DNA of 64,000 bases, from positions 1 through 64,000 of the forward strand of contig JANYDK010000145.1 in the NCBI GenBank assembly GCA_025363655.1, given 5' to 3'. The notes beneath the pieces were generated by a model, which was given only the letters and a program-made list of their open reading frames with translations, did no database searches and had not been told where the DNA came from. Shown piece after piece: positions 1 to 64,000 of this stretch (positions within the stretch are counted from its first letter, which is position 1; the number at the start of each line of letters is the position of its first letter). A program made the position numbers and the translations under genes. The stretch comes from Deltaproteobacteria bacterium. GTDB taxonomy: Bacteria > Myxococcota_A > Polyangia > Polyangiales > JADJMO01.

Positions 1-2
1 CG

Positions 3-527
3 AAGTCGATCGCGGAGATCGACACCGACCTCGAGACGCTGAAGACCTTCACCTTCGCCGACGCCGACGACAACACGGCGCAGACCAAGCACGCCCACAA
101 CTGGTTCGAGCTCGGTGAAGACGACGGCGACATGAAGGGGATCAAGACCACCGATCCGAAGAAGTTCGCCGACTACAAATTGGCTCATTTTTACGTTGAT
201 TCGGTCGACGAGAGCTCCGCCAAGACCCTCGCCGAGGTGGCCGAAAAAGACGGCGCGCGCACCGTCACCTTCAAGGTCACCGGACGGCTGCGCGTGCACG
301 GTCGTGACGCGAAGAAGACCATCCGCGTGCAGCTCGCGTTCAAAGGGCCGGCGGACGCGCCGACGTCGCTCGCCTTCAAGACGCTCGACCCCCTCGTGGC
401 CAGCCTTTCGGAGCACGACGTCAAGCCGCGCGACGCCGCCGGCAAGTTCCTCTCGACGACGCTCGGGGCCATCGGCAAGAAGCTCGACGACAAGGCGCAA
501 GTCCAGCTCGAAGGAACGGCGCGGTAA
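3..527 (+). CDS. YceI-like protein, 3' part (5' end outside window)
   Basis: The frame is open from the left edge, so the start lies upstream. The visible 174 residues resemble the YceI fold, a lipocalin-like beta barrel that binds polyisoprenoid or other amphiphilic ligands in the periplasm. An N-terminal EIDTDLETLKT stretch is followed by NTAQTKHAHNWFEL, matching the usual 'D...T...R..HL.s.dFf' block. A beta segment VTGRLRVHGRDAKKTIRV corresponds to the 'vtGdLtihGvtkpv' strand. The C-terminus KLDDKAQVQLEGTAR matches the last strand. An internal ATG at 132 exists but would cut the fold. No export signal can be judged because the N-terminus is missing. The family assignment rests on pattern only; the reading frame itself is clear. 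Confidence 0.62.
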   Translation, partial: KSIAEIDTDLETLKTFTFADADDNTAQTKHAHNWFELGEDDGDMKGIKTTDPKKFADYKLAHFYVDSVDESSAKTLAEVAEKDGARTVTFKVTGRLRVHGRDAKKTIRVQLAFKGPADAPTSLAFKTLDPLVASLSEHDVKPRDAAGKFLSTTLGAIGKKLDDKAQVQLEGTAR

Positions 528-660
528 GTCCGGCGACCGAGACCGTGAGGCGAGGCCGAGCCATCGCCGCTTCGAGCGTCGCGCCTGCGTGACACTTGCG
601 CAGTCGGAAGCGCATGGCAGGTTTCTTGTAGATGCATTGAGCGAAGTAGGCACCTGCTCG

Positions 661-2274
661 ATGACGAAACGAGACGCTCCGTTCGCTGACGATTCACCGA
701 GAAAATCGCGCTCCCGCGCAGCGATCATGGCCGCGCTCTCCGCGCTGACGCTGCTGCTTTGCGTGCTCGGAGGCGTCGCAGGGTGCGCGGGGCCGCACGT
801 CGCCGCGCCGTCGCCCAAGGGTCAGGCCACCGCCGTGACCTCGTCGCCACAGCGGCTCGATCTCGACGTCGTCGTGCGGCCACACCCGGGTGGCAACGAG
901 CCACGCTGGGAAATCGAGCTCGCCGCGCGCGCCGACGATCTCCCGCGTCGCTTCGTCGTGCAGAAATCGTGGGCCGGGGAGGAGTCGGTGATCGGCCGTC
1001 TCGGCGACGTGCGAGGGACGTGCGACGGCATGCCCGCGCCGCTCGAGCGTCAAGATCTCGGCACCCACGTCGGGTTCATGTTCCCCATCCAGTGCGCCGA
1101 CGCCAAGCTCACCTACACCATCGACGCGGCGCCCGAAGGGTTGGCGTGGGGCAACGAGTATGACGCGGTCGTCACACCGTCGTTCGCGTCGGCGATCGCC
1201 GAGACGGCGCTGGTGCTGCCCGACGTGCCCGACGACACGCGCGCGCGCATCGAGCTCTACTTCGACTTGAGCGAGATGCCGGGCGACGTCGACGGCGTCT
1301 ACTCGCTCGGCCCTGGGCTGCACGAGACGACGACGCGCGCGCTCCGACATTCGTACTTCGCCGCAGGCACCTTCGTGACGCTCCACGCGCAGGCCGGATC
1401 ACTCGACCTCGAGGCGCGTTTCGCGGGTCCGATTCGCTTCGATTTGCAGGCGGCGATGAGCGACTTGAACGCTCTCCTCGCCGCCGAGGCGAGCCTCTTC
1501 CAAGGCGATCCAGGCGGGAAATTACGGCTGCTCGTCGTGGGGATGCCGCACCAAGTGACGAGCATCGACGCGCTCGACGCCGACGCCAGCGACATCATGC
1601 ACGGCACTTCGCTCACCGAGTCGGCCGCGCTCTGGGTCGACGGTGGCGCCACCTGGGGGCAAGCCGAGGCGAGGCTCGCCGCCCACGAGATGTTCCATCT
1701 CTACAATGGACAAGTCATCCGCCGCGCGCCGCCCGATGCGCGCACCTATTGGTTCTCCGAAGGGTTCACCGAGTACTATGCCGATGAGCTCATGCTCCGC
1801 GCGCGTATCACCACGCCGGCGCAATGGCTCGCGGCAGTTCGTCGCCGCGTACGCGACTACCACGCGCTCGATTCGGTGCTCATGCCGGACGAGCGCGCCG
1901 ATTTGGGCTTCGGCGGCGCAGACGAAGAGCTGCCGTACCTGCGCGGCTCACTCGTCGCCGCGTACCTCGACTACGCGCTGCGCAGTCGCAACGACGGCGG
2001 TAGGTCGCTCGACACGGTGATGGGCCAGCTCGTGCACCGCGCGCGCCTCGGCGCTTCTCCACTCGACACGTCGAGCGCGCTCGACATCTTCGGCGAGCAT
2101 ATCGACGAGGCGAGCTTGCACGCGATTCGCCGGGTGATCATCGATGGCGATCGCATCGTCCTTCCGGCAGACACCTTCGGTGCGTGCGTCGAGGTCGTCG
2201 GAGAGGGAACGTCCACCGACGTGAAGGTTCGCGACGGCGTCGATCTGGACCTCTGCATGAACACCGGGCGCTGA
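661..2274 (+). CDS. M61-like gluzincin metallopeptidase lipoprotein
   Basis: A 537-residue predicted lipoprotein. A basic N-region (residues 14-19) and a hydrophobic core end in lipobox VAGC, with the acylated Cys at residue 42. The ATG at 727 would give a shorter signal with Cys at 20 and is an equally reasonable start. The catalytic region has HEMFH at residues 342-346 and, 20 residues on, SEGFTEYYA with Glu367 as the probable third zinc ligand, as in gluzincins of the M61 (glycyl aminopeptidase/PDZ peptidase) group. The N-terminal half is beta-rich, as in M61 proteins, and no PDZ domain is seen. It probably acts on peptides outside the inner membrane. The substrate is unknown. The HExxH-E assignment is visible; the family name is inference. 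Confidence 0.75.
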   Translation: MTKRDAPFADDSPRKSRSRAAIMAALSALTLLLCVLGGVAGCAGPHVAAPSPKGQATAVTSSPQRLDLDVVVRPHPGGNEPRWEIELAARADDLPRRFVVQKSWAGEESVIGRLGDVRGTCDGMPAPLERQDLGTHVGFMFPIQCADAKLTYTIDAAPEGLAWGNEYDAVVTPSFASAIAETALVLPDVPDDTRARIELYFDLSEMPGDVDGVYSLGPGLHETTTRALRHSYFAAGTFVTLHAQAGSLDLEARFAGPIRFDLQAAMSDLNALLAAEASLFQGDPGGKLRLLVVGMPHQVTSIDALDADASDIMHGTSLTESAALWVDGGATWGQAEARLAAHEMFHLYNGQVIRRAPPDARTYWFSEGFTEYYADELMLRARITTPAQWLAAVRRRVRDYHALDSVLMPDERADLGFGGADEELPYLRGSLVAAYLDYALRSRNDGGRSLDTVMGQLVHRARLGASPLDTSSALDIFGEHIDEASLHAIRRVIIDGDRIVLPADTFGACVEVVGEGTSTDVKVRDGVDLDLCMNTGR

Positions 2275-2323
2275 GGCTCCCGACCCGCCGCTCGCCCCGC
2301 GGCAGCCCTACAGAGACAACCTC

Positions 2324-2351
2324 ACACGGCCCGCATCTTCCCGGGCCGTGT
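2324..2351. terminator. 10-bp perfect stem-loop between convergent genes
   Basis: ACACGGCCCG (2324-2333) pairs perfectly with CGGGCCGTGT (2342-2351) around an 8-nt loop. It sits 50 nt after the peptidase stop at 2274 and 23 nt from the stop of the oppositely oriented regulator (2374). No T-run follows on either strand. It is best read as a bidirectional transcript-end hairpin, typical for GC-rich genomes, rather than a classical intrinsic terminator. Confidence 0.5.
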
Positions 2352-2373
2352 CGTGGTTGGTCGAGGAGTCCGA

Positions 2374-2952
2374 CTATTTGAGGGCTTTTGCGAGCGCGGC
2401 GGCGTCGCCGCGAGGGACCACCGAATCGACGCCCGCTTCGAGGAGGGCGGCCGTTTCATCGGCGTCGAGATCGCTCCAGATGATGACGCGCGTGCGCTTC
2501 GTGGCGTCGTCACGACGGAGCGCAGCGAGCGCTCGACGTGCTTCGACATGTGGCGCCTTGACGTCGATGATGAGGACCTCGGGCGGCTCTTTGGCGGTGG
2601 CGATGACGAGCTCGAAGGGATCGTCGAACGTGCGTACGTCGAAGCCCTTGGCCTTGAGGTTGCGGACGAGTGAACGTCCGACCGCCTTGTCGGGCTCGAG
2701 CGCGTGTACACGACGACGTACCGTCGCCAGATCGGCAGGCACCGGCATTCCAGCGCTCTGACAAAGCGCGCGCGCGTCTTCGGCGCGTACGCGGAGGAGC
2801 CCACCAGGAGAGGTGAGGGCGTTCAGACGTCCAGTTCGCACCCAGTAGTAAACGGTCTTCGGGTGAACTTGGAGCATCGCGGCGACTTGCGCCAATCGGA
2901 GGAGGCGTGGGGGCTGATCGACCACGGGTTCTTTGTATTCCGAGTGTTCCAC
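2374..2952 (-). CDS. MerR/excisionase-type HTH plus receiver-like domain regulator
   Basis: A 192-residue cytoplasmic regulator. Residues 16-60 (LLRLAQVAAMLQVHPKTVYYWVRTGRL) form an HTH_17/BldC-like winged helix of the type that recognises DNA in MerR and excisionase proteins. Residues about 85-192 form a receiver-like alpha/beta domain, with ALEPD near its start and LIIDVKAP at the usual phospho-Asp strand. The conserved Lys of true receivers is not evident (VPRG lies near its position), so phosphorylation is uncertain. A DNA-binding domain in front of a receiver is the reverse of the common order. The degenerate hybrid kinase/receiver gene lies next on the same strand, but a 291-bp gap separates them and no partnership is shown. 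Target genes are unknown. Confidence 0.8.
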   Translation of the reverse strand: MEHSEYKEPVVDQPPRLLRLAQVAAMLQVHPKTVYYWVRTGRLNALTSPGGLLRVRAEDARALCQSAGMPVPADLATVRRRVHALEPDKAVGRSLVRNLKAKGFDVRTFDDPFELVIATAKEPPEVLIIDVKAPHVEARRALAALRRDDATKRTRVIIWSDLDADETAALLEAGVDSVVPRGDAAALAKALK

Positions 2953-3243
2953 GGGGACAACTTCCTAAAATGCGGCGTAAATGGGTGAAAGCCGATGGAG
3001 CATCCAATCGACTCAGCTCCGCTGGACCCCATCTCTGTTTGTGGCTCGAGCCCCCACCCGCCACGAACTTCGATGCGCAAACGACCTCCCACCGCCGTCG
3101 AGCTCCGCGTGCCTCTTCGGCATGCGCGTACGCGACGGACTCCAGGTGGGGGCGAACGACATGGTGTGTTGCGTTTCGTGCCCCGTGACAGAACTAGCAC
3201 GACTCGCTGCGATCGCACGCGCTCCGTGGCGAAACTCGCGCGT

Positions 3244-4737
3244 TCAGTTCAGTTCACGCAGTGGGCGCGTGGCGGTAGGTGTGGGATGAGACAAAACGCT
3301 CCGGAGCGCCGCGAGCAAGGCTGACCGGCGAATCGGACGATCGACCACGGACGAGCCGAGGCCGAGGGGCAACTCGTCGATGGCGCGGACGACGAAGACG
3401 AGCCGGCCCGCGAGCGAAGGGCAACGCTGCAGGAGCTCGTCGACGAAGAGCGCGAGCGAGACGTCGGGGAGTCGTTGATCGACGACGATGGCGTCGAGCC
3501 CACCGGCGGCGGCGCATGCGAGCGCTTCCTCGCCGCTGGTGGCGACGATGGTGTCGTAGTGCTCGGCGACGGCGCGCGCGGTTGCACGGAGGACCCGCTC
3601 GTCGGCGTCGACGATGAGCACGTGCGGACGTCGGGCCCGCGGCGCGAGCGGGGGAGTGGAGGCTCGCGGCGAGATGTGCGCTTGCAGCGGCTCGGGCGGC
3701 GGGAGAATCATCATCGCCCGCAGGCCCCCGTGGCTCGAGCGCTCGAGGAGGAGTTCGCCGCCGCAGGCACGGAGGACCTCGCGTGCACCGGAGAGTCGGC
3801 CGTGGGTGCCGAGGAGCGTCGGCGTCGAGGCCGGCGGGGTGTCGAGCCGGGGACGGGCATCGACGACGATCGCCGCACCCCCTTCATGGCGCCGCACGGA
3901 AACGCGGAGACGATGGACGTCGCGCTCGCTCGTTCCCCGCGCCGAGGGCGGAAGCGCTTCGTCGCGACGGGCCGGATCGGTGACGGCGTCGAGCGTCTGC
4001 ACGAGGACGTGTGCGAGCGCACGTGCGAGCGGGCGACGCGGCGCATGGACCAGCGGCAAGCTCTCGTCGTCGTCACGCTCGAGGAGCGCGCGATGACCGA
4101 GCGCGCCCGAGAGCACGCCGAGGATTTGATCGACCAGCGCCGGCAGCACCACCGGCTCCGAGAGCGAGCCATCGCCGTGCGGCAAAAGTAGGTGCAGATC
4201 GCGAAGGAGCGCGCTCATCCGTTCGACCGCGCCGACACAGTCGTCGAGCGTGCAGAGCTCGTCGGGCGAACGCGTCGCTTCGTCGGAGCGGAGCGCGTCG
4301 AGGTCGAGCGCGAGCGCGGTCAGCGGCGAGTCGAGGAGCTCGGCCATCCCGCACATCACCTGCTCGAGCGTGCGTGCTTCACCGGCGAGATCTTCGCGGA
4401 CCGAGGCTCGGACCGCGGCGCGCGAAATCGCCTCGGCGAGACCATCGGGCGTCACGTCGGGCTCGGCGACCACTTCGTCGGCGCCGAGGGCGAGGCCTCC
4501 ATCGACGTGATCTTCGGTGTCGACGATCACGACCACGCCGCGCGAGGGGACGACCGCACGTGCACGCGCGATTTGAGCAGAGAGCGGCGCCTGTGCCCGC
4601 GCGACCTCGGTGGTGCGCTGGATGCCGATGTCGAGCTGCTCGACGATGCCGCGCAGCGCAGGAAGAATCCGCGCCTTGGCGATCACCAAGACCGAGAGCG
4701 GACTGGAAGCGCGAGGCAGCGCGTCGTCGGTCGCCAC
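3244..4737 (-). CDS. Degenerate histidine-kinase-like protein with C-terminal receiver
   Basis: A 497-residue protein. Residues 14-110 look like a worn receiver or PAS-sized alpha/beta domain. Residues about 115-210 resemble a dimerisation helix pair, but the place of the phospho-accepting His is occupied by ELLDSPLTAL, so no H-box is visible. The following ATPase-like region (about 225-350) keeps only a hint of the G-box (HGRLSGAREVLRACGGEL). A recognisable receiver occupies about 375-495 (HVLIVDADERVL, then VVDQRLPD with the probable phospho-Asp). It is therefore probably a pseudokinase scaffold or a receiver output protein rather than an active kinase. It follows the HAD gene at 4805 on the same strand with a 67-nt gap. 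Confidence 0.68.
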   Translation of the reverse strand: MATDDALPRASSPLSVLVIAKARILPALRGIVEQLDIGIQRTTEVARAQAPLSAQIARARAVVPSRGVVVIVDTEDHVDGGLALGADEVVAEPDVTPDGLAEAISRAAVRASVREDLAGEARTLEQVMCGMAELLDSPLTALALDLDALRSDEATRSPDELCTLDDCVGAVERMSALLRDLHLLLPHGDGSLSEPVVLPALVDQILGVLSGALGHRALLERDDDESLPLVHAPRRPLARALAHVLVQTLDAVTDPARRDEALPPSARGTSERDVHRLRVSVRRHEGGAAIVVDARPRLDTPPASTPTLLGTHGRLSGAREVLRACGGELLLERSSHGGLRAMMILPPPEPLQAHISPRASTPPLAPRARRPHVLIVDADERVLRATARAVAEHYDTIVATSGEEALACAAAGGLDAIVVDQRLPDVSLALFVDELLQRCPSLAGRLVFVVRAIDELPLGLGSSVVDRPIRRSALLAALRSVLSHPTPTATRPLRELN

Positions 4738-4804
4738 GTCGGAGAGCGTATCGCAGACGGCGAACGGTTGCGCGGCCGGTGGGCGGTCGGCGTCGGCGTC
4801 AGGC

Positions 4805-5548
4805 CTACAGCGTCACCCCGAGCACGTGCGCGAGGGCGGCACGGAGCTGGGCGAAGTCGTCGAGCCGGGCGTCGGCGATCGTCGGGCGGCTGGCGGCGTG
4901 AGGAACGAAAGCATCGAAGCGGAACGCGCGTGCGCCGCACCCCTTGGCGCCGACGATGTCTGCGCTCTCGGAGTCGCCGACGTGGAGCATGGCGTCGAAA
5001 GGGACGTCGAGCGCCTTGGCCGCGAGCGTGAAGATGCGCGCGTCGGGCTTGGCGAAGCCGAGGACGCCAGAATCGAGAATCTCACGGAAAAACGAGGAAA
5101 TTTCACACTCTGCCAGGAGCTCGCGGACGCGGCCTTCGCTGTTCGAGGTGATGACCATCGACACGTTCTGCGCGCGCAAGTCGACGAGCAGTCGGCGGGC
5201 TTCGTCGGGGACGTGACGCCAGAGATTGCGCGTCGGCTGCGCGCGCCAGAGCTCTTCGACGAGTGCGTCGAGCGGCGCTCCGGAAATGCCGGCTACCGGT
5301 CCGACGAGGTGGGCCATCAGCGCGCGCCAGCCGGCTTCATGGCCTTCGCCAAGGCCGACGACCTCGTCGTGCGCGCGATAGGCGAGCCCGAGGTGCGGCG
5401 TGAAGCTCGAAGCCTCGCTCGACGGCAAGCCCACGCGCCTCGCCAGCTCGGCGAAGTCGAGGCCGCCGAGGACGTGCCCATAGTCGAAGGAAATCCCCCG
5501 AATCGAGCCCCGCGCGAGCTTCTCGACGCCCGAGTCTGCGTTCGGCAT
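4805..5548 (-). CDS. HAD-superfamily hydrolase
   Basis: A 247-residue HAD-fold phosphatase or dehalogenase-like protein. Motif I appears as ISFDYGHVLGGL, with a nucleophile Asp but Gly in place of the second Asp/Thr. Motif II is MVITSNSEG. Motif III/IV is GFAKPDARIF followed by LHVGDSESADIVGAKGCG. A helical cap lies between residues 25 and 110. The ATG at 5548 is chosen. A GTG at 5569 overlaps the stop of the upstream zinc-ribbon gene (GTGA) and would imply translational coupling, so that start is a real alternative. The altered motif I (DxG instead of DxD/DxT) makes the substrate hard to guess. Confidence 0.85.
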   Translation of the reverse strand: MPNADSGVEKLARGSIRGISFDYGHVLGGLDFAELARRVGLPSSEASSFTPHLGLAYRAHDEVVGLGEGHEAGWRALMAHLVGPVAGISGAPLDALVEELWRAQPTRNLWRHVPDEARRLLVDLRAQNVSMVITSNSEGRVRELLAECEISSFFREILDSGVLGFAKPDARIFTLAAKALDVPFDAMLHVGDSESADIVGAKGCGARAFRFDAFVPHAASRPTIADARLDDFAQLRAALAHVLGVTL

Positions 5549-5565
5549 CGGGTCCGCGCTCACGG

Positions 5566-5919
5566 TCACAGCTCCGCGCCGCACTCGGCGCAGGTGGTCG
5601 CCGATTCGTCGTTCAGTGTCTTGCACGCGCGGCAGCGGACCTTCACCTGCGGCACTTGCGGAGATGCGGCGCGCTCGGGCTTCGGATCCTTGTCGCTCGT
5701 CACCGCGGCGAGCGAGCCCGGACCAATCGCCGAGTCGGGCGGCTCCGCGGCGGATTCGTCTTCCAGTTGCGCCGCCTCGCGTTCGGCCATGAGCTTCTGC
5801 ATCCGCTCTTCGTGCGCGGCGCGACGACGATCTTCGGCGCGCGTCGCCCAGATGCGGACGGCGATGTAGAGGACGGCGAGGGCACCGATGGCCCAGGCGG
5901 TGGGCGGGATGTTCGGCAT
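5566..5919 (-). CDS. Membrane-anchored zinc-ribbon protein
   Basis: A 117-residue small protein. An N-terminal transmembrane helix (residues 8-26, AWAIGALAVLYIAVRIW) is followed by a charged coiled-coil-like stretch (AEDRRRAAHEERMQKLMAERE) and a low-complexity linker. The C-terminal zinc ribbon reads VRCRACKTLNDESATTCAECGAEL, two CxxC pairs. The cytoplasmic zinc ribbon may dock to another protein. No specific role is recognised. It sits directly between two HAD genes on the same strand, with gaps under 20 nt on both sides, so the three probably share one transcript. Confidence 0.75.
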   Translation of the reverse strand: MPNIPPTAWAIGALAVLYIAVRIWATRAEDRRRAAHEERMQKLMAEREAAQLEDESAAEPPDSAIGPGSLAAVTSDKDPKPERAASPQVPQVKVRCRACKTLNDESATTCAECGAEL

Positions 5920-5927
5920 GAGTGTGA

Positions 5928-6932
5928 CTAAACCGCGTGTACCACGATCGCTTCGCTGCGCGTGAAGGTGAGCTCGGCTTCGCTGAAGAGCTCGCGACCG
6001 CGTGCGCGGAGGCGAGGCGCGTCTTTTTCGAGGTAGCGAGCGTAGGCGCCGCGGCCGGTGAAGCGATAGATCGCGCGTGCGCTCGTCGACGTCAGCTGCA
6101 AGAGCTCGGCGACGCGGACGCCGGCGCAGGCGCGGACAGCGGCGAGGTGTTCGTCGATCATGAAGCGGACGAAGCGATCGAGGACGTCGGGATCCTTCGC
6201 CTGCGCCTCCACCTCGTAGACGAGAGGGCCTTGTTTTGCCGTGGCAAATGAGCGTGCGAGCTCGCCGAGATCGGTGAACTGGGCGTCGACCGAGGCCGGG
6301 TGCGGCGGCTTGCCTCCGGGCCTCGGGACGTAGGCGGTGCGGATGCCGCGCGCGGCTGCGGGGGCGAGATCGTAGTCGTCCCACGCCGAGACGTGCAGCC
6401 AACGGGCGCGGTCGTAGCCGCGATGCTCGACGATTTGCACCGCGCGATCCCAGGCGCGATCGGTCGGCTTGTAGGCGCCGAGCTCTTCGGCGACGACGCA
6501 GACGTCCCACGGACGACCGAGGCGACGAGTCACGTCGAGCTGGTGGACGGCGTCGCAGTTGGAGATGACGCCGAGGTCGACCACGCGACCGAGGAGCGCG
6601 ATGGCGGCCGGTGTGTCGGGGAAGAAGGGAAGCTCGCCGAAGTCGCGCGCCCATCGAAAGACCGTCTCTTGCGGCAAGTCGGGTCGAAGTCGGGCGCCGA
6701 CGTGGGCGAGGAGCCCGCGATATTCGATGAATGTCGCGTCGCGCCGTGAGGGTCGCTGGACGCGCTCGCTCTCCGCGAGGAACGTCGTCATCCGATCGAG
6801 GCCGACGCCGAGCGCGGGGAGCGCTTTTTCCCAGTCGACGAGCGTTCCGAAGCAATCGAAGGTGACGAGGTCGATGGCCTCGAGGATCTCGGCTTTGGGG
6901 ATCAACGGAGACTTTGCGGGCGCCTCGGTCAT
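5928..6932 (-). CDS. Haloacid dehalogenase-type HAD protein fused to DUF4286 domain
   Basis: A 334-residue protein in two parts. Residues 18-228 are a type II haloacid-dehalogenase-like HAD domain: motif I TFDCFGTLVDWE, motif II GVISNCD, motif III/IV YKPTDRAWDRA and LHVSAWDDYDLAPAAARGIRTAYV. Residues 236-334 (LVYEVEAQAKDPDVLDRFVRFMIDEHL onward) resemble the DUF4286 dimeric alpha/beta-barrel domain. In motif IV the expected GD is replaced by SAWDDYD, as in many 2-haloacid dehalogenases. The start ATG at 6932 lies 38 bp from the divergent ATG at 6971. The fused tail may bind a small ligand or mediate dimerisation. Both domain calls are from sequence pattern. Confidence 0.82.
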   Translation of the reverse strand: MTEAPAKSPLIPKAEILEAIDLVTFDCFGTLVDWEKALPALGVGLDRMTTFLAESERVQRPSRRDATFIEYRGLLAHVGARLRPDLPQETVFRWARDFGELPFFPDTPAAIALLGRVVDLGVISNCDAVHQLDVTRRLGRPWDVCVVAEELGAYKPTDRAWDRAVQIVEHRGYDRARWLHVSAWDDYDLAPAAARGIRTAYVPRPGGKPPHPASVDAQFTDLGELARSFATAKQGPLVYEVEAQAKDPDVLDRFVRFMIDEHLAAVRACAGVRVAELLQLTSTSARAIYRFTGRGAYARYLEKDAPRLRARGRELFSEAELTFTRSEAIVVHAV

Positions 6933-6970
6933 GTTCGGGGCACAATACCAGCGGGGACATCGGGCACGCC

Positions 6971-7765
6971 ATGCGCGGGGACAGATCGCCGGTTGCGTCG
7001 AAGGTCGGGCTCGGTCGTCGAACGTCGGTGATTCGCCGAACTTCGGTAGTGCTCGTCACGCTCGGGCTCGGCCTCGTCGCGTGCGCCTCGACGCGGCCTG
7101 GTGGAACGGCCTCGGCGCGAGCTGCAGCGAGCGGATCAGGGTCGCCGTCTGCCTCCGATGAGCGAGGTCCGACGAGCGAGCACCTCGATGCCATCGGTCG
7201 ACTCGTCGTGGCGCCTTGGGGAACTCGCCTCGACAAGCGACGCACGTTGTCGATGCCGCTCCCCGACGCCGATCGCTGGACGCACGTGAAATTCTGGGGC
7301 GTGACGACGGTCGCGGGCTGGCGCTACGGCGACGACCACCACGCGGTCGCGGCGGCTTTCAGCTTCGCCAGCACCAAGGCGCCGGCCACGCTCGACAGCT
7401 GCGGCGCGCGTTTCATCCGATGGGGTAAGTCCAACGCGTCGGCGTTCGAGCTCAGCGTCGGTGAGCCGCGGATCGACGAGGTCGCATGGCTGGGCGGCCC
7501 GACTGGCGCGCGCGTGCGCATCTACGTGCTCGATGCCGAGCGTCGCTCGGTCTTCGGTCTCCATCGCTATCCCTCCGCTTTTGCCGTCTATCCGGCGTGG
7601 ACCGACGCCTGCCTGGTGGTCGGCGTCTCGGTGCCCGCCGACGATTGGCCGGAGATCGCTGGCGAGGTTCGTGATCGGCTGGTTCGTGATGCGCTTCCGG
7701 CGTTCGTCGCCAAGCCAGGCGCCGGCCAGCTCGCGCTCGAGGCAGCCATCGACGTCGACGAGTGA
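6971..7765 (+). CDS. Hypothetical lipoprotein
   Basis: A 264-residue protein with a long positively charged N-region (RR at 16-17 and 22-23), a hydrophobic core and lipobox LVAC (Cys38). After a short Ser/Ala-rich linker the mature part is a compact mixed alpha/beta domain with several Trp and Gly (WTHVKFWGVTTVAGWRYGDDHH, then GRVRIYVLDAERRSV-like strands). No known family was recognised. The ATG at 6971 is preferred over 6914 because it gives the shorter, normal signal peptide. It is followed after 55 nt by the S9 peptidase gene on the same strand. Confidence 0.7.
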   Translation: MRGDRSPVASKVGLGRRTSVIRRTSVVLVTLGLGLVACASTRPGGTASARAAASGSGSPSASDERGPTSEHLDAIGRLVVAPWGTRLDKRRTLSMPLPDADRWTHVKFWGVTTVAGWRYGDDHHAVAAAFSFASTKAPATLDSCGARFIRWGKSNASAFELSVGEPRIDEVAWLGGPTGARVRIYVLDAERRSVFGLHRYPSAFAVYPAWTDACLVVGVSVPADDWPEIAGEVRDRLVRDALPAFVAKPGAGQLALEAAIDVDE

Positions 7766-7820
7766 AGCGCGAGTCGGGTGACGGGTGAGACCGGCGAAAG
7801 CCATTGCCGCGCGGCGGCCG

Positions 7821-9962
7821 ATGCCCGACGCATGGATGATGGCTGGTTTCCGCTCGATTCGCTCGGTTGCGACGTCTCTCGTGCTCGTGTCTCTCGGACT
7901 CGCTTGCTCGAGCAAGCCCGAGCCGCCGCCGTGCAACCCCACCACCGCGTGGAACCCGGGTGCGCTCGCCGTTCCCGGGGGTGCGACCAGCGCCAGCGCC
8001 AGCGTCGCGACCGTCTCGACGGTGACGAAGCCGGCCTCGCCCTTCACGCTCGAGCAGCTCCTCAACGTGCGACGCTCGCTCCTTCCGCGTGCGATCGATC
8101 TGCACACGTTCGTCTATCTCACCGATCCCTCGGGCACGCCGCAGCTCCACCTGCACAAGAGCCCGTTCGGCGCCGAGGCGACGGGGCCGATCGACACCAC
8201 GCTGACGAGCTTTCCCGATCGAGTCTCCTCGTCGCGCGTCTCGCCCGAGGGCACGAGCGTCGTCTTCCTCAAGGACACGGGTGGCGACGAAAACGATCAA
8301 GTGTGGCGGGTGATGGCGAGCGGCGGAGAGGCGATCGCGCTGACCGCCTCGCCGAAGGTGAAGCACACGCAGCCGGTCTTCGAGAACGGCTTCGAGAAGA
8401 AGCTCGGCCGCATCGCCTACACGTCGAACGCGCGCAACGGCAAGGACATGGACCTCTACGTCCAAGGCCTCCCGTCGGCGAACGCGAAGGGCGTGACCGC
8501 GGAGGAGAGCGCGGCGAAGAAGCCGCTCCTCGAGCTCTCAGGGAGCTTTTCGGTGCTCGATTTCCGGGGTGATCGTGCGCTGCTCCTCGAGCAACGGTCC
8601 AACGTCGACAGCGATCTCTGGATCGTCGACGTGAAGACGAAGAAGAAGACGCTGCTGACGAAGCACGCTGGCGATCAGTCGTGGCGCGACGGACAGTTCT
8701 CCCGCGACGGCAAGGTGGTCTTCGCCCTCACCGACGCCGGCTCGGAGTTCTCCGATTTGGCGATGGTCGACGTCGGCAGCCAGAAGGTGACGACGCTGCG
8801 CGCGCTCGGCCACGATCTCGGCACGCTCGACGTCATGATGTTCCACCAGCCGACCTCCCTCCCGAAGGAGCCGACGCCCGAGCAGAAAATCGCGGCGAAA
8901 ACGGCCGATTTGCTGACGTACACGGTCAACGTCGACGGGGTCGAGCACGCCGAGGTGCTGCGGCTCGACGACAAGCACAAGCCGCTCGAAGGTGCCAAGG
9001 AGATCCCCGGGCTCAGCGGTGTCATCTCCGAGATCGATTGCACCGACGACGGGCCGACGTGCTTCGTCGGCATCGAGCGGGCGCAGCAGCCGCCGGAGAT
9101 CTACCGCGTCGATCTGCGCACGCTGGCCACCGATCGGGTGACCCAGAGCGATCACGCTGGCGTCGACGAGGCGAAGCTCGTGCCCGAGCAGCTCCTCTCG
9201 TTCAAGACCTTCGACGGCAAATCGATCTCGTATTTCTGGTACGCGGCGGCGCATGCCGAGGGCGAGAAGCTCCCCGTCGTCGTCATCGTCCACGGCGGGC
9301 CCGAAGCGCAAGCGCAGCCGAATTTCGGCGGCGTCCTCCAATACCTCGCGCTCTCCGGATACGGCGTGGCGGTGCCCAACGTGCGCGGCTCGCTCGGGTA
9401 CGGCAAGTCGTTCTCTCATCTCGACGACAAGGAGAAGCGCGAAGATTCGGTGCACGACCTCTCCGAGCTCGGCAAGGTCCTGGCGCAGCGTCCCGACGTC
9501 GACGCCAAGAAAATCGCGCTCTACGGCGGCAGCTACGGCGGTTACATGGTGCTCGCCGGCCTCACGCTCTATCCCGATCAGTGGGCCGCCGGCATCGACG
9601 TCGTCGGCATCGCAAACTTCCGGACGTTCCTCGAGCAGACCGCGCCCTATCGCCGCGCGCTGCGCGAGGCAGAGTACGGCTCGCTCGCCAAAGACGGCGA
9701 ATTGCTCGATAAAATCAGCCCGATTCACAAGGTCGACAAGATCAAGGCGCCGCTCTTCGTCATCCATGGCACCCACGATCCACGCGTGCCGATCGGTGAG
9801 GCGACGCAGATCGTCGAGGCGTTGAAGAAGCGTGGCCTGCCGGTCGAGCTCCTCACGTTCGACGACGAGGGTCATGGTCTCTCGAAGCTGAAGAACAAGC
9901 TCGTGGCCTACCCGAAGGTGCTCTCGTTCCTCGATCAACACGTGGGGCATGGGCCCAAATAG
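7821..9962 (+). CDS. S9-family prolyl-oligopeptidase-like serine peptidase lipoprotein
   Basis: A 713-residue lipoprotein with lipobox LGLACS. Residues about 60-420 form a beta-propeller-like region containing WD40-like strand repeats (VSPEGTSVVFLKDTG, FSRDGKVVFALTDAG). The C-terminal 260 residues are the alpha/beta-hydrolase catalytic domain. The nucleophile is in GGSYGGY (Ser571), the acid in HGTHDPRVP (Asp653) and the base in DEGHGLSK (His685), the canonical S9 triad order. It probably cleaves oligopeptides at the outer face of a membrane. Start choice: ATG 7821; a GTG at 7785 and ATGs at 7836/7839 are alternatives. The next gene overlaps the last 14 nt. Confidence 0.92.
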   Translation: MPDAWMMAGFRSIRSVATSLVLVSLGLACSSKPEPPPCNPTTAWNPGALAVPGGATSASASVATVSTVTKPASPFTLEQLLNVRRSLLPRAIDLHTFVYLTDPSGTPQLHLHKSPFGAEATGPIDTTLTSFPDRVSSSRVSPEGTSVVFLKDTGGDENDQVWRVMASGGEAIALTASPKVKHTQPVFENGFEKKLGRIAYTSNARNGKDMDLYVQGLPSANAKGVTAEESAAKKPLLELSGSFSVLDFRGDRALLLEQRSNVDSDLWIVDVKTKKKTLLTKHAGDQSWRDGQFSRDGKVVFALTDAGSEFSDLAMVDVGSQKVTTLRALGHDLGTLDVMMFHQPTSLPKEPTPEQKIAAKTADLLTYTVNVDGVEHAEVLRLDDKHKPLEGAKEIPGLSGVISEIDCTDDGPTCFVGIERAQQPPEIYRVDLRTLATDRVTQSDHAGVDEAKLVPEQLLSFKTFDGKSISYFWYAAAHAEGEKLPVVVIVHGGPEAQAQPNFGGVLQYLALSGYGVAVPNVRGSLGYGKSFSHLDDKEKREDSVHDLSELGKVLAQRPDVDAKKIALYGGSYGGYMVLAGLTLYPDQWAAGIDVVGIANFRTFLEQTAPYRRALREAEYGSLAKDGELLDKISPIHKVDKIKAPLFVIHGTHDPRVPIGEATQIVEALKKRGLPVELLTFDDEGHGLSKLKNKLVAYPKVLSFLDQHVGHGPK

Positions 9963-10743
9963 GCGAGACGTGAGCTCGCCCTCGCCCTCGCAACGAAGAG
10001 CGCGCCTCTACACGATTCCGATCAGCCATTATGGCGAGCGGGCACGTTGGGCGCTCGAGCGAGCGGGCGTCTCGTTCGAGGAGGTGCACGTCCTCCAGAT
10101 GTTCTCCTGGATCGCGGCCAAGCGGCGCGGCGGCAAAAAGACCTTGCCGGTGCTGGTGACGAGCGACGGCGTCTACAACGACTCGGCGCTCATCGTCGAC
10201 TACGCCGCCGAGCATGGCGCGCCCGAGCTGCGCGCGAGTCGCGTCCCCGAGCACGTCGAGCTCGAGGCGGAGATCGTCGGGCCCTTCGGCGTCGAGTCGC
10301 GGCGCATCGTCTACGAGTGGGTCGGCCGCAGTCGTTCGGTCGCCCTTCGCACCAACGCCGGGTGGGCGCCGGCTTGGCAACGCATCGCCTTCGCGGCGCT
10401 CTTTCCGGTGGGGCAGCGCATCCTCACGCGCTATCTCGACGCGAAACCGGAGGCGATGGCCGCGGCGCGCGCGGTCGTCGATCGCACCTTCGATCGCGTC
10501 GGAGAGATGCTGGGCGATGGTCGACGATTTCTCTGCGGAGACGCTTTTTCTCGTGTCGATCTCGCGTTCGCGTCGATGGCCGCGCCGTGCATCTTGCCGA
10601 CGACGTACGGCGTGCCCTTGCCGAGCCCCGGCGAGCTCCCTGCCGATGTCGCCGCGCGCGTCCTCGCGTGGCGTGCTCATACGGCCGGCGCATTCGCGCT
10701 TCGTCTCTACGCGGAAGAGCGTCGCAAGACACCCGTCACTTGA
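9949..10743 (+). CDS. Glutathione S-transferase-fold protein
   Basis: A 264-residue protein. The N-terminal thioredoxin-like GST domain begins RLYTIPISHYGERARWALERAG (residues 19-40) and continues GKKTLPVLVTSDGVYNDSALIVDYAAE, which carries the cis-Pro and the glutathione-binding D/S pair. The C-terminal half is helical, with FLCGDAFSRVDLAFASM (the N-capping box 'S..D'). It may use glutathione or another thiol for conjugation or reduction; the substrate is unknown. The ATG overlaps the peptidase stop by 14 nt, suggesting translational coupling. Its 3' end also overlaps the convergent Cys-rich lipoprotein gene by 8 nt. Confidence 0.85.
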   Translation: MGPNRRDVSSPSPSQRRARLYTIPISHYGERARWALERAGVSFEEVHVLQMFSWIAAKRRGGKKTLPVLVTSDGVYNDSALIVDYAAEHGAPELRASRVPEHVELEAEIVGPFGVESRRIVYEWVGRSRSVALRTNAGWAPAWQRIAFAALFPVGQRILTRYLDAKPEAMAAARAVVDRTFDRVGEMLGDGRRFLCGDAFSRVDLAFASMAAPCILPTTYGVPLPSPGELPADVAARVLAWRAHTAGAFALRLYAEERRKTPVT

Positions 10744-11845
10744 CGATGATGAGACCGATTTGCCCCGTCGGTTTCACGCCGAGCGGATTGGCGGCGCTCA
10801 TCGCGTCGCTGCACGAGAGCTGCAGCGCCCACGCGACGTTGACCTTGTAGGTGCCTGGTGTCGAAGGCGCGGTGATGTGGATTGGCCCCGAGCCGTTGGC
10901 GCCTGGCCAGACGTTGGGGGACCAGTCGTAGATGCATCCGGAAGGCGTGTTGTTGATGCCGTAGACGAGCTGCTGACGACAGCCGGGGCAGCCAGTGCCG
11001 ACGAAGGCTTGGTACGTCGCCGAGCCGCTCACCGACGCGCCGGGCGAGACGACGGCGACGGGGGAGACGCCGTCGAGCTTCACGTCTTCGAGGATCCAGC
11101 CGTAGCCGCTCTGCAGACTCGCCGAGATTTGCACCGTGAATTGCTGCACGCCTTCGGCAGCGCCGGTGTCGGAGAACCACTTGATGATCGTGCCGTCGGT
11201 CGGCACGTTGAAGGTGAGGGGGCTCGCGCCGCTCTTCGACTTGGTGGTCGGCGTGCTTCCATCGAGCGTGTAGTGGATGGTCGACGCCGCCTCGGAGGCG
11301 ACGGTCCATTTCTGCGCGCGCGCGAAGGCTCCCCACGCGGTCGGGTAGGTCATCGGCGCGAGCCAGCTCTTGGTCGGCGGGACGCACGCGCCGGCGACGC
11401 ACGCCGAGCTGCCGCTGCATGCGCCCGTCTTGCAGGTGCCGCCGCAGCCGTCGTCGGCGCCGCAGGTGGTGCACTTCGGTGCGCAGCCGCACTTGCCATC
11501 GACGCAGGTCTCACCCGCGGTGGCGCAGGCGCCCGCCTTGCAGATGCCACCGCAGCCGTCCGGATCGCCGCACGTCGTGCACTTGACGACGCATGCGTCC
11601 CTGTCGACGTCGAAGAGCGATGCGGTGTCGCTCGTGGTGCTGGTCTCGCTCGCAGGCGTGGTGTCGTCGCCGCCTATTTCCAGGGGATCGGCGTCAGCTT
11701 CGGCGCTGTCGCGGAGATGCGGCTCGGTGTCGCTGGCGGCATCGTCGCTGCCGTCCTCACCGGAGCCGAGGGCGCATCCAGGCAACGCGAGTGTCGCGAG
11801 GGCGACCCGAACGATCATCCTCGCCGTGAGCAACGAGCGACGCAC
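10736..11845 (-). CDS. Cys-rich lipoprotein with duplicated CTTCG module and chitobiase-like domain
   Basis: A 369-residue predicted lipoprotein (lipobox LPGC, Cys24). Its GTG start at 11845 has GGAG 3 nt upstream; ATG 11818 is an alternative. An acidic Ser/Thr/Asp linker runs to about residue 80. Two copies of a Cys module, CTTCGxxDGCGGxCKxGAC, follow at about 89-108 and 126-146. They are common in myxobacterial secreted proteins and probably disulfide- or metal-stabilised. Residues about 165-225 look like the small chitobiase/hexosaminidase C-terminal beta domain (STIHYTLDGSTPTTKSK). The C-terminal 140 residues are a Gly/Ser/Thr-rich beta domain with a GCPGC pair. It is probably a surface protein of unknown function. 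Confidence 0.8.
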   Translation of the reverse strand: MRRSLLTARMIVRVALATLALPGCALGSGEDGSDDAASDTEPHLRDSAEADADPLEIGGDDTTPASETSTTSDTASLFDVDRDACVVKCTTCGDPDGCGGICKAGACATAGETCVDGKCGCAPKCTTCGADDGCGGTCKTGACSGSSACVAGACVPPTKSWLAPMTYPTAWGAFARAQKWTVASEAASTIHYTLDGSTPTTKSKSGASPLTFNVPTDGTIIKWFSDTGAAEGVQQFTVQISASLQSGYGWILEDVKLDGVSPVAVVSPGASVSGSATYQAFVGTGCPGCRQQLVYGINNTPSGCIYDWSPNVWPGANGSGPIHITAPSTPGTYKVNVAWALQLSCSDAMSAANPLGVKPTGQIGLIIVK

Positions 11846-11920
11846 TCGCTCCAGTCTACCGAGATGCTCGACGCCCGCCAGCGTCGCCTCGGTGAGACAT
11901 GTGCGTGTAAGCGCGCGTGT

Positions 11921-13291
11921 TCAGTGCGCGGTGCGACCGGGCTTCGCGTTCCACACGAAGAGCATGAGCACCGCGCCCATCGCCGCGAAGGGGATGAGCG
12001 ACCAGGTCCACGCTTCCCAGTGATACTTCTTCAGCACCCAGCCGAGGCCGAAACCGGTGAGCCCGCTGGCCACGTATTGCACGCCGTCGAGGATGCCGGC
12101 GGCGCTCGCGGCGGCCTTTTTTCCGCCGAAATCAGCGGAGGCGGTGCCCGAGAGCATGCCATGCACGCCGAAGATGAACATGCACGAGAGGCCGATCATC
12201 AAGGCCGCCAAGATCGGTGAGCCGACCGGGACGCGACCGAGGAGGAAGATGCAGACGATCTGGCCGAGGTAGAAGATGAAGGCGACCGGCGGGCGACGCG
12301 ACTGGAAGATGCGATCGCTGAGGAGGCCGCAGGTGATGCCGCCGACGATGCCGCCGATGGTGATGCCGTTGGCGGTCCAGAAGTGGACGCTGTTGCCGAC
12401 GGGCTGAAGGTGAACCTCGACGAGAAATTCCGTCATGTAGAGGAGCAGCCCTTGTCGCACGAAGCCGGTGCAGAACTCGGCCGCCATGATCACGCGGATG
12501 ACCGGGTGCATGACGACCTTGCGGAAGACGTACGAGAGATCGGCCGGCTTGTCGTCGCCGGAAGATGCGTCGCCGGTCTGGATGTCGTCGAAGCCGGCAT
12601 CGCTCGGTTTGTCACGGACGCGCAGGTAGAGGACGACGAACATGATCGCCGTCGCCACCGCGGGCACGAGATACACCGGCGCGAAGGCCATCGGGCCGAG
12701 GCCCCATTTGGCCTTCGACCATTTGAAGATGGCGCCGCCGACGAAGAAGGCGAGCCAGTACCCGAGCCCGATGAGTATCGCGAAGACGCCGCCGAGGAGC
12801 CCGCGCTCGCGCACGTGGAACCACGCGGCGTTGATCTTGACGACGCTGACGGCGCCGAAGCTCTGGAAGTACATCGTCAGCGCGTAGAAGCAGGACATGC
12901 CGACGACGAGGCTCGTCGTCCAACCGCTGAGGAAGAAGACGCCGACGAGCGTGTTCATCAGCGCGACGCCGACGGCGCCGATGAGGATCGACTTACGGCC
13001 GCCGATGCGATCGGCGAGGGGGCCGTTGACGATGACCGACATCGCGTACGTCCAGAAGCCGGCGGTGGCGATGGCGCCGACCTGCGCCTTGTCGAGATGG
13101 TAGTAGGCGCCGATGTCGCCCTTGACGACGTTGAAGTTGTAGCGACCCATGTAGAAGGCCGCGTACATGATTCCGAGGGGAATCCAGTTGTGCGCGCGCC
13201 TCGCGCGGAACGCCGGCGCGTGATCGGGGGCCACGTCGAGCGCGCTCTCGACCGCCGGAGCCTTGCCTACAGCCTTCGCCTCCCACGACAT
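11921..13291 (-). CDS. MFS transporter, organophosphate:phosphate antiporter (UhpC/GlpT) type
   Basis: A 456-residue integral membrane protein with about 12 hydrophobic helices. The N-terminal helix carries MYAAFYMGRYNFNVV, very like the 'Y..RyN' signature of the OPA family. The loop 2-3 motif is ADRIGGRKSILIGAVG and the second-half counterpart is LLSDRIFQSRRPPVAF. OPA proteins exchange hexose-phosphate, glycerol-3-phosphate or phosphoglycerate for phosphate at the inner membrane, or sense the sugar phosphate (UhpC). The substrate cannot be told from sequence alone. It stands alone on its strand, 75 nt from the start of the Cys-rich lipoprotein gene. Confidence 0.9.
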   Translation of the reverse strand: MSWEAKAVGKAPAVESALDVAPDHAPAFRARRAHNWIPLGIMYAAFYMGRYNFNVVKGDIGAYYHLDKAQVGAIATAGFWTYAMSVIVNGPLADRIGGRKSILIGAVGVALMNTLVGVFFLSGWTTSLVVGMSCFYALTMYFQSFGAVSVVKINAAWFHVRERGLLGGVFAILIGLGYWLAFFVGGAIFKWSKAKWGLGPMAFAPVYLVPAVATAIMFVVLYLRVRDKPSDAGFDDIQTGDASSGDDKPADLSYVFRKVVMHPVIRVIMAAEFCTGFVRQGLLLYMTEFLVEVHLQPVGNSVHFWTANGITIGGIVGGITCGLLSDRIFQSRRPPVAFIFYLGQIVCIFLLGRVPVGSPILAALMIGLSCMFIFGVHGMLSGTASADFGGKKAAASAAGILDGVQYVASGLTGFGLGWVLKKYHWEAWTWSLIPFAAMGAVLMLFVWNAKPGRTAH

Positions 13292-13343
13292 GCGGCGCGC
13301 GTCCTAGCATGGGGGCTCGGCGGCAGGCGCATCACGCATGGCG

Positions 13344-14225
13344 TCATGGGGTGCAGCCGAGGGCGACGTCGGTCGTGTACGATTTCGTCCCACGGAAGTA
13401 GGTGATTTGGGCGCTGGCTCCGCCGAGGAAGTCGACGACGATCGACACCGGCTTGGGGTTGGGGATGGGCGTGGCGGTGATGTGACCGCTGGTCGCGCAC
13501 TTCGCCTTCGGACCGCTGTGCACGTAGTTCTTGATGTTGAGCGAGACGCCTTTGTCTTTGCCCGTCTTGAAGTCGACCGTGGTGGTGGAGTTGCCGTCGA
13601 TGGTGACCGTGTGCGGCGTCGTGTTCTCGACGGTGATGTTGTAGTGCGCGTCTTGCGAGACTGGCCGATTCTTCAAGGTGAGCCCCTCGAACTGCCCGTC
13701 CCAATGGATGATGCGCTGGCTACCCGAGAACGAGACGAGCGCCGTGGCCTTCTCGGTCGCCGGCTTGCCATTGAGCTGAAGGTCGCCGCCGTCGACGACG
13801 TCGATCTGGATGATGCCCGCGCTCGGCGAAGTAAACGTGGCCTTGAGGGTGCCGCTCGCGAGCACGAGGCCGAGTGGACCGGTGCAGCCGCTGAGCGTGT
13901 AGTCGATTTCCGTGGGAGAAATCTGCGTCGCCGTGGCGCATTTGTCGGTGCCGAGATAGGTCGCGCTCGCCGATTGGATGGCCTTCGTCGCTGCCAGCGC
14001 CGGGGTGCCGATGTCGAGCCGAGTGATCGCCAACGTCGGCAGCGCCACCAGCGATGACGCGGTGGTGCCCGTCTCTTCGCTGTCGTTCGAATCGCTGACC
14101 AGCGCCTCTTCCTCGGGCGTGAGCGGAGGATTGCCGACGCCGGTGCTCGAGCACCCGGTCATCGCGATCGGCGCTGCGAAAATTGCGACGATGGACACAA
14201 GCTGAAGGATGTTCGTGTTCTTCAT
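13344..14225 (-). CDS. Lipoprotein coupled to TIGR02147-family regulator
   Basis: A 293-residue protein with signal peptide and lipobox MTGC (MKNTNILQL start). The mature part is beta-rich with many Thr/Gly/Val strands, for example ITVENTTPHTVTIDGNSTTTVDF. It may be a beta-sandwich surface protein. No family was recognised. The ATG at 14225 overlaps the TGA of the upstream gene (ATGA), so its translation is probably coupled to the TIGR02147 protein. An in-frame start 14 codons earlier (14267) would lie inside that gene and gives a poorer signal peptide. Confidence 0.78.
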   Translation of the reverse strand: MKNTNILQLVSIVAIFAAPIAMTGCSSTGVGNPPLTPEEEALVSDSNDSEETGTTASSLVALPTLAITRLDIGTPALAATKAIQSASATYLGTDKCATATQISPTEIDYTLSGCTGPLGLVLASGTLKATFTSPSAGIIQIDVVDGGDLQLNGKPATEKATALVSFSGSQRIIHWDGQFEGLTLKNRPVSQDAHYNITVENTTPHTVTIDGNSTTTVDFKTGKDKGVSLNIKNYVHSGPKAKCATSGHITATPIPNPKPVSIVVDFLGGASAQITYFRGTKSYTTDVALGCTP

Positions 14226-15115
14226 TTCGACTCTTCCTCCCCAGGGGCGACCGAGAGGGGAAACCACTGCACGTTGAGCTGATACACCATCGTTCCGGAA
14301 GTGTCGGCGTCGCAGAGTTGGGTCATCTCTTCACGGAAGCGATGGATGCGCTCTTTGACGAGGGCCGCCGTCGCCGGTCCGACGCAGACCGTGAGCGCGG
14401 CGAGATCGCGGCGTTCGCGAGGCGTGTTCTCGATCGACGCCGAGGCGCGCTCGAGCATCTGGCGATGGAAATTGATGGTCGCCAGCGAGAGCGACTGATG
14501 TTCGGTGGTGAGGGTCGGCTCTCCGCGCATGATCTTGCCCGTGTCGATGTCGCGAACCAGTAGGCCCAGCGACAAGAGCAAGTTCAAGGCCGACGTCGCG
14601 TCGGGGACCGAGATCTTCGGCACCAGCTGCGCGGCGATCCATTTCGGATTTTCCTGGAAGTCGACGCGCGCCGCGAGCTCGCGAATCGCCGGGTAGTACC
14701 AGTGCGACAAGTACTTGAAGAGATCGCCCTCGATGCGGCGCGCGCTGCGGAAGCGACGTGAGGCCGAGATACGCTCGAACGCGCGATTCTTGTCGGCGAC
14801 GGAGTCGGCCTGCGTGAAGGTGACGAGGTCGGCGAAGAACGTCGCGGCCTCGCCGCTGAGCCCCATCGCGTGGGAAAACTTCGGCACCGTTTCGGGGCCG
14901 AGGTTGCGCTCGCCGTCCATCACCAGCTTGAGGAAGTTGGGCGATTTGAGCCCGGCGAGTCGCGAGAAGAAGCGATGCGAGAAGGCCGGTTTGCGCGCCT
15001 TCTCGGCGGCGTAGTAGGCGCGCAAGAACGCGCGGTAATCGAGAAACTCGAATACGTTCACGCTCGGCGATCGCGACCGCGCCGCAGGGGTTTTCTCCGA
15101 CATTTCCTGCTTCAT
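14222..15115 (-). CDS. TIGR02147-family protein, probable regulator
   Basis: A 297-residue soluble protein matching the TIGR02147 family. It has the N-terminal FEFLDYRAFLRAYYAAEKARKP block, then SHRFFSRLAGLKSPNFLKLVMDGERNLG (an HTH-like stretch), a central YLSHWYYPAIRELA block and NPKWIAAQLVPKIS. The C-terminal LSLATINFHRQMLERASASI region ends with VYQLNVQWFPLS. The family was described from Fibrobacter and is frequent in Myxococcota and Bdellovibrionota beside genes for secreted proteins. A DNA-binding regulatory role is inferred, not shown. Here the next gene, coupled by an ATGA overlap, encodes a lipoprotein. An inverted repeat overlapping a TATACT hexamer lies 45-65 nt upstream. Confidence 0.92.
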   Translation of the reverse strand: MKQEMSEKTPAARSRSPSVNVFEFLDYRAFLRAYYAAEKARKPAFSHRFFSRLAGLKSPNFLKLVMDGERNLGPETVPKFSHAMGLSGEAATFFADLVTFTQADSVADKNRAFERISASRRFRSARRIEGDLFKYLSHWYYPAIRELAARVDFQENPKWIAAQLVPKISVPDATSALNLLLSLGLLVRDIDTGKIMRGEPTLTTEHQSLSLATINFHRQMLERASASIENTPRERRDLAALTVCVGPATAALVKERIHRFREEMTQLCDADTSGTMVYQLNVQWFPLSVAPGEEESK

Positions 15116-15159
15116 TGTACGGCGGCCGTCCACGTTGTGCCAGGGCCTGCTGGGAGCTT

Positions 15160-15180
15160 TCGTATTCGCCCAGTATACGA
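15160..15180 (-). promoter_or_regulatory. Candidate -10 element within a dyad upstream of the TIGR02147 gene
   Basis: TCGTAT (15160-15165) and ATACGA (15175-15180) form an inverted repeat with a 9-nt spacer. On the minus strand the right arm includes TATACT (15177-15172), a good -10 hexamer, about 57 nt before the ATG at 15115. No convincing -35 is seen. The overlap of a dyad with a -10 suits a repressor or autoregulator site; this is inference. Confidence 0.4.
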
Positions 15181-15250
15181 TCGAGACTCCTGGTTCTCAC
15201 CGTTCGCGACGGCGATGTCGCGAGGGCTCGGCGGCTCCGGTCGAGCTCGT

Positions 15251-16948
15251 TCAATCTCGGGCAGCGAGAGGCAGACGCACGACTTGGGCGCCGCGCGGGA
15301 TGACCTCGTCGTGCTGCGTGGCGACGACGATCTTGAGACCGCCCTCGGCAAGCGTGGAGAGGAGCTCCCCGAGCGCGCGACGGGACGCGGGGTCGAGGCC
15401 TGCCTCCGGCTCGTCGAGGACCAAGAGCTCGGCGTCGCGGGCGATGGCGCGGGCGACGGCGACACGTTGCGCTTCACCGACCGAGAGCGCGGCGCATGGG
15501 GTCTCGAGGATGCCGCCGCCGCGACGCGCGAGCCGACGAGGGAGGTCGAGCTTCTCGAGCGCACCGATCAACGTCGCGTCGTCCGCCGCGGGCGCGACCA
15601 AGCGCATCGCTTCGGCGATGGTCATCCCTTCGAGGACCAGCGGCCGCTGCGGGACGTATCCGATCCGTGCACGGAGAGCAGGCGCGTCGGCCTCGCGCAG
15701 GTCGACGCCGTCGATGGTCACGCGCCCCGTCGTCGGATCGACGAGCCGAAGGAGCAACGCGAGGAGCGTGCTCTTGCCGCTCCCGTTGGCGCCGATGAGC
15801 GCGAGCGGCTCGGTCGCATCCCAGGTGAGCGCGAAGTGCTCGAAGACGGGCAGTGACGCGGCCGAAGTTTTCGTCGACTTGCTCGAGTCGTCCGACTCGC
15901 CCGATTCGTCGGAGAGGACGAAGGGCGGGGGGTAACAGAACGTCACGTCGTCCCAAGCGATCGCACGAATCGACTCGATTTTACGTGGATTCGTCGCCGT
16001 GGGGAGATCGGGCGGGAGCGAGGCGAGACGGGTGAGCGCGGCAGCGTCGCTCCGGAGGCGCGTGCGTTGGGTGAGGCCGCGCGCGAGCCCGAGCGCGATC
16101 GGCGCGAGCACCGCGAGGGTGGCCAGATGCAATAGTCCACGCAAGGGCTCGGAGGCCACCGTCGACCACACGAAGGCGACGAAGGTCCCGCCACCGAGCG
16201 CGAGGGGCACGTAGGTCGCGAGGTGCGTCGCCGAGGTGAGTCGCGCTTCGGCGGCGGCGAGATCGCATGCGTGACGATCGAGCCGCGCCGACAGCTTCCC
16301 CGAGAGGCCCTGCGCTTGGAGATCTTCGAGCGCACGGAGCGCGTGTCCGAGATCGAAGGCGAGGCGCCGATAGGCATCGGAACGCGCCTGCATCGGCGCC
16401 TGCAGTCGCTTCGTGAAGGGAATGCGGGTGGCGACGCCGACCACTGCGGCAGCGACGGCGGGGAGCGCGATCATCGAGCCATCGACGACCAGTGCGAGCG
16501 CGAAGGCGAAGGGGAGGGCGAGGGCGCTGGCCACGAGCGAGGGCTCGACCTCCGAGGCGAGCGATTGCGCGCTGTTGATCGCGCGCCAGAGTCGCTCGAA
16601 GAGGGCGTCGTAGGCTTGGCCGCGTACGCGGGGCGCGCTTCGTTCGGCGATGCCGCGGGCGATGACGAGGATCGCGCGACGCCGCGCCACTCGGCCCAGC
16701 GCGAGGGAGCGCGCCGCGACCACCGTGCTCAATGCCCACGCGACGCCGCCGCCGAAGAGCAGCCAGCGCGAGGCCCCGAGGCGCGCGTAGACGGCGAGGA
16801 GCGCGACCGGAAGGAGTCGCTGCAACAAGAGGAGCACGACCAGGATCGGGTCGAGACCGCGCGGCGTCGGCGGATTCGTCTCTGCCGCCAGCTCATCTCG
16901 CTCATCTCGCGCGCCTCGGTCCCCTGCCACCGGCTTATCGTAGTGCAT
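15251..16948 (-). CDS. ABC transporter, fused permease and ATPase
   Basis: A 565-residue half-transporter. The N-terminal 300 residues contain several hydrophobic helices (for example PILVVLLLLQRLLPVALLAVY and the Ala/Leu-rich segments near 150-190 and 235-280). The C-terminal ATPase domain has Walker A LIGANGSGKSTLL, Q-loop YVPQRPL, signature LSVGEAQRVAVARAIA (a variant of LSGGQ), Walker B LLVLDEPEAGLD and H-loop ATQHDE. The layout is that of exporters such as CydC/MsbA. A long acidic Ser/Asp stretch (VLSDESGESDDSSKSTKTS) sits just before the Walker A region and is unusual. The cargo is unknown. It lies upstream of the TIGR02147 gene on the same strand, separated by 135 nt. Confidence 0.88.
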   Translation of the reverse strand: MHYDKPVAGDRGARDERDELAAETNPPTPRGLDPILVVLLLLQRLLPVALLAVYARLGASRWLLFGGGVAWALSTVVAARSLALGRVARRRAILVIARGIAERSAPRVRGQAYDALFERLWRAINSAQSLASEVEPSLVASALALPFAFALALVVDGSMIALPAVAAAVVGVATRIPFTKRLQAPMQARSDAYRRLAFDLGHALRALEDLQAQGLSGKLSARLDRHACDLAAAEARLTSATHLATYVPLALGGGTFVAFVWSTVASEPLRGLLHLATLAVLAPIALGLARGLTQRTRLRSDAAALTRLASLPPDLPTATNPRKIESIRAIAWDDVTFCYPPPFVLSDESGESDDSSKSTKTSAASLPVFEHFALTWDATEPLALIGANGSGKSTLLALLLRLVDPTTGRVTIDGVDLREADAPALRARIGYVPQRPLVLEGMTIAEAMRLVAPAADDATLIGALEKLDLPRRLARRGGGILETPCAALSVGEAQRVAVARAIARDAELLVLDEPEAGLDPASRRALGELLSTLAEGGLKIVVATQHDEVIPRGAQVVRLPLAARD

Positions 16949-17012
16949 TGGCCGTGAGCCGAAACGAAGCTTTGCGGACCCACTCCACGACCGATCGGTG
17001 CGTTGACTCGAT

Positions 17013-17044
17013 GCGGGTCCCGACGCGGGTCCCGATGCGAGCCC
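17013..17044 (+). repeat. 12-bp tandem direct repeat
   Basis: GCGGGTCCCGAC (17013-17024) is followed directly by GCGGGTCCCGAT (17025-17036) and a degenerate third unit beginning GCGAGCCC. It lies in the 194-bp gap between the divergent ABC transporter and ferritin-like genes. Each unit contains the short palindrome GGGTCCC (odd centre), so it could be a pair of protein sites. No function is shown. Confidence 0.55.
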
Positions 17045-17142
17045 TAGACGTCGGCGTGCGGCTCACCGCCGAGCACAGCACGGGGGTCGATCGACCGTCG
17101 GGCACGGCGTCACTCCCTTGATCCCGTGGTAGCATCGCCGCC

Positions 17143-17910
17143 GTGGCGACGAAGAAATCAGCGCAAAAACGTGTGCAAACGCAGAAAATGCCGAAGCCGG
17201 TCGCGTCCGAGCGCGTGCGTGGCGAGTGGCTCCGGCGCGTCGAGGCCGAGTACCGCAGCTCGGCGATCACGCAGCACCTGACGCTCTGGCTGACGCAAAT
17301 CGGCGCCTCGCCCGATTTGGTGAAGGCCGGCCTGCGCATCGCCGCCGACGAGATCGCGCACGCCGATCTCAGCCATCGCGCGTACCACGCCGCGGGAGGC
17401 ACCGACCTTCCACGCATCGGTCGCGAGTCGCTCGAGCTCCGTCGTCACGAAGGCGAGCCCCTCGAGCTCGACGTCGCGCGCGTGGGGGTCGAGGTCTTCT
17501 GCCTCGGCGAGACGGTGGCGGTGCCGCTCTTCAAAGAGATTCGCGAGAAGTGCACGGAGAAGACGGCGCGTCGTTGTCTCGATCGCGTGCTCCGCGACGA
17601 AGTTCGTCATCGTGACTTCGGTTGGACGCTCTTGCCGTGGCTCCTCGAAGGCCCGATGGCCGGACCGATTCGCGCGCTCGTGCTCACCGAGCTCCCGAGC
17701 TACTTCGCGCGCATCCGCAGCGTCTATGCGCCTGAGATTGCGCGCGACAAGATCGCCATCGCGAGCGACGATCGCGCTTGGGGGCTCATCGCTCCTGCGC
17801 GTTACGGAGAGATCCTTCGCCGCACCGTGGAACGCGATTGGATTCCGCGCTTTGCCAAGGTGGGAATCGACGCCAAGGCGGCGTGGGACGCGCTTGGTGC
17901 ACAAGCATAG
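17143..17910 (+). CDS. Ferritin-like diiron-fold protein
   Basis: A 255-residue protein starting at GTG, with a basic N-terminal tail (KKSAQKRVQTQKMPK). The rest is helical and carries a likely ferritin-like diiron set: IAADEIAHADLSH (ExxH), a Glu in GVEVFCLGETVAVPLF, and RVLRDEVRHRDFGW (second ExxH). This pattern occurs in rubrerythrin/ferritin-like oxidases of unknown substrate. TAGCAT preceded by TGG (17127-17135) lies only 7 nt before the GTG. If it is the -10 element, the transcript would be essentially leaderless. No partner gene is evident: the neighbour upstream is divergent and the one downstream convergent. Confidence 0.8.
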   Translation: MATKKSAQKRVQTQKMPKPVASERVRGEWLRRVEAEYRSSAITQHLTLWLTQIGASPDLVKAGLRIAADEIAHADLSHRAYHAAGGTDLPRIGRESLELRRHEGEPLELDVARVGVEVFCLGETVAVPLFKEIREKCTEKTARRCLDRVLRDEVRHRDFGWTLLPWLLEGPMAGPIRALVLTELPSYFARIRSVYAPEIARDKIAIASDDRAWGLIAPARYGEILRRTVERDWIPRFAKVGIDAKAAWDALGAQA

Positions 17911-17938
17911 TCAGCCTATGCGATGTGCGTGATTCGGG

Positions 17939-18763
17939 TCATTTGAAGCTGTTCTTCTCTTCCCGAAGCAGCCGAAGCACCTCGCTCGAATCGGTGCTGG
18001 CATCGGCGCCCACGTGGGTGCGCACGGCCGGCACGTCGACCCGCAGGAAGGGGTTGATCTCGCGCTCTTCGCCGATGGTCCCAGGGACGGTCGGTTCGCC
18101 CTTGGCGCGGAGGGCGGCGACGGCGGCGATCTTGGCGGCGACGTGCGTGTTCTGCGGCTCGACGTGGGCCGCGAACTTGAGATTGGCGGCGGTGTACTCG
18201 TGTCCGCAGGCGACGCGCGTGTCGGGCGGGAGCTCGGCGAGGATGCCGCAGAGTGAGCGATGCATCTGCGCCGGCGTGCCTTCGAAGAGCCGTCCGCAGC
18301 CGGCGACGAAGAGCGTGTCCCCGGTGAAGGCCCACGCCGGACCATCGCCGTCGCTGACGACGTAGGTGACGGCACCGAGCGTGTGACCCGGCACGTGACG
18401 CGCGGTGACCGAGAACGAGCCGAGCTCGAAGGTGGCGCCGTCCTCGAGCGGATGCGTGAGCCCGGGAATTCGGCCCTGATCGGAGCTGTGCCCGTAGACG
18501 ATTGCCTTCGGGTGCGCGGCCAGCACCTCGGCGTTTCCGCCGACGTGATCGTGATGATGGTGGGTCGAGAGAATGGCCGCCAGTGGCAAGCCGACGCGCG
18601 CGATGGCGTCGAGCACCGGCTTCGTCTCGCTGGCATCGACGATCGCGCACTGGCCGCGCGCTTCGTCGACGATGAGGTAGCCGTAGTTGTCGTTGAGGCA
18701 GGGGACGATGTCGACGCGGAGGGAGGTCGAGGAGGTCGAGCTCGAGGTGGTGGCGGTGGGCAT
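17939..18763 (-). CDS. gloB: Hydroxyacylglutathione hydrolase (glyoxalase II)
   Basis: A 274-residue metallo-beta-lactamase-fold thioesterase that hydrolyses S-D-lactoylglutathione (or a related thioester) in methylglyoxal detoxification. The metal site motif THHHHDHVGG is complete. Further ligands lie in VPGHTLGAV and FTGDTLFVAGCGRLFEG. The glyoxalase II-specific C-terminal part is present, with CGHEYTAANLKFA and the REINPFLR box. The start ATG 18763 follows the stop of the persulfide dioxygenase gene by 7 nt, so the two are co-transcribed. An in-frame start 12 codons upstream (18799) would overlap that gene. Length and motifs are typical of the family. Confidence 0.93.
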   Translation of the reverse strand: MPTATTSSSTSSTSLRVDIVPCLNDNYGYLIVDEARGQCAIVDASETKPVLDAIARVGLPLAAILSTHHHHDHVGGNAEVLAAHPKAIVYGHSSDQGRIPGLTHPLEDGATFELGSFSVTARHVPGHTLGAVTYVVSDGDGPAWAFTGDTLFVAGCGRLFEGTPAQMHRSLCGILAELPPDTRVACGHEYTAANLKFAAHVEPQNTHVAAKIAAVAALRAKGEPTVPGTIGEEREINPFLRVDVPAVRTHVGADASTDSSEVLRLLREEKNSFK

Positions 18764-18770
18764 GGTGGGA

Positions 18771-19460
18771 TCATCCTGTCGGCGAGAGGCCGCACGCACG
18801 ATTTTGCGGCAAGGCTTCGGCGAGCTTGGCGGGCGGCGGGAGGTTGAGCGAGTTCATGATGGTGATGAACTCATCGCGTGATTTTCCGGCCAATCGCGGG
18901 TTGTGCGCCTTCTCCTCGGCGATGGTCGACATGGTGCGACCTTTGTAGTCGTGACCGGGATAGACGAGCGTCTCGCCGGGGAGCACGAAGAGCTTCTGCG
19001 TGATCGAGTCGTAGAGCTGGCCGGGCTCGCCGTTCTGGAAATCGGACCTTCCGCAGCCGCGGATGAAGAGCGCATCCCCGGTGAAGACGCGATCGCTCAT
19101 GCGATAGGAGAGCGAGTCGTCGGTGTGTCCCGGAGTCTCGAGCACCTGCAGTCCGAGGCTTCCGACGTGGACGACGTCGCCTTGTCCGAGCGGCATGTTC
19201 ACGCACTCGGCCCCGCGATGGCTGCCGATGGTGCGGAGCCCGAAGCGCGAACGCAGCTCGCCGGCCGAGGTGACGTGATCGGCGTGGATGTGCGTCTCCA
19301 GCGAGTAGACGAGCCGTAGCCCGAGCTGACGAACGAGCTCCAAATCACGCTCGATTTGCTCACGCACCGGATCGATGAGGAGCGCTTCTCCCGTCCCCGG
19401 ATCGGCGACCAGATACGTGTACGTCGACGACGCGGCGTCGAAGAGTTGTCGGAACAACAT
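18771..19460 (-). CDS. Persulfide dioxygenase-like (ETHE1-type) MBL-fold protein
   Basis: A 229-residue MBL-fold protein beginning MLFRQLFDAASSTYTYLVAD, the usual start of bacterial persulfide dioxygenases. Iron ligands are in THIHADHVTSAG, TPGHTDDS and FTGDALFIRGCGRSDFQNG. The 'GRSDFQ.G.....Y.Si' block is diagnostic of the ETHE1/PDO group, which oxidises glutathione persulfide to sulfite. The order is phosphohexomutase - this gene - gloB on one strand, with gaps of 44 and 7 nt. Two GSH-dependent detoxification enzymes in tandem suggest the cell makes glutathione or a like thiol. Confidence 0.92.
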   Translation of the reverse strand: MLFRQLFDAASSTYTYLVADPGTGEALLIDPVREQIERDLELVRQLGLRLVYSLETHIHADHVTSAGELRSRFGLRTIGSHRGAECVNMPLGQGDVVHVGSLGLQVLETPGHTDDSLSYRMSDRVFTGDALFIRGCGRSDFQNGEPGQLYDSITQKLFVLPGETLVYPGHDYKGRTMSTIAEEKAHNPRLAGKSRDEFITIMNSLNLPPPAKLAEALPQNRACGLSPTG

Positions 19461-19504
19461 GGCTGCGAGAGTAGCAGACGCCGGAGGACCCGACAGCGCC
19501 TGCG

Positions 19505-21286
19505 TCAGTGCGTGAGCGCGGTGGCGAAGGCGACGAAGGCCTTTTCCACCTCGGCCAGTCGAGCGTTGGCTCGCGCGCGTCCCTCGGCGAAGGGCTCGCT
19601 CTCGCTCACCTGCTCGCGGATGTCGAAGTAGTATTTGATCTTCGGCTCGGTGCCGCTCGGCCGCATCGTCACGCGGCTGCCACTCGTGAGCTCGAACGAG
19701 AGGACGTCGCTCGGCGGCAAGGAGAGCTTCGTCTTCTTCTTGGTGGCGAGCTCGGTGCGCTCTTGCGTCTGGTAGTCGTTGAAGAAGGCGACGGCCTCGC
19801 CGGCGATCGACGTAGGCGGTGCCTTGCGCGCGGCGGCCATCTCGGCGCGGATGCTCGCGGCGCCGTCGGCTCCCTTGCGCGTGACGTTGTGCTGCTTGGA
19901 GACGACGAGCCCGAAACGGCGGTAAATTGCCTCCAAACGCGCTAGAACCGTAGTGCCTCGGCTCTTCAGCGAGGCGGTCATCTCGGCAAAGATCGCGGCC
20001 GCGCCGACGCCGTCCTTGTCGCGGGCGACGGTGCCGACGGTGTACCCGAGGGCCTCCTCGAAGCCCATGATCATCGTGGTGCCGGTCTCGGCCTCGAGCG
20101 CCATCGCGCGGTTGGCGATCCACTTGAAGCCGGTGAGCGTCTCTTCGTAACGAACGCCGAGCTCGCGCGCAATGATCGAGAGCAGCGGCGACGAAACGAT
20201 GGTCGTGAGCACGAGCCGATCTTTCTGCGGCTTCGGATCGTCGGTCAGGAGGTAGTGCGCGAGGATGATGCCGATCTCGTTGCCGGTGAGCTGCGTCCAG
20301 GCGCCCTTCGGATCGTCGGTGGTCGGTACGGCGACCGCCAGACGATCGGCGTCGGGATCGTTGGCGAGCACCAAATCGGCGCCTTGCTTGCGTGCGAGGG
20401 CGAGGGAGAGATCCATCGCGCCCGGTTCTTCCGGGTTGGGGAAACGCACCGTGGGAAACGCGCCGTCGGGCTCGGCCTGCTCGGGGACGCTGACGATCTT
20501 CGGAAAGCCGAAGCGCTTGAAGACGTCGTGGACGAAGCGATCGCCGACGCCGTGCATCGGCGTGTAGACGATCGAGAGGTTCTCGCGCCCCTCGTTGCGC
20601 CTCGAGCAAGCGACGATGGCGTCGTAGTAGGCGTTCTCGACCTCGGCGCCGATGGTGACGATGAGGCCAGTTTTACGGCCTTCGGTGACGCCCAGCCGAG
20701 GCACGCTGCGCGCGGGGCCGATCTCGGCGATGGCGGCGGCGATGTCGACGTCGTGGGGCGGGATGATCTGCGCCGCGTTCTCCCAATAGACTTTGTAGCC
20801 GTTGTACTCGGGCGGGTTGTGACTGGCGGTGACCATCACGCCGGCAGCGGCGCCCGTCGCACGGACCGCGAAGGAGACGAGCGGCGTCGGCACCACGCCT
20901 TCGAAGACGCGCGCCTTGATCCCCGCGGCGGCGAGCACCGCGGCGGTCTCTTCGAGGAACTCGGGCGAGCCATGTCGTCCGTCGCGACCGATGACCACGC
21001 CACGCGTCTTCGCGTCGGGAAAGGCGCGGAGGAGATGCGTCGCGAGGCCCGCGCTCGTGCGCACCACCACCGCGCGGTTCATGCGGTTCTCACCGGCGCC
21101 GACGAGCCCACGCAACCCGGCGGTGCCGAACTCGAGCGAGCCGCGGAAGCGATCTTCGAGATCGAGTCGTGCTGCTTCGTCGCCGGCTTCGACCTTGGCG
21201 ATGAGGCCCTCGAGCTCCGCGCGCGTCGTCGGATCGAAATCATCGTCGTGGAAGCGGCGGGCGCGGGCGAGCGTGTCGTCGGTCAT
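19505..21286 (-). CDS. Phosphohexomutase (phosphoglucomutase/phosphomannomutase family, PGM2-like)
   Basis: A 593-residue alpha-D-phosphohexomutase interconverting sugar 1- and 6-phosphates. Its length fits the PGM2/phosphopentomutase-like subfamily. The catalytic phosphoserine loop is VMVTASHNPPEYNGYKVYW, the metal-binding loop is LANDPDADRLAVAV, and the C-terminal phosphate-binding loop is TMRPSGTEPKIKYYF. Residues 40-60 (DRFRGSLEFGTAGLRGLVGAG) match the usual N-terminal 'L.FGTAGLRG' box. It is the first gene of the operon with persulfide dioxygenase and gloB. The exact sugar (glucose, mannose or ribose) cannot be fixed from sequence alone. Confidence 0.93.
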   Translation of the reverse strand: MTDDTLARARRFHDDDFDPTTRAELEGLIAKVEAGDEAARLDLEDRFRGSLEFGTAGLRGLVGAGENRMNRAVVVRTSAGLATHLLRAFPDAKTRGVVIGRDGRHGSPEFLEETAAVLAAAGIKARVFEGVVPTPLVSFAVRATGAAAGVMVTASHNPPEYNGYKVYWENAAQIIPPHDVDIAAAIAEIGPARSVPRLGVTEGRKTGLIVTIGAEVENAYYDAIVACSRRNEGRENLSIVYTPMHGVGDRFVHDVFKRFGFPKIVSVPEQAEPDGAFPTVRFPNPEEPGAMDLSLALARKQGADLVLANDPDADRLAVAVPTTDDPKGAWTQLTGNEIGIILAHYLLTDDPKPQKDRLVLTTIVSSPLLSIIARELGVRYEETLTGFKWIANRAMALEAETGTTMIMGFEEALGYTVGTVARDKDGVGAAAIFAEMTASLKSRGTTVLARLEAIYRRFGLVVSKQHNVTRKGADGAASIRAEMAAARKAPPTSIAGEAVAFFNDYQTQERTELATKKKTKLSLPPSDVLSFELTSGSRVTMRPSGTEPKIKYYFDIREQVSESEPFAEGRARANARLAEVEKAFVAFATALTH

Positions 21287-21387
21287 CGCGGGAGTTTACC
21301 GCGCCTTCGAGAGAGGAAGAGAGGAGAAGAGAGGAACACGGAGCCACGGAGCCATGAAGCAACGGAGCATTTGGGCGAGAGGAGTCC

Positions 21388-22470
21388 ATGCGAAGGACGG
21401 TGGCTCGGTTGCTCGTGTTGCTTCGTGGTCCTCTTCCTCTCGTGCTGCCCGTGCAGTACACCGGTCGGGTGGCGCGCACGTTGGCGATGCTTCTGCTCGT
21501 TGCTGCTTCGTCGTGTCGCGTCGCGCCGTCGAAGCCGGTGGTGGTTGCGCCGGTGGGCGGGCTTCGGGAGAGGCTCGACGACGAACGCGTCACGGCCAGT
21601 CACTTCGCGCACAAGGTCCTCTACTCGTGGACCAAGGTCGAGGGTGCCCGTTGGCTCGCCAAGCAAGATCCGCCGCGGCTCCTTCGGTACCGCGTCCACC
21701 TCCGTCCGCCGGACGTCTCGTTCTACGACGTGCACCTGAAGGCGAGCGACGACGACGTCATGCAGACGCTCTTCACGTCACCCCCGCTCGATCGCACGCG
21801 CTATGCGTGGCCCAATGCCTGGGGGGCTTGTGACGGCCTCGGCGAAGAGCGCTATGGCGATCAGCTGCTTCGCATCGTGCTTCGCGATGACGCCATTTTC
21901 GCGCGCTTCGTTCCGCGCACCGACGATGGCCTCGGAGGGCTCGTCGACGACGCCAATCCGTACCGGCTCGGTCTCCCCGAGTGGTCCTTCTTCGATCTCG
22001 CAGGCCATGAGCTGACGAGAGCCGAAGCCCTCGCGGCCCGCGCTCGCCTCGCCGCCGTCTTCCATTGGTCGCCCACCCGCGAACGCCCCGAAGATGGTGC
22101 GACCTACTCCGGCTATCGAGAGATGGTCCTCGTGAACGAGTCGATGATCGAAGAGTGGTCGCTGGGTACGCCGGCCATCGCCTTCGCGCTCCATGACGCA
22201 GCCGAGACCACGAACGCGACGAACGCCGCGGTCGCCGCCACCGGACAAGTTGCCTTCGATGTGCAACAAGTTGGTGCGCTCTTGCGACTTCGTGATCCGA
22301 GGCCGCCGCGCGTTCGCGACGAGTGGCTTCTGACGCTGCCGTTCCCGAGGCCGCAGTACTTGGAGATGGGGAAGCTCACCGAGCTCCTGAAGCACGCCGA
22401 GGTTTCGCAGAGATTCGAGCGCGTCGTCTCGCCCGAGCCCGCCGTCAGTAGCCTTCGACCTTCGAAATGA
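21388..22470 (+). CDS. Hypothetical lipoprotein
   Basis: A 360-residue product. AGGAG stands 3 nt before the ATG, supporting 21388. From this start the leader has two hydrophobic segments before the lipobox AASSC (Cys43). A GTG at 21469 would give a neater 16-residue lipoprotein signal and may be the real start. The mature part has no recognised domain. It contains Trp- and Arg-rich segments (SWTKVEGARWLAK, LRYRVHLRPPDVSFYDVHLKA) and a C-terminal LLTLPFPRPQYLEMGKL. It is divergent from the phosphohexomutase gene. Its 3' end overlaps the convergent acyl-CoA dehydrogenase gene by 26 nt. Confidence 0.65.
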   Translation: MRRTVARLLVLLRGPLPLVLPVQYTGRVARTLAMLLLVAASSCRVAPSKPVVVAPVGGLRERLDDERVTASHFAHKVLYSWTKVEGARWLAKQDPPRLLRYRVHLRPPDVSFYDVHLKASDDDVMQTLFTSPPLDRTRYAWPNAWGACDGLGEERYGDQLLRIVLRDDAIFARFVPRTDDGLGGLVDDANPYRLGLPEWSFFDLAGHELTRAEALAARARLAAVFHWSPTRERPEDGATYSGYREMVLVNESMIEEWSLGTPAIAFALHDAAETTNATNAAVAATGQVAFDVQQVGALLRLRDPRPPRVRDEWLLTLPFPRPQYLEMGKLTELLKHAEVSQRFERVVSPEPAVSSLRPSK

Positions 22471-23596
22471 TCTCGTTCATGATCTCGCGCGTGCCACCGC
22501 CGATGGCATAGAGGCGCGCATCGCGAAAGAGCCTCTCGACCACGTATTCCCGCATGTATCCATAGCCGCCGTGGATCTGCACCGCCTGATCGCAGACCTC
22601 CATCACCATGTCGGTCGCCACGTTCTTCGCCATCGCCGCCAGCGACGGCACCTGCTCTCCCGCCTGCACGCGTCGCGCACACTCGTTGGTGAGAGCGCGG
22701 GCAGCGGCGATGCGTGACGCCATGTCGGCGAGCTTGTGGCGCACGACTTGGAAGCCGGAGATCGACTTGCCGAAGGCGTGGCGCTCCTTCGCGTAGCGAA
22801 TCGATTCTCGATGGGCGAGCTCGGCGATGGCGACGCAGTTGCCGGCGAGGAAGAGACGCTCGGTGGCGAAGTTGAGCATGATGGTGAGGAAGCCGGCGTT
22901 CTCGTCACCAATGCGGTTCTCGACCGGGACGCGGCAGTTCTCGAAGACCAGCTCGGCGGTGTCGCTCGCCCACCAGCCCATCTTCTTCAGCTTCTTTCCT
23001 ACGGAAAAACCAGGCGTTCCGCGCTCGATGACGAGGAGCGAGACACCGCCGTGGCCTTCGCCGCCGGTGCGTACGGCGCAGGTGACGAGGTCGGCGCGGA
23101 CGCCCGAGGTGATGAACGTCTTGGCGCCGTCGACGATGTAGTGATCGCCGTCGCGTCGCGCGCGGGTCTTGAGGCCGGCGACGTCGCTGCCTCCGCCTGG
23201 CTCGGTGATGGCGAGCGCGGCGATGGTCTCGCCACGCAGGGCAGGGCGGACGAAGCGTTCGATTTGCGCCGGCGTGCCGCTGCGGAGGATCGGCGGGAGT
23301 GCGATGCCGTGACTGCCGAGCCCGACGACGGTGCCGACCGATCGCCCCGCGAGCACCAGCTCTTCGGCGACCGCGAGCACGTGGGTGACCTCGCCGCCGC
23401 CGCCGCCGTGCTCTTCCGGATAGCCGATGCCGAGGAGACCGGCCGCCGCCATCTTGCCGTAGAGCTCACGCGGAAACTCTTCCGCTTCTTCCCAAGCGTG
23501 CGCGTTGGGCGCGATTTCCTTGGCCGCGAAGCGCCTTGCTTGCTCGCGGAGCTGCGCGTGGGTCTCGTCCTCGTGGAGCGGCGGCAGGTTCGGCAT
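22445..23596 (-). CDS. Acyl-CoA dehydrogenase
   Basis: A 383-residue FAD flavoenzyme that oxidises acyl-CoA to enoyl-CoA. Signatures present: ALAITEPGGGSDVAGLKT (FAD/acyl contact), DGAKTFITSG, YAKERHAFGKSISGFQVVRHKLADM (second family pattern), QIHGGYGYMREYVVERLFRDARLYAIGGGTREI. At the MCAD-type catalytic position the loop reads IGGGT rather than EGT. A Glu in NFATERLFLAGN (Glu246) sits where isovaleryl/long-chain types carry theirs, so this is probably that subgroup. ATG 23596 (MPNLPPLHE) is preferred over 23617. No electron-transfer flavoprotein genes are nearby. Confidence 0.93.
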   Translation of the reverse strand: MPNLPPLHEDETHAQLREQARRFAAKEIAPNAHAWEEAEEFPRELYGKMAAAGLLGIGYPEEHGGGGGEVTHVLAVAEELVLAGRSVGTVVGLGSHGIALPPILRSGTPAQIERFVRPALRGETIAALAITEPGGGSDVAGLKTRARRDGDHYIVDGAKTFITSGVRADLVTCAVRTGGEGHGGVSLLVIERGTPGFSVGKKLKKMGWWASDTAELVFENCRVPVENRIGDENAGFLTIMLNFATERLFLAGNCVAIAELAHRESIRYAKERHAFGKSISGFQVVRHKLADMASRIAAARALTNECARRVQAGEQVPSLAAMAKNVATDMVMEVCDQAVQIHGGYGYMREYVVERLFRDARLYAIGGGTREIMNEIISKVEGY

Positions 23597-23659
23597 GGTG
23601 CCGAAGACTACCGCCAACTCGGCGAGTTGCTCACGTGCTCACTTCGAGCTCGACGAGGT

Positions 23660-25366
23660 TCACTTCACGGGAGGCGGTGCGATCGCGACGAGGTCGAGGC
23701 CACCCGGGTACTGGTAGCTCGTGTAGAGGCCGTACCCCATGACCTGGATGCCGACCGGCTTCGATGCCTGGAGCACGTGCGCGCCGCCGTCCTTGCCCGG
23801 ACCGAGCTTCACGCGCGCGATGCTGAAGCCGCCGGAGATCGGCTTCGCCGCGCTGGAGACGTCGGCGCCGTCGAGCGTCAGCGTGGTGCCGTCGGGGTGG
23901 ACGATGTCGACGTAGCTGAGGTCGTAGTCGCTCGGCGAGAGGAAGATGTAACGCTTGCGGAACTGCTCGACCGCCGCGAAGTTGCTCTGCGACGGATCGC
24001 CTTCCTCCTTGCCCGCGCCCGCGGAAGGATCGAGCAGCGCGCCCGCGAGCATGAACGAACCGACCGCGAATTCGTGGTCTCCGGTGACTTCGAAGTCCTT
24101 GGAGACGACGGCGAGATCGGCGACTTGGCCCGCGTTGAGGGTCGCCGGCGCGCCTGCCGGCTTGGCGCCAGCGTAGGTGAGCGCGGTGCCGTCGACGTTG
24201 CCGTAGAGGCGCACGACGTGACCGACGACGTTGCCCTTGGGACCCGTCGGCACGGTGACGAAGTAGTGCTTGCCGAGCGTCTCGGCGGGGAAGACCGACT
24301 CTTCGATGTGATCGCACGCCTGCTGGCCGATCGGCGTCTGGATGCAGGGAACGCCGGTGATGACCTGCACGGGGTTGTCGGCGGTGACGAGCGCGCCGCC
24401 GAGATCGTCGGTGTTCTTGCTGCCGCCGACGAGCTCGATGACGTCACCGGCGTTGAGCTTGAAGGTGCCGGTGCCGCCCGCTGCGATGGCCGCGATGCCG
24501 GTGCCGCTGAGGATGGCGCCCTTGCTGCTGGCCTTGACGGTGACGTTGGTGTTGTCGACGGTCGCGGTGATCGCGAAGTACGCGCCGGTGACCGGCGTGT
24601 TGCCGAAGAGCGGATCGGACGCCGTCCAACCGTGGTGCGCGGTGACGCGGTAGTTGCCGGTCATCGCCGTGCTCGGGAGGAGGAGCGAAGCGTCGTTGGA
24701 GAAGGAGAAGCAGCCGTTGGGCGCGCCACTCGAGGGGCAGTCGCTGTTGCCGGGGCAGCTCGACCAGCTCTTGCCGGGCTTGCCGCCTTCGCCTTTGTAC
24801 TCGAGCGCGTTGAATTGATAGACCGTGACCGGGACGCTGCTGACGAGGTGGAACGCGCCGCCCGTCACCTTCACGCTCTTGGTGAATCCGACGGCAGCGC
24901 CGCAGCTGTCGGCCTCGGCGCCTTTGAGCGCATCGACCCAGGGGAGGTAGATTTTCGCCAGCGAATTGGGGGCGACGGTCGCCGTCTCGTGCGTGCCGCC
25001 GGGGCCATCGACGGTGACGGTGGCGGGATCTTCGCCGGCGTTGGCGACGACGACCGCGAAGTCGAAGATGTTCCAGACGTTGTTGGCGACGACCGTCGGC
25101 CAGTAGTCGCAGCCGATGTAAGACTTGGCGGAAGCCGCTTCACCGCAGGTGCGCGGGTCGCCACCGAGGCCACCGCCGCCGACGTCGAAGTTGCCGTCGA
25201 GGCCGCCGCCGATGTCGAAGCCAGCGCCGTCGAAGCCGGTGCCGCCCCCGTCATCGAGTCCACCGCCACCGCTTTTGTCGCCGGAGGCCGAACAAGCGAG
25301 GGGGACTGCGCAGGCCGCAGCGAGAGGGAACAAAGAGAGCAAGAAAGAGCGAGCGGAGAACTTCAT
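23660..25366 (-). CDS. IgGFc-binding-like surface lipoprotein
   Basis: A 568-residue protein with a lipoprotein signal (MKFSARSFLLSLFPLAAACAV, lipobox PLAC) and a long Gly/Asp linker (residues about 28-62). The remainder resembles the IgGFc-binding protein N-terminal domain family common in myxobacterial surface proteins: GCDYWPTVVANNVW, FDFAVVVANAGEDPATVTVDGP, LVSSVPVTVYQFNALEY, NDASLLLPSTAMTGNYRVTAHHG and the later VTADNPVQVITGVPC. The family is beta-rich and probably adhesive, despite its name. Four or more Cys pairs suggest disulfides. The long in-frame extension upstream to 25501 overlaps the promoter region and is not used. Confidence 0.85.
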   Translation of the reverse strand: MKFSARSFLLSLFPLAAACAVPLACSASGDKSGGGGLDDGGGTGFDGAGFDIGGGLDGNFDVGGGGLGGDPRTCGEAASAKSYIGCDYWPTVVANNVWNIFDFAVVVANAGEDPATVTVDGPGGTHETATVAPNSLAKIYLPWVDALKGAEADSCGAAVGFTKSVKVTGGAFHLVSSVPVTVYQFNALEYKGEGGKPGKSWSSCPGNSDCPSSGAPNGCFSFSNDASLLLPSTAMTGNYRVTAHHGWTASDPLFGNTPVTGAYFAITATVDNTNVTVKASSKGAILSGTGIAAIAAGGTGTFKLNAGDVIELVGGSKNTDDLGGALVTADNPVQVITGVPCIQTPIGQQACDHIEESVFPAETLGKHYFVTVPTGPKGNVVGHVVRLYGNVDGTALTYAGAKPAGAPATLNAGQVADLAVVSKDFEVTGDHEFAVGSFMLAGALLDPSAGAGKEEGDPSQSNFAAVEQFRKRYIFLSPSDYDLSYVDIVHPDGTTLTLDGADVSSAAKPISGGFSIARVKLGPGKDGGAHVLQASKPVGIQVMGYGLYTSYQYPGGLDLVAIAPPPVK

Positions 25367-25473
25367 GGTGGAGGCACCGTATGTGCTCGCCCTGGCAGCG
25401 ACAAGGCGCCAAAGACCGCGACCGAAGCGGCAAATCATGCAGCCATTGTCCCGGAACACGGTACGTTCGCCGG

Positions 25474-26691
25474 GTGCCGCTTCACGCCCCCGCCCCGACA
25501 CCGCGAACGATCCTCTGCATTTCCAGCTATTTCAAAGGCAACGACTTCCTCGAGGAGTGCAAACGTCAGGGCTGCAAAGTCTTGCTCCTGACGGTCTCTT
25601 CGCTGCTCGACAAGCCCTGGGCGCGAGACGCCTGCGACGAGGTGCACGCCCTCGACTCGTTCGCCGATCGGCGCCACGTCCTCAACGCCATCAGCTGGCT
25701 CGCCCGCACGCGCGACATCACCCGCGTCGCGCCCCTCGACGATTTCGACGTCGAGCTTGCCGCGCACGTCCGCGAGCACTTGCGCATTCCGGGGATGGGC
25801 GAGACGACCGCGCGCTACTTCCGCGACAAGTTGGCGATGCGCGCGCGCTGCCTCGATCGGCGCATTCCGGTGCCCGAGTTCGTCGGCTGTCTCAACGACG
25901 CGCGCATCGGTCGCTTCCTCGAGAGCGTTCCGGCGCCGTGGCTCCTCAAGCCGCGCTCCGAGGCGTCGTCGGTCGGCATCGTCAAGTTCACCGACGCCAA
26001 AGACGTGTGGGCGAAGCTCGAGCAGCTCGGCGACGAGCGTTCGCGCTACCTCATCGAGCGCATGGTGCCGGGGCACGTGCTCCACGTCGACTCGATCGTG
26101 AGCGAGCGCGAGGTCGTCTTCGCGGAGGTGCATCAGTATCGCAAGCCGCTCCTGCAGGTGTCGCAAGAGGGCGGCATCTTCGCCACGCGCACCGTGCTCC
26201 ACGGCAGCGATCTCGAGCGTCAGCTCCTCGACACCCATCGGGAGGTCGTCCATCACCTCGGGATGGTGCGCGGCGTGACGCACACCGAGTACATCCTCGA
26301 CCAAGACGGCGTCGTTCATTTCCTCGAGACCGGCGCGCGCGTCGGCGGCGTGCACATCGCCGATTTGGTCGAGGCGAGCAGCGGCATCAACCTCTGGCGT
26401 GAGTGGGCGAAGATCGAAATCGCCCAGGGCGAAGGGCCCTACACGGTGCCCGAGCGTCGCAACGACTACGGCGGATTGATCGTCTCGCTGGCCCGGCAGG
26501 AGAAGCCCGATACGTCGGCGTACTCCGATCCCGAGGTGGTCTGGCGGATGACCGAGAACCCGTTCCACGTCGGCCTCGTCGTCCGCTCGCCCGAACACGG
26601 ACGTGTCGAGACGTTGGTCGAAGAGTACGTGCCGCGCATCGCTCGCGACTTCGCCGCGGTGATGCCGCCAGCGGCGACGGTCACTTCCTAG
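25474..26691 (+). CDS. ATP-grasp domain protein
   Basis: A 405-residue enzyme of the ATP-grasp superfamily, which couples ATP to carboxylate-amine or thiol ligation. An N-terminal Rossmann-like segment (TILCISSYFKGNDFLEECKRQGCKVLLLTV) leads to the ATP-grasp core: RYFRDKLAMRARCLDRRIPVPEF, PWLLKPRSEASSVGI (phosphate-loop region) and RYLIERMVPGHVLHVDSIV. The metal-binding strand reads VVHFLETGARVGG, where the more usual form is ExNPR. No ATG fits the conserved N-terminus. GTG 25474 is the best start; ATG-led 25381 would add 31 residues rich in Cys/Arg. The amine partner and product are unknown. The gene starts 107 bp from the divergent surface-lipoprotein gene. Confidence 0.83.
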   Translation: MPLHAPAPTPRTILCISSYFKGNDFLEECKRQGCKVLLLTVSSLLDKPWARDACDEVHALDSFADRRHVLNAISWLARTRDITRVAPLDDFDVELAAHVREHLRIPGMGETTARYFRDKLAMRARCLDRRIPVPEFVGCLNDARIGRFLESVPAPWLLKPRSEASSVGIVKFTDAKDVWAKLEQLGDERSRYLIERMVPGHVLHVDSIVSEREVVFAEVHQYRKPLLQVSQEGGIFATRTVLHGSDLERQLLDTHREVVHHLGMVRGVTHTEYILDQDGVVHFLETGARVGGVHIADLVEASSGINLWREWAKIEIAQGEGPYTVPERRNDYGGLIVSLARQEKPDTSAYSDPEVVWRMTENPFHVGLVVRSPEHGRVETLVEEYVPRIARDFAAVMPPAATVTS

Positions 26692-26720
26692 ATCACCCAA
26701 TCACCGAAAGTTTCGCAAGA

Positions 26721-28289
26721 TCACGCGCCTTCGAGCCACGCGGTGAGCGTCGCGACCGGGGACGCCGTCGGACGACCGTTCTGCCAGTCGGGCGGATCGC
26801 AGGCGGCGCCGCCGATGTCCAAGTGGATGAACGGCAGGCCTGTGCCCTTGAGCCCGGCGGTGACGTCGAGGAAGGCGAAGGGAAATTGATGACCCCGCGG
26901 GGTGTTGACGCTCGCCGCACGATTGCACGAGAGAATCTCTTCCGCGCCTGATTTTCCGAGGATGAACGAATAGTCCTCGCGACGCGGGCGCGAGCGCTCC
27001 ATCGGTTCGCCCCACAGCTCGCCGAGGAGATCGAGACGATCCATCGCTGGCTTCGACGCCGCGTTGCCGATGCCGCCGATGTACGGACCATAGGCGCGAT
27101 AGACGTGACCGGTGAGCGTGGCGACGGAGATGACGAGCGGATCGGGCGCGCCGGTGGCGATTTCTTTGGCGACGCTGAGGAGATCGGAGAGCACGAGGCG
27201 TCCTTCGGCGTCGGTGTTGCCGATGCGAACGCGAACGCCGCCGCGGCTCTGGATGATCTCGTCGCTGACGAACGACTCTTCACCGATCGAGTTGCGGACC
27301 ATGCCGAGGAGCCCGACGACGCGCACGCCCGGCACCTCCAGCTCGGCCGCGACCTTGAGGACGCCCGCGACCGCCGCGGCGCCGCCCTTGTCGCGCGACA
27401 TGCCGGCCATGTGACCGTCGGTCTTCAAGTCGGCGCCGCCGGTGTCGTAGGTGACGCCTTTGCCGACGAGGACGAGGGTGCGGGTGATCTTGCCGTGGGC
27501 GTCCGGCGTCGCGTGCTCGAGGTGGATGACGCACGGACGATGACGCGGAACGACCTGCGAGGCACGTGCGACCGCCGCCAGGAGCGGATAGCCGGAGACG
27601 TCGTGCTCGACCTTCACTGTGACCGAAGTGCCGGAAAAAGCAGCTTCGCAGAGCTCGGCGACCCGAAGCGGGGACATGCGCTCGGGCTCGGTGCCGGCGA
27701 TGTCACGGGCGAGCGCGCGTCCGGCCTCGATGGCGGAGAGTCGACGTGCGCGGCTGTCGTCGATGCCGAGGACGGTGATGCTCTGTGCGGTGCGCGGCGC
27801 CTTCTCGGCCTCGCGCACCTCGAGCGGCACCCATTGGCTGGCGAGGGCCGAGAGGGCAGCGACGTCGACCGCGCGAGAGAGCCGTGCGTGGTTCTGCGTG
27901 CTCGTCGTGCTCGAGCTGGGGGCGAACACCGCCAAGAGAGGTCGCTGTGCACCCGCGCTGGTCGCTCGCGTGGTCGCAGCGAAGGCGCTCTCGCCGATCG
28001 CGCGGACGTCGTCGGTCTCTCCTTCGAGGCTCGAGGTCGCCGCGAGCACGAGCCTTCCGCCCGGCGCTGCGGCGATCGGGAGCACGATCGGCCCGTGCGC
28101 CTTGGCGAGCGACGCGTCGACCGCGAACGCTGCCTCGACTGCGTGGGCGAGCTCGGCCGAGAGCTTGCCGAGGTGCTGCGCGAGCGGCGCAGTACCGACG
28201 ACGATCAACGCGTCATGCGCTGCCGTGACGTCGGCGCCGAGCGTGAGAGAGGGGAGAGCACGCAGCGTGGGGGGCTTGGGTTGCGCCAT
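26721..28289 (-). CDS. M17 leucyl aminopeptidase family protein
   Basis: A 522-residue cytosolic dizinc aminopeptidase. The catalytic half keeps all family motifs: LVGKGVTYDTGGADLKTDG (Lys and Asp ligands), MSRDKGGAAAVAGVL (Asp ligand), and RIGNTDAEGRLVLSDLLS (Asp/Glu ligands and catalytic Arg). The N-terminal 180 residues are diverged, as usual. The usual NMPSG stretch is replaced by RNSIGEESFVSDEII, so it belongs to a divergent branch rather than canonical PepA. ATG 28289 (MAQPKPPT) is chosen; the in-frame extension to 28328 is Arg-rich. It probably acts in peptide turnover. Confidence 0.9.
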   Translation of the reverse strand: MAQPKPPTLRALPSLTLGADVTAAHDALIVVGTAPLAQHLGKLSAELAHAVEAAFAVDASLAKAHGPIVLPIAAAPGGRLVLAATSSLEGETDDVRAIGESAFAATTRATSAGAQRPLLAVFAPSSSTTSTQNHARLSRAVDVAALSALASQWVPLEVREAEKAPRTAQSITVLGIDDSRARRLSAIEAGRALARDIAGTEPERMSPLRVAELCEAAFSGTSVTVKVEHDVSGYPLLAAVARASQVVPRHRPCVIHLEHATPDAHGKITRTLVLVGKGVTYDTGGADLKTDGHMAGMSRDKGGAAAVAGVLKVAAELEVPGVRVVGLLGMVRNSIGEESFVSDEIIQSRGGVRVRIGNTDAEGRLVLSDLLSVAKEIATGAPDPLVISVATLTGHVYRAYGPYIGGIGNAASKPAMDRLDLLGELWGEPMERSRPRREDYSFILGKSGAEEILSCNRAASVNTPRGHQFPFAFLDVTAGLKGTGLPFIHLDIGGAACDPPDWQNGRPTASPVATLTAWLEGA

Positions 28290-28359
28290 CGAGGCGCGGA
28301 GAATGGATCGAGCCCGACGCGCGCGCAATCCCCCTGATTTTTCTGCAGGATCAATGGGA

Positions 28360-28779
28360 TCAGAGGACGGCGCGGAGCTCGCTGGCGGTGTCGGTGTAGC
28401 CGACCCAGGAGACGACCTTCCCAGCGTCGTCGAACGTCCAGTGATGCACGGTGGCGACCTTCATCGCCACGCCGGAGCTACGCACCTTGTAGCGCTCGTC
28501 GAAGAAGAAGACGACGCCCTTGCCGTCGAGCGTGACGGCGACGTTCTTCACGTCCATTCCTTGCGGCTCGAACACGGTGACGAGCGCCTCGAAGAAGCCC
28601 GGGACCTCGGTGTTCTTCGTGTAGGTCTGGAAGAGCGGATGCTGGGCGCCGGCGATCGCAGGGTCGATGTTGATGCCCCAGCGGACGTCGGGATGCAGCG
28701 CGCCGACGATGGTCGGCATGTCGCCTTTTTCGAAGGCTGCGTAGAGGTTTTTGACGGTCTCGACGTGGGCGTTGGACAT
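28360..28779 (-). CDS. SnoaL/NTF2-like fold protein
   Basis: A 139-residue protein of the SnoaL-like NTF2 fold. It begins HVETVKNLYAAFEKGDMPTIVGALHPDVRWGI and ends VHHWTFDDAGKVVSWVGYTDTASELRAVL, both typical of ketosteroid-isomerase-like proteins. GGGAG stands 6 nt before the ATG. It follows the alpha/beta-hydrolase lipoprotein gene on the same strand after 128 nt and precedes the M17 peptidase gene by 70 nt. No catalytic assignment can be made; such proteins range from isomerases to ligand-binding accessory factors. Confidence 0.88.
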   Translation of the reverse strand: MSNAHVETVKNLYAAFEKGDMPTIVGALHPDVRWGINIDPAIAGAQHPLFQTYTKNTEVPGFFEALVTVFEPQGMDVKNVAVTLDGKGVVFFFDERYKVRSSGVAMKVATVHHWTFDDAGKVVSWVGYTDTASELRAVL

Positions 28780-28907
28780 GGCTTGCTCCCTCCTCTGTGC
28801 TCTCGGCACGCGGCGCAGCCGTTCGTACGACTCGTGTACGAGCGGCGCGTCGAGAGGAGGTACGGAGCGAGGGCTGCGGTCGGATCGAAGCCGATCGACC
28901 GAAAATC

Positions 28908-30641
28908 TCAACGCGCGTCGATGACCACGCCGCCGGCGGTGGTGTTGTCCTTCACGAACGTGCCGAGGGTGTCGTACCAAGTCTTCCCGGCGTCGACGTC
29001 GTGGGCCATCACTGGATCGACGTGGGTGAACGAGAGATCGACGATGAGCCGCCACGCGCGGGGATCGGTGCGCGGTGTGCCCGCGAGCGGACGTCCGGCG
29101 CCGATGGGGACCTTGGCGAGCATCGCCGCCAACTTGTCGTACGACTTGGCCGTCGGAGGACTCGAGCCCGCGTCCCCCGTGAGCTGCGCCGCGAAGGCGA
29201 GGACGGGCAAATCGATCTCCGCGCCGTGTTGCGCACGAAGGCCATATTCAGCACGAAAATCGTCTTTTTGGATGTTCAAGCTGCCGACGAACCCAGCGTC
29301 GAGCGCGAGTCGCGTGGGGAAGTACCACTCGATGAAGTTGAGGCCCGGCCCTTCGTAGAACGCTCGCGCCATCTCGGGCATCGAGGTCTTCTCTTTCGGC
29401 GTCACCTGATCGTAGTCGAGCCAATCGTAGGACTTGGTCGGCTCGGTCGGGTGGACGACGGTGGCGCCGAACGCGGCCTTGTAGCTCTCGACCTTGCCGC
29501 CGCTCGCCTTGCCCATCGAGACCGCGGCGATGGTCACCGCGGCTGACTCGTCGTCGAAGGCGAAGCCGAAGGCCGCGCGGTTGGTCATCGGCGGCACCTC
29601 GGTGCTCTTGAGCCCGAGCAGGAGCGCGAAGGTGCCGAGGAGATCGTCGTCGGAGATGCGCGGCGCGTTGCCGGCGAAGGACGTGGCGAGCGCGATGCGT
29701 TCGGCCTGCTCGCCGACGGCGACGCCGAGGAGGGGCAGCGTGATGAACGGTTGCAACCGACGGACGACGTCGACGCCCGGCACGTTGAACGCGCTGGTGC
29801 TCGAAGGGTCACCGTTCTCGTAGATTTTTCGGTCGAATTTGCTCGGCGGATCGCCCTCGGCGTTGGCGACGCCGTCGATCAGGACGACGCCCGCGAGCTC
29901 GTCGAAGCCGCGCACGCCGTCGAAATCCCACGCCGCGTAGGCCTCGGCGATCGTCGCGCCGAGCGAGTGACCGACGAGGACTACGCGCGACTTTCGTTCG
30001 GCCGCGGGGACGAGCGAGACGACCGCGTGCAGATCGCCGACCGTCGTCGCCATGCCCCACTCGGACTCCCAAGGGAGAGCCGTCTCGTCGAGGAAGCCGG
30101 CGAAGGTCTTGCCTTCGACGCTCGCGCCATCGACGTAGTACTTGCTCGACCACGAGACGTCTTTGCGCACCTCGGCGACGTCGGCGCCGTGCGTGTCCTC
30201 GAGGAGGTTGCTCCGTCGATCGATCGCCCACGCCTCGATCCCGCCAGCGCCATCGGCCGCGCCACGACGCACGAGCGCGCGGGCGAGACCGTCGAAGGCT
30301 TGCGAGCCGGCGAGAAAGCCCGGCATCAAGACGACGATCGCCTTGGCCGGTTTCGGCGGCGTCGCGTCGACCCGATACCGCACGACGCGCACGAAATTCT
30401 GGGCCGCTGGCGTCGCAGCCTTCAACGTCGGGTTGTCGGGAGGCGTGACGCCGGGCACGAGGAACGTCTCGCGGACGATGCCGGTCTCGACGACGGCATG
30501 CGCCGGCGGAGGCGTGTACGCGGCGACGGTGACGGGGGGCGCATCGCCGCTCTTGCTCGAGCAAGCGCTGGCCAAGGCAGCCGCGACGACGACGGAGGAC
30601 AGCGAGAGGGCGACGAGTGCGTATCGAGAGACGTGGCGCAT
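28908..30641 (-). CDS. Alpha/beta-hydrolase lipoprotein
   Basis: A 577-residue predicted lipoprotein (signal ending LASACSS). Residues about 80-290 form an alpha/beta-hydrolase core: KAIVVLMPGFLAGSQAFDGLARALVRRG (oxyanion strand) and VVLVGHSLGATIAEAYAAWDFDG (nucleophile elbow GHSLG). The C-terminal half has no clear family. It includes FEGPGLNFIEWYFPTRLALD-like and FVKDNTTAGGVVIDAR segments and could be a lid or a substrate-binding extension. The catalytic acid and base were not placed with confidence. It is probably an esterase or lipase acting in the periplasm or at the outer membrane. Confidence 0.82.
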   Translation of the reverse strand: MRHVSRYALVALSLSSVVVAAALASACSSKSGDAPPVTVAAYTPPPAHAVVETGIVRETFLVPGVTPPDNPTLKAATPAAQNFVRVVRYRVDATPPKPAKAIVVLMPGFLAGSQAFDGLARALVRRGAADGAGGIEAWAIDRRSNLLEDTHGADVAEVRKDVSWSSKYYVDGASVEGKTFAGFLDETALPWESEWGMATTVGDLHAVVSLVPAAERKSRVVLVGHSLGATIAEAYAAWDFDGVRGFDELAGVVLIDGVANAEGDPPSKFDRKIYENGDPSSTSAFNVPGVDVVRRLQPFITLPLLGVAVGEQAERIALATSFAGNAPRISDDDLLGTFALLLGLKSTEVPPMTNRAAFGFAFDDESAAVTIAAVSMGKASGGKVESYKAAFGATVVHPTEPTKSYDWLDYDQVTPKEKTSMPEMARAFYEGPGLNFIEWYFPTRLALDAGFVGSLNIQKDDFRAEYGLRAQHGAEIDLPVLAFAAQLTGDAGSSPPTAKSYDKLAAMLAKVPIGAGRPLAGTPRTDPRAWRLIVDLSFTHVDPVMAHDVDAGKTWYDTLGTFVKDNTTAGGVVIDAR

Positions 30642-30792
30642 GCGATCCCTATACGCCAGCCACGCACGACGTCACTCGATGATCGTCTTGCGCCCGACGA
30701 CTCGATTTTACCGTATACCCGAGCGCTCGGCTTTGCGCGGGCGACCGCTGCGTGCTTGTCTGACCTAGGTGCTTGTCTTCTCGCGTGCTCCG

Positions 30793-33228
30793 ATGCGCGT
30801 CTTCGCCTTTGGTTCCTTCGCGGCTGCACTCGGTCTCGCGACGTGCGGGCTCCTCGTTGCGCCGAAGCACGCGCACGCCGGCGTCGTCTCGACCTACGTC
30901 CGCGCACAGGTCGCTGCCGGGGCGTCGTCGCCGTGGCTCGTCAGCGGAGCGCTCTCGCCTCCGGGGCCTTCTGGGTGGGAGACGTCTGGTTTTCTCGAAC
31001 GAACGGCGCGTTTGGCACTCTCGACGCATCTCCCGAGCACGCGCGCCGTCATGCTGCGGCTCGAGTCGATCGTGCTCCGCGACGATGGCGGACGGGTGGT
31101 CTCGTTCACGCAAGAGGCCGGCGGGTTGCTCGTGCTCGATCGCGGCGCGCGCGTCCTCTTCGACGGCTCCGGCGTCGTCGTCATGGCGAGCGCGATCGTC
31201 GATGGCCGGTTGACGTCATCTTGGAGCTCGAGCCCTCCCGCGCCTCCAGCCATCGACGTTCACGCTGCCGCCAACATGGTGCGCGCTCGTACGCCGTTCG
31301 CCCTCGACGTCGCCCGCGCGTCCCTCGTCGTCGTTCCCGCGGAAGACCTGCCGCGTCGCGCCTGGCTCTTGCGTGCGCGTCCCCCCTTCGAGCTGCCGAC
31401 GCGTCCGTACTTTCTCGTCGACGCCGATTCCGGCCGTTTTCTCGCACGGGGAGATCTCGCGCGCGCCGCCGATCGCGTGCATGCGTTCGCGGCCAACCCG
31501 ACCGCGTCGCCGACGCTCGACACGTTCACGCTCGATCGTCTCACCGGCGGCGCCACGGCAAAGACCCTCACCACGGCGCAGCTCGTCGCCCTCGGCTGCG
31601 TCGATCGTCACGCAGTGCGCTCGGTCCCGGGTCTCCTCACGAGCGGTTCGGTCTCGGTGCACTCGTGTGATCTGGCTGCGACGGCGATGCCCGATGCGTC
31701 GTTCGATTTTCTCTATCCGCGTCCGACCAGCGATGCCGAGGAGAGCGACGCGCTCGCCGAGACGTCCGTCGCCTACCACACCGATCGCGCGCTCACGTTC
31801 TTCTCCGACCTCGGCCTGACGTCGCTGCGAAAGGAAGCGGTGCCGCTCACCGTCATCGCCAACGTGCGGATGCCGAGCGGATGGAGCGGAGCGAGCGTCG
31901 GCGATCTCGCATGCACCACCTGCGCCCTCGAGCGACTGGACAACGCCTACTACGTGCCGAGCCCCGATCCGTTCGAGGACGTCTTTCCCCATCACGGCGA
32001 CGCGCTCTTCCTCGGGCAAGGAAAGAGCCTTGATTTTGCGTACGACGGTGATGTCGTGGTCCACGAAGCAGGACACGCGCTCGTCGCCAGCACGGCCAAG
32101 CTGGTCGGCTTCTTCCACGCCGACGACCAAGGTGCGAGCGACGCGCCGTCGGCGATGAACGAAGGCCTCGCCGACTATTTTTCGGCGGCGCTCGCGGGGG
32201 ATCCGCGTGTCGGTGAGTACGCCGGTGGAGGCTCGCCCATCCGACGGCTCGACAACACCGATCGTTGCCCTGACGTGTTCTTCGGCGAGCCGCACTCCGA
32301 CTCGACCGCGTTCTCCGGCGCTCTCTGGACCGCGCGCGGAAAGAGCGCCGATGCCCGCGCGTTCGATCGCGGCGTCGTCGTCGGGCTGCAGATGGCGCCG
32401 AGCGGCGATCTCGACTTCGCCGATCTCGCGGCGCTCCTCGAAGAAGGCGTGAAGAAAGAGGCGGGCGCAGCGGCCGCGACCGCGCTCACCGAGGCGATGA
32501 CCGCGCGCAGTCTCCTCCCGTGCACGCGCGTTCGGCAGATCGCGAGCGGCGGAGGCAAGTCATTCGGCTTCGGCTTTCTCAGCGTCGGCGCCGCGCTCCC
32601 TGCCGGCAATGGACCCGACGGCGTCACGCCCGGCGTCGTTCAATTTCACCAAGCGCTGCCAACGTCGGCAGTGCGCGTCACCATTCGCATGACGCTGCGC
32701 GAGTTCCCGGCGGAGCCCGCGTGGCTCGGCCCCGAGGCGTGGACACCGGAGCTCCTGGTGAAGCTCGGCGACGCCAAAGCGATGAAATTCACGGCCGGAA
32801 AAGGCGATTTCACCGCCCGTGCACCGGCAGCAGCCGCGGCCACGTTCGTCGTCCCCACCGGCGCCACCGATCTGCATCTGATGATCGCCGCGGCCACCGG
32901 GCAGGGGCTGTACGACGACGTCTCGGTCGACGTCACGCGCGTCGATCCACCCATCGACGCGGGTCCTGACGCAACTGGTGACGCATCGAGCGACGCATCG
33001 GTCGATGCATTCGGTGACGCGCGTGCCGACTCTGCCGACCCACACGCGGACGCGCTCGTCGATGCCGGTGCCGATGTGGTCGTGCCTTCGGGGCCCGACG
33101 CGCCGAGTGACGGAGGATGCGGATGTCGTACCGAGCGCACCGAGGGCAGGGGCCTCCCCACGCTCCTCACGCTCTTCGGCGTCACCTTGGCGTCACTGAT
33201 CGTGAACCGCCGTCGACGCCGAACCTAG
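30793..33228 (+). CDS. Secreted gluzincin metalloprotease with MYXO-CTERM-like tail
   Basis: An 811-residue protein with a Sec signal (MRVFAFGSFAAALGLATCG, cleavage near AHA-G). The zinc site is VVHEAGHALV (His424, Glu425, His428) with NEGLADYF as the likely third-ligand helix (Glu457), similar to M4/M36-type proteases but with a longer spacing. A jelly-roll-like domain follows at about 620-710. An Asp/Ala-rich repeat linker leads to DGGCGC, a hydrophobic helix (TLLTLFGVTLASLIV) and RRRRR, the three-part layout of MYXO-CTERM surface sorting tails. ATG 30793 is chosen; GTG 30769 is an alternative. It is probably cell-surface anchored, with cleavage at the Cys motif. Confidence 0.83.
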   Translation: MRVFAFGSFAAALGLATCGLLVAPKHAHAGVVSTYVRAQVAAGASSPWLVSGALSPPGPSGWETSGFLERTARLALSTHLPSTRAVMLRLESIVLRDDGGRVVSFTQEAGGLLVLDRGARVLFDGSGVVVMASAIVDGRLTSSWSSSPPAPPAIDVHAAANMVRARTPFALDVARASLVVVPAEDLPRRAWLLRARPPFELPTRPYFLVDADSGRFLARGDLARAADRVHAFAANPTASPTLDTFTLDRLTGGATAKTLTTAQLVALGCVDRHAVRSVPGLLTSGSVSVHSCDLAATAMPDASFDFLYPRPTSDAEESDALAETSVAYHTDRALTFFSDLGLTSLRKEAVPLTVIANVRMPSGWSGASVGDLACTTCALERLDNAYYVPSPDPFEDVFPHHGDALFLGQGKSLDFAYDGDVVVHEAGHALVASTAKLVGFFHADDQGASDAPSAMNEGLADYFSAALAGDPRVGEYAGGGSPIRRLDNTDRCPDVFFGEPHSDSTAFSGALWTARGKSADARAFDRGVVVGLQMAPSGDLDFADLAALLEEGVKKEAGAAAATALTEAMTARSLLPCTRVRQIASGGGKSFGFGFLSVGAALPAGNGPDGVTPGVVQFHQALPTSAVRVTIRMTLREFPAEPAWLGPEAWTPELLVKLGDAKAMKFTAGKGDFTARAPAAAAATFVVPTGATDLHLMIAAATGQGLYDDVSVDVTRVDPPIDAGPDATGDASSDASVDAFGDARADSADPHADALVDAGADVVVPSGPDAPSDGGCGCRTERTEGRGLPTLLTLFGVTLASLIVNRRRRRT

Positions 33229-33287
33229 AGTGTCGTCATCGAGCGACAGTTCGCACGAGAGAAAGTGCCCCAAAAATGAGGCAAACG

Positions 33288-33302
33288 CGCCGTCCCACGG
33301 CG
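33288..33302 (+). terminator. Short GC hairpin between protease and kinase genes
   Basis: CGCCGT (33288-33293) pairs with ACGGCG (33297-33302) around CCC. It lies 60 nt after the protease stop and 41 nt before the kinase start, with no T-run. It may be a weak terminator or a leader structure; chance is possible in GC-rich DNA. Confidence 0.25.
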
Positions 33303-33342
33303 GCGCCATGACCGGTATGATTCGTGATGAGGGTCGCGAAGG

Positions 33343-34899
33343 ATGCGCACGCCGGAGATGGAGGCGCTCGAAGCCACGATCAAGAGCTCCGGCAGCGGGC
33401 TGATCGGTCCGCGCGCTCCTTTCTCTTCGCAGCGCTGGCTCGGTCTCCAGGTCGATCACTTTCGCGTCGAGCGCACCCTCGGTCGGGGCGGCATGGGCAT
33501 CGTCTATGGCGCGCGCGACATGTCGCTCGATCGCCCGGTCGCGCTCAAGGTGCTCCCCGAAGAGCTCACCTTCGCGTCGCCGAGCGCCCGGCAAATCCTC
33601 GAAGAGCGCTTCATCCGCGAGGCGCGCGCGCAGGCAAAGCTCAACTCGCCGCACGTGGTGCACATCTATTACATCGGGCACCTCCCCGCGCCCGAGGGTG
33701 GTGCTGGCTCGCTCTATTTCGCGATGGAGCTCGTCGACGGCGCGCCCCTCGAAGCGACCCTCGACCGTCGTGCGCTGCTCGATCCCGAGGAAGCGCGGCA
33801 GCTCATGCTGCAGGTGGCGCACGGTCTCCGCGACGCGTACCGCGCTGGCATCATCCATCGCGACATCAAGCCGTCGAACATTCTCCGCGACAAGAACGGC
33901 TACGTGAAAATCGCCGACTTCGGCATCGCCAAGCCGCTCGATCAAGAGGGCGACAAATCGATCACCCAAGACGGCATCCTCCTCGGTACGCCGCTCTACA
34001 TGGCTCCCGAGCAGGCCCGCGGTGAGGCAGTCGATCATCGCGCGGACATGTACGCGTTCGGCGCGACCTTCCATCACCTCATCGCCGGCGAGCCGCCCTA
34101 CGACGCGCCGACGCCGATCGCCGTCTTGGCAAAGCACTTCTCGGAGCCGGTACCCAAGCTCGCCGCGCTCGTGAAAGACGTCCCTCCGGCGCTCGCCGCG
34201 ATCATCGAGAAAATGCTGGGAAAGACGCGTGAGGAGCGCTTCGATAGCTACGACGATCTGATCGCCGCGCTCGAAGCAGCCGCGCCCGAGTCGAAGAGCT
34301 ACGTCGGCTTCTGGGCCCGCGGCGCCGCGGCGACGATGGACATGGTGGTCACCGGCGGCCTCATCGCGCTCCTCGGTTGGGTCGGCCTCGTGGTGCACTT
34401 CTTCTACGTCATCTTGGCGACCGGCTTGCGCGGGCAGACCATCGCCAAGTACCTGATGCGCTTCCAGGTGCAGCGGCCCGACGGAAGGCGACTCGGCCTC
34501 CTTCGAAGCAGCGTGCGCACGGTCTCGTCGCTCTGGTTTCCTTTCCTCATCGGCGCGCTCACGCTGGTGACGCGCGGCAAGGAAGACCTCCGCATCGGCG
34601 TCGAGCGCATGGGACCGACGGCGCTCTCGGAGCTGAAGTCGGTGATGTTCGCCGTCTACGTGAGCCACGCGCTCCTCACGCTGCTCTATCTCGCGGGGCT
34701 CGCCGTCGCCGCATTTCACCCGAAAAAACGTGCCCTTCATGACATGTTGGCCGACAGCGAGGTGGTCTATCGCCTGACGCCGCGCAAGCCGAGCGACGGC
34801 CCGGGCGATCGACGCGAGCTAAAAGATCGACGGCCCGGCGCGACGCCGACCCCCGCGCCCGTCGCGGCGACGATGCCGGCCAAGCCGACGCCCACGTAG
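33343..34899 (+). CDS. Serine/threonine protein kinase with C-terminal RDD membrane domain
   Basis: A 518-residue protein. The kinase domain (about 40-310) is complete: glycine loop LGRGGMGIVYGARD, VALKVL (Lys69), HRDIKPSN (172-179), DFGIAKPLD (192), GTPLYMAPEQ. An RDD domain (about 321-475) follows directly: GFWARGAAATMDMVVTGGLIALL, further hydrophobic helices, and HPKKRALHDMLADSEVVYRL, the typical RDD ending. The Pro/Lys/Arg-rich tail (480-518) looks disordered. The kinase is cytoplasmic and tethered to the inner membrane by RDD helices. Fusion to RDD, found in some sodium/proton antiporter-like and uncharacterised proteins, is a recurring myxobacterial architecture. The substrate is unknown. 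It is convergent with the archaemetzincin gene, 15 nt apart. Confidence 0.93.
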   Translation: MRTPEMEALEATIKSSGSGLIGPRAPFSSQRWLGLQVDHFRVERTLGRGGMGIVYGARDMSLDRPVALKVLPEELTFASPSARQILEERFIREARAQAKLNSPHVVHIYYIGHLPAPEGGAGSLYFAMELVDGAPLEATLDRRALLDPEEARQLMLQVAHGLRDAYRAGIIHRDIKPSNILRDKNGYVKIADFGIAKPLDQEGDKSITQDGILLGTPLYMAPEQARGEAVDHRADMYAFGATFHHLIAGEPPYDAPTPIAVLAKHFSEPVPKLAALVKDVPPALAAIIEKMLGKTREERFDSYDDLIAALEAAAPESKSYVGFWARGAAATMDMVVTGGLIALLGWVGLVVHFFYVILATGLRGQTIAKYLMRFQVQRPDGRRLGLLRSSVRTVSSLWFPFLIGALTLVTRGKEDLRIGVERMGPTALSELKSVMFAVYVSHALLTLLYLAGLAVAAFHPKKRALHDMLADSEVVYRLTPRKPSDGPGDRRELKDRRPGATPTPAPVAATMPAKPTPT

Positions 34900-34914
34900 T
34901 GAATCGAAGCGAGA

Positions 34915-35718
34915 TCAGTCCTTCGGCAGGGCCGCCGTGAACTTGGCGGCGCAGCTGTCGCAGAGCGCGGTCTCGCCGTCGATGGTCTTCACCGTGCCGT
35001 GCCCGTCTTCCATGATGCACCCCTTCACCGGGCAATGATCGAGGCCGAGCGTGTGCCCGAGCTCGTGGAGCGACACCTTCCATAGTCGTTCGCGCACCAG
35101 CGGCTCGGCCGCGCCGCCGCCCTTCTCGAAGGCGCGCTTCATCCGATACGTCGAGATCACCGAGACGCGTCCGTCGATCGCACCGAGGCCGAGAATTCCC
35201 CAGTTTTTCGCGCCGTTCTTCTCGGTGACGATGTCGAGCTCGGCGACGCCCATGATCTTCCCGTGCTTGCCGTCGGCGTCGATGGGGAGAGCCTCGAGGA
35301 GGTCGAGCAGCTTCTCGGCGCGATAGCGTCCCTTCTCGCTCGACTCTGCGCTCTTCGGCATCGCGACCGCGGTCTCGACGACGACGTCGAGCGGCGCATG
35401 CGACGAGAGCGCGTCCGCGGTTTTGGTCATCGTCTCGGTGGTGGTGTCTCCGAGCGGCACGAGGTGGAGCACGAGCCGCGGGGCCTTCTTCGGCGGCAGA
35501 TCGATGCTCGACGTAGTCGACGCATTCGCCGCGGGATCCGTGGGGTCGACCGTTGCGGACGAGGTCTTCGCCGGCGGAGGATCGATCTTGGACGAGCCAG
35601 CAGCAGCCACACCCTTCGATTCACCTGCGCCGCGGCAGCCAGCGAGACACACGAGGCTCGCGACACAGGCGACCCCGGCGCGCGTCGCGACGCTGAAAAA
35701 TGCGCGAGACCAACGCAT
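34915..35718 (-). CDS. Archaemetzincin (M54) metallopeptidase lipoprotein
   Basis: A 267-residue protein with a lipoprotein signal (MRWSRAFFSVATRAGVACVA, lipobox LAGC, Cys28) and a low-complexity linker to about residue 75. The catalytic site is HELGHTLGLDHCPVKGCIM: His218/Glu219, His222 and His228 bind the catalytic zinc. Cys229, Cys234, Cys253 and Cys256 (CDSC) form the second, structural zinc site that defines family M54. The family is usually a short cytosolic protein, so an acylated signal in front of it is uncommon. It overlaps nothing and starts 20 nt from the stop of the J-domain/TPR gene on the same strand, so co-transcription is likely. Confidence 0.92.
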   Translation of the reverse strand: MRWSRAFFSVATRAGVACVASLVCLAGCRGAGESKGVAAAGSSKIDPPPAKTSSATVDPTDPAANASTTSSIDLPPKKAPRLVLHLVPLGDTTTETMTKTADALSSHAPLDVVVETAVAMPKSAESSEKGRYRAEKLLDLLEALPIDADGKHGKIMGVAELDIVTEKNGAKNWGILGLGAIDGRVSVISTYRMKRAFEKGGGAAEPLVRERLWKVSLHELGHTLGLDHCPVKGCIMEDGHGTVKTIDGETALCDSCAAKFTAALPKD

Positions 35719-35738
35719 CCGCCGAGCGTAGCACTGCC

Positions 35739-37406
35739 CTAGGACGCGGCCTTGCGTGCCCGCGCGAGGAGCTCCTTCACTTGCGTGTCGTGCGGAAGCA
35801 GGCGCGCCGCGTGCTCGAGCTCGCTGCGCGCACGAAGAAAGAGACCGGCATCGAGGTAGGCGTGTCCGGCCGTCGCGCGGTAGCGAGCGTTCTGCGGATC
35901 GGCCTGCACCGCTTGCTCGGCGAGACGCACCGCGCGCTTGAGGTCGGTGCCCGCCGAGCGCAACGCGTTCGACGCCCGTTCGGCGAGCTCGGCGCTGTCG
36001 GGCCTCGCGTCGAGCGCGCGGAGCCAGGAAATCGCGGCCATTCCCCAACTCTGCTGCGACTCGTGCTTGCGCGCTTCGGCGACGAGCGTGTCGGCCATCG
36101 CGGCGCGCGCCCGCCGTTGTACGTCGTTGGCGATCGCGTGCACGGTGGGATCGTCGGTGGCCTGCGCCGCCAACTTGTAGAGACGCTCGGCCTCAAAGAG
36201 ATCTTTCTTCTCGAAGGCCGCACGTCCACCCGCGACGAGCTTCTCGACCTCGGCCTGACGCGCAGCGATCGCGATCGGATCGAGCGAGCGTCGAACGACA
36301 CCGCTTCCCGTGCCGCTTCCCGCAGGCCTTGGCGGGAGCGGCGTCGTCGTCCGCGGCGGCACCGGGGTCGTGCCCGGAGGCAGCGGCGCGTGCATCGGCG
36401 CCGGCCCAGCGGTGGTCGCGCGCGGTGGCAGCGGCGTCGCGCCTGCGCGTGGCGGCGGCGCGGCACTTCCCGGCATCGGCGATGGCCTCCGCGGCGGCAG
36501 CGTCGAGGCCGCTCCTGGGAACGGCGTCGTCGACTGCGCAGGAAATCGGCGCGTCGATCCGCCGAGCTTACGTGCCAGCGCTTCCCGACGAAGGCGCTCT
36601 TGCTCGCTCGGATTCGCCGCGCCCATCGACGACGTCGAGACCGAGCTGGTCGGCTTCGCGGCAGGCTTCTCGGGCGTCTGCGCGCTCAGCTGCGGCGACG
36701 AAGCGATGCGTCGCACCGCGCCCGGATCGACCGGCTTTTCTTCGGCGACCAGGGCGATCGGCCCTTCGTCGTCGAGCATCTCCTCGTCGTTCTCCGGCGG
36801 GAGCGTCGTGTCGTACGTCGTTCGCTTGTTCGCCGTCGTCAGCGTGTCGTGCGCGTGGTTCAGGCGAATGAAGATCGCCTCCATCAAGTGACGGAACGAG
36901 CCGAGGTTCTTGCCGAAGTGACGATCGGTGTGAAACGTCGCGGCGAGCACGTAAAAAGCCGCTTTGATCGCCTTTCGATCGGCCCGCCGCGAGACGCCGA
37001 GGAGCGCGTAGTGATCGACCTCGTCGAGCACGCGGTGGGTGGCGAGAATTCTCCGCCGCGTCACCAGATCGAGATCGTTGGCCTCGCCGAGGAGGACCGG
37101 ATCGAGCGTCGCGTCGTCGACGAGATCGCTCGGATGCGGCCGCGTCGGCGCCGGCTCGGGCGTGGCCGGGCGGGTACCAGAGACATGCTGCGGCGTGTAC
37201 CCAGGGACGACGATGGCGCCGAGATCGGCGAGCTTGTGCGCGATTCGAACCGTTTCGTCGGCGGCGATGCCGGTGAGCGACGCGACGTCACCGAGCGAGG
37301 TGTGGCCGTCGAGGCGCGAGAGGACGAAGCCCTCCGCAGCCGTGAGAGGCAAACGCCGCACGTCGAAGCCGGCGACGGGCTTGGGGATGATCGTCGCGGT
37401 CACCAA
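35739..37406 (-). CDS. J-domain-like and TPR protein with HTD instead of HPD
   Basis: A 555-residue cytoplasmic protein. Residues 20-65 are a small helical domain of the kind found N-terminally in myxobacterial regulators (AAEGFVLSRLDGHTSLGDVASLTG). Residues 131-199 form a J-domain: DHYALLGVSRRADRKAIKAAFYVLAATFHTDRHFGKNLGSF and LNHAHDTLTTANKRTTYD. The HPD loop that drives DnaK ATPase reads HTD (159-161). A long Pro/Thr/Ala-rich linker (about 225-370) follows, then TPR-like helices (about 375-550: ERLYKLAAQATDDPT, AVQADPQNARYRATAGHAYLDAG). It may be a scaffold rather than a true DnaK co-chaperone. The archaemetzincin gene follows downstream. Confidence 0.85.
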   Translation of the reverse strand: MVTATIIPKPVAGFDVRRLPLTAAEGFVLSRLDGHTSLGDVASLTGIAADETVRIAHKLADLGAIVVPGYTPQHVSGTRPATPEPAPTRPHPSDLVDDATLDPVLLGEANDLDLVTRRRILATHRVLDEVDHYALLGVSRRADRKAIKAAFYVLAATFHTDRHFGKNLGSFRHLMEAIFIRLNHAHDTLTTANKRTTYDTTLPPENDEEMLDDEGPIALVAEEKPVDPGAVRRIASSPQLSAQTPEKPAAKPTSSVSTSSMGAANPSEQERLRREALARKLGGSTRRFPAQSTTPFPGAASTLPPRRPSPMPGSAAPPPRAGATPLPPRATTAGPAPMHAPLPPGTTPVPPRTTTPLPPRPAGSGTGSGVVRRSLDPIAIAARQAEVEKLVAGGRAAFEKKDLFEAERLYKLAAQATDDPTVHAIANDVQRRARAAMADTLVAEARKHESQQSWGMAAISWLRALDARPDSAELAERASNALRSAGTDLKRAVRLAEQAVQADPQNARYRATAGHAYLDAGLFLRARSELEHAARLLPHDTQVKELLARARKAAS

Positions 37407-37461
37407 CGGACGAGTCTAGAACAGGCTTTGCCGCGAGGCGACCGCGGGCGCGCGTCGGGTC

Positions 37462-38079
37462 TCAGCCGCCCGTCGCCGAGACCCACGACGGACGCGCTTT
37501 GATCGCCGCGAGCCACGCCGAAACCGCGACAAATGGCGTCAAATCGACGCCGAGCATGGCGAGCGGCGAGAGGATCGGCGCGACCGAGATGTCGGCGAGG
37601 GTGAGCGTGTCGCCGCCGAGGTGGCTGGACTTGGCGAGCCGTCCCTCGAGCACCTTGAGCGCGCGATCGAGATCGGCGCGCGCAGTCTCGACCACCTGCG
37701 GAAGACGCTTCTCGGGAGGCAGCCGCATCGTGTGCGCGAAGATCTGCTGCACCGCCGGACCGAGGTGTGCACACCCGAAGAACATCCACTTCGTCACCTC
37801 GGCGCGCGCGCGCGCGTCGGCGCCACCGTCGAGCTTTCGCTCCGGCTTCTGCGCCGCGAGGTAACCAAGAATGGCGTTCGACTCGAAGAGCGAGAAATCG
37901 CCGTCGACGAGACAGGGCACGCGCCCCGCCGGGTTGATCGCGAGGTACTCGGGCGCCTTCTGCGCTCCGGCCATGAGGTCGACCACCTCGAGCTCGTAGG
38001 CGATGTCGAGCTCTTCGAGCGCAAAGCGCGCTCGCTGCGTGTTCGGCGACATCGGAAATCCATGGAGCTTCATCGTCAT
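37462..38079 (-). CDS. Glutathione S-transferase family protein
   Basis: A 205-residue canonical-length GST. The thioredoxin-like domain begins MKLHGFPMSPNTQRARFALEELDIAYELE and includes NPAGRVPCLVDGDFSLFESNAILGYLA, with the cis-Pro and the ES pair that grips the gamma-glutamyl group. The helical domain carries LGGDTLTLADISVAPIL (S/T-x-x-D capping box). It resembles phi/theta-type bacterial GSTs. MTMKLHG at 38079 is used; ATG 38073 is nearly equivalent. It is divergent from the GtrA gene. Confidence 0.93.
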   Translation of the reverse strand: MTMKLHGFPMSPNTQRARFALEELDIAYELEVVDLMAGAQKAPEYLAINPAGRVPCLVDGDFSLFESNAILGYLAAQKPERKLDGGADARARAEVTKWMFFGCAHLGPAVQQIFAHTMRLPPEKRLPQVVETARADLDRALKVLEGRLAKSSHLGGDTLTLADISVAPILSPLAMLGVDLTPFVAVSAWLAAIKARPSWVSATGG

Positions 38080-38190
38080 GTCGCGGGCTCTAGCAGGTTC
38101 ATCGGCGCGCTCGAACGACCGCAAGGTGTGACAGCGCATTCCATCGTGCGCGGCTCTCTCCGTTCGACCCCGCAACGCTGTCGTCCAACT

Positions 38191-38208
38191 TACGCACTCG
38201 AGTGCATA
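38191..38208. promoter_or_regulatory. 12-bp palindrome between divergent GST and gtrA-family genes
   Basis: GCACTCGAGTGC (38194-38205) is a perfect palindrome. The flanking TA/TA extends it to an imperfect 18-bp dyad. It lies 74 bp from the GtrA-family start and 115 bp from the GST start. It is a plausible operator for a dimeric regulator; no matching regulator is identified. Confidence 0.35.
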
Positions 38209-38235
38209 CGGAGCTTCACGGCCCGCGTGAAACCC

Positions 38236-38250
38236 ACTGGAAATACCAGT
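38236..38250 (+). promoter_or_regulatory. Inverted repeat just upstream of GtrA-family gene
   Basis: ACTGG (38236-38240) and CCAGT (38246-38250) flank AAATA, 29 nt before the ATG at 38279. It may be part of a promoter or operator. The half-sites are short, so chance cannot be excluded. Confidence 0.25.
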
Positions 38251-38278
38251 CGGCCTGGCCCTTGCTCTACTCGGAAGC

Positions 38279-38695
38279 ATGACCGCCACCGAACTTCGCA
38301 CCCTTGCCCGCTCGGCGCTCGCCGGCGGAGCAGCCACCCTCGCCGACCTCGCCGTGCTCTTCCTCGGCGTCTCGGCCTTCGGTCTCTCGGCACGCCTCGC
38401 CAGCCTTCCTGCGCTGGTCGCGGGCGGCGTCGTCAACTTCTACGGCAACCGTCACTTCGCGTTTCGCGCGCAGGGCGGCTCGCTCTCCAGGCAGGCGAGC
38501 CTCTACGCGCTCACCGAGATCATCGCGCTGGTGCTCAACGGCCTCCTCTTCGATCTCGCCGTGCGGTCGCTGCACCCGAGCACCGCGATCGCGATGGCGG
38601 TGCGTCTCGTCACCACCAACTTGGTGTTCGTCGGCTTCAGCTACCCCATTTGGCGGAAGGTCTTCCGCGTCGAGCCGCGGCCCAGCCACGCCTGA
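38279..38695 (+). CDS. GtrA-family membrane protein
   Basis: A 138-residue protein with four predicted membrane helices, the size and spacing of GtrA-like proteins. These flip or support polyprenyl-phosphate sugars for O-antigen or teichoic-acid glycosylation. Family marks are LAVLFLGVSAFGLSARLASLPALVAGGVVNFYGNRHFAF (the 'NF..nr.wvF' signature between helices 2 and 3) and TNLVFVGFSYPIWRKVFRV. No glycosyltransferase gene is adjacent, so it stands alone. A strong stem-loop follows 50 nt after the stop. Confidence 0.88.
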   Translation: MTATELRTLARSALAGGAATLADLAVLFLGVSAFGLSARLASLPALVAGGVVNFYGNRHFAFRAQGGSLSRQASLYALTEIIALVLNGLLFDLAVRSLHPSTAIAMAVRLVTTNLVFVGFSYPIWRKVFRVEPRPSHA

Positions 38696-38745
38696 CTCCG
38701 CCCGCGTCTGCCCCGTTGGCGCTGATGCAGGCGACAAAAACGAAC

Positions 38746-38773
38746 GAGGCGCCTTGGTCGCCCAAGTCGCCTC
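38746..38773 (+). terminator. Stem-loop downstream of the GtrA-family gene
   Basis: GAGGCG-C-CTTGG (38746-38757) pairs with CCAAG-T-CGCCTC (38762-38773), giving 11 base pairs with one C/T mismatch and a TCGC tetraloop, 50 nt after the stop at 38695. No T-run follows. It is likely a transcript-end hairpin. Confidence 0.5.
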
Positions 38774-38848
38774 GCCGGATCTCAGCTGTTCCGTACCGGG
38801 GGTGCTGCCCCGACCCGTGCGCCCGGAGGCCACGGATTTTTCGGATTT

Positions 38849-38880
38849 CCTCGTCGTGCCGCTAGCTGCACGGGACGAGG
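38849..38880. other. Bulged hairpin in the noncoding region
   Basis: CCTCGTC-GTGC (38849-38859) pairs with GCAC-GG-GACGAGG (38868-38880): two helices of 7 and 4 bp with a 2-nt bulge and an 8-nt loop. It is the second stem-loop behind the GtrA-family gene. Function unknown. Confidence 0.35.
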
Positions 38881-40839
38881 CATCTCGACGTTCGAGTGTC
38901 GGTACTTCCCGAGAGTCTCCCGCGCAGGTTCGCGCCTGGTCAGGAGGGGGAAGGAGCAGGGCTGTTCGCCACCGCTGGCTTCAGCCGATTTCATCTCCGA
39001 TGCGTCGAATACGAAGCACCGCTTTCGCGGCACCGATAGAGGGTATTCGCGCCGACCCGCCTCGCCCGGCGATGCGCCGAGCTGGTCGAGCCTTTCCCGG
39101 AGGAAACCGACCTCTGACGTCCCCTGTCGCGTCGCCGGCACGCCCTCTCTCGGTTCTTCCACCGCGAGGCCGCTGCGCCCGCGCGCTCCAGGCTCGGCCT
39201 ACCGTTTTCACGGGAGACCGTTCCAAGGGCACGCGCGCGTTCACCGTCGACACCAGACTCGATCACCGCCACCCGGTTAGGGGCCTTCGATGATCATGTC
39301 GGGACGCCTTCCGTCGTGTCTGCGTTCGAGAGCCGTTCGGGGTTCAATCCTAGGGCGTCTCTCGCATCCGTTCGCCTCGGCCCCGCCTCCGCCCCGCGTC
39401 AGCGAGGAGAATGGAAGCGTCACCGTGCTAGGCCGAGCCTGCTCTCGTCGATCGGCATGGCTTGCGGGCCGTGCTTCAACGTCGAGGTCAGGTCATCGCG
39501 CCAGAGATGCGTGCGACCGACGTCTGCTACCGAACACTACCGTGACGTGTACCCGTCGTTCTTCGTACTTCCCGTGGCGGGTCGCCCGAACGAAGTCGCC
39601 CTCGTTCGTGCGCGCGCTCCGCATGTCTCTCGACGTGCGGTGGTGACGGGAGCGTGGCGCGCTTCACGGCGCCCCACGCGCTTCGGAGCTCTCACGTTCG
39701 CCTTTCGCGGTGGCTTGTTTCGGCCGCCCGCGAGGTCGATCGTGGATCTCTTCTGATGCTCTCGTCATCGAACCCTTCGCGAACCGGCGCGTGACCACGG
39801 GCGTGGCTGCTTCCGAGACGGGATGAATTCGACCAAGTGAAGATGGCGACTCGCCCTCCGTGACGAGGACGAACCACCTTCACCAGAGCACCTTCCGTGC
39901 GGCTCGACTTCGCTCCGGCTGACGTCGCGCGGTTACCCGTGCGACTTGGCGAGAGGAGAGGTCGAGACGAACGTCTGCAGTGGCGAAGATCGTGGGCACT
40001 GCCTGACCGAAGGTTCGGTTCCTCGTGCTGCCCCAGCCGCCCGCTTGCGCGAACGTTGACTGCGCCTGGTCGGTCACCCGACCAAGCCCGCGCCGATGTT
40101 TCGACGACGCGGGGTGTTGCATGCAGGCTCGCTTTCGCGAACCGATGCAACGACGAGCCGTACGCAGGGGAGCTTCGACGACGCCTTACGACGCCTTCGA
40201 AGACCGAACGTACGGGCCGAGCTGGAGGAGGCGAGGGTGGTCGTCCCGAAGGAACGACAGAGCCCCGCTCTTCCGATGCTCGAGCACCTCGTGGTCACCG
40301 AGACAGCTCACGCCGTGCGGGAAAACGCGCGACGCGATACGTATCTCGGCCCGCCGACGCTCGTCTTTCGACGCTCGCCGGCCCCGCGGAGCCCGCTGCC
40401 GGTGAGGGCGACGGGACGCGAGAGAGATTCACGCCGCCTTCCACCCCGCGAAGGGTGAAGAGGCTGAGGGCGAATCGAGGTGCTTTTCATCATCCCGGCA
40501 GCGAATGCGCGCTTTCGCGTGCGTTCACCTCGCGACGTTGCGCCTCTTGCGAGAGCGACGTGCGAACGGCTCCTCTCGTCCGCCTGAGCGGGGAGGGCCG
40601 ACCCGATCCGCACCACTCTTTCGAGCAGCGGGGATCGCGACGCCTTTTTCACCACCTGCACGCGCCCACGCACCGATCGGTGTGAGGACTGCCGAGCCTC
40701 CTGACGAGGCTCGTTGGCAGGCAGCTCGGTGGGACGAGTGGATGGGAAGGCGAACCTTCTTTTCCGTTCCTCGAACCGACCGCAGCGCCGTGGACGACTT
40801 CTACGACCGTGACCTTCGCGGCTTGGATGTTCCGCGAGT

Positions 40840-41110
40840 TCGAGGAAGACTTTGCTCCTCGTTCTCGACTTTGGCAACGGCAAATCACGGAGATTTCACG
40901 AATATTTTCTCCACAGCTTGTACACCGAAATGCGTTGGTTTCTCACGTTCCACGCACGTTTTTCCCACATGGCGTGCACACCTTGTCCAGACGCGACCTG
41001 GTCCGAAATGAGAAGAATCGGTCGAAGAGTCGCCACTTATATGGAATTTATGCATCGTTGTATGCGCTGAAGAACTAGCATTGATATTGGGAATGAACAT
41101 TGTTTGAATG
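40840..41110. other. Low-GC segment upstream of tex
   Basis: About 270 bp with visibly lower GC (near 45-50% by eye against about 68% around it), containing AATATTTTCT, CACTTATATGGAATTTATGCATCG and GCATTGATATTGGGAATGAACATTG. Three overlapping short open frames (40809-41078 +, 40852-41070 +, 40885-41151 -) have no family resemblance. It could be a promoter-rich spacer, an RNA gene or imported DNA. Confidence 0.5.
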
Positions 41111-41298
41111 GAGATGGCGTGCGCTCGCGAGACGCTTTTCGCGCCGGGCATTCGGGTGCGGGCTCTGTGGTCGCAACGCGCGCGAGTCGTCGCCGAAAGC
41201 GTCGAGGTGGCGCGCCGAGGCCAAGCACGTGAGCTCGCGGGGCGTCGTCTCGTGCGATGAACGTCGTTGGTCGATCGACGCTCGCCGGCCGAAACGTA

Positions 41299-41312
41299 AC
41301 TCTAATCAGAGT
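41299..41312 (+). promoter_or_regulatory. Short inverted repeat upstream of tex
   Basis: ACTCT-AATC-AGAGT at 41299-41312 lies 87 bp before the tex ATG, in a stretch of lower GC. It could be an operator or leader hairpin. The half-sites are only 5 bp. Confidence 0.25.
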
Positions 41313-41399
41313 CACTAACCCGTCAGGCCGTTCGCTACCCCGATTGCATACGGGAAAAAGGCTGTACAACCGCGCAGGGGTGACGTAGCCGATCGGTCG

Positions 41400-43694
<2,295 letters not shown>

Positions 43695-43706
43695 CGTCGC
43701 GCACGT

Positions 43707-43730
43707 CTTTCGCGTCGGCAATTGCGAAAG
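43707..43730 (+). terminator. Stem-loop between tex and acyl-CoA dehydrogenase genes
   Basis: CTTTCGC (43707-43713) and GCGAAAG (43724-43730) form a 7-bp stem with a 10-nt loop, 13 nt after the tex stop and 26 nt before the next start. There is no T-run. It could partly terminate tex transcripts. Confidence 0.4.
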
Positions 43731-43756
43731 CGATCGCGGGCTGAGACTATCCGCGG

Positions 43757-44950
<1,194 letters not shown>

Positions 44951-44951
44951 A

Positions 44952-46196
44952 TCACGAAGGCGCGAGGGCGCGGGCGACGAGCGACGGCCATTCGACCGAT
45001 GCTGGCAGTCGTCCTTCGGCGTGATCGGGGCGACCTCCACCGCGACCTCCGCCGAGCGCTGCCGCGCGTTTGATGAAGGCGCCGCAATCGAAGGTGCTCT
45101 TCGCGCCACGATCGGCGGCGATGGCCATACCGCCGTCCACGTCGGCAGCGAGGAGCGCGACTCGAGATTCGTCGGTGCTCACGATGCGTGCGCCGACGGT
45201 GCGGAGAAGCTCGAGACCACCCTCGGGAAAGCTGGCGACGACGTGCGCGAGGCCGGCTGCCGAGGCGGCGGCGATCAGTTCTTTGGCGAGCAGCTCGCCG
45301 TGACGAATGCGGCTGATTCCAAGGGCGCTTCGCGTCGACTCGAGATCGCGCCGCAATCGATCGAGCGCGTTGCCGACGTCGGCCGGTCCGCAGGTGAGCG
45401 TGCGGGCGAGGCCACGCAGCGTCTCGTCGTGGCTCCACAGCTCGCGACGCGCGCGCGAGCCCGAGGAGAAGACGACGCGCGTCCCACCCTTGTGTCGTTC
45501 GACCCCGCTGACGCGAACGAGGCCGATTTGTGCGCTCCGCGTGCAGTGGGTGCCGCCGCAAGGGGAGACGTCGAAGTCGCCGATGGCGACCACGCGCACC
45601 TGCGTCTCGACCTTCGGTGCACGGCGCAGGGGGAGGGCGGCGAGCTCGACGGGATCGGGGAAGTACGCACGCACCACCACGTCGTCGTCGACCAGCTGGT
45701 TGGCGAGCGTTTCGGCGTCGGCGATCGTGCGCTCGTCGATGGTCCGGCCAGCGGCGTCGTCGGCGCGCACCACGTCGATGGTGCAAGTCGTTTCACCGAG
45801 TCGCGACGACACCGTCTCGGCACCGGCGCACTCGAGGAGCGCGCGCGAGAGCAGGTGCTGCCCGGTGTGCAGCGCCATGTTCGTTCGTCGCCGAGAGCGA
45901 TCGATGGCGCCGATCACCCGTGCACCGATCGCGAGCGAGGTCTCGCGCCCACCGCCGTCGGGGAGCACGTGATGCACGCATCCGTCGTCGTCCACCTGCA
46001 CGTCGACGAGCCCGATCTCCGCGAGGGTGCCAGCGTCGGCCATTTGACCGCCGGCCTCCGGATAGAAGGCCGAGCGATCGAGGACGATGGAGGGCCGACC
46101 GCCATTTCCAGCGTGCGCGACGACGGCGGCCTCGAAACGGAGCAGGAACGGGTCGTCGTAATAGAGGCGCTGCGTCGGTTGCATCGGAGCCGGCAT
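44952..46196 (-). CDS. Alanyl-tRNA editing protein (AlaX, long form with DHHA1)
   Basis: A 414-residue trans-editing hydrolase that removes Ser or Gly from mischarged tRNA-Ala. An N-terminal AlaRS-type second-additional-domain beta segment (VLDRSAFYPEAGGQMADAGTL) is followed by the editing site with zinc ligands HTGQH (His110, His114) and CGGTHC (Cys213, His217). The C-terminal part (about 250-405) is a DHHA1-like domain with a Gly-rich loop (KRAAALGGGRGGGRPDHAEG). The length fits AlaX class II (AlaX-L). No aminoacylation domain is present, so it is not AlaRS itself. Confidence 0.92.
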   Translation of the reverse strand: MPAPMQPTQRLYYDDPFLLRFEAAVVAHAGNGGRPSIVLDRSAFYPEAGGQMADAGTLAEIGLVDVQVDDDGCVHHVLPDGGGRETSLAIGARVIGAIDRSRRRTNMALHTGQHLLSRALLECAGAETVSSRLGETTCTIDVVRADDAAGRTIDERTIADAETLANQLVDDDVVVRAYFPDPVELAALPLRRAPKVETQVRVVAIGDFDVSPCGGTHCTRSAQIGLVRVSGVERHKGGTRVVFSSGSRARRELWSHDETLRGLARTLTCGPADVGNALDRLRRDLESTRSALGISRIRHGELLAKELIAAASAAGLAHVVASFPEGGLELLRTVGARIVSTDESRVALLAADVDGGMAIAADRGAKSTFDCGAFIKRAAALGGGRGGGRPDHAEGRLPASVEWPSLVARALAPS

Positions 46197-46282
46197 GGTG
46201 GGTGCGATCTAGCCCACGCACCTCCGTCGGGGGAAGAAGGCCACCCTGGAGCTGCAGAAGAGGTATCGGAACGGGAGCGTAA

Positions 46283-46370
46283 AGAAATTGAACTCCAGCT
46301 CTTGACGGGCCAATTTTCCGTGGTACTTCCATGGTGTTCAGAAATTGAACTGCTCTGCCGCAAGTTCAAT
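46283..46370 (+). promoter_or_regulatory. Repeated ATTGAACT element upstream of lipoprotein gene
   Basis: AGAAATTGAACT occurs at 46283-46294 and again, identical over 12 bp, at 46340-46351. A third, inverted copy AGTTCAAT lies at 46363-46370. Copies two and three form a dyad (8-bp arms, 11-nt spacer). The region is AT-richer than its surroundings and contains TTGACG at 46302-46307. It ends 42 nt before the ATG at 46413. This looks like a multi-site operator or promoter; the regulator is unknown. Confidence 0.5.
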
Positions 46371-46412
46371 CCCGTCCGCTGGCACTGGAACCATGTTTGA
46401 GGAGCCCTCCCG

Positions 46413-47417
46413 ATGAGCTTTTCGCGCGCCGCCTCCGTCTTCGCCCTCCTCGCGCTCGCATCGTCGTCGGGTTCGCTCGTCGCGTGCAGCGGCGCTGGTG
46501 GCGATCCGGCTCCCGGAGCCAAGCCGGGCGCCGACGCAGGTGCCGACACCAAGCCGGTGGTCGACAGCGGTCCTACGCCGGAAGGGGTCGCCGATCCGGC
46601 GGCCGATCCAGTTCCTGCGGGGCTTCCGGCGCTTTCGGCGCGTGCGAGCGAGGCCGACCTTCCGGCCGATCTCTCCTGCTTCGGCCAGGCCCAGCCGGTC
46701 GGTATCGGGAAGGGCGATGACCGCGAGGTCCACATCGTCGAGCTCGGCGGCACCGACAACGATCGCGTCGCTGGCGCCAAGGCCGAGCTCTTCTTCTCCA
46801 ACGTCGTCTCCGGTACGCCCGACCTCGTCGGTGTCGGCGCGACCCCCGAAAACGCTGACCAGAAGGCGAAGGCCGGGACGTTCAACGCAGCGATTCCGGC
46901 GGGATTCATCGCGGTGCATTTCCCGCTAAGCGAGGGGCACATCGAGACCATCGCCTTCGACCTCGACACGCGTCCTGCAGGCTTCATCAGCGCTACCGTC
47001 GCGCCGTCGAGCACGGTCGAGGCACTGTCGTCGCTCATCGGCGGCATCGCCTACAAGCCGACGCCCGGCGCCGGTCGCCTCGTCGTTCGCGCCGTCGACT
47101 GCGCTGACCTTCCGCTCGCCAACGCCCACGTGACCATCGAGGTCGACGGTGTCGTCCCGGCGATGGTGACGACGTCCGATGCGACCGGTATCCGCAAGTC
47201 GTACTTCGGTGACGCCGAGCTCCCCGGGCCGGGCAAGTGGACCAGCCGCAGCGGCGTCGTCGCCTTCCTCGACGTGCCCAACGGCAAGGCGCTTCGACTC
47301 GTCGTCCGTGGCAAGCCCGACGCGGCAGGGGCGGTGAAAGTCCTCGGCATCCGCAAGCTCCCGATCGTCGTCGACGGCGTGGTCACCGCGAAGATCTCAC
47401 CCTTCAAGACGCCCTGA
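46413..47417 (+). CDS. Hypothetical lipoprotein
   Basis: A 334-residue predicted lipoprotein (MSFSRAASVFALLALASSSG, lipobox LVAC). A Pro/Ala/Gly/Asp linker runs to about residue 75. The rest is beta-rich, with a Cys pair (LSCFGQA and VDCADLP) and segments like carboxypeptidase-regulatory or transthyretin-like repeats (NAHVTIEVDGVVPAMVTTSDATGIRKSYFG; VVAFLDVPNGKALRLVVRG). The second part reads like a domain with a variable loop that inserts into the surface. GGAG stands 10 nt before the ATG. It lies behind the repeated ATTGAACT element, which suggests regulated expression. Confidence 0.78.
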   Translation: MSFSRAASVFALLALASSSGSLVACSGAGGDPAPGAKPGADAGADTKPVVDSGPTPEGVADPAADPVPAGLPALSARASEADLPADLSCFGQAQPVGIGKGDDREVHIVELGGTDNDRVAGAKAELFFSNVVSGTPDLVGVGATPENADQKAKAGTFNAAIPAGFIAVHFPLSEGHIETIAFDLDTRPAGFISATVAPSSTVEALSSLIGGIAYKPTPGAGRLVVRAVDCADLPLANAHVTIEVDGVVPAMVTTSDATGIRKSYFGDAELPGPGKWTSRSGVVAFLDVPNGKALRLVVRGKPDAAGAVKVLGIRKLPIVVDGVVTAKISPFKTP

Positions 47418-47487
47418 TTCTGCTCCAAGCACTTTCATGAATTGTCGCTCGACCAGAGCGGCGCGCGGTTGCAAGGCTTCTGGCTGA

Positions 47488-48099
47488 ATGTCGGAGCCGG
47501 CCGGAGCTACTCATCGAGCGATGGTCCTCGCTCGTCCGCTCTCTCGGCTCGGCGCGGGTGCCGTGACGTTGGTGCTCGTGGCTGCCGGACTTCTGGCGTG
47601 TGGCGAGAAACCGCTGGCGCGTGCGCCCGTCGTCACCGATCCGGCGACGCTCGATCAGTTGTCACAGAAGTGCGTCCAAGAATCCGATCCGAAGGCCTGC
47701 CAGACGGCCTGCGACTCGGGGGTGGCGGCGAGCTGCAACGATCTCGGGCACCTCTACGAGCTCGGCGTCAACGTGACGCGGGATGGCATCGCGGCGTCGG
47801 CGTACTATCGCCGCGCCTGCGACGCCGGCGACATGGGCGGCTGCTTCAACGCCGGCTATGCGCTCGAAAACGGGCTCGGCGGCCGACAAGACGCTGGCTG
47901 CGCGCTCGCGCTCTACAACTACGCATGCAACGGCGGCTTCACCCGCGGCTGCCTGACGGCGGGCTTCATGTACAAGAGCGGCATCGACGGGAAAAAAGAC
48001 GACAAGAAAGCGATCGAGGTCTTTCAGAAGGCCTGCGCTGGCGGAAACGTCACCGGGTGCAACCAGCTGAAAGAGCTCGGTCAACCGCAAGCTCCGTGA
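47488..48099 (+). CDS. Sel1-like repeat lipoprotein
   Basis: A 203-residue lipoprotein (lipobox LLACG). The mature part is built of Sel1/TPR-like helical repeats with regularly placed Cys: DPKACQTACDSGVAASCNDLGHLYELG, YYRRACDAGDMGGCFNAGYALENG, LYNYACNGGFTRGCLTAGFMYKSG and VFQKACAGGNVTGCNQLKELG. Paired Cys in each repeat are typical of secreted Sel1 proteins stabilised by disulfides (HcpA-like). It may bind other envelope proteins. ATG 47521 is an alternative start. It is convergent with the KirBac gene, 22 nt apart. Confidence 0.88.
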   Translation: MSEPAGATHRAMVLARPLSRLGAGAVTLVLVAAGLLACGEKPLARAPVVTDPATLDQLSQKCVQESDPKACQTACDSGVAASCNDLGHLYELGVNVTRDGIAASAYYRRACDAGDMGGCFNAGYALENGLGGRQDAGCALALYNYACNGGFTRGCLTAGFMYKSGIDGKKDDKKAIEVFQKACAGGNVTGCNQLKELGQPQAP

Positions 48100-48121
48100 G
48101 CAGCGTGCGTGCGTCCGTTCG

Positions 48122-49063
48122 TCACTCGGGATCGAGCGGCTGGGGAAGTGTGTCGTGGAAGCGCGCGAGATCCAGGGCGCGGGTGCCGTCTTCGTCTTGC
48201 ACGAGGATGTCGGCGAGCCTGGCGCCGAAAACGATCTCCTCGGCGACGTAGGAGTGACGTGCGTGGATGGTGGCCGCCAGTGTGGCGTCGAGCCCGACGA
48301 AGATCACGACGACTTCGCTGCCGCTCTCCCGCAGCAGTTCCGTGGTTTTTCCGAAGATCGGGCTGTCTTCGTCGATGCGGTGGATGGCCGTCCAGGTGAG
48401 GGCGAAGACGGGTGATCGTGCGCGTTCGAGCTTCAATTCGTGCCAACGACGGACGCGCTCGCCTTCGCTCGTGACCTCGTTGCGGACGACGTAGAGGCTG
48501 AGACCGGCCTCGACGACGTGATTGGTGCGGTGGTTGGCGATGCGGAACATCAACGAGCGAACGCCTTCACGCGGCGCGATGACCGCGACGTCGCTGAAGA
48601 CGACCTTCGCTTCGGGGCGCGCGAACTTGGCGAAGAGGACGCCCGTCGCCATCGCGACGCCGAGGAGACCGATGAGGGCCTCGAGCGTCACCAGCACGTT
48701 GGCCAGTTGCGAGGTCGGGTGCATGACGCCGTAGCCGATGGTCGCCATCGTCTGCACGCTGAAATAGAAGGCGTCGCCGAAGTTGCCGGGGCGTGCGCCC
48801 TCGATGCCGCCGAAGATCAGGTAGACGACGGCGAAGAGCGCGTTGAGGAGCAGGTAGACGGCGACGATCGCGAGGAAGAGGTACCGCCACGAGGCGGCGA
48901 GGAGCACGTAGTAGATGTCGGTGCTCAGCCGGCGCTCGATACCACGGACGCGGAACGAGATCGGTCCGCGGATGACGCCGCGGGGCACCATGCGTTGGAT
49001 CGGACGAGGGCCCGATGACGAGGATGGCGAAGACGGCGAGCTCGGCGGCGAAGAGCGATTCAT
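48122..49063 (-). CDS. KirBac-type inward-rectifier potassium channel
   Basis: A 313-residue channel protein. After a Ser/Pro-rich N-terminus comes the amphipathic slide region (RLSTDIYYVLLAASWR). The outer helix follows (about 60-83), then the pore helix and selectivity filter SVQTMATIGYGVMHP (TIGYG, residues 108-112). The inner helix is LANVLVTLEALIGLLGVAMATGVLFAKFARP. The C-terminal immunoglobulin-like cytoplasmic domain (about 150-300) contains LMFRIANHRTNHVVEAGLSLYVVRNE, LTWTAIHRIDEDSPIFG and HARHSYVAEEIVFGARLADIL, all standard for the Kir family. It passes K+ across the inner membrane. The gene starts 110 bp from the divergent L,D-transpeptidase gene. Confidence 0.96.
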   Translation of the reverse strand: MNRSSPPSSPSSPSSSSGPRPIQRMVPRGVIRGPISFRVRGIERRLSTDIYYVLLAASWRYLFLAIVAVYLLLNALFAVVYLIFGGIEGARPGNFGDAFYFSVQTMATIGYGVMHPTSQLANVLVTLEALIGLLGVAMATGVLFAKFARPEAKVVFSDVAVIAPREGVRSLMFRIANHRTNHVVEAGLSLYVVRNEVTSEGERVRRWHELKLERARSPVFALTWTAIHRIDEDSPIFGKTTELLRESGSEVVVIFVGLDATLAATIHARHSYVAEEIVFGARLADILVQDEDGTRALDLARFHDTLPQPLDPE

Positions 49064-49173
49064 GTCCAGGCGGTCATCTCATCGGTCGGCGCGAGCGTCG
49101 ACTCGGGGCTCGTGCCGTTTGGGGAACGGAGGAAACTTTCCGCCCGCTGGCGGATCGAGGCATAGGGAGGGTG

Positions 49174-50901
49174 ATGTCTCCGATGCGTCGACCAGCCGGC
49201 TGGCTTCGAAGCGCGCTTCCGCTCCCCGTCTCGATGGCGGCGGTGCTCTTCGGGATGCCGTTCGTCGGCTGCGGCGAGCGCCAAGCGCAAGTGTCCTCGC
49301 AGAGTGCGCCCTCCCAGAGCGGGGCAGTGGCTTCGTCGGCGAGCGTCGCTACCTCGACGTCGGTCGCGCCGTCCGCGATCGCCGAAGGGAGCGCGGCGCC
49401 GAGCGGCTCTGCGGCGCCCCTCGAGCCCGACCCGAAGACAGCAGGGCCGCGCCTCGCGACCACGCGCTTGATTGGTTGGATTTACGAGCGTCCGCATCGT
49501 GAGTCGACGCACCTCGGGTACATTCGCGTCGGGCAGCGCATCGTTCGCAGCGAGGCCGTGAAGCCGGCGCCTGGCGAGAGCTGCGCGAAGTGGTGGAGCG
49601 TCATTCCGGTCGGATACATGTGCGAAGGAAACGACGGTGTCACGAGCGACGTCGAGCACCCGACGGTCGTCGCCGCGGCGCAGTTTCCGCCGAAGCTCGA
49701 TCAGCCTCTTCCCTTCGGATATGGCACCTCGTACGGCTCGTCGTTCTACGTGCGCGCGCCGACGAAGGAGCAGCAGGAAGACATCGAAGGCGACGTCGCG
49801 ACGCACCAGAAGCAGCTCGCGGCGCAGTACGCCAAGCTCGATCCGAAGAAGGTGCCGCCAAAGGCGGCGATGCCGATCGGTCCGCTCCCCGACTTCCTCG
49901 AGGGGGGCAAGCTGGCGCCGCGCACGGTCGATTGGCCGCTCGGTCCGAGCTCGATCACCGCGGGCTACGCGTGGTCGAACATGCGGCTCTCGTTCCTCTC
50001 GGCATTCGAAGTCGAAGGTCGGCCGTTCTACTTCACGTCCGAGCACTTCCTCGTCCCCGCCGATCGCATTCGCGCGGCAAAACTGGCCGAGTTTCACGGC
50101 GTCACGCTCGCCAAGCCGGGAGAGCCGGGCGAGCACCTGCCGATGATTTGGGTGCGGTGGAAGCCGGCGAAGGTCTATTCGATCGACCCTGCTGCGCCCT
50201 CGCCGTCGGACGTCACCGAGACGACGTACGCGTTGCCCTTCCAGGCCCACTCGTCGGTGGTGAAGAAAGAGCGCGTGCTCCACGGGACGCGCTATTTCGA
50301 GCTCGATCTCTCGGCGGTGACGCCCGAGGCGCTCGCGGGCGCGCCCACCACCGTGACGTATCTGGTGCGCGCCAACGACGTCTCGCGGCTCGACGTGCCG
50401 GAAGAGGCGCCGAAGTTCCTCGACGTGCCGAACCAACGGTGGATGGAGGTGCGCATCGCGCATCAGTCGCTCGTCGTCTACGACGGGGCGACGCCGGTGT
50501 TCGTCACCTTGGTCTCGACGGGGGTCGATGGCACCGACGATCCAGAGACGTCACGAGCGACGCCGCGCGGCGTTTTTCGGATCTTCAGCAAGCACTACAC
50601 GTATCGGATGGCGGCCGACGAGCACGCGCCTTGGAAAGAAGGCGACAAGCCCGATCCGAAGTATCGCGTCGACGACGTTCCGTGGGTCCAATACTTCCAC
50701 GGCGGGTATGCGCTTCACGCCGCGTATTGGCACGACGCCTTCGGCAATCCCAAGAGTCACGGCTGCATCAACCTCTCGCCGCGTGATGCGCAGTGGCTCT
50801 TCGGGCAGACCGAGCCGAAAATTCCCGAGGGTTGGTACGGCGTCTACGGCGGCAAAGGCACCGCCGAGCTCGGCACGTGGCTCGTCGTGCGCGCGTCGTA
50901 G
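49174..50901 (+). CDS. L,D-transpeptidase (YkuD) lipoprotein
   Basis: A 575-residue predicted lipoprotein (signal ending VGCG). GGGAGG lies 3 nt before the ATG at 49174; ATG 49183 is also possible. The first 380 residues have no clear family. The C-terminal YkuD domain (about 425-560) carries VYDGATPVFVTLVSTGVDG, TPRGVFRIFSKH and the catalytic block YALHAAYWHDAFGNPKSHGCINLSPRDA. His515, His529 and nucleophile Cys531 fit HX(14-17)SHGC. It probably makes 3-3 cross-links in peptidoglycan or attaches a protein to it, in the periplasm. Confidence 0.92.
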   Translation: MSPMRRPAGWLRSALPLPVSMAAVLFGMPFVGCGERQAQVSSQSAPSQSGAVASSASVATSTSVAPSAIAEGSAAPSGSAAPLEPDPKTAGPRLATTRLIGWIYERPHRESTHLGYIRVGQRIVRSEAVKPAPGESCAKWWSVIPVGYMCEGNDGVTSDVEHPTVVAAAQFPPKLDQPLPFGYGTSYGSSFYVRAPTKEQQEDIEGDVATHQKQLAAQYAKLDPKKVPPKAAMPIGPLPDFLEGGKLAPRTVDWPLGPSSITAGYAWSNMRLSFLSAFEVEGRPFYFTSEHFLVPADRIRAAKLAEFHGVTLAKPGEPGEHLPMIWVRWKPAKVYSIDPAAPSPSDVTETTYALPFQAHSSVVKKERVLHGTRYFELDLSAVTPEALAGAPTTVTYLVRANDVSRLDVPEEAPKFLDVPNQRWMEVRIAHQSLVVYDGATPVFVTLVSTGVDGTDDPETSRATPRGVFRIFSKHYTYRMAADEHAPWKEGDKPDPKYRVDDVPWVQYFHGGYALHAAYWHDAFGNPKSHGCINLSPRDAQWLFGQTEPKIPEGWYGVYGGKGTAELGTWLVVRAS

Positions 50902-50923
50902 TCACCGCGCCGGGGTCAGGTCG

Positions 50924-53242
50924 TCACTCCATCGAGACGTCGATGGCGACCTCGAGCTCGCTCGAATCGCTGCGTCGCGCGGGGATGCTGCCCTTGAGGG
51001 CGACGCCGAGGTTCTGGCGGAGGCGCGCGTAGCGTTCGCCGATGGAGAAGGCGACGAGATCGCGGATGCGATCGGCGGCGGAGAGGCCGGCGGCGGCGCG
51101 TCCGTCGATGGCGATGATGCGCGCGGCGACGGTGAGATCGCCCGAGGCGAGGAGCCCTGCGCGGCACGCGGTGCGCTCGATGGCGCGGCAATAGCCGAGG
51201 AGATCGACCTTGCCGCCGCGGGCGTTGAGCGCAGCGACGGCCGCGCCGAGGCGTTGACGTTGCCCGACATCGAGGCGTGAGCCGAGCGCGGTCGCGAGCG
51301 CATGACCTTCAGCGTCGAGGCTGGTCTCGGGGAGGACGAGGGCGATCGCTGCGACGAGGAGCTGACCGAGCTCGGCGAGGGATGGATAGAGATGAAGGAG
51401 CCGTCCGGTGACGCGTTCGTAGGCGAGCTCCCAGGCGATGCGGAAGGTGAGCTCGGGGACGGAGCGTCCGCTGAGCATCGACTTGCCGAGGGCGACGGTC
51501 GGCTCGAGGGCGGGGACGAGGGCGATGCCGGTGCCGACCTCTTCTGTTTTGGCGTAAATAGCAGGCGTTTTCACGCCGATGAGCTTGGCCGCCCAACCGA
51601 CGGTGCGCACCGCGCTGACCGTCGACTGCTCGAGGTTCTGCAGCGCCTTGGGGTCGAGACGCGGGAGCTTGCCGGCGACCTTGAGCTGATCGATGCGATG
51701 GGCGACCGCGGCCGGCGCGATGATGCCGACGATGGTCGCGAGGTTGCGATCGATCTCGTCGGGATAGAGGAGCTGCCAGGCGGCGTCGTCGAGGGCCTGC
51801 GTGGGAGCGAGCGCGCCGCGGGGGGCGAGCTCGTGATGGACGTGTTGTGCGTCGAGATCGGCCTCGCCGAGGTGGACGAGGACCGTGCACGTGGCGAAGC
51901 AGCGGTCGACGTCGCCGAGGCGTCGGAAGACGCGTTCGAGCGCGCGGTAGGTCTCGACGCGCGCGGGCGCTCGTTCGGCCATCACCTCGAGGCATCGAGC
52001 GGCGAGCGCGGTCTCGCCGTTGTCCTCGAGGATGCGCGCGAGCTTCCCGCGCGCCGTCAGATCGGCCGGGCTCTGCGCGATCAGACGATCGAGCGCGGAG
52101 ACGGCGCCGTGCCAATCACCGAGGCGATCGTTGCGTACGTCGGCGAGCTTGTTCCACAGATCGAGCTCGGCGGTGCTGACGCGTTGGAGCGTGGTCACCG
52201 TCATCTCCGAGCGTTCGGCCTCGAGGCGTTCGAGCTGACGGACGTAGGCGCGTTCGACGCCGGCGAAGTCGCTGCCGTCGACGAGCACCGACTCGATGGC
52301 GTCGAAGGCGCCGGGGACGGCCGGATCGTCGGCGATCGCCGCCTCGTAGAGGGCGACCGCGCGGCCGACATTTTTGGCTCGTTTTGCGCACAGATCGGCA
52401 GCGGCGACGAAGGCGCGGGCGCGCTCGCGGTGTTCGGTGGTCGCTTCGGCGAGGGCGACCGCGGCGTCGACGGCGGCGGAGAAATCGCCGGTCGCTTCGT
52501 GGACGGCGCGGAGGCGTTGGAGGAGCGCGCGGTGGCCCGGTCGTAACGTCACCGCCGAACGGAGCGCGAAGGTGGCCGCCGCGAGGCTGTCGTCGACGAC
52601 CGCCACCAGTTGCCGCACACGCTCTTCGTCGCTGTCGGCGTGGGCGACGAGTCGCATGCGCAAGGTCGCTGCGAGGGCGCTGTCATCTGCCGCACGGGCG
52701 AGCTCGAGTCGTTCGCGGAGGGCGCTCGGGTGATCGGGCGTGATCGCGAGCGCTTGATCGATGAGGACGGCTGCTTCGGTAAGCCGACCTTCGCGACGAG
52801 CGAGGGCGCCGAGGAGCATGCGTGCGTGGGCGCTGCGCGGAGAGAGCTCGGAGGCGATGGTTCGAGCCGTTTTTTCCAGTAGATCACGCGCCGCCGCGAG
52901 GTCGCCGACGCCGATGAGACGCGCGCCCTCCGAGAGACGACCATCGACGGTGCGTTCGGGATCGACGACGGCGATGCGCGCGGCGTCGGCAGCGGCGAGG
53001 GCGGAGAGCGCGTCGTCTTCGATGCCACCGGCGAAGACGGGGACGAGGAGCGAGAGACCACGCGCGGGATCGCCGACCTTGGCGTGGAACGCGAGAGACT
53101 CGGCGAGCACGCCTTCGCAGGGGAGCACCACCAGCCGCGCGCCCTCCGTGCCGAGGTGCTGCCGCACGGCCTCTTCGAGCGACCCTGCCGACGCGATCGC
53201 TGAGGTCTCGCTGCCGGCGCCGAGGAGCAGGCCGATCTTCAT
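50924..53242 (-). CDS. Large TPR-like helical repeat protein
   Basis: A 772-residue cytoplasmic protein. The first about 100 residues look like a nucleotide-binding alpha/beta or receiver-like fold (MKIGLLLGAGSETSAIASAG; GARLVVLPCEG). Helical repeats then fill most of the protein (AARDLLEKTARTIASELSPRSAHARMLLGAL; AVALYEAAIADDPAVPGAFDAIESVL; AVSALDRLIAQSPADLTARGKLARIL). The C-terminal 200 residues are Ala/Leu-rich helices. It is the last gene of a minus-strand run with zinc-TM, NTF2-like and TerB-like proteins. It is likely a scaffold or adaptor; no enzyme motif was seen. Confidence 0.82.
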   Translation of the reverse strand: MKIGLLLGAGSETSAIASAGSLEEAVRQHLGTEGARLVVLPCEGVLAESLAFHAKVGDPARGLSLLVPVFAGGIEDDALSALAAADAARIAVVDPERTVDGRLSEGARLIGVGDLAAARDLLEKTARTIASELSPRSAHARMLLGALARREGRLTEAAVLIDQALAITPDHPSALRERLELARAADDSALAATLRMRLVAHADSDEERVRQLVAVVDDSLAAATFALRSAVTLRPGHRALLQRLRAVHEATGDFSAAVDAAVALAEATTEHRERARAFVAAADLCAKRAKNVGRAVALYEAAIADDPAVPGAFDAIESVLVDGSDFAGVERAYVRQLERLEAERSEMTVTTLQRVSTAELDLWNKLADVRNDRLGDWHGAVSALDRLIAQSPADLTARGKLARILEDNGETALAARCLEVMAERAPARVETYRALERVFRRLGDVDRCFATCTVLVHLGEADLDAQHVHHELAPRGALAPTQALDDAAWQLLYPDEIDRNLATIVGIIAPAAVAHRIDQLKVAGKLPRLDPKALQNLEQSTVSAVRTVGWAAKLIGVKTPAIYAKTEEVGTGIALVPALEPTVALGKSMLSGRSVPELTFRIAWELAYERVTGRLLHLYPSLAELGQLLVAAIALVLPETSLDAEGHALATALGSRLDVGQRQRLGAAVAALNARGGKVDLLGYCRAIERTACRAGLLASGDLTVAARIIAIDGRAAAGLSAADRIRDLVAFSIGERYARLRQNLGVALKGSIPARRSDSSELEVAIDVSME

Positions 53243-53284
53243 GGGGTGCCCACTCTATGCGACTACTGCGAGCGAGGCTGCAGC

Positions 53285-53566
53285 TCAAGAACGGAGCAGC
53301 GTGAGCGAGAGCAAGGCGAAGGCGGCGAGCATCGCGAGGAGAATGAGGAAACCGCGAAAAATCCAGCGCCATCCGGGGGTGAGCGAACGCCCGCCGGTGC
53401 GGTCGCACTCGAGGCAGACGGCGAAGATCGTCTCGCCTCCTTCGGTGAGCGTGCAGCAATCGCCGCAGACCGGCTTGTGACAGCGAGCGCAAGGGCCGGC
53501 GGCGGGCTTGCCGCAGTGCACGCAGCGGGTGACGTCGTCACTGACGTGTTGAAGACCGCCGCTCAT
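53285..53566 (-). CDS. Small zinc-binding membrane protein
   Basis: A 93-residue protein. An N-terminal zinc module with several Cys/His pairs (TRCVHCGKPAAGPCARCHKPVCGDCC and FAVCLECD) resembles B-box/LIM-like fingers. A single C-terminal transmembrane helix (WIFRGFLILLAMLAAFALLSLTLL) follows, so the finger faces the cytoplasm. The ATG at 53566 is preceded by 42 nt of gap to the NTF2-like gene. It may recruit a partner to the membrane. No specific family name can be given. Confidence 0.8.
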   Translation of the reverse strand: MSGGLQHVSDDVTRCVHCGKPAAGPCARCHKPVCGDCCTLTEGGETIFAVCLECDRTGGRSLTPGWRWIFRGFLILLAMLAAFALLSLTLLRS

Positions 53567-53608
53567 GTTTCAAACTTTCGACTCTTCGACTTCTGACTTT
53601 TCAACCGT

Positions 53609-54073
53609 TCAATTGAGCACGCCCGACGGTGGGGGTAGCTCGTCGTCGCCGTCGTCTTCTTCGTCGTCGAGGGCGGCGCGCGCGATCGGGGCGGCCTGAT
53701 GGTGGACCATTTTCCAGCCGGCGCCGTCGCGGACGAAGGAGTTGGTGGCGACGAGGCGCGTGCCTTCGATGGTCTCGTGGCAGATGACGAAGGCGGCGTC
53801 TCCGACCACGTGCGCGGTGGCGCCGGAGGCTTCGACCTTGGCGCCGTCGCCCGCGAGAATCGCTCGCCAACTGGCCATCACGCGTTCGCGTCCGCGCAGC
53901 GCGTCCCAACCGGGATGGATGCAGACGACGCCGGGAAGACGCGCCCAGAGGGCCTCCATCGCGTCGAAATCGGCGGCGGCGAAGGCGCTGTAGAAGGCCT
54001 TGTTGACGGCGAGCACCGCCAGTTCGTCGGTGCTGTCGGCGATCTCGGTGCTCTCGGCGATCCTCTTCTTCAT
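53609..54073 (-). CDS. SnoaL/NTF2-like protein with acidic tail
   Basis: A 154-residue NTF2-fold protein of the SnoaL_3 type: LAVLAVNKAFYSAFAAADFDAMEALWARLPGVVCIHPGWDALRGRERVMASW. 'CIHPG...l.GR..V..SW' is a typical signature. Later strands are AFVICHETIEGTRLVATNSFVRDGAGWKMVHHQA. A C-terminal acidic tail (DDEEDDGDDELPPP) follows. Such proteins are often annotated as DUF4440/ketosteroid-isomerase-like. The TerB-like gene ends 1 nt upstream, so the two are translated from one mRNA. Confidence 0.9.
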   Translation of the reverse strand: MKKRIAESTEIADSTDELAVLAVNKAFYSAFAAADFDAMEALWARLPGVVCIHPGWDALRGRERVMASWRAILAGDGAKVEASGATAHVVGDAAFVICHETIEGTRLVATNSFVRDGAGWKMVHHQAAPIARAALDDEEDDGDDELPPPSGVLN

Positions 54074-54074
54074 G

Positions 54075-54500
54075 TCAGACGGCGGCGTGCGCCACCAGAT
54101 CGGCGGCGACGTCTCCCTCGATGCCCAGACCTTCGGCGACCTCGAGGATGAGCTCGCGTTCGGCGGTGCGGATGATGCCGTCGGCGGCGACCATGCGGAC
54201 GACGAGCCCGAGCGCGCCGACCGCGAGGGTCGGATCGGTGAAGATCTTCTTCAGCACTTCGAGCCGCGCGGTGCGACCTTGGGTGGCGTCTTTCTCGATG
54301 CGGGCGGCGAGGGTGCGAAAGCGCTCACCGGCGACGCGACCACCCGAGAGCTCGGCGACCTGCCCGGCGAAGGCCACGCGCTCGGCGTCGGAGAACTCAC
54401 CGTCGGCGTTGACGGCGAGGAACATCATTTCGATGAGCGCCTCCAAGGTGGGCTCGTCGAGCTTCTTCGGATCGAGCGCGGGCAATTTCGGCGCGGTCAT
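54075..54500 (-). CDS. TerB-like helical protein
   Basis: A 141-residue protein with a TerB-like fold (tellurite-resistance/Dj1A). It has two short helical repeats with acidic metal-binding loops: ALIEMMFLAVNADGEFSDAERVAFAGQVAEL and LGLVVRMVAADGIIRTAERELILEVAEGLGI. Each repeat carries the typical 'aDG......E' loop. ATG 54500 (MTAPKLPALD) is chosen over the in-frame start at 54608, which reads through the divergent promoter. TerB-like proteins are linked to stress responses and envelope-related complexes; a tellurite role is not implied here. It is the first gene of the run. Confidence 0.85.
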   Translation of the reverse strand: MTAPKLPALDPKKLDEPTLEALIEMMFLAVNADGEFSDAERVAFAGQVAELSGGRVAGERFRTLAARIEKDATQGRTARLEVLKKIFTDPTLAVGALGLVVRMVAADGIIRTAERELILEVAEGLGIEGDVAADLVAHAAV

Positions 54501-54606
54501 GGCCGGCAAGGTAGCAGATCCGAGCCGGCCCGAGCCGCTCTGCCGAAGTAATCTTTGGCGAAATGAGACCCGTAACGAATCGTCTCCCATCGCGTACCCT
54601 CCGCGC

Positions 54607-57318
54607 ATGTCGCAAGAGCCGAAGAGCGAAGTAGAAGCTCCCCTCGACGCGGAGAGCCGTCGCCTCGCGGAAGATCGCGCCCGCGAAAAACCGTGGAAGC
54701 GCTGGGGGCCTTACCTCGCCGAACGTCAATGGGCGACGGTCCGTGAGGACTACTCCGCCGATGGCGATGCCTGGCGCTATTTTCCGCACGATCATGCGCG
54801 CAGTCGGGCGTACCGGTGGGGCGAGGATGGGCTCCTCGGAATCTGCGATCGGCAAGGTCGGCTCTGCTTCGGGCTGACGATGTGGAACGGCGCCGACGCC
54901 ATCCTCAAGGAGCGGCTCTTCGGCGTCACCGGTCCCGAGGGCAACCACGGCGAAGACGTCAAAGAGGCCTATTTTTACCTCGATTCGACGCCGACGCACT
55001 CGTACATGAAGGCGCTCTACAAGTACCCGCAGCGGGCGTTTCCCTATGCGCGTCTGGTCGAGGAGGCAGGGCGACGCGGTCGTGACGATCGCGAGCTCGA
55101 CATCGAGGACACCGGCATCTTCGAGGGCGGACGCTACTTCGACGTCGTCGTCGAGTACGCCAAGGGCGGCCCCAACGACTTGCTGATCGAGATCGAGGTG
55201 AAGAACCACGGTCCCGAGGAGGCGACGCTCGAGCTCTTGCCGACGCTGTGGTTTCGCAACACCTGGTCGTGGGGACGCACCGGCGAGGAAGGGTACTGGC
55301 CGAAGCCGACGATGCGTCGAACGAGTGCAACGAGCGGCACGAGCGTGCTCGCCGATCACGCCTCGCTCGGGAAATTTCGGTGGGACATCGAAGCGCGCGA
55401 AGCAGGCCAGCAAGTCGAGCTCCTCTTCACCGAGAACGAGACCAACCAAGAGCGCCTCTACGGCGTGAAGAACGCGTCGCCTTACGTGAAGGACGCGATC
55501 GATGCGTACGTGGTCCACGGCAAGCACGACGCGGTCAATCCTGCGGGCGAGGGCACCAAGTGCGCAGCGCGCCACGTACTGAAAATTCCGGCGCATGGCT
55601 CGAAGGTGGTGCGACTTCGACTGGCGGCGACCGACGAGGCGCAGGCGAGTCCGTTCGCCGACTTCGAGGCGACGATGCAAGCGCGGAGGAACGAGGCCGA
55701 CGAGTTCTACGCCGCGCGCATTCCTTCGCGCCTCGACGCCGACGGTCGGATGGTGGCGCGCCAGGCGTTCGCCGGGCTCCTCTGGTCGAAGCAGTTCTAT
55801 TGGTACGTCGTGCGCGAGTGGCTGGAGGGCGATCCCGGCCAGCCGCCGCCGCCGAAGGGGCACACGCTCCGCAACAAGGAGTGGGCGCACCTCCACTGTC
55901 GCGACGTCATCTCGATGCCCGACAAGTGGGAGTACCCGTGGTTCGCCGCGTGGGATTTGGCGTTCCACTTGGTGGCGATCGCACGCATCGACTCCGACTT
56001 CGCCAAGGAGCAAGTGCTGCTCTTCTTGCGCGAGTGGTACATGCACCCGAACGGGCAGATCCCGGCCTACGAGTGGAACTTCTCCGACGTCAATCCGCCG
56101 GTGCACGCGTGGGCGGCGTATCGCGTCTATCGGATGTGCGCCGAGAAGGGCGATCGCGATCGCAATTTCCTCGCACGCGTCTTCCAGAAGCTGCTCATCA
56201 ATTTCACCTGGTGGGTGAACCGCAAGGACGAAGGTGGCAACAACCTCTTCGGCGGCGGCTTCCTCGGCCTCGACAACGTCGGCGTCTTCGATCGTAGCAA
56301 GCCGCTTCCAGTGGCGGGACAGCTGGCGCAGGCCGACGGCACCGCGTGGATGGCCTTCTATTGCGTGACGATGCTCTCGATCGCCCTCGAGCTCGCGCGC
56401 GGAAACCCCGCCTACGAGGACATGGCGTCGAAGTTCTTCGAGCACTTCGTCGCCATCACCGACGCGATGAACTCGCTCGGCGGCTCCGGCCTCTGGGACG
56501 AAGCCGACGGCTTCTATTACGATCAGCTCGTCTTCCAGAAAGAGCGCGACGCTCGGGGAAAAAAGCGGATCGAGCCCCTACGCCTGCGTTCGATGGTCGG
56601 CATCATCCCGCTCTTCGCCGCTGGCATCATCGAGGAGGACGACTTCGAACGTCTGCCCGGCTTCGCCAAGCGCACGCGTTGGTTCATCGAGAATCGGAAA
56701 GATCTCAGCCGTCACATCTCGTACGTCCAGCAAGGCGCCGGCGGCCACGGGCATCGACTGCTCGCGATTCCTTCTCGTGAGCGACTCGTGCGCGTCCTCG
56801 GCCACGTCCTCGACGAGAAAGAATTCCTCGCGCAATACGGCGTCCGCTCCCTCTCGCGCGCACACGGCGCGGAGACGCCCTACGTGCTTCGTCTCGGCGG
56901 AGAAGAGTTCCGCGTCCAATACACGCCGGGCGAATCCGACTCCGGTCTCTTCGGCGGCAACTCGAATTGGCGCGGCCCCATCTGGATGCCGGTGAACTAC
57001 CTGCTCATCGAAGCGCTCGAGCGCTACCACCACTTCTACGGCGAGTCGTTGAAGGTCGAATGCCCGACCGGCTCGGGAAACTTTCTCACGCTCGCCGACG
57101 TCGCCAAGGTGCTGGCTGCACGGGTCGCCTCGATCTTCCTCCGCGATGGCAAAGGCGAGAGGCCGTTCTGGGGAGACGGAGAGCACTGGAGAGATCCTGG
57201 GTTCAAGGATCACGTGCTATTTCACGAGTATTTCGATCCCGATACCGGGAGAGGATGCGGCGCGTCGCACCAGACGGGGTGGACCGCGTTGGTGCTGCGG
57301 CTGCTCGAACGAGCGTGA
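54607..57318 (+). CDS. GH63-type (MGH1) glucosidase-like protein
   Basis: A 903-residue cytoplasmic protein of the glycoside hydrolase family 63/MGH1 group. It begins RLAEDRAREKPWKRWGPYLAERQWATVREDYSADGDAWRYFPHDHARSRAYRWGEDGLLGICD, a hallmark of bacterial members. The central beta domain is followed by an (alpha/alpha)6 barrel: YPWFAAWDLAFHLVAIARIDSDFAKEQ (catalytic-acid region), GQIPAYEWNFSDVNPPVHAWAAYRVY, and late WRGPIWMPVNYLLIEAL. Family members hydrolyse alpha-glucosides or mannosylglycerate; the substrate here is unknown. ATG 54607 is chosen; the long upstream frame (from 54121) runs antisense to the TerB gene. Confidence 0.92.
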   Translation: MSQEPKSEVEAPLDAESRRLAEDRAREKPWKRWGPYLAERQWATVREDYSADGDAWRYFPHDHARSRAYRWGEDGLLGICDRQGRLCFGLTMWNGADAILKERLFGVTGPEGNHGEDVKEAYFYLDSTPTHSYMKALYKYPQRAFPYARLVEEAGRRGRDDRELDIEDTGIFEGGRYFDVVVEYAKGGPNDLLIEIEVKNHGPEEATLELLPTLWFRNTWSWGRTGEEGYWPKPTMRRTSATSGTSVLADHASLGKFRWDIEAREAGQQVELLFTENETNQERLYGVKNASPYVKDAIDAYVVHGKHDAVNPAGEGTKCAARHVLKIPAHGSKVVRLRLAATDEAQASPFADFEATMQARRNEADEFYAARIPSRLDADGRMVARQAFAGLLWSKQFYWYVVREWLEGDPGQPPPPKGHTLRNKEWAHLHCRDVISMPDKWEYPWFAAWDLAFHLVAIARIDSDFAKEQVLLFLREWYMHPNGQIPAYEWNFSDVNPPVHAWAAYRVYRMCAEKGDRDRNFLARVFQKLLINFTWWVNRKDEGGNNLFGGGFLGLDNVGVFDRSKPLPVAGQLAQADGTAWMAFYCVTMLSIALELARGNPAYEDMASKFFEHFVAITDAMNSLGGSGLWDEADGFYYDQLVFQKERDARGKKRIEPLRLRSMVGIIPLFAAGIIEEDDFERLPGFAKRTRWFIENRKDLSRHISYVQQGAGGHGHRLLAIPSRERLVRVLGHVLDEKEFLAQYGVRSLSRAHGAETPYVLRLGGEEFRVQYTPGESDSGLFGGNSNWRGPIWMPVNYLLIEALERYHHFYGESLKVECPTGSGNFLTLADVAKVLAARVASIFLRDGKGERPFWGDGEHWRDPGFKDHVLFHEYFDPDTGRGCGASHQTGWTALVLRLLERA

Positions 57319-57337
57319 GCACGGCGCATATATAGTT

Positions 57338-60300
57338 TTACTTATCGAATCCTGGCGCGAGCAAGTCAGCGATTTTTTCTGGCCTGACGATGCCCTTTTG
57401 CGTCATCCAGATGCGGCCTCGCTCTGCAATTTCGGTCCCGTCCGCGCCTCCGACGAGCGCGCCGAGGCGGAGCCTGGCGACGGCGGCGATGAGGTGCAGC
57501 TCTGCGGCGTCGAGGCCGGCGATGGCGTCGCCGAGGGTGCGTTCGGCGCGTTTGCGATCGCCTTCTCGGAGGGCGATGGCGGCGAAGATGAGGGCTGCCA
57601 GCGGCGTCGCCCAGGCGGCCTTTTCGCGGGCGACTCGGCGAGCCTCGACGCGGGCGAGGGGAATGTCGAAGACCGCGAGGGCGCAGCGGGCGCGGAGCCA
57701 ATGACACTTGATGCGGGTGTGCTGCACGCGGAGGAGGAGCGACTTCTGCAGCGCCGGGAGGTTGCGTTCGACCTCTGCGAGCGCGGCCTTGCCATCGCCA
57801 CGGTAGAGCGCGATCTGCGCGCGCGATTGCATCGCGTACCAGTGCTGCACTTGGAAGGCGCGCTGTGACCAGCGGTCCATCGCCTCGTCGACGACGCGGG
57901 CGGCGCCGACGTCGTCGTCGTCGAGGAGCCACATGAGGTTGGTCTCACCGACGACCAAGTTGGTGCCGAGGAAGAGATCGCCGCGATCGTTGGCTTCGCG
58001 CAGGTATGCCGGCAGGCGCGTGCGCAGGACCTCGAGCTCGCCGGTGTAGATGATCGCGCAGAGGCCGAAATACTGGGTCGCGCGGAGCTCCCAGCGGGTC
58101 GGGGTCATGCCGTCTTGGTAGAGCGAGAGGAAGCGATCGGAGTGGACGATGGCGCCGCGGAACTGGCCCGTGAAGTAGTCGACCGAGGCTTGGGCGAGCG
58201 TGAGCAAGGCTTCGCTGTCGGGTTGGGGAGAGCGCGTGGCGAGCTCTTTGGCGACCTCGATGATCCTCATCGCGCGCGCACGACGAGACGGGCCTGGCAG
58301 CGCGACGAAGACCGCCTCGAGGACCAGCGCCCGACTGAGGCGTGAGGGCTCGCCGGCGCGGAGACAGGCGAGGAGGTTGTGCGTCTGGAAGTTCGCCGCG
58401 AGGATGTTGTCGACCACCGAGAGGCCAGCGGCGAGCGACCACGCGACGTCGATGCGGGTGAGGGCGAGCGGCGGAATCCCCATCGGATCGCGCTCACGGA
58501 AGCGGAGACCGCGGACGGCGAGCCAGAGGCGGGCGAAGACGAGGCCGAGGAGCGCGCGCAGCGGCGTGCGGGGGAGACGGAGACCGACTTGCACGAGGAC
58601 GGCCTCGATCGCGGCGACCCCGGGATCGATGTGACCGCTGATGATGAGCTGTTCCGCCGCGCGACGACGGAGCTCGAGGCGTTGTTCGGGCGGTGCGCCG
58701 TCGGCGGCAGCGAGGTAGGCCTCGGCCGCTTCGGCGCCGCGACCGCCGTTGGTGAGGGCGATGGCGAGGGCGACACGTACGGCGCGCGCGCGCGGATCGT
58801 CTGACCCTCGCGAGACGAGGCGCTCGAGCGCTTGCCGGTGGAATTGCGCTGCTCGATCGAAGGCGAGCGCTTGTTCGGCCTTGCGCGCCGCCTCTTCCGC
58901 ATACTCGGCGGCGGCGCTGACGAGGCCCGGCGCGCTCGCGTTCTTCTGTCGCGTCGCTGCGGTCGCTGCGGCCGCGAAATGGAGGAAGAGCAACTCGGGG
59001 TCGGTCTCGCCGGTGGCACGGAGCACGCGCGCGATGTCGGCATGACGCTCGGCGAGCTCGTCCTCCGACATCAGCGTCAGCACGGCTTCACGAATTCGAT
59101 CGTGGTACGGCTCGAGGATGTCGGTCGCGCGCGTGCCGGCGCTGCGAACGAGCGTGCTCGCGCGAAGGACGTCGAGCGCACGTCCGCGTGCCTCGCGCTC
59201 GAGTTGCGCCGATTTCGCCGCAATTTCCAGGCGAATCGGGCGTCCGGCGACGGAGACGATCTCGAGCAGCCGTCGCGCTTCGGGAGCGAGGCCGAGGAGG
59301 CGCTTCTGCAGCAATTTCTCGAGACGCAGGCCACTGCCGCGGAGCGCTTCGGCGTCTTCCTGGAGATAGCGCACCAGCTCGAGCGCGAAGAGCGGGTTGC
59401 CATCGGACTCGCGGGCGACGCTGCGCGCCAGCTCTTCGTCGGCGTCTTCTCCGAGCAGGAGCAGCGCGAGCGCCTCGGCATCGGCGGGGCCGAGCGAGTC
59501 GATCGCGAGATCGCGTCGATCGGCGGGCGCACGCGGACCGCCAGCGTCGAGGAGCGCACGCAGCGGCGCGGAGGTCTCCTCGTCTTCGCTGCGGAACCCG
59601 AGGATGACGAGCAGCGCCGGCGCGTCCGGTGGCGCCATCAGCTCGGCGAGGAGCGCGGCGCTGTCGATGTCGCCCCACTGGAGGTCGTCGATGAAGACGA
59701 TCACTTGCCGTCGATCGCAGAGGCGCGCGAAGAGCTCACGGAGCGCACCGAACGCGCGCTGACGGAGCTTCGGTGCGTCGATCTCCCCGGCGAACGTCCG
59801 ACGCGGGGCCTCGGCGATCGCTGCCACGCGCTGAAGGACCGGAAAAAGACGGACGAGCGCGCCGGCGTCGCGTGGGGTGACCGCGGCGCCGTCCTTCGCC
59901 GGGAGCTGCAGGAGATAGCGGCTGAGCTCGTCGACGACGCTGTCGAGCGCCTTGTAGGGCACCGACTCGCGCTCGTAACAGCGGCCGGCGAGGACCACCG
60001 CGCCGCGCCGCACGCCGTCGAGGAAGGCGCGAACGAGGGCTGTTTTTCCGACCCCCGAGGGTCCGTGGACGAACATGGTGACGGCCTTGCCACCGCGACT
60101 CGCTTCACAGGCGGCGACGAGCGCGGCGAGCTCGCGATCTCGTCCGACGAGGGTCGTCGCGCGTTCGAGCTCGGCGAGGCGTGGGAGCGCGTGCACCTCG
60201 CCGAGCTGCCCCTTCGGTTGCGCCGCGATGGGCACGCGCTGTGGGGACGAGGTGACGTGCGACGTGCGTCCACCGAGATCGGTGGTCTCGCCGAGACGGC

Positions 60301-61279
60301 GGAGGATCTCGTGACCACTCGGTCGACTCCGCGGCTGCGTCTGGAGGAGCGCCATGCAGAGCTCGTCGAGATCGCGCGGCACGGAGCTGGAGTCGGCGAC
60401 GACCGAGCGCGGGGAAGGGGGCTCGCGCCGTTGCTTGTCGACGAGGATCTCGAGGGGCGTACCTTGGAAGGGCAGGACGCCGGTGAGCGCCTCGTAGAGG
60501 ACCATTCCGACGGCGTACCAATCGGCGGAGGGCTCGTGCGGGCCGGCGGCGGCTTGCTCGGGGGCCATGTATTCGGGCGTCCCCGCGATGACGTTGGCTT
60601 CGCTCCCGAAGTCGCCGCGTCCCCGCTCGCGCAGCTCGGTGGCGATCCCGAAGTCGACGACGACCACTCGACCATCGAGCTCGACGAGCACGTTCGAGGG
60701 TTTGATGTCGCGATGGAGCTTGCCCGCGCCGTGAAGGGCGGAGATCCCGAGGGCGAGCTGTCGCAACGTCTCGCGTAGTCGCAGCTCTTGAGCTTCGTCG
60801 GCGAGTCCGCCGGGAGATCCACGCGGAGGCGTTCGCGGGTGGCTCCGCGGCGGGGGCGGAGTGTTCGGGGTGTAGGGGTTGTGCGGGGTATGCGGCGTGC
60901 GGGGTGAGCCGACGGCGATCCGTGGGAGCGGCGCGGTGACGGTCTCTGCGTCTTGCGGCACGGCGCGGAGATCGTTTCTTTCCTTGCGGATGTACGAGAG
61001 GCAGTCCTCGCCGAGCACCAGCTCCATCGTGAAGAACCAGTCGTCGCCCTCGCTGACGAGCTCGTAGAGTCGCACCAGGTTCTCGTGACGGACGTCGGCG
61101 AGCGCGCGGAACTCGCGCTTGAAGCGATAGAGGGCAGACGCTTCGAGGCGCGCCAAGGTCTTGAGCGCGAGGCGCACGTCGCGCTCGCGGTCGATGACCT
61201 CGTAGACGATGCCAAAGCCGCCGGAGCCGATGCGCCGGACCACTTCGAAACGGCTTGTTCCGAGGTACTCGCGCGACAG
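57338..61279 (-). CDS. Serine/threonine kinase - AAA ATPase - TPR signalling protein (probable CTG start)
   Basis: About 1313 residues. Kinase domain: GSGGFGIVYE, LALKTL (Lys40), HRDIKPSNVL (189), VVDFGIAT (209), GTPEYMAPEQ. Between the hinge and the catalytic loop lies an unusual insert (about 106-160) rich in Thr-Pro and His (SPRTPHTPHNPYTPNTPPPP). An AAA/STAND-like ATPase follows with Walker A FVHGPSGVGKTAL (406-413) and Walker B VIVFIDDLQWGD, then long helical (TPR-like) repeats to the end. The architecture is that of myxobacterial kinase-ATPase regulators. The frame lacks ATG, GTG or TTG before the glycine loop except a GTG (61243) inside the first strand. AGGAGG-ATCGC-CTG places a CTG start at 61279, 63 nt after xth. 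Confidence 0.88.
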   Translation of the reverse strand: MSREYLGTSRFEVVRRIGSGGFGIVYEVIDRERDVRLALKTLARLEASALYRFKREFRALADVRHENLVRLYELVSEGDDWFFTMELVLGEDCLSYIRKERNDLRAVPQDAETVTAPLPRIAVGSPRTPHTPHNPYTPNTPPPPRSHPRTPPRGSPGGLADEAQELRLRETLRQLALGISALHGAGKLHRDIKPSNVLVELDGRVVVVDFGIATELRERGRGDFGSEANVIAGTPEYMAPEQAAAGPHEPSADWYAVGMVLYEALTGVLPFQGTPLEILVDKQRREPPSPRSVVADSSSVPRDLDELCMALLQTQPRSRPSGHEILRRLGETTDLGGRTSHVTSSPQRVPIAAQPKGQLGEVHALPRLAELERATTLVGRDRELAALVAACEASRGGKAVTMFVHGPSGVGKTALVRAFLDGVRRGAVVLAGRCYERESVPYKALDSVVDELSRYLLQLPAKDGAAVTPRDAGALVRLFPVLQRVAAIAEAPRRTFAGEIDAPKLRQRAFGALRELFARLCDRRQVIVFIDDLQWGDIDSAALLAELMAPPDAPALLVILGFRSEDEETSAPLRALLDAGGPRAPADRRDLAIDSLGPADAEALALLLLGEDADEELARSVARESDGNPLFALELVRYLQEDAEALRGSGLRLEKLLQKRLLGLAPEARRLLEIVSVAGRPIRLEIAAKSAQLEREARGRALDVLRASTLVRSAGTRATDILEPYHDRIREAVLTLMSEDELAERHADIARVLRATGETDPELLFLHFAAAATAATRQKNASAPGLVSAAAEYAEEAARKAEQALAFDRAAQFHRQALERLVSRGSDDPRARAVRVALAIALTNGGRGAEAAEAYLAAADGAPPEQRLELRRRAAEQLIISGHIDPGVAAIEAVLVQVGLRLPRTPLRALLGLVFARLWLAVRGLRFRERDPMGIPPLALTRIDVAWSLAAGLSVVDNILAANFQTHNLLACLRAGEPSRLSRALVLEAVFVALPGPSRRARAMRIIEVAKELATRSPQPDSEALLTLAQASVDYFTGQFRGAIVHSDRFLSLYQDGMTPTRWELRATQYFGLCAIIYTGELEVLRTRLPAYLREANDRGDLFLGTNLVVGETNLMWLLDDDDVGAARVVDEAMDRWSQRAFQVQHWYAMQSRAQIALYRGDGKAALAEVERNLPALQKSLLLRVQHTRIKCHWLRARCALAVFDIPLARVEARRVAREKAAWATPLAALIFAAIALREGDRKRAERTLGDAIAGLDAAELHLIAAVARLRLGALVGGADGTEIAERGRIWMTQKGIVRPEKIADLLAPGFDK

Positions 61280-61283
61280 GCGA

Positions 61284-61289
61284 TCCTCC
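61284..61289 (-). promoter_or_regulatory. Strong Shine-Dalgarno before a CTG codon
   Basis: On the minus strand AGGAGG (61289-61284) is followed by ATCGC and CTG (61279-61277), which is ideal 5-nt spacing. It decides the start of the large kinase gene. The next usable codon, GTG 61243, has no such site and would delete the first kinase strand. Confidence 0.55.
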
Positions 61290-61342
61290 TCCCTGCCGCC
61301 GAGTATGACGCAGAGCGGCGGCTCGCGCGATGTAGGTCGACG

Positions 61343-62098
61343 TCAGTCGGCGAGCTCGACGACGAGCGGTGCGTGATCGCTCGTGCCGACGTCCACGAGC
61401 ACTTCATGCTTCAAAATACGAGGCGCGAGCGAAGCGTCGGCGAGGACGTAGTCGATGCGCCAGCCGAGGTTGCGCTTGCGTGAGTCACGCCAGTAGGGCC
61501 ACCACGTGAAGAGACGATCGGCGTCGGGAAAGAGCGTGCGTCCGACGTCGAGGAGTCCAGCCTCGAGGATCGATTCGAAGAGCAGGCGCTCGTCGGGGCG
61601 CTGTCCGATGACGTCGAGCTTGCGATGCGTCGGGTGCACGTCACGATCGTCGCGGGCGATGTTCATGTCGCCCGCGAGCACCAGCGGACCGTTGCCCGAG
61701 GCGCGCGCGGCCTTCACGTAGTCGCGCATGGCGCCGAAGAAGGCGAGCTTGGCGTCGAAGTCCTTGCCGCCGTTGGGCATGTAGAGCGACGCGAAGACGA
61801 GGCCACCGGCGTGGGCCTCGACGATGCGCGTCTCCCGATCGTGCGCGGGGACGACGAAGCGCGGCGTCTCTGGAAACACCGATTTTCGTAGGTGAATCGA
61901 CACACCCGAGTAGCCGCCGGGCTGACCGTGCCAGTAGCTGTGGTAGTCGGGGAGGCCGGTCAGCGCCTCGGTGATTTGCTCGGGCGCGGCCTTGATTTCT
62001 TGAAGGCAGACGACGTCCGGGAGGTCACGCGCGAGCCAGGCTTGCAGCTCGGCGAAACGCTTGCGGACTCCGTTGACGTTCCAAGTGGCGATGCGCAT
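61343..62098 (-). CDS. xth: Exodeoxyribonuclease III
   Basis: A 251-residue AP endonuclease/3'-5' exonuclease of base-excision repair. Active-site residues are all present: WNVNG (Asn7), CLQEIK (Glu34), LYMPNG, LAGDMNIARDDRDVHP (Asp/Asn pair), WWPYWRDSRKRNLGWRIDYVLA and the final GTSDHAPLVVEL (Asp-His). Length and the 'R.RN.GWRIDY' block fit the Xth family well. It lies between the TPR lipoprotein gene (39 nt upstream) and the large kinase gene (63 nt downstream) on the same strand. Confidence 0.97.
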   Translation of the reverse strand: MRIATWNVNGVRKRFAELQAWLARDLPDVVCLQEIKAAPEQITEALTGLPDYHSYWHGQPGGYSGVSIHLRKSVFPETPRFVVPAHDRETRIVEAHAGGLVFASLYMPNGGKDFDAKLAFFGAMRDYVKAARASGNGPLVLAGDMNIARDDRDVHPTHRKLDVIGQRPDERLLFESILEAGLLDVGRTLFPDADRLFTWWPYWRDSRKRNLGWRIDYVLADASLAPRILKHEVLVDVGTSDHAPLVVELAD

Positions 62099-62137
62099 CG
62101 CGGCGCATGGTACTCGCAGCGCGCGACGAAGTTCTCT

Positions 62138-62947
62138 CTAGAGCGACGAACGGCAGGCCTTGCCCGACGCGGTCGCCGGCGAGAGCTGCACGCAGAGCGT
62201 GAAATCGGCCTTCGCCTCCGCCTTCTTGCCGAGACGCGCGAGGACGCGACCGCGCGCTTCGTAAGCGTCTTGAAGGTTGCGACAAGCCGGGTCGGCGGGC
62301 TCGACCGCTTCGGTCAGCTCCTTGGCTGCGAGATCGAGCATCCCCTTCTTCTCGTAGGCGAGCCCGAGGCGGTAGTTCGCCCAGCAGAACGTGGGCTTCA
62401 GCGCCACGGCCTTCGAGAGCGCGTCGATCGCCTTGTCGGGGTCGCCCTTGCCGAGGAAGGCGCCGCCGAGATCGTACCAGGCGAGCTCGGGGGTCTTGTA
62501 GATGATGTCTTCCGCCAGCGGTTGGAGGACGGCGATCGCCTCGTCCCACTTCTTCTCGGTGACGAGGATCATTCCCAGCGTGTGCTTGGCGGGGCGATAC
62601 TCGGGGTCCGCGGCCACGGATTTCTTCGCGTATTTCTCGGCCTCCTCGAAGCGACAGTCGCCTTCGGTCTGGCAGAGGGCGAGGAAGAGAATCGCCACGA
62701 AGTGCTGCGCCTCGGCGTGCATGTCGTCGGCCTCGGAGGCCTTGATCGCGTGGTCCATCGCCGAACGGAGACGGCCGTGCTTCCACTCGTCTTGCGCGAG
62801 ATCGTATTCGGCGCGCGAGACCTTCTCCGGGTCGGCGCCGTTGGGCACGCCGTTCGGGTTTCGCTGCGCGCAGGCGCTGAGCGCGAGACCGACCATGCCG
62901 GCAGCGAAGCCGAGGGGGAGGAGCGAACGGAGTCGGCCGGGCAGCAT
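62138..62947 (-). CDS. TPR lipoprotein (PilW/Tgl-like layout)
   Basis: A 269-residue lipoprotein (signal MLPGRLRSLLPLGFAAGMVG, lipobox LSAC). At least four TPR units fill the mature part: EYDLAQDEWKHGRLRSAMDHAIKASEAD, AEKYAKKSVAADPEYRPAKHTLGMILVTEKKWDEAIAVL, AWYDLGGAFLGKGDPDKAIDALSKAVALKPTFCWANYRLGLAYEKKGM and the C-terminal YEARGRVLARLGKKAEAKADF. This matches the size and layout of the pilotin-like lipoproteins PilW/PilF/Tgl that help type IV pilus secretin assembly. No pilus gene is in the window, so the role stays open. It is divergent from the 63059 gene. Confidence 0.87.
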   Translation of the reverse strand: MLPGRLRSLLPLGFAAGMVGLALSACAQRNPNGVPNGADPEKVSRAEYDLAQDEWKHGRLRSAMDHAIKASEADDMHAEAQHFVAILFLALCQTEGDCRFEEAEKYAKKSVAADPEYRPAKHTLGMILVTEKKWDEAIAVLQPLAEDIIYKTPELAWYDLGGAFLGKGDPDKAIDALSKAVALKPTFCWANYRLGLAYEKKGMLDLAAKELTEAVEPADPACRNLQDAYEARGRVLARLGKKAEAKADFTLCVQLSPATASGKACRSSL

Positions 62948-63058
62948 GGACCTCGCGTACCGCCACCGCGAACGAGCGGGCAAGTTTGGCGGCACTCGCG
63001 GCAGGGCGCGACTTTGGCTGGTTGCCAGCGGGCGAGGTTTCGTCGATCCTCGGGTCCC

Positions 63059-63655
63059 ATGAAGCTTTCGCTGCGCGTGCGCAACCTCCAGACAGGCGAG
63101 CTCGGGACGGTGGATTTCGAGGAAGAGGCCAACGCGACGGTGTGGCTGCGTGCGCGGCCCCGCTTCGTCGAGGTGCTCGGCATGGCGAGCGACGAAGTGC
63201 CGCACGAGACGTCGATGGCGCTCCGTGCGGCGATGCGTCCGCTCGACGCCGAAGAGGCCAAGCTCGAGGCCGAGATCGTCGCCACGCAGCGCGCAGCGAT
63301 CGAGAAGCTGGCCCGCGATCGGGTCGAACGCGAGAAGCGTGAATCGGCGGCGCAGGCTGGAATGGCTGGAAATCTCGATCCGAATCGCGCGATGGAGATC
63401 TCGTGGACCTACGATCACGGGATGGTCAAGGGTGATGCGGCCGACACCCGCGAGATCAGCGAAGAGGCGCGCGCGGCGGCGATGGCGTGGATCGACGAGC
63501 GCATGGAGTGGGTCCGCGATCGTAAGCAAATCGTCGGCAGCGCCAAGGTCACCGTCTATCCCGCGGTCCTGCCGAAGGCGGCGGGCGGCGAGCGAGTGCA
63601 GAAGGGCACCTTCATCCCCTGCGCAGCCCCCGAGCCCAACGAAAAGATGAATTAG
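63059..63655 (+). CDS. Conserved hypothetical protein
   Basis: A 198-residue soluble protein without signal peptide. An N-terminal beta segment (KLSLRVRNLQTGELGTVDFEEEANATVWLRARP) is followed by a charged helical, probably coiled-coil part (LDAEEAKLEAEIVATQRAAIEKLARDRVEREKRES). A short C-terminal domain with YPAVLPKAAGGERVQKGTFIP ends the protein. No family was recognised. The start at 63059 lies 111 bp from the divergent TPR lipoprotein gene; the in-frame extension to 61892 is antisense to it and is rejected. Confidence 0.75.
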   Translation: MKLSLRVRNLQTGELGTVDFEEEANATVWLRARPRFVEVLGMASDEVPHETSMALRAAMRPLDAEEAKLEAEIVATQRAAIEKLARDRVEREKRESAAQAGMAGNLDPNRAMEISWTYDHGMVKGDAADTREISEEARAAAMAWIDERMEWVRDRKQIVGSAKVTVYPAVLPKAAGGERVQKGTFIPCAAPEPNEKMN

Positions 63656-63703
63656 CGCTCTCGGAGGAATGCCTTCGTCGGCATCGGTCGTTCGCCGACA
63701 CCG

Positions 63704-64000
63704 ATGCGCTCGTGGCTCTCCTCGTGGCCCTCGACCTGGTTTCTGCTGGCGCTTTCGCTGGCTGCTTGTCGTGTGCACGTGACCGTCGACTCCGAGGTCG
63801 GCGGCACGTCACCGCCGTCGGCCGGCCAATTCAAGTCGGCGGCGCCGATCACTCGGCTCGGCTTGGCGCCGGCGCCGAAATACGTCTCGCGGGGGCCCGA
63901 GGGTTGGGCGCGCGAGGCGATCGGTGAGCTCTCGGCGCGCGTAATCTCGGCGATCGCCCGGCGTGACGGCATCGCGCTCGCGGCGCTCGTCCATCCGGTG
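63704..64000 (+). CDS. Lipoprotein, 5' part (runs off the window)
   Basis: An open frame starting at ATG 63704, with a clear lipoprotein signal MRSWLSSWPSTWFLLALSLAAC (Cys22, lipobox LAAC), followed by a Ser/Thr/Pro linker. A region beginning APKYVSRGPEGWAREAIGELSARVISAIARRDGIALAALVHP continues to the window's end at residue 99. The last part could be the start of a peptidase-associated or NTF2-like domain, but too little is visible. It follows the 63059 gene by 48 nt on the same strand. Confidence 0.72.
   Translation, partial: MRSWLSSWPSTWFLLALSLAACRVHVTVDSEVGGTSPPSAGQFKSAAPITRLGLAPAPKYVSRGPEGWAREAIGELSARVISAIARRDGIALAALVHPV

Follow-up and report, generated by a model that had tools for sequence, protein, structure and literature searches.

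What kind of unit is formed by a TIGR02147 regulator gene and the lipoprotein gene that overlaps its end, and what does the inverted repeat in front of them do? We addressed this at one locus in a stretch of 64,000 nucleotides (contig JANYDK010000145.1 of assembly GCA_025363655.1, Deltaproteobacteria bacterium; hereafter the window). An earlier note on this DNA had reported that the stop codon of the regulator and the start codon of the lipoprotein overlap as ATGA and that an inverted repeat lies over a TATACT hexamer, and had read the arrangement as a 'dedicated sensor-regulator or surface-switch unit'. Both structural observations hold: the overlap lies at 14222-14225 on the minus strand, and the dyad TCGTAT-N9-ATACGA (15160-15180) spans TATACT (15172-15177), with a GTGAGA partner 17 nt upstream. 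The features of the locus are as follows:

13344..14225, minus strand: lipoprotein gene, 293 aa, start ATG at 14225, no Pfam family
14127..14147, minus strand: S-T-G-V-G-N-P, the N-terminal tag in its local variant of G-T-x-[TV]-G-N-P, at residues 27-33
14151..14225, minus strand: signal peptide and lipobox with lipidation Cys25 (codon 14151-14153), read from the sequence
14222..14225, minus strand: ATGA shared by the regulator's stop codon and the lipoprotein's start codon, from the sequence
14222..15103, minus strand: TIGR02147/DUF4423 regulator gene, 293 aa, start ATG at 15103, from profile matches and an AF2 model
14900..14980, minus strand: putative XRE helix-turn-helix SHRFFSRLAGLKSPNFLKLVMDGERNL, the most strongly conserved stretch of the regulator, from fold search and alignment
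15162..15178, minus strand: candidate operator GTATAC-TGGGC-GAATAC, the core of the dyad, from comparative evidence
15172..15200, minus strand: promoter-like GTGAGA-N17-TATACT, its -10 hexamer inside the candidate operator

The TIGR02147 assignment made in the earlier note was borne out. The regulator scored 244.6 bits against TIGR02147 (cut-off 50), covering profile positions 3-270 of 272, and 113.8 bits against DUF4423 (cut-off 30); with the curated cut-off passed, it is a full-length TIGR02147/DUF4423 member, and it is the only TIGR02147 copy in the 9 Mb source genome. An in-frame ATG at 15115 is a possible alternative start. The AF2 model has an XRE-like helical N-terminus, a winged-helix-like middle and a C-terminal DUF4423 part, with a pLDDT of 95-97 for residues 20-100 (the XRE-like domain) and lower confidence in the C-terminal part. 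Foldseek matched the XRE-like domain to C.AhdI and C.BclI (probability 0.97-0.99; no match with E < 0.001), and its matches, which were to controller and antitoxin helix-turn-helix domains, were confined to this first part of the protein. No Pfam helix-turn-helix family matched the regulator, and neither a sequence search nor a whole-fold search found a solved relative. The helix-turn-helix in the model indicates that the regulator would be an XRE-type DNA-binding protein. We rejected a phage or plasmid origin, as phages, plasmids and viral contigs gave no match.

We compared about 200 loci. TIGR02147 genes were carried by 21 of 57 related genomes, and at the 30 loci from these 57 genomes the next gene almost always overlapped the regulator gene by -4 or -1 and encoded a lipoprotein tagged C-x-G-T-E-T-G-N-P or a close form of it. 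A GTDB-wide scan found the strict tag pattern in 69 of 80 loci. Pooling gave 173 distinct regulators, and pairing was scored on the 101 best-scoring. Among these, 86 had the strict tag in the next gene downstream and six more had near-variant tags (L131, L109, L088, L113, L155 and L171). Five others from one clade (L065, L069, L070, L073 and L074), considered as solo regulators, were rejected as such, since each has a tagged lipoprotein (GGTDVGNG) in divergent orientation across a shared promoter region. A tagged exported neighbour thus accompanied 97 of the 101 best-scoring regulators (86 strict, 6 near-variant and 5 divergent), in keeping with the earlier statement that TIGR02147 genes often sit beside genes for secreted proteins. 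The tag of L128, from the same genome as L287, is apparently frameshifted, and no tagged partner was present at L071, L103 or L125. In a later sample of other Myxococcota families, about 30 of 40 loci were paired, and in Bdellovibrionota 131 of 144 sampled genomes carried TIGR02147, many with 10-20 matches.

The -4 overlap seen in the window is more frequent than any other arrangement (73 of 120 tagged partners), divergent clades have the pair without translational coupling, and pairs are mostly inherited as units. No conserved third gene or dedicated processing enzyme was found beside the pair, and we rejected such a gene as part of the module because the downstream clusters contain only close relatives. 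To judge from this comparison, regulator and tagged partner almost certainly form a dedicated pair with a functional tag. At the locus itself, an MFS transporter gene of the phosphoglycerate/hexose-phosphate type (PgtP/UhpC/GlpT; 11921-13291, minus strand) begins 52 bp after the lipoprotein gene; one is also found behind the pair in the sister genome G001 (40% identity), and not generally.

The strongest feature of the pair, absent from the earlier note, is the peptide tag. The window lipoprotein starts M-K-N-T-N...P-I-A-M-T-G and continues with C25, which on reading by eye is a signal peptide with a lipobox before the Cys; its mature N-terminus reads C-S-S-T-G-V-G-N-P and is the sole match to a loose tag pattern in the source genome. 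The rest of the protein matched no Pfam family. Its body is predicted to be mostly beta, the N-terminal 72 residues are of low confidence, and the weak model (mean pLDDT 58) had no Foldseek match. Elsewhere in Myxococcota the tag takes the form G-T-x-[TV]-G-N-P after a lipobox or signal peptide, and in Bdellovibrionota it is often G-[GF]-[VE]-[DE]-[VI]-G-N-G. Bdellovibrionota partners are either lipoproteins that bear the Myxococcota-type tag or secreted soluble proteins in which G-G-V-D-V-G-N-G or G-F-E-I-G-N-G directly follows the signal peptide. In an alignment of 81 partners (consensus CxGTxTGNP), no column but that of the Asn is invariant, and the Gly next to it comes close. Codon use in the tag hardly departs from background, which argues that it is kept as a peptide rather than as DNA, and we rejected a DNA-level operator inside the gene on this ground.

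The bodies behind the tag fall into 11 homology clusters and 15 singletons with no detectable similarity between them, and their families include serpin, Beta_propel, META and unknowns. By comparison of these sequences, the tag is evidently a module carried by proteins of unrelated bodies. One could instead suppose a single old regulator-lipoprotein operon whose lipoprotein body drifted past recognition, its N-terminus kept for a reason unrelated to the regulator. Many of the bodies could be remote homologues, the pairs pass down mostly as units, and lipoproteins in two sister genomes are only 31-32% identical to that of the window whereas the regulators are 78-80% identical. We nevertheless regard this descent as improbable: serpin, Beta_propel and META are different known folds, soluble and lipidated partners have the same tag core, and a drifting, unused N-terminus would not hold Gly-Asn nearly invariant across two phyla. 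The serpins (L082, L114 and L122) span the whole domain (E down to 2.6e-103) and, by their architecture, are bacterial lipoprotein protease inhibitors.

The tag is also confined to the neighbourhood of the regulator. In the 57 genomes the strict pattern gave 22 matches, every one in a TIGR02147 carrier and 21 of them adjoining the gene; the remaining one is a fragment that lacks a signal peptide. Across 238 Myxococcota genomes, 11 of 11 in-frame matches to the strict pattern, which takes in the T-E/D-T/S form only and leaves outside its scope the V-type tags common elsewhere in Myxococcota, were in carriers, and the 182 non-carriers had no such match; two further matches have a stop codon inside the pattern and are due to chance. 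For the soluble-type tag of Bdellovibrionota, 11 of 14 matches lay directly downstream of TIGR02147 and the other 3 were not in exported proteins. Genomes with one TIGR02147 gene hold exactly one tag, and the tags of paralogues within one genome are near identical, with up to 11 full copies in G012.

This distribution bears on the idea that the tag serves export or surface sorting and is recognised by an envelope receptor, with TIGR02147 merely a local regulator of the cargo. Protein-sorting tags of this general kind are known in MYXO-CTERM/myxosortase and in the Bacteroidota lipoprotein export signal, which likewise are short conserved modules on otherwise unrelated exported proteins, MYXO-CTERM being a comparable dedicated C-terminal tag in myxobacteria itself. 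The partners resemble surface or periplasmic proteins (serpins, beta-propeller), and the tag mostly stands 2 residues past the Cys (48 of 75 lipoproteins), the classical place of a lipoprotein sorting signal. In contrast to those systems, however, the tag here is N-terminal, occurs on lipidated and soluble proteins alike and goes one-to-one with a regulator gene, and beside the pair we found no processing enzyme. A sorting signal would be expected on exported proteins irrespective of a regulator neighbour; apart from the one fragment, strict tags on exported proteins away from TIGR02147 were not found, a genome with a single regulator holds a single tag, and no third gene travels with the pair. 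The tag in some cases also stands tens of residues past the Cys or occurs twice (L179, L180 and L199), and on balance we consider a sorting signal unlikely.

By itself, the dyad is weak evidence. Although the exact TCGTAT-N9-ATACGA occurs once in the 9 Mb genome and promoter-like sites in the stretch number 2 against 0.1 expected, a 6-bp dyad with 2 mismatches allowed is expected 0.79 times in the window by chance, and its significance comes from conservation. The comparison indicates that the conserved core is better given as GTATAC-N5-GAATAC than as TCGTAT-N9-ATACGA. Exact GTATWC-N5-GWATAC lay upstream of TIGR02147 genes in 18 of 89 Myxococcota regions and 6 of 82 other regions, with 0-2 matches at any other spacer and none in 173 in-gene pieces, and the peak at spacer 5 came back in a hold-out set of 35 further regulators. 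Counting perfect 6-bp inverted repeats of any sequence in Myxococcota gave 30 at spacer 5, where shuffles gave 4.2, and also lesser excesses at spacers 3 and 7 that are partly due to the self-complementary arm; in Bdellovibrionota this sequence-free test did not single out spacer 5. Exact operators were found in a minority of upstream regions, and 59 loci considered have no assigned operator. Symmetric variants also occur (GTGTAC-N5-GTACAC, GTTTAC-N5-GTAAAC and GAATAC-N5-GTATTC). These comparisons suggest that the dyad is a conserved operator of TIGR02147 genes. That it is instead a chance palindrome in a promoter, before an ordinary operon of unrelated genes, is very improbable: a dyad of this size is not significant within the window alone, but the recurrence is spacer-specific in two independent sets, the variants are symmetric and the pairing is as frequent as given above, so that only an artefact of the locus set could save this view.

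The earlier note had named a lack of conservation of neighbour and dyad as one thing that would refute it; the comparison came out the other way, with both conserved across Myxococcota and Bdellovibrionota, and its 'dedicated unit' stands. 'Sensor' and 'surface switch' find no support in the comparison: neither a ligand nor a phase-variation or switching feature was seen.

Would the regulator bind this operator? In its helix-turn-helix, S-P-N goes with the arm GTA and S-[TSF]-N with GTG or GTT, and a Leu in helix 2 goes with GA or GC replacing GT in the arm; in SHRFFSRLAGLKSPNFLKLVMDGERNL, the positions that track operator variants are H (helix 2) and P (of S-P-N). The tables of recognition helix against operator variant look very strong (33/1 versus 0/10 and 35/0 versus 0/6), but on the tree they come down to no more than 2 and 1 independent changes, so the code is supportive only. 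Autoregulated XRE operons are well known, and the locus resembles the XRE/Cro-C1 autorepressors C.AhdI and C.BclI in its predicted helix-turn-helix, in a palindromic operator over the gene's own -10, its arms spaced by one helical turn (11 bp between their centres), and in a co-transcribed partner. The partner of those autorepressors is a cytoplasmic enzyme, whereas here it is an exported tagged protein, and the TIGR02147 regulator has an additional winged-helix-like domain and DUF4423. We think it very probable that the operator is bound by the regulator. Repression is suggested because the operator covers the regulator's own -10, and negative autoregulation is likely. In the sister genome G001, the roughly 300 bp before the regulator (L054) hold many extra CGTATTC half-sites among repeated GC-rich inverted repeats.

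The source genome has three exact operator sites, and the two distal ones lie 54 and 65 bp before lipoprotein genes (G000:C49:45551, L239, and G000:C113:93384, L240; one lipoprotein is Asp-rich and one has a CxxCH motif). Over the 57 genomes, 23 exact sites occurred in 172 Mb of carriers, 8 before TIGR02147 and 15 distal, against 5 in 224 Mb of non-carriers (distal carrier versus non-carrier sites, p 0.004, raw for base composition and relatedness). Seven of the 15 distal sites lie 54-98 bp before a lipoprotein start, in the source genome and a few relatives. These lipoproteins have no tag, so the apparent targets of the regulator are not all tagged. For a lipoprotein regulon of this regulator, we see the odds as even.

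The best overall explanation, to which we give a probability of about 0.5, is a self-contained, self-regulated two-gene module with tag feedback. The first gene would encode a cytoplasmic two-domain DNA-binding regulator (XRE-type helix-turn-helix, winged helix and DUF4423) that binds GTATWC-N5-GWATAC over its own -10 and probably represses its own promoter, and the same operator before a few other lipoprotein genes would give a small regulon. The product of the second gene would be exported and could have almost any fold, with the tag G-T-x-x-G-N-P in its disordered mature N-terminus. The regulator would most likely recognise this tag on the unexported precursor, and transcription would then follow the export state of the partner; recognition might act in cis, with both proteins made from one message. 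The comparison supports the pairing, the tag, its exclusivity and the operator; DNA binding, repression, the regulon and contact of the regulator with the tag are steps that we infer. The tagged partner looks more like an input than a mere output because the tag is found only beside the regulator, on unrelated proteins, and is absent from the distal targets. Recognition of the precursor is favoured since a cytoplasmic regulator meets an exported protein only before export. Against the reading stand the near-identical tags of paralogues, which would make tag sensing cross-talk unless it acted in cis, as well as the untagged distal targets, the minority of upstream regions with an exact operator and the uncoupled pairs of divergent clades. 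That the regulator contacts the tag at all we put forward tentatively, at somewhat less than even odds; contact with the unexported precursor in particular is more doubtful.

A different input would be peptide signalling, in which the tag would be cut from its protein outside the cytoplasm and then taken up again to act as the regulator's ligand. This is how Gram-positive RRNPP pairs work, in which regulators such as PrgX, PlcR and Rgg have an XRE-type DNA-binding domain, TPR repeats and an adjacent secreted peptide. The likeness is real, with an XRE-type domain and a regulator gene beside an exported product that has a short conserved peptide; four Bdellovibrionota partners (L179, L180, L199 and L203) carry the tag twice within their first hundred residues, which could be seen as tandem copies, and PrgX appeared weakly in the regulator's fold search (rank 37, E 0.56). 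Against it, no Pfam TPR family matched the regulator, and its C-terminal part in the AF2 model is mixed rather than a TPR array. The peptide here sits at the mature N-terminus of large proteins, in lipoproteins tied to the lipidated Cys, with no conserved processing site around it, and the outer membrane of these Gram-negative-type hosts would be a barrier to its return. We therefore give peptide signalling little chance and keep the module with tag feedback as the preferred reading.

The family entry for TIGR02147 (Fsuc_second)/DUF4423 is silent on function, partner and operator; what we add are GTATWC-N5-GWATAC and the tagged partner, both new as far as the literature searched shows. In that literature we found no mention of TIGR02147, DUF4423 only in passing, and nothing on the pair or the tag (string TETGNP). 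We know of no precedent for a family of regulators linked to a tag that exported proteins carry. Regulator, tagged exported protein and operator together suggest that predatory and social bacteria have a type of two-gene control unit not described before, and the family, multi-copy in sampled Bdellovibrionota and recurrent in Myxococcota, is without a described function in the literature searched. A named operator and a short tag make its function directly testable, and the tag marks many hypothetical surface proteins of these bacteria as one class and offers a search handle for regulons. If the regulator does read the tag, this would be a new way to tie transcription to protein export. We think it rather unlikely that TIGR02147 is a general system of regulators and tags that senses export, with an operator code of its own, across both phyla. 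The one passing mention of DUF4423 concerns Bd3700, whose expression rises while B. bacteriovorus grows in prey (PMC12546842).

Divergent Bdellovibrio paralogues of TIGR02147 have partners with other Gly/Asn-rich starts, or no secreted partner. Beside ten such Bdellovibrionota paralogues (L138-L143, L214, L225, L230 and L233), the next secreted protein starts with GAGNGGGAWVC, GNGGD and the like, and these starts are possibly a second tag class. At one locus (L197, G067:C31:17500-24500), a single frame of 946 residues fuses a TIGR02147 regulator, a signal peptide and a GGDVKNGG secreted protein.
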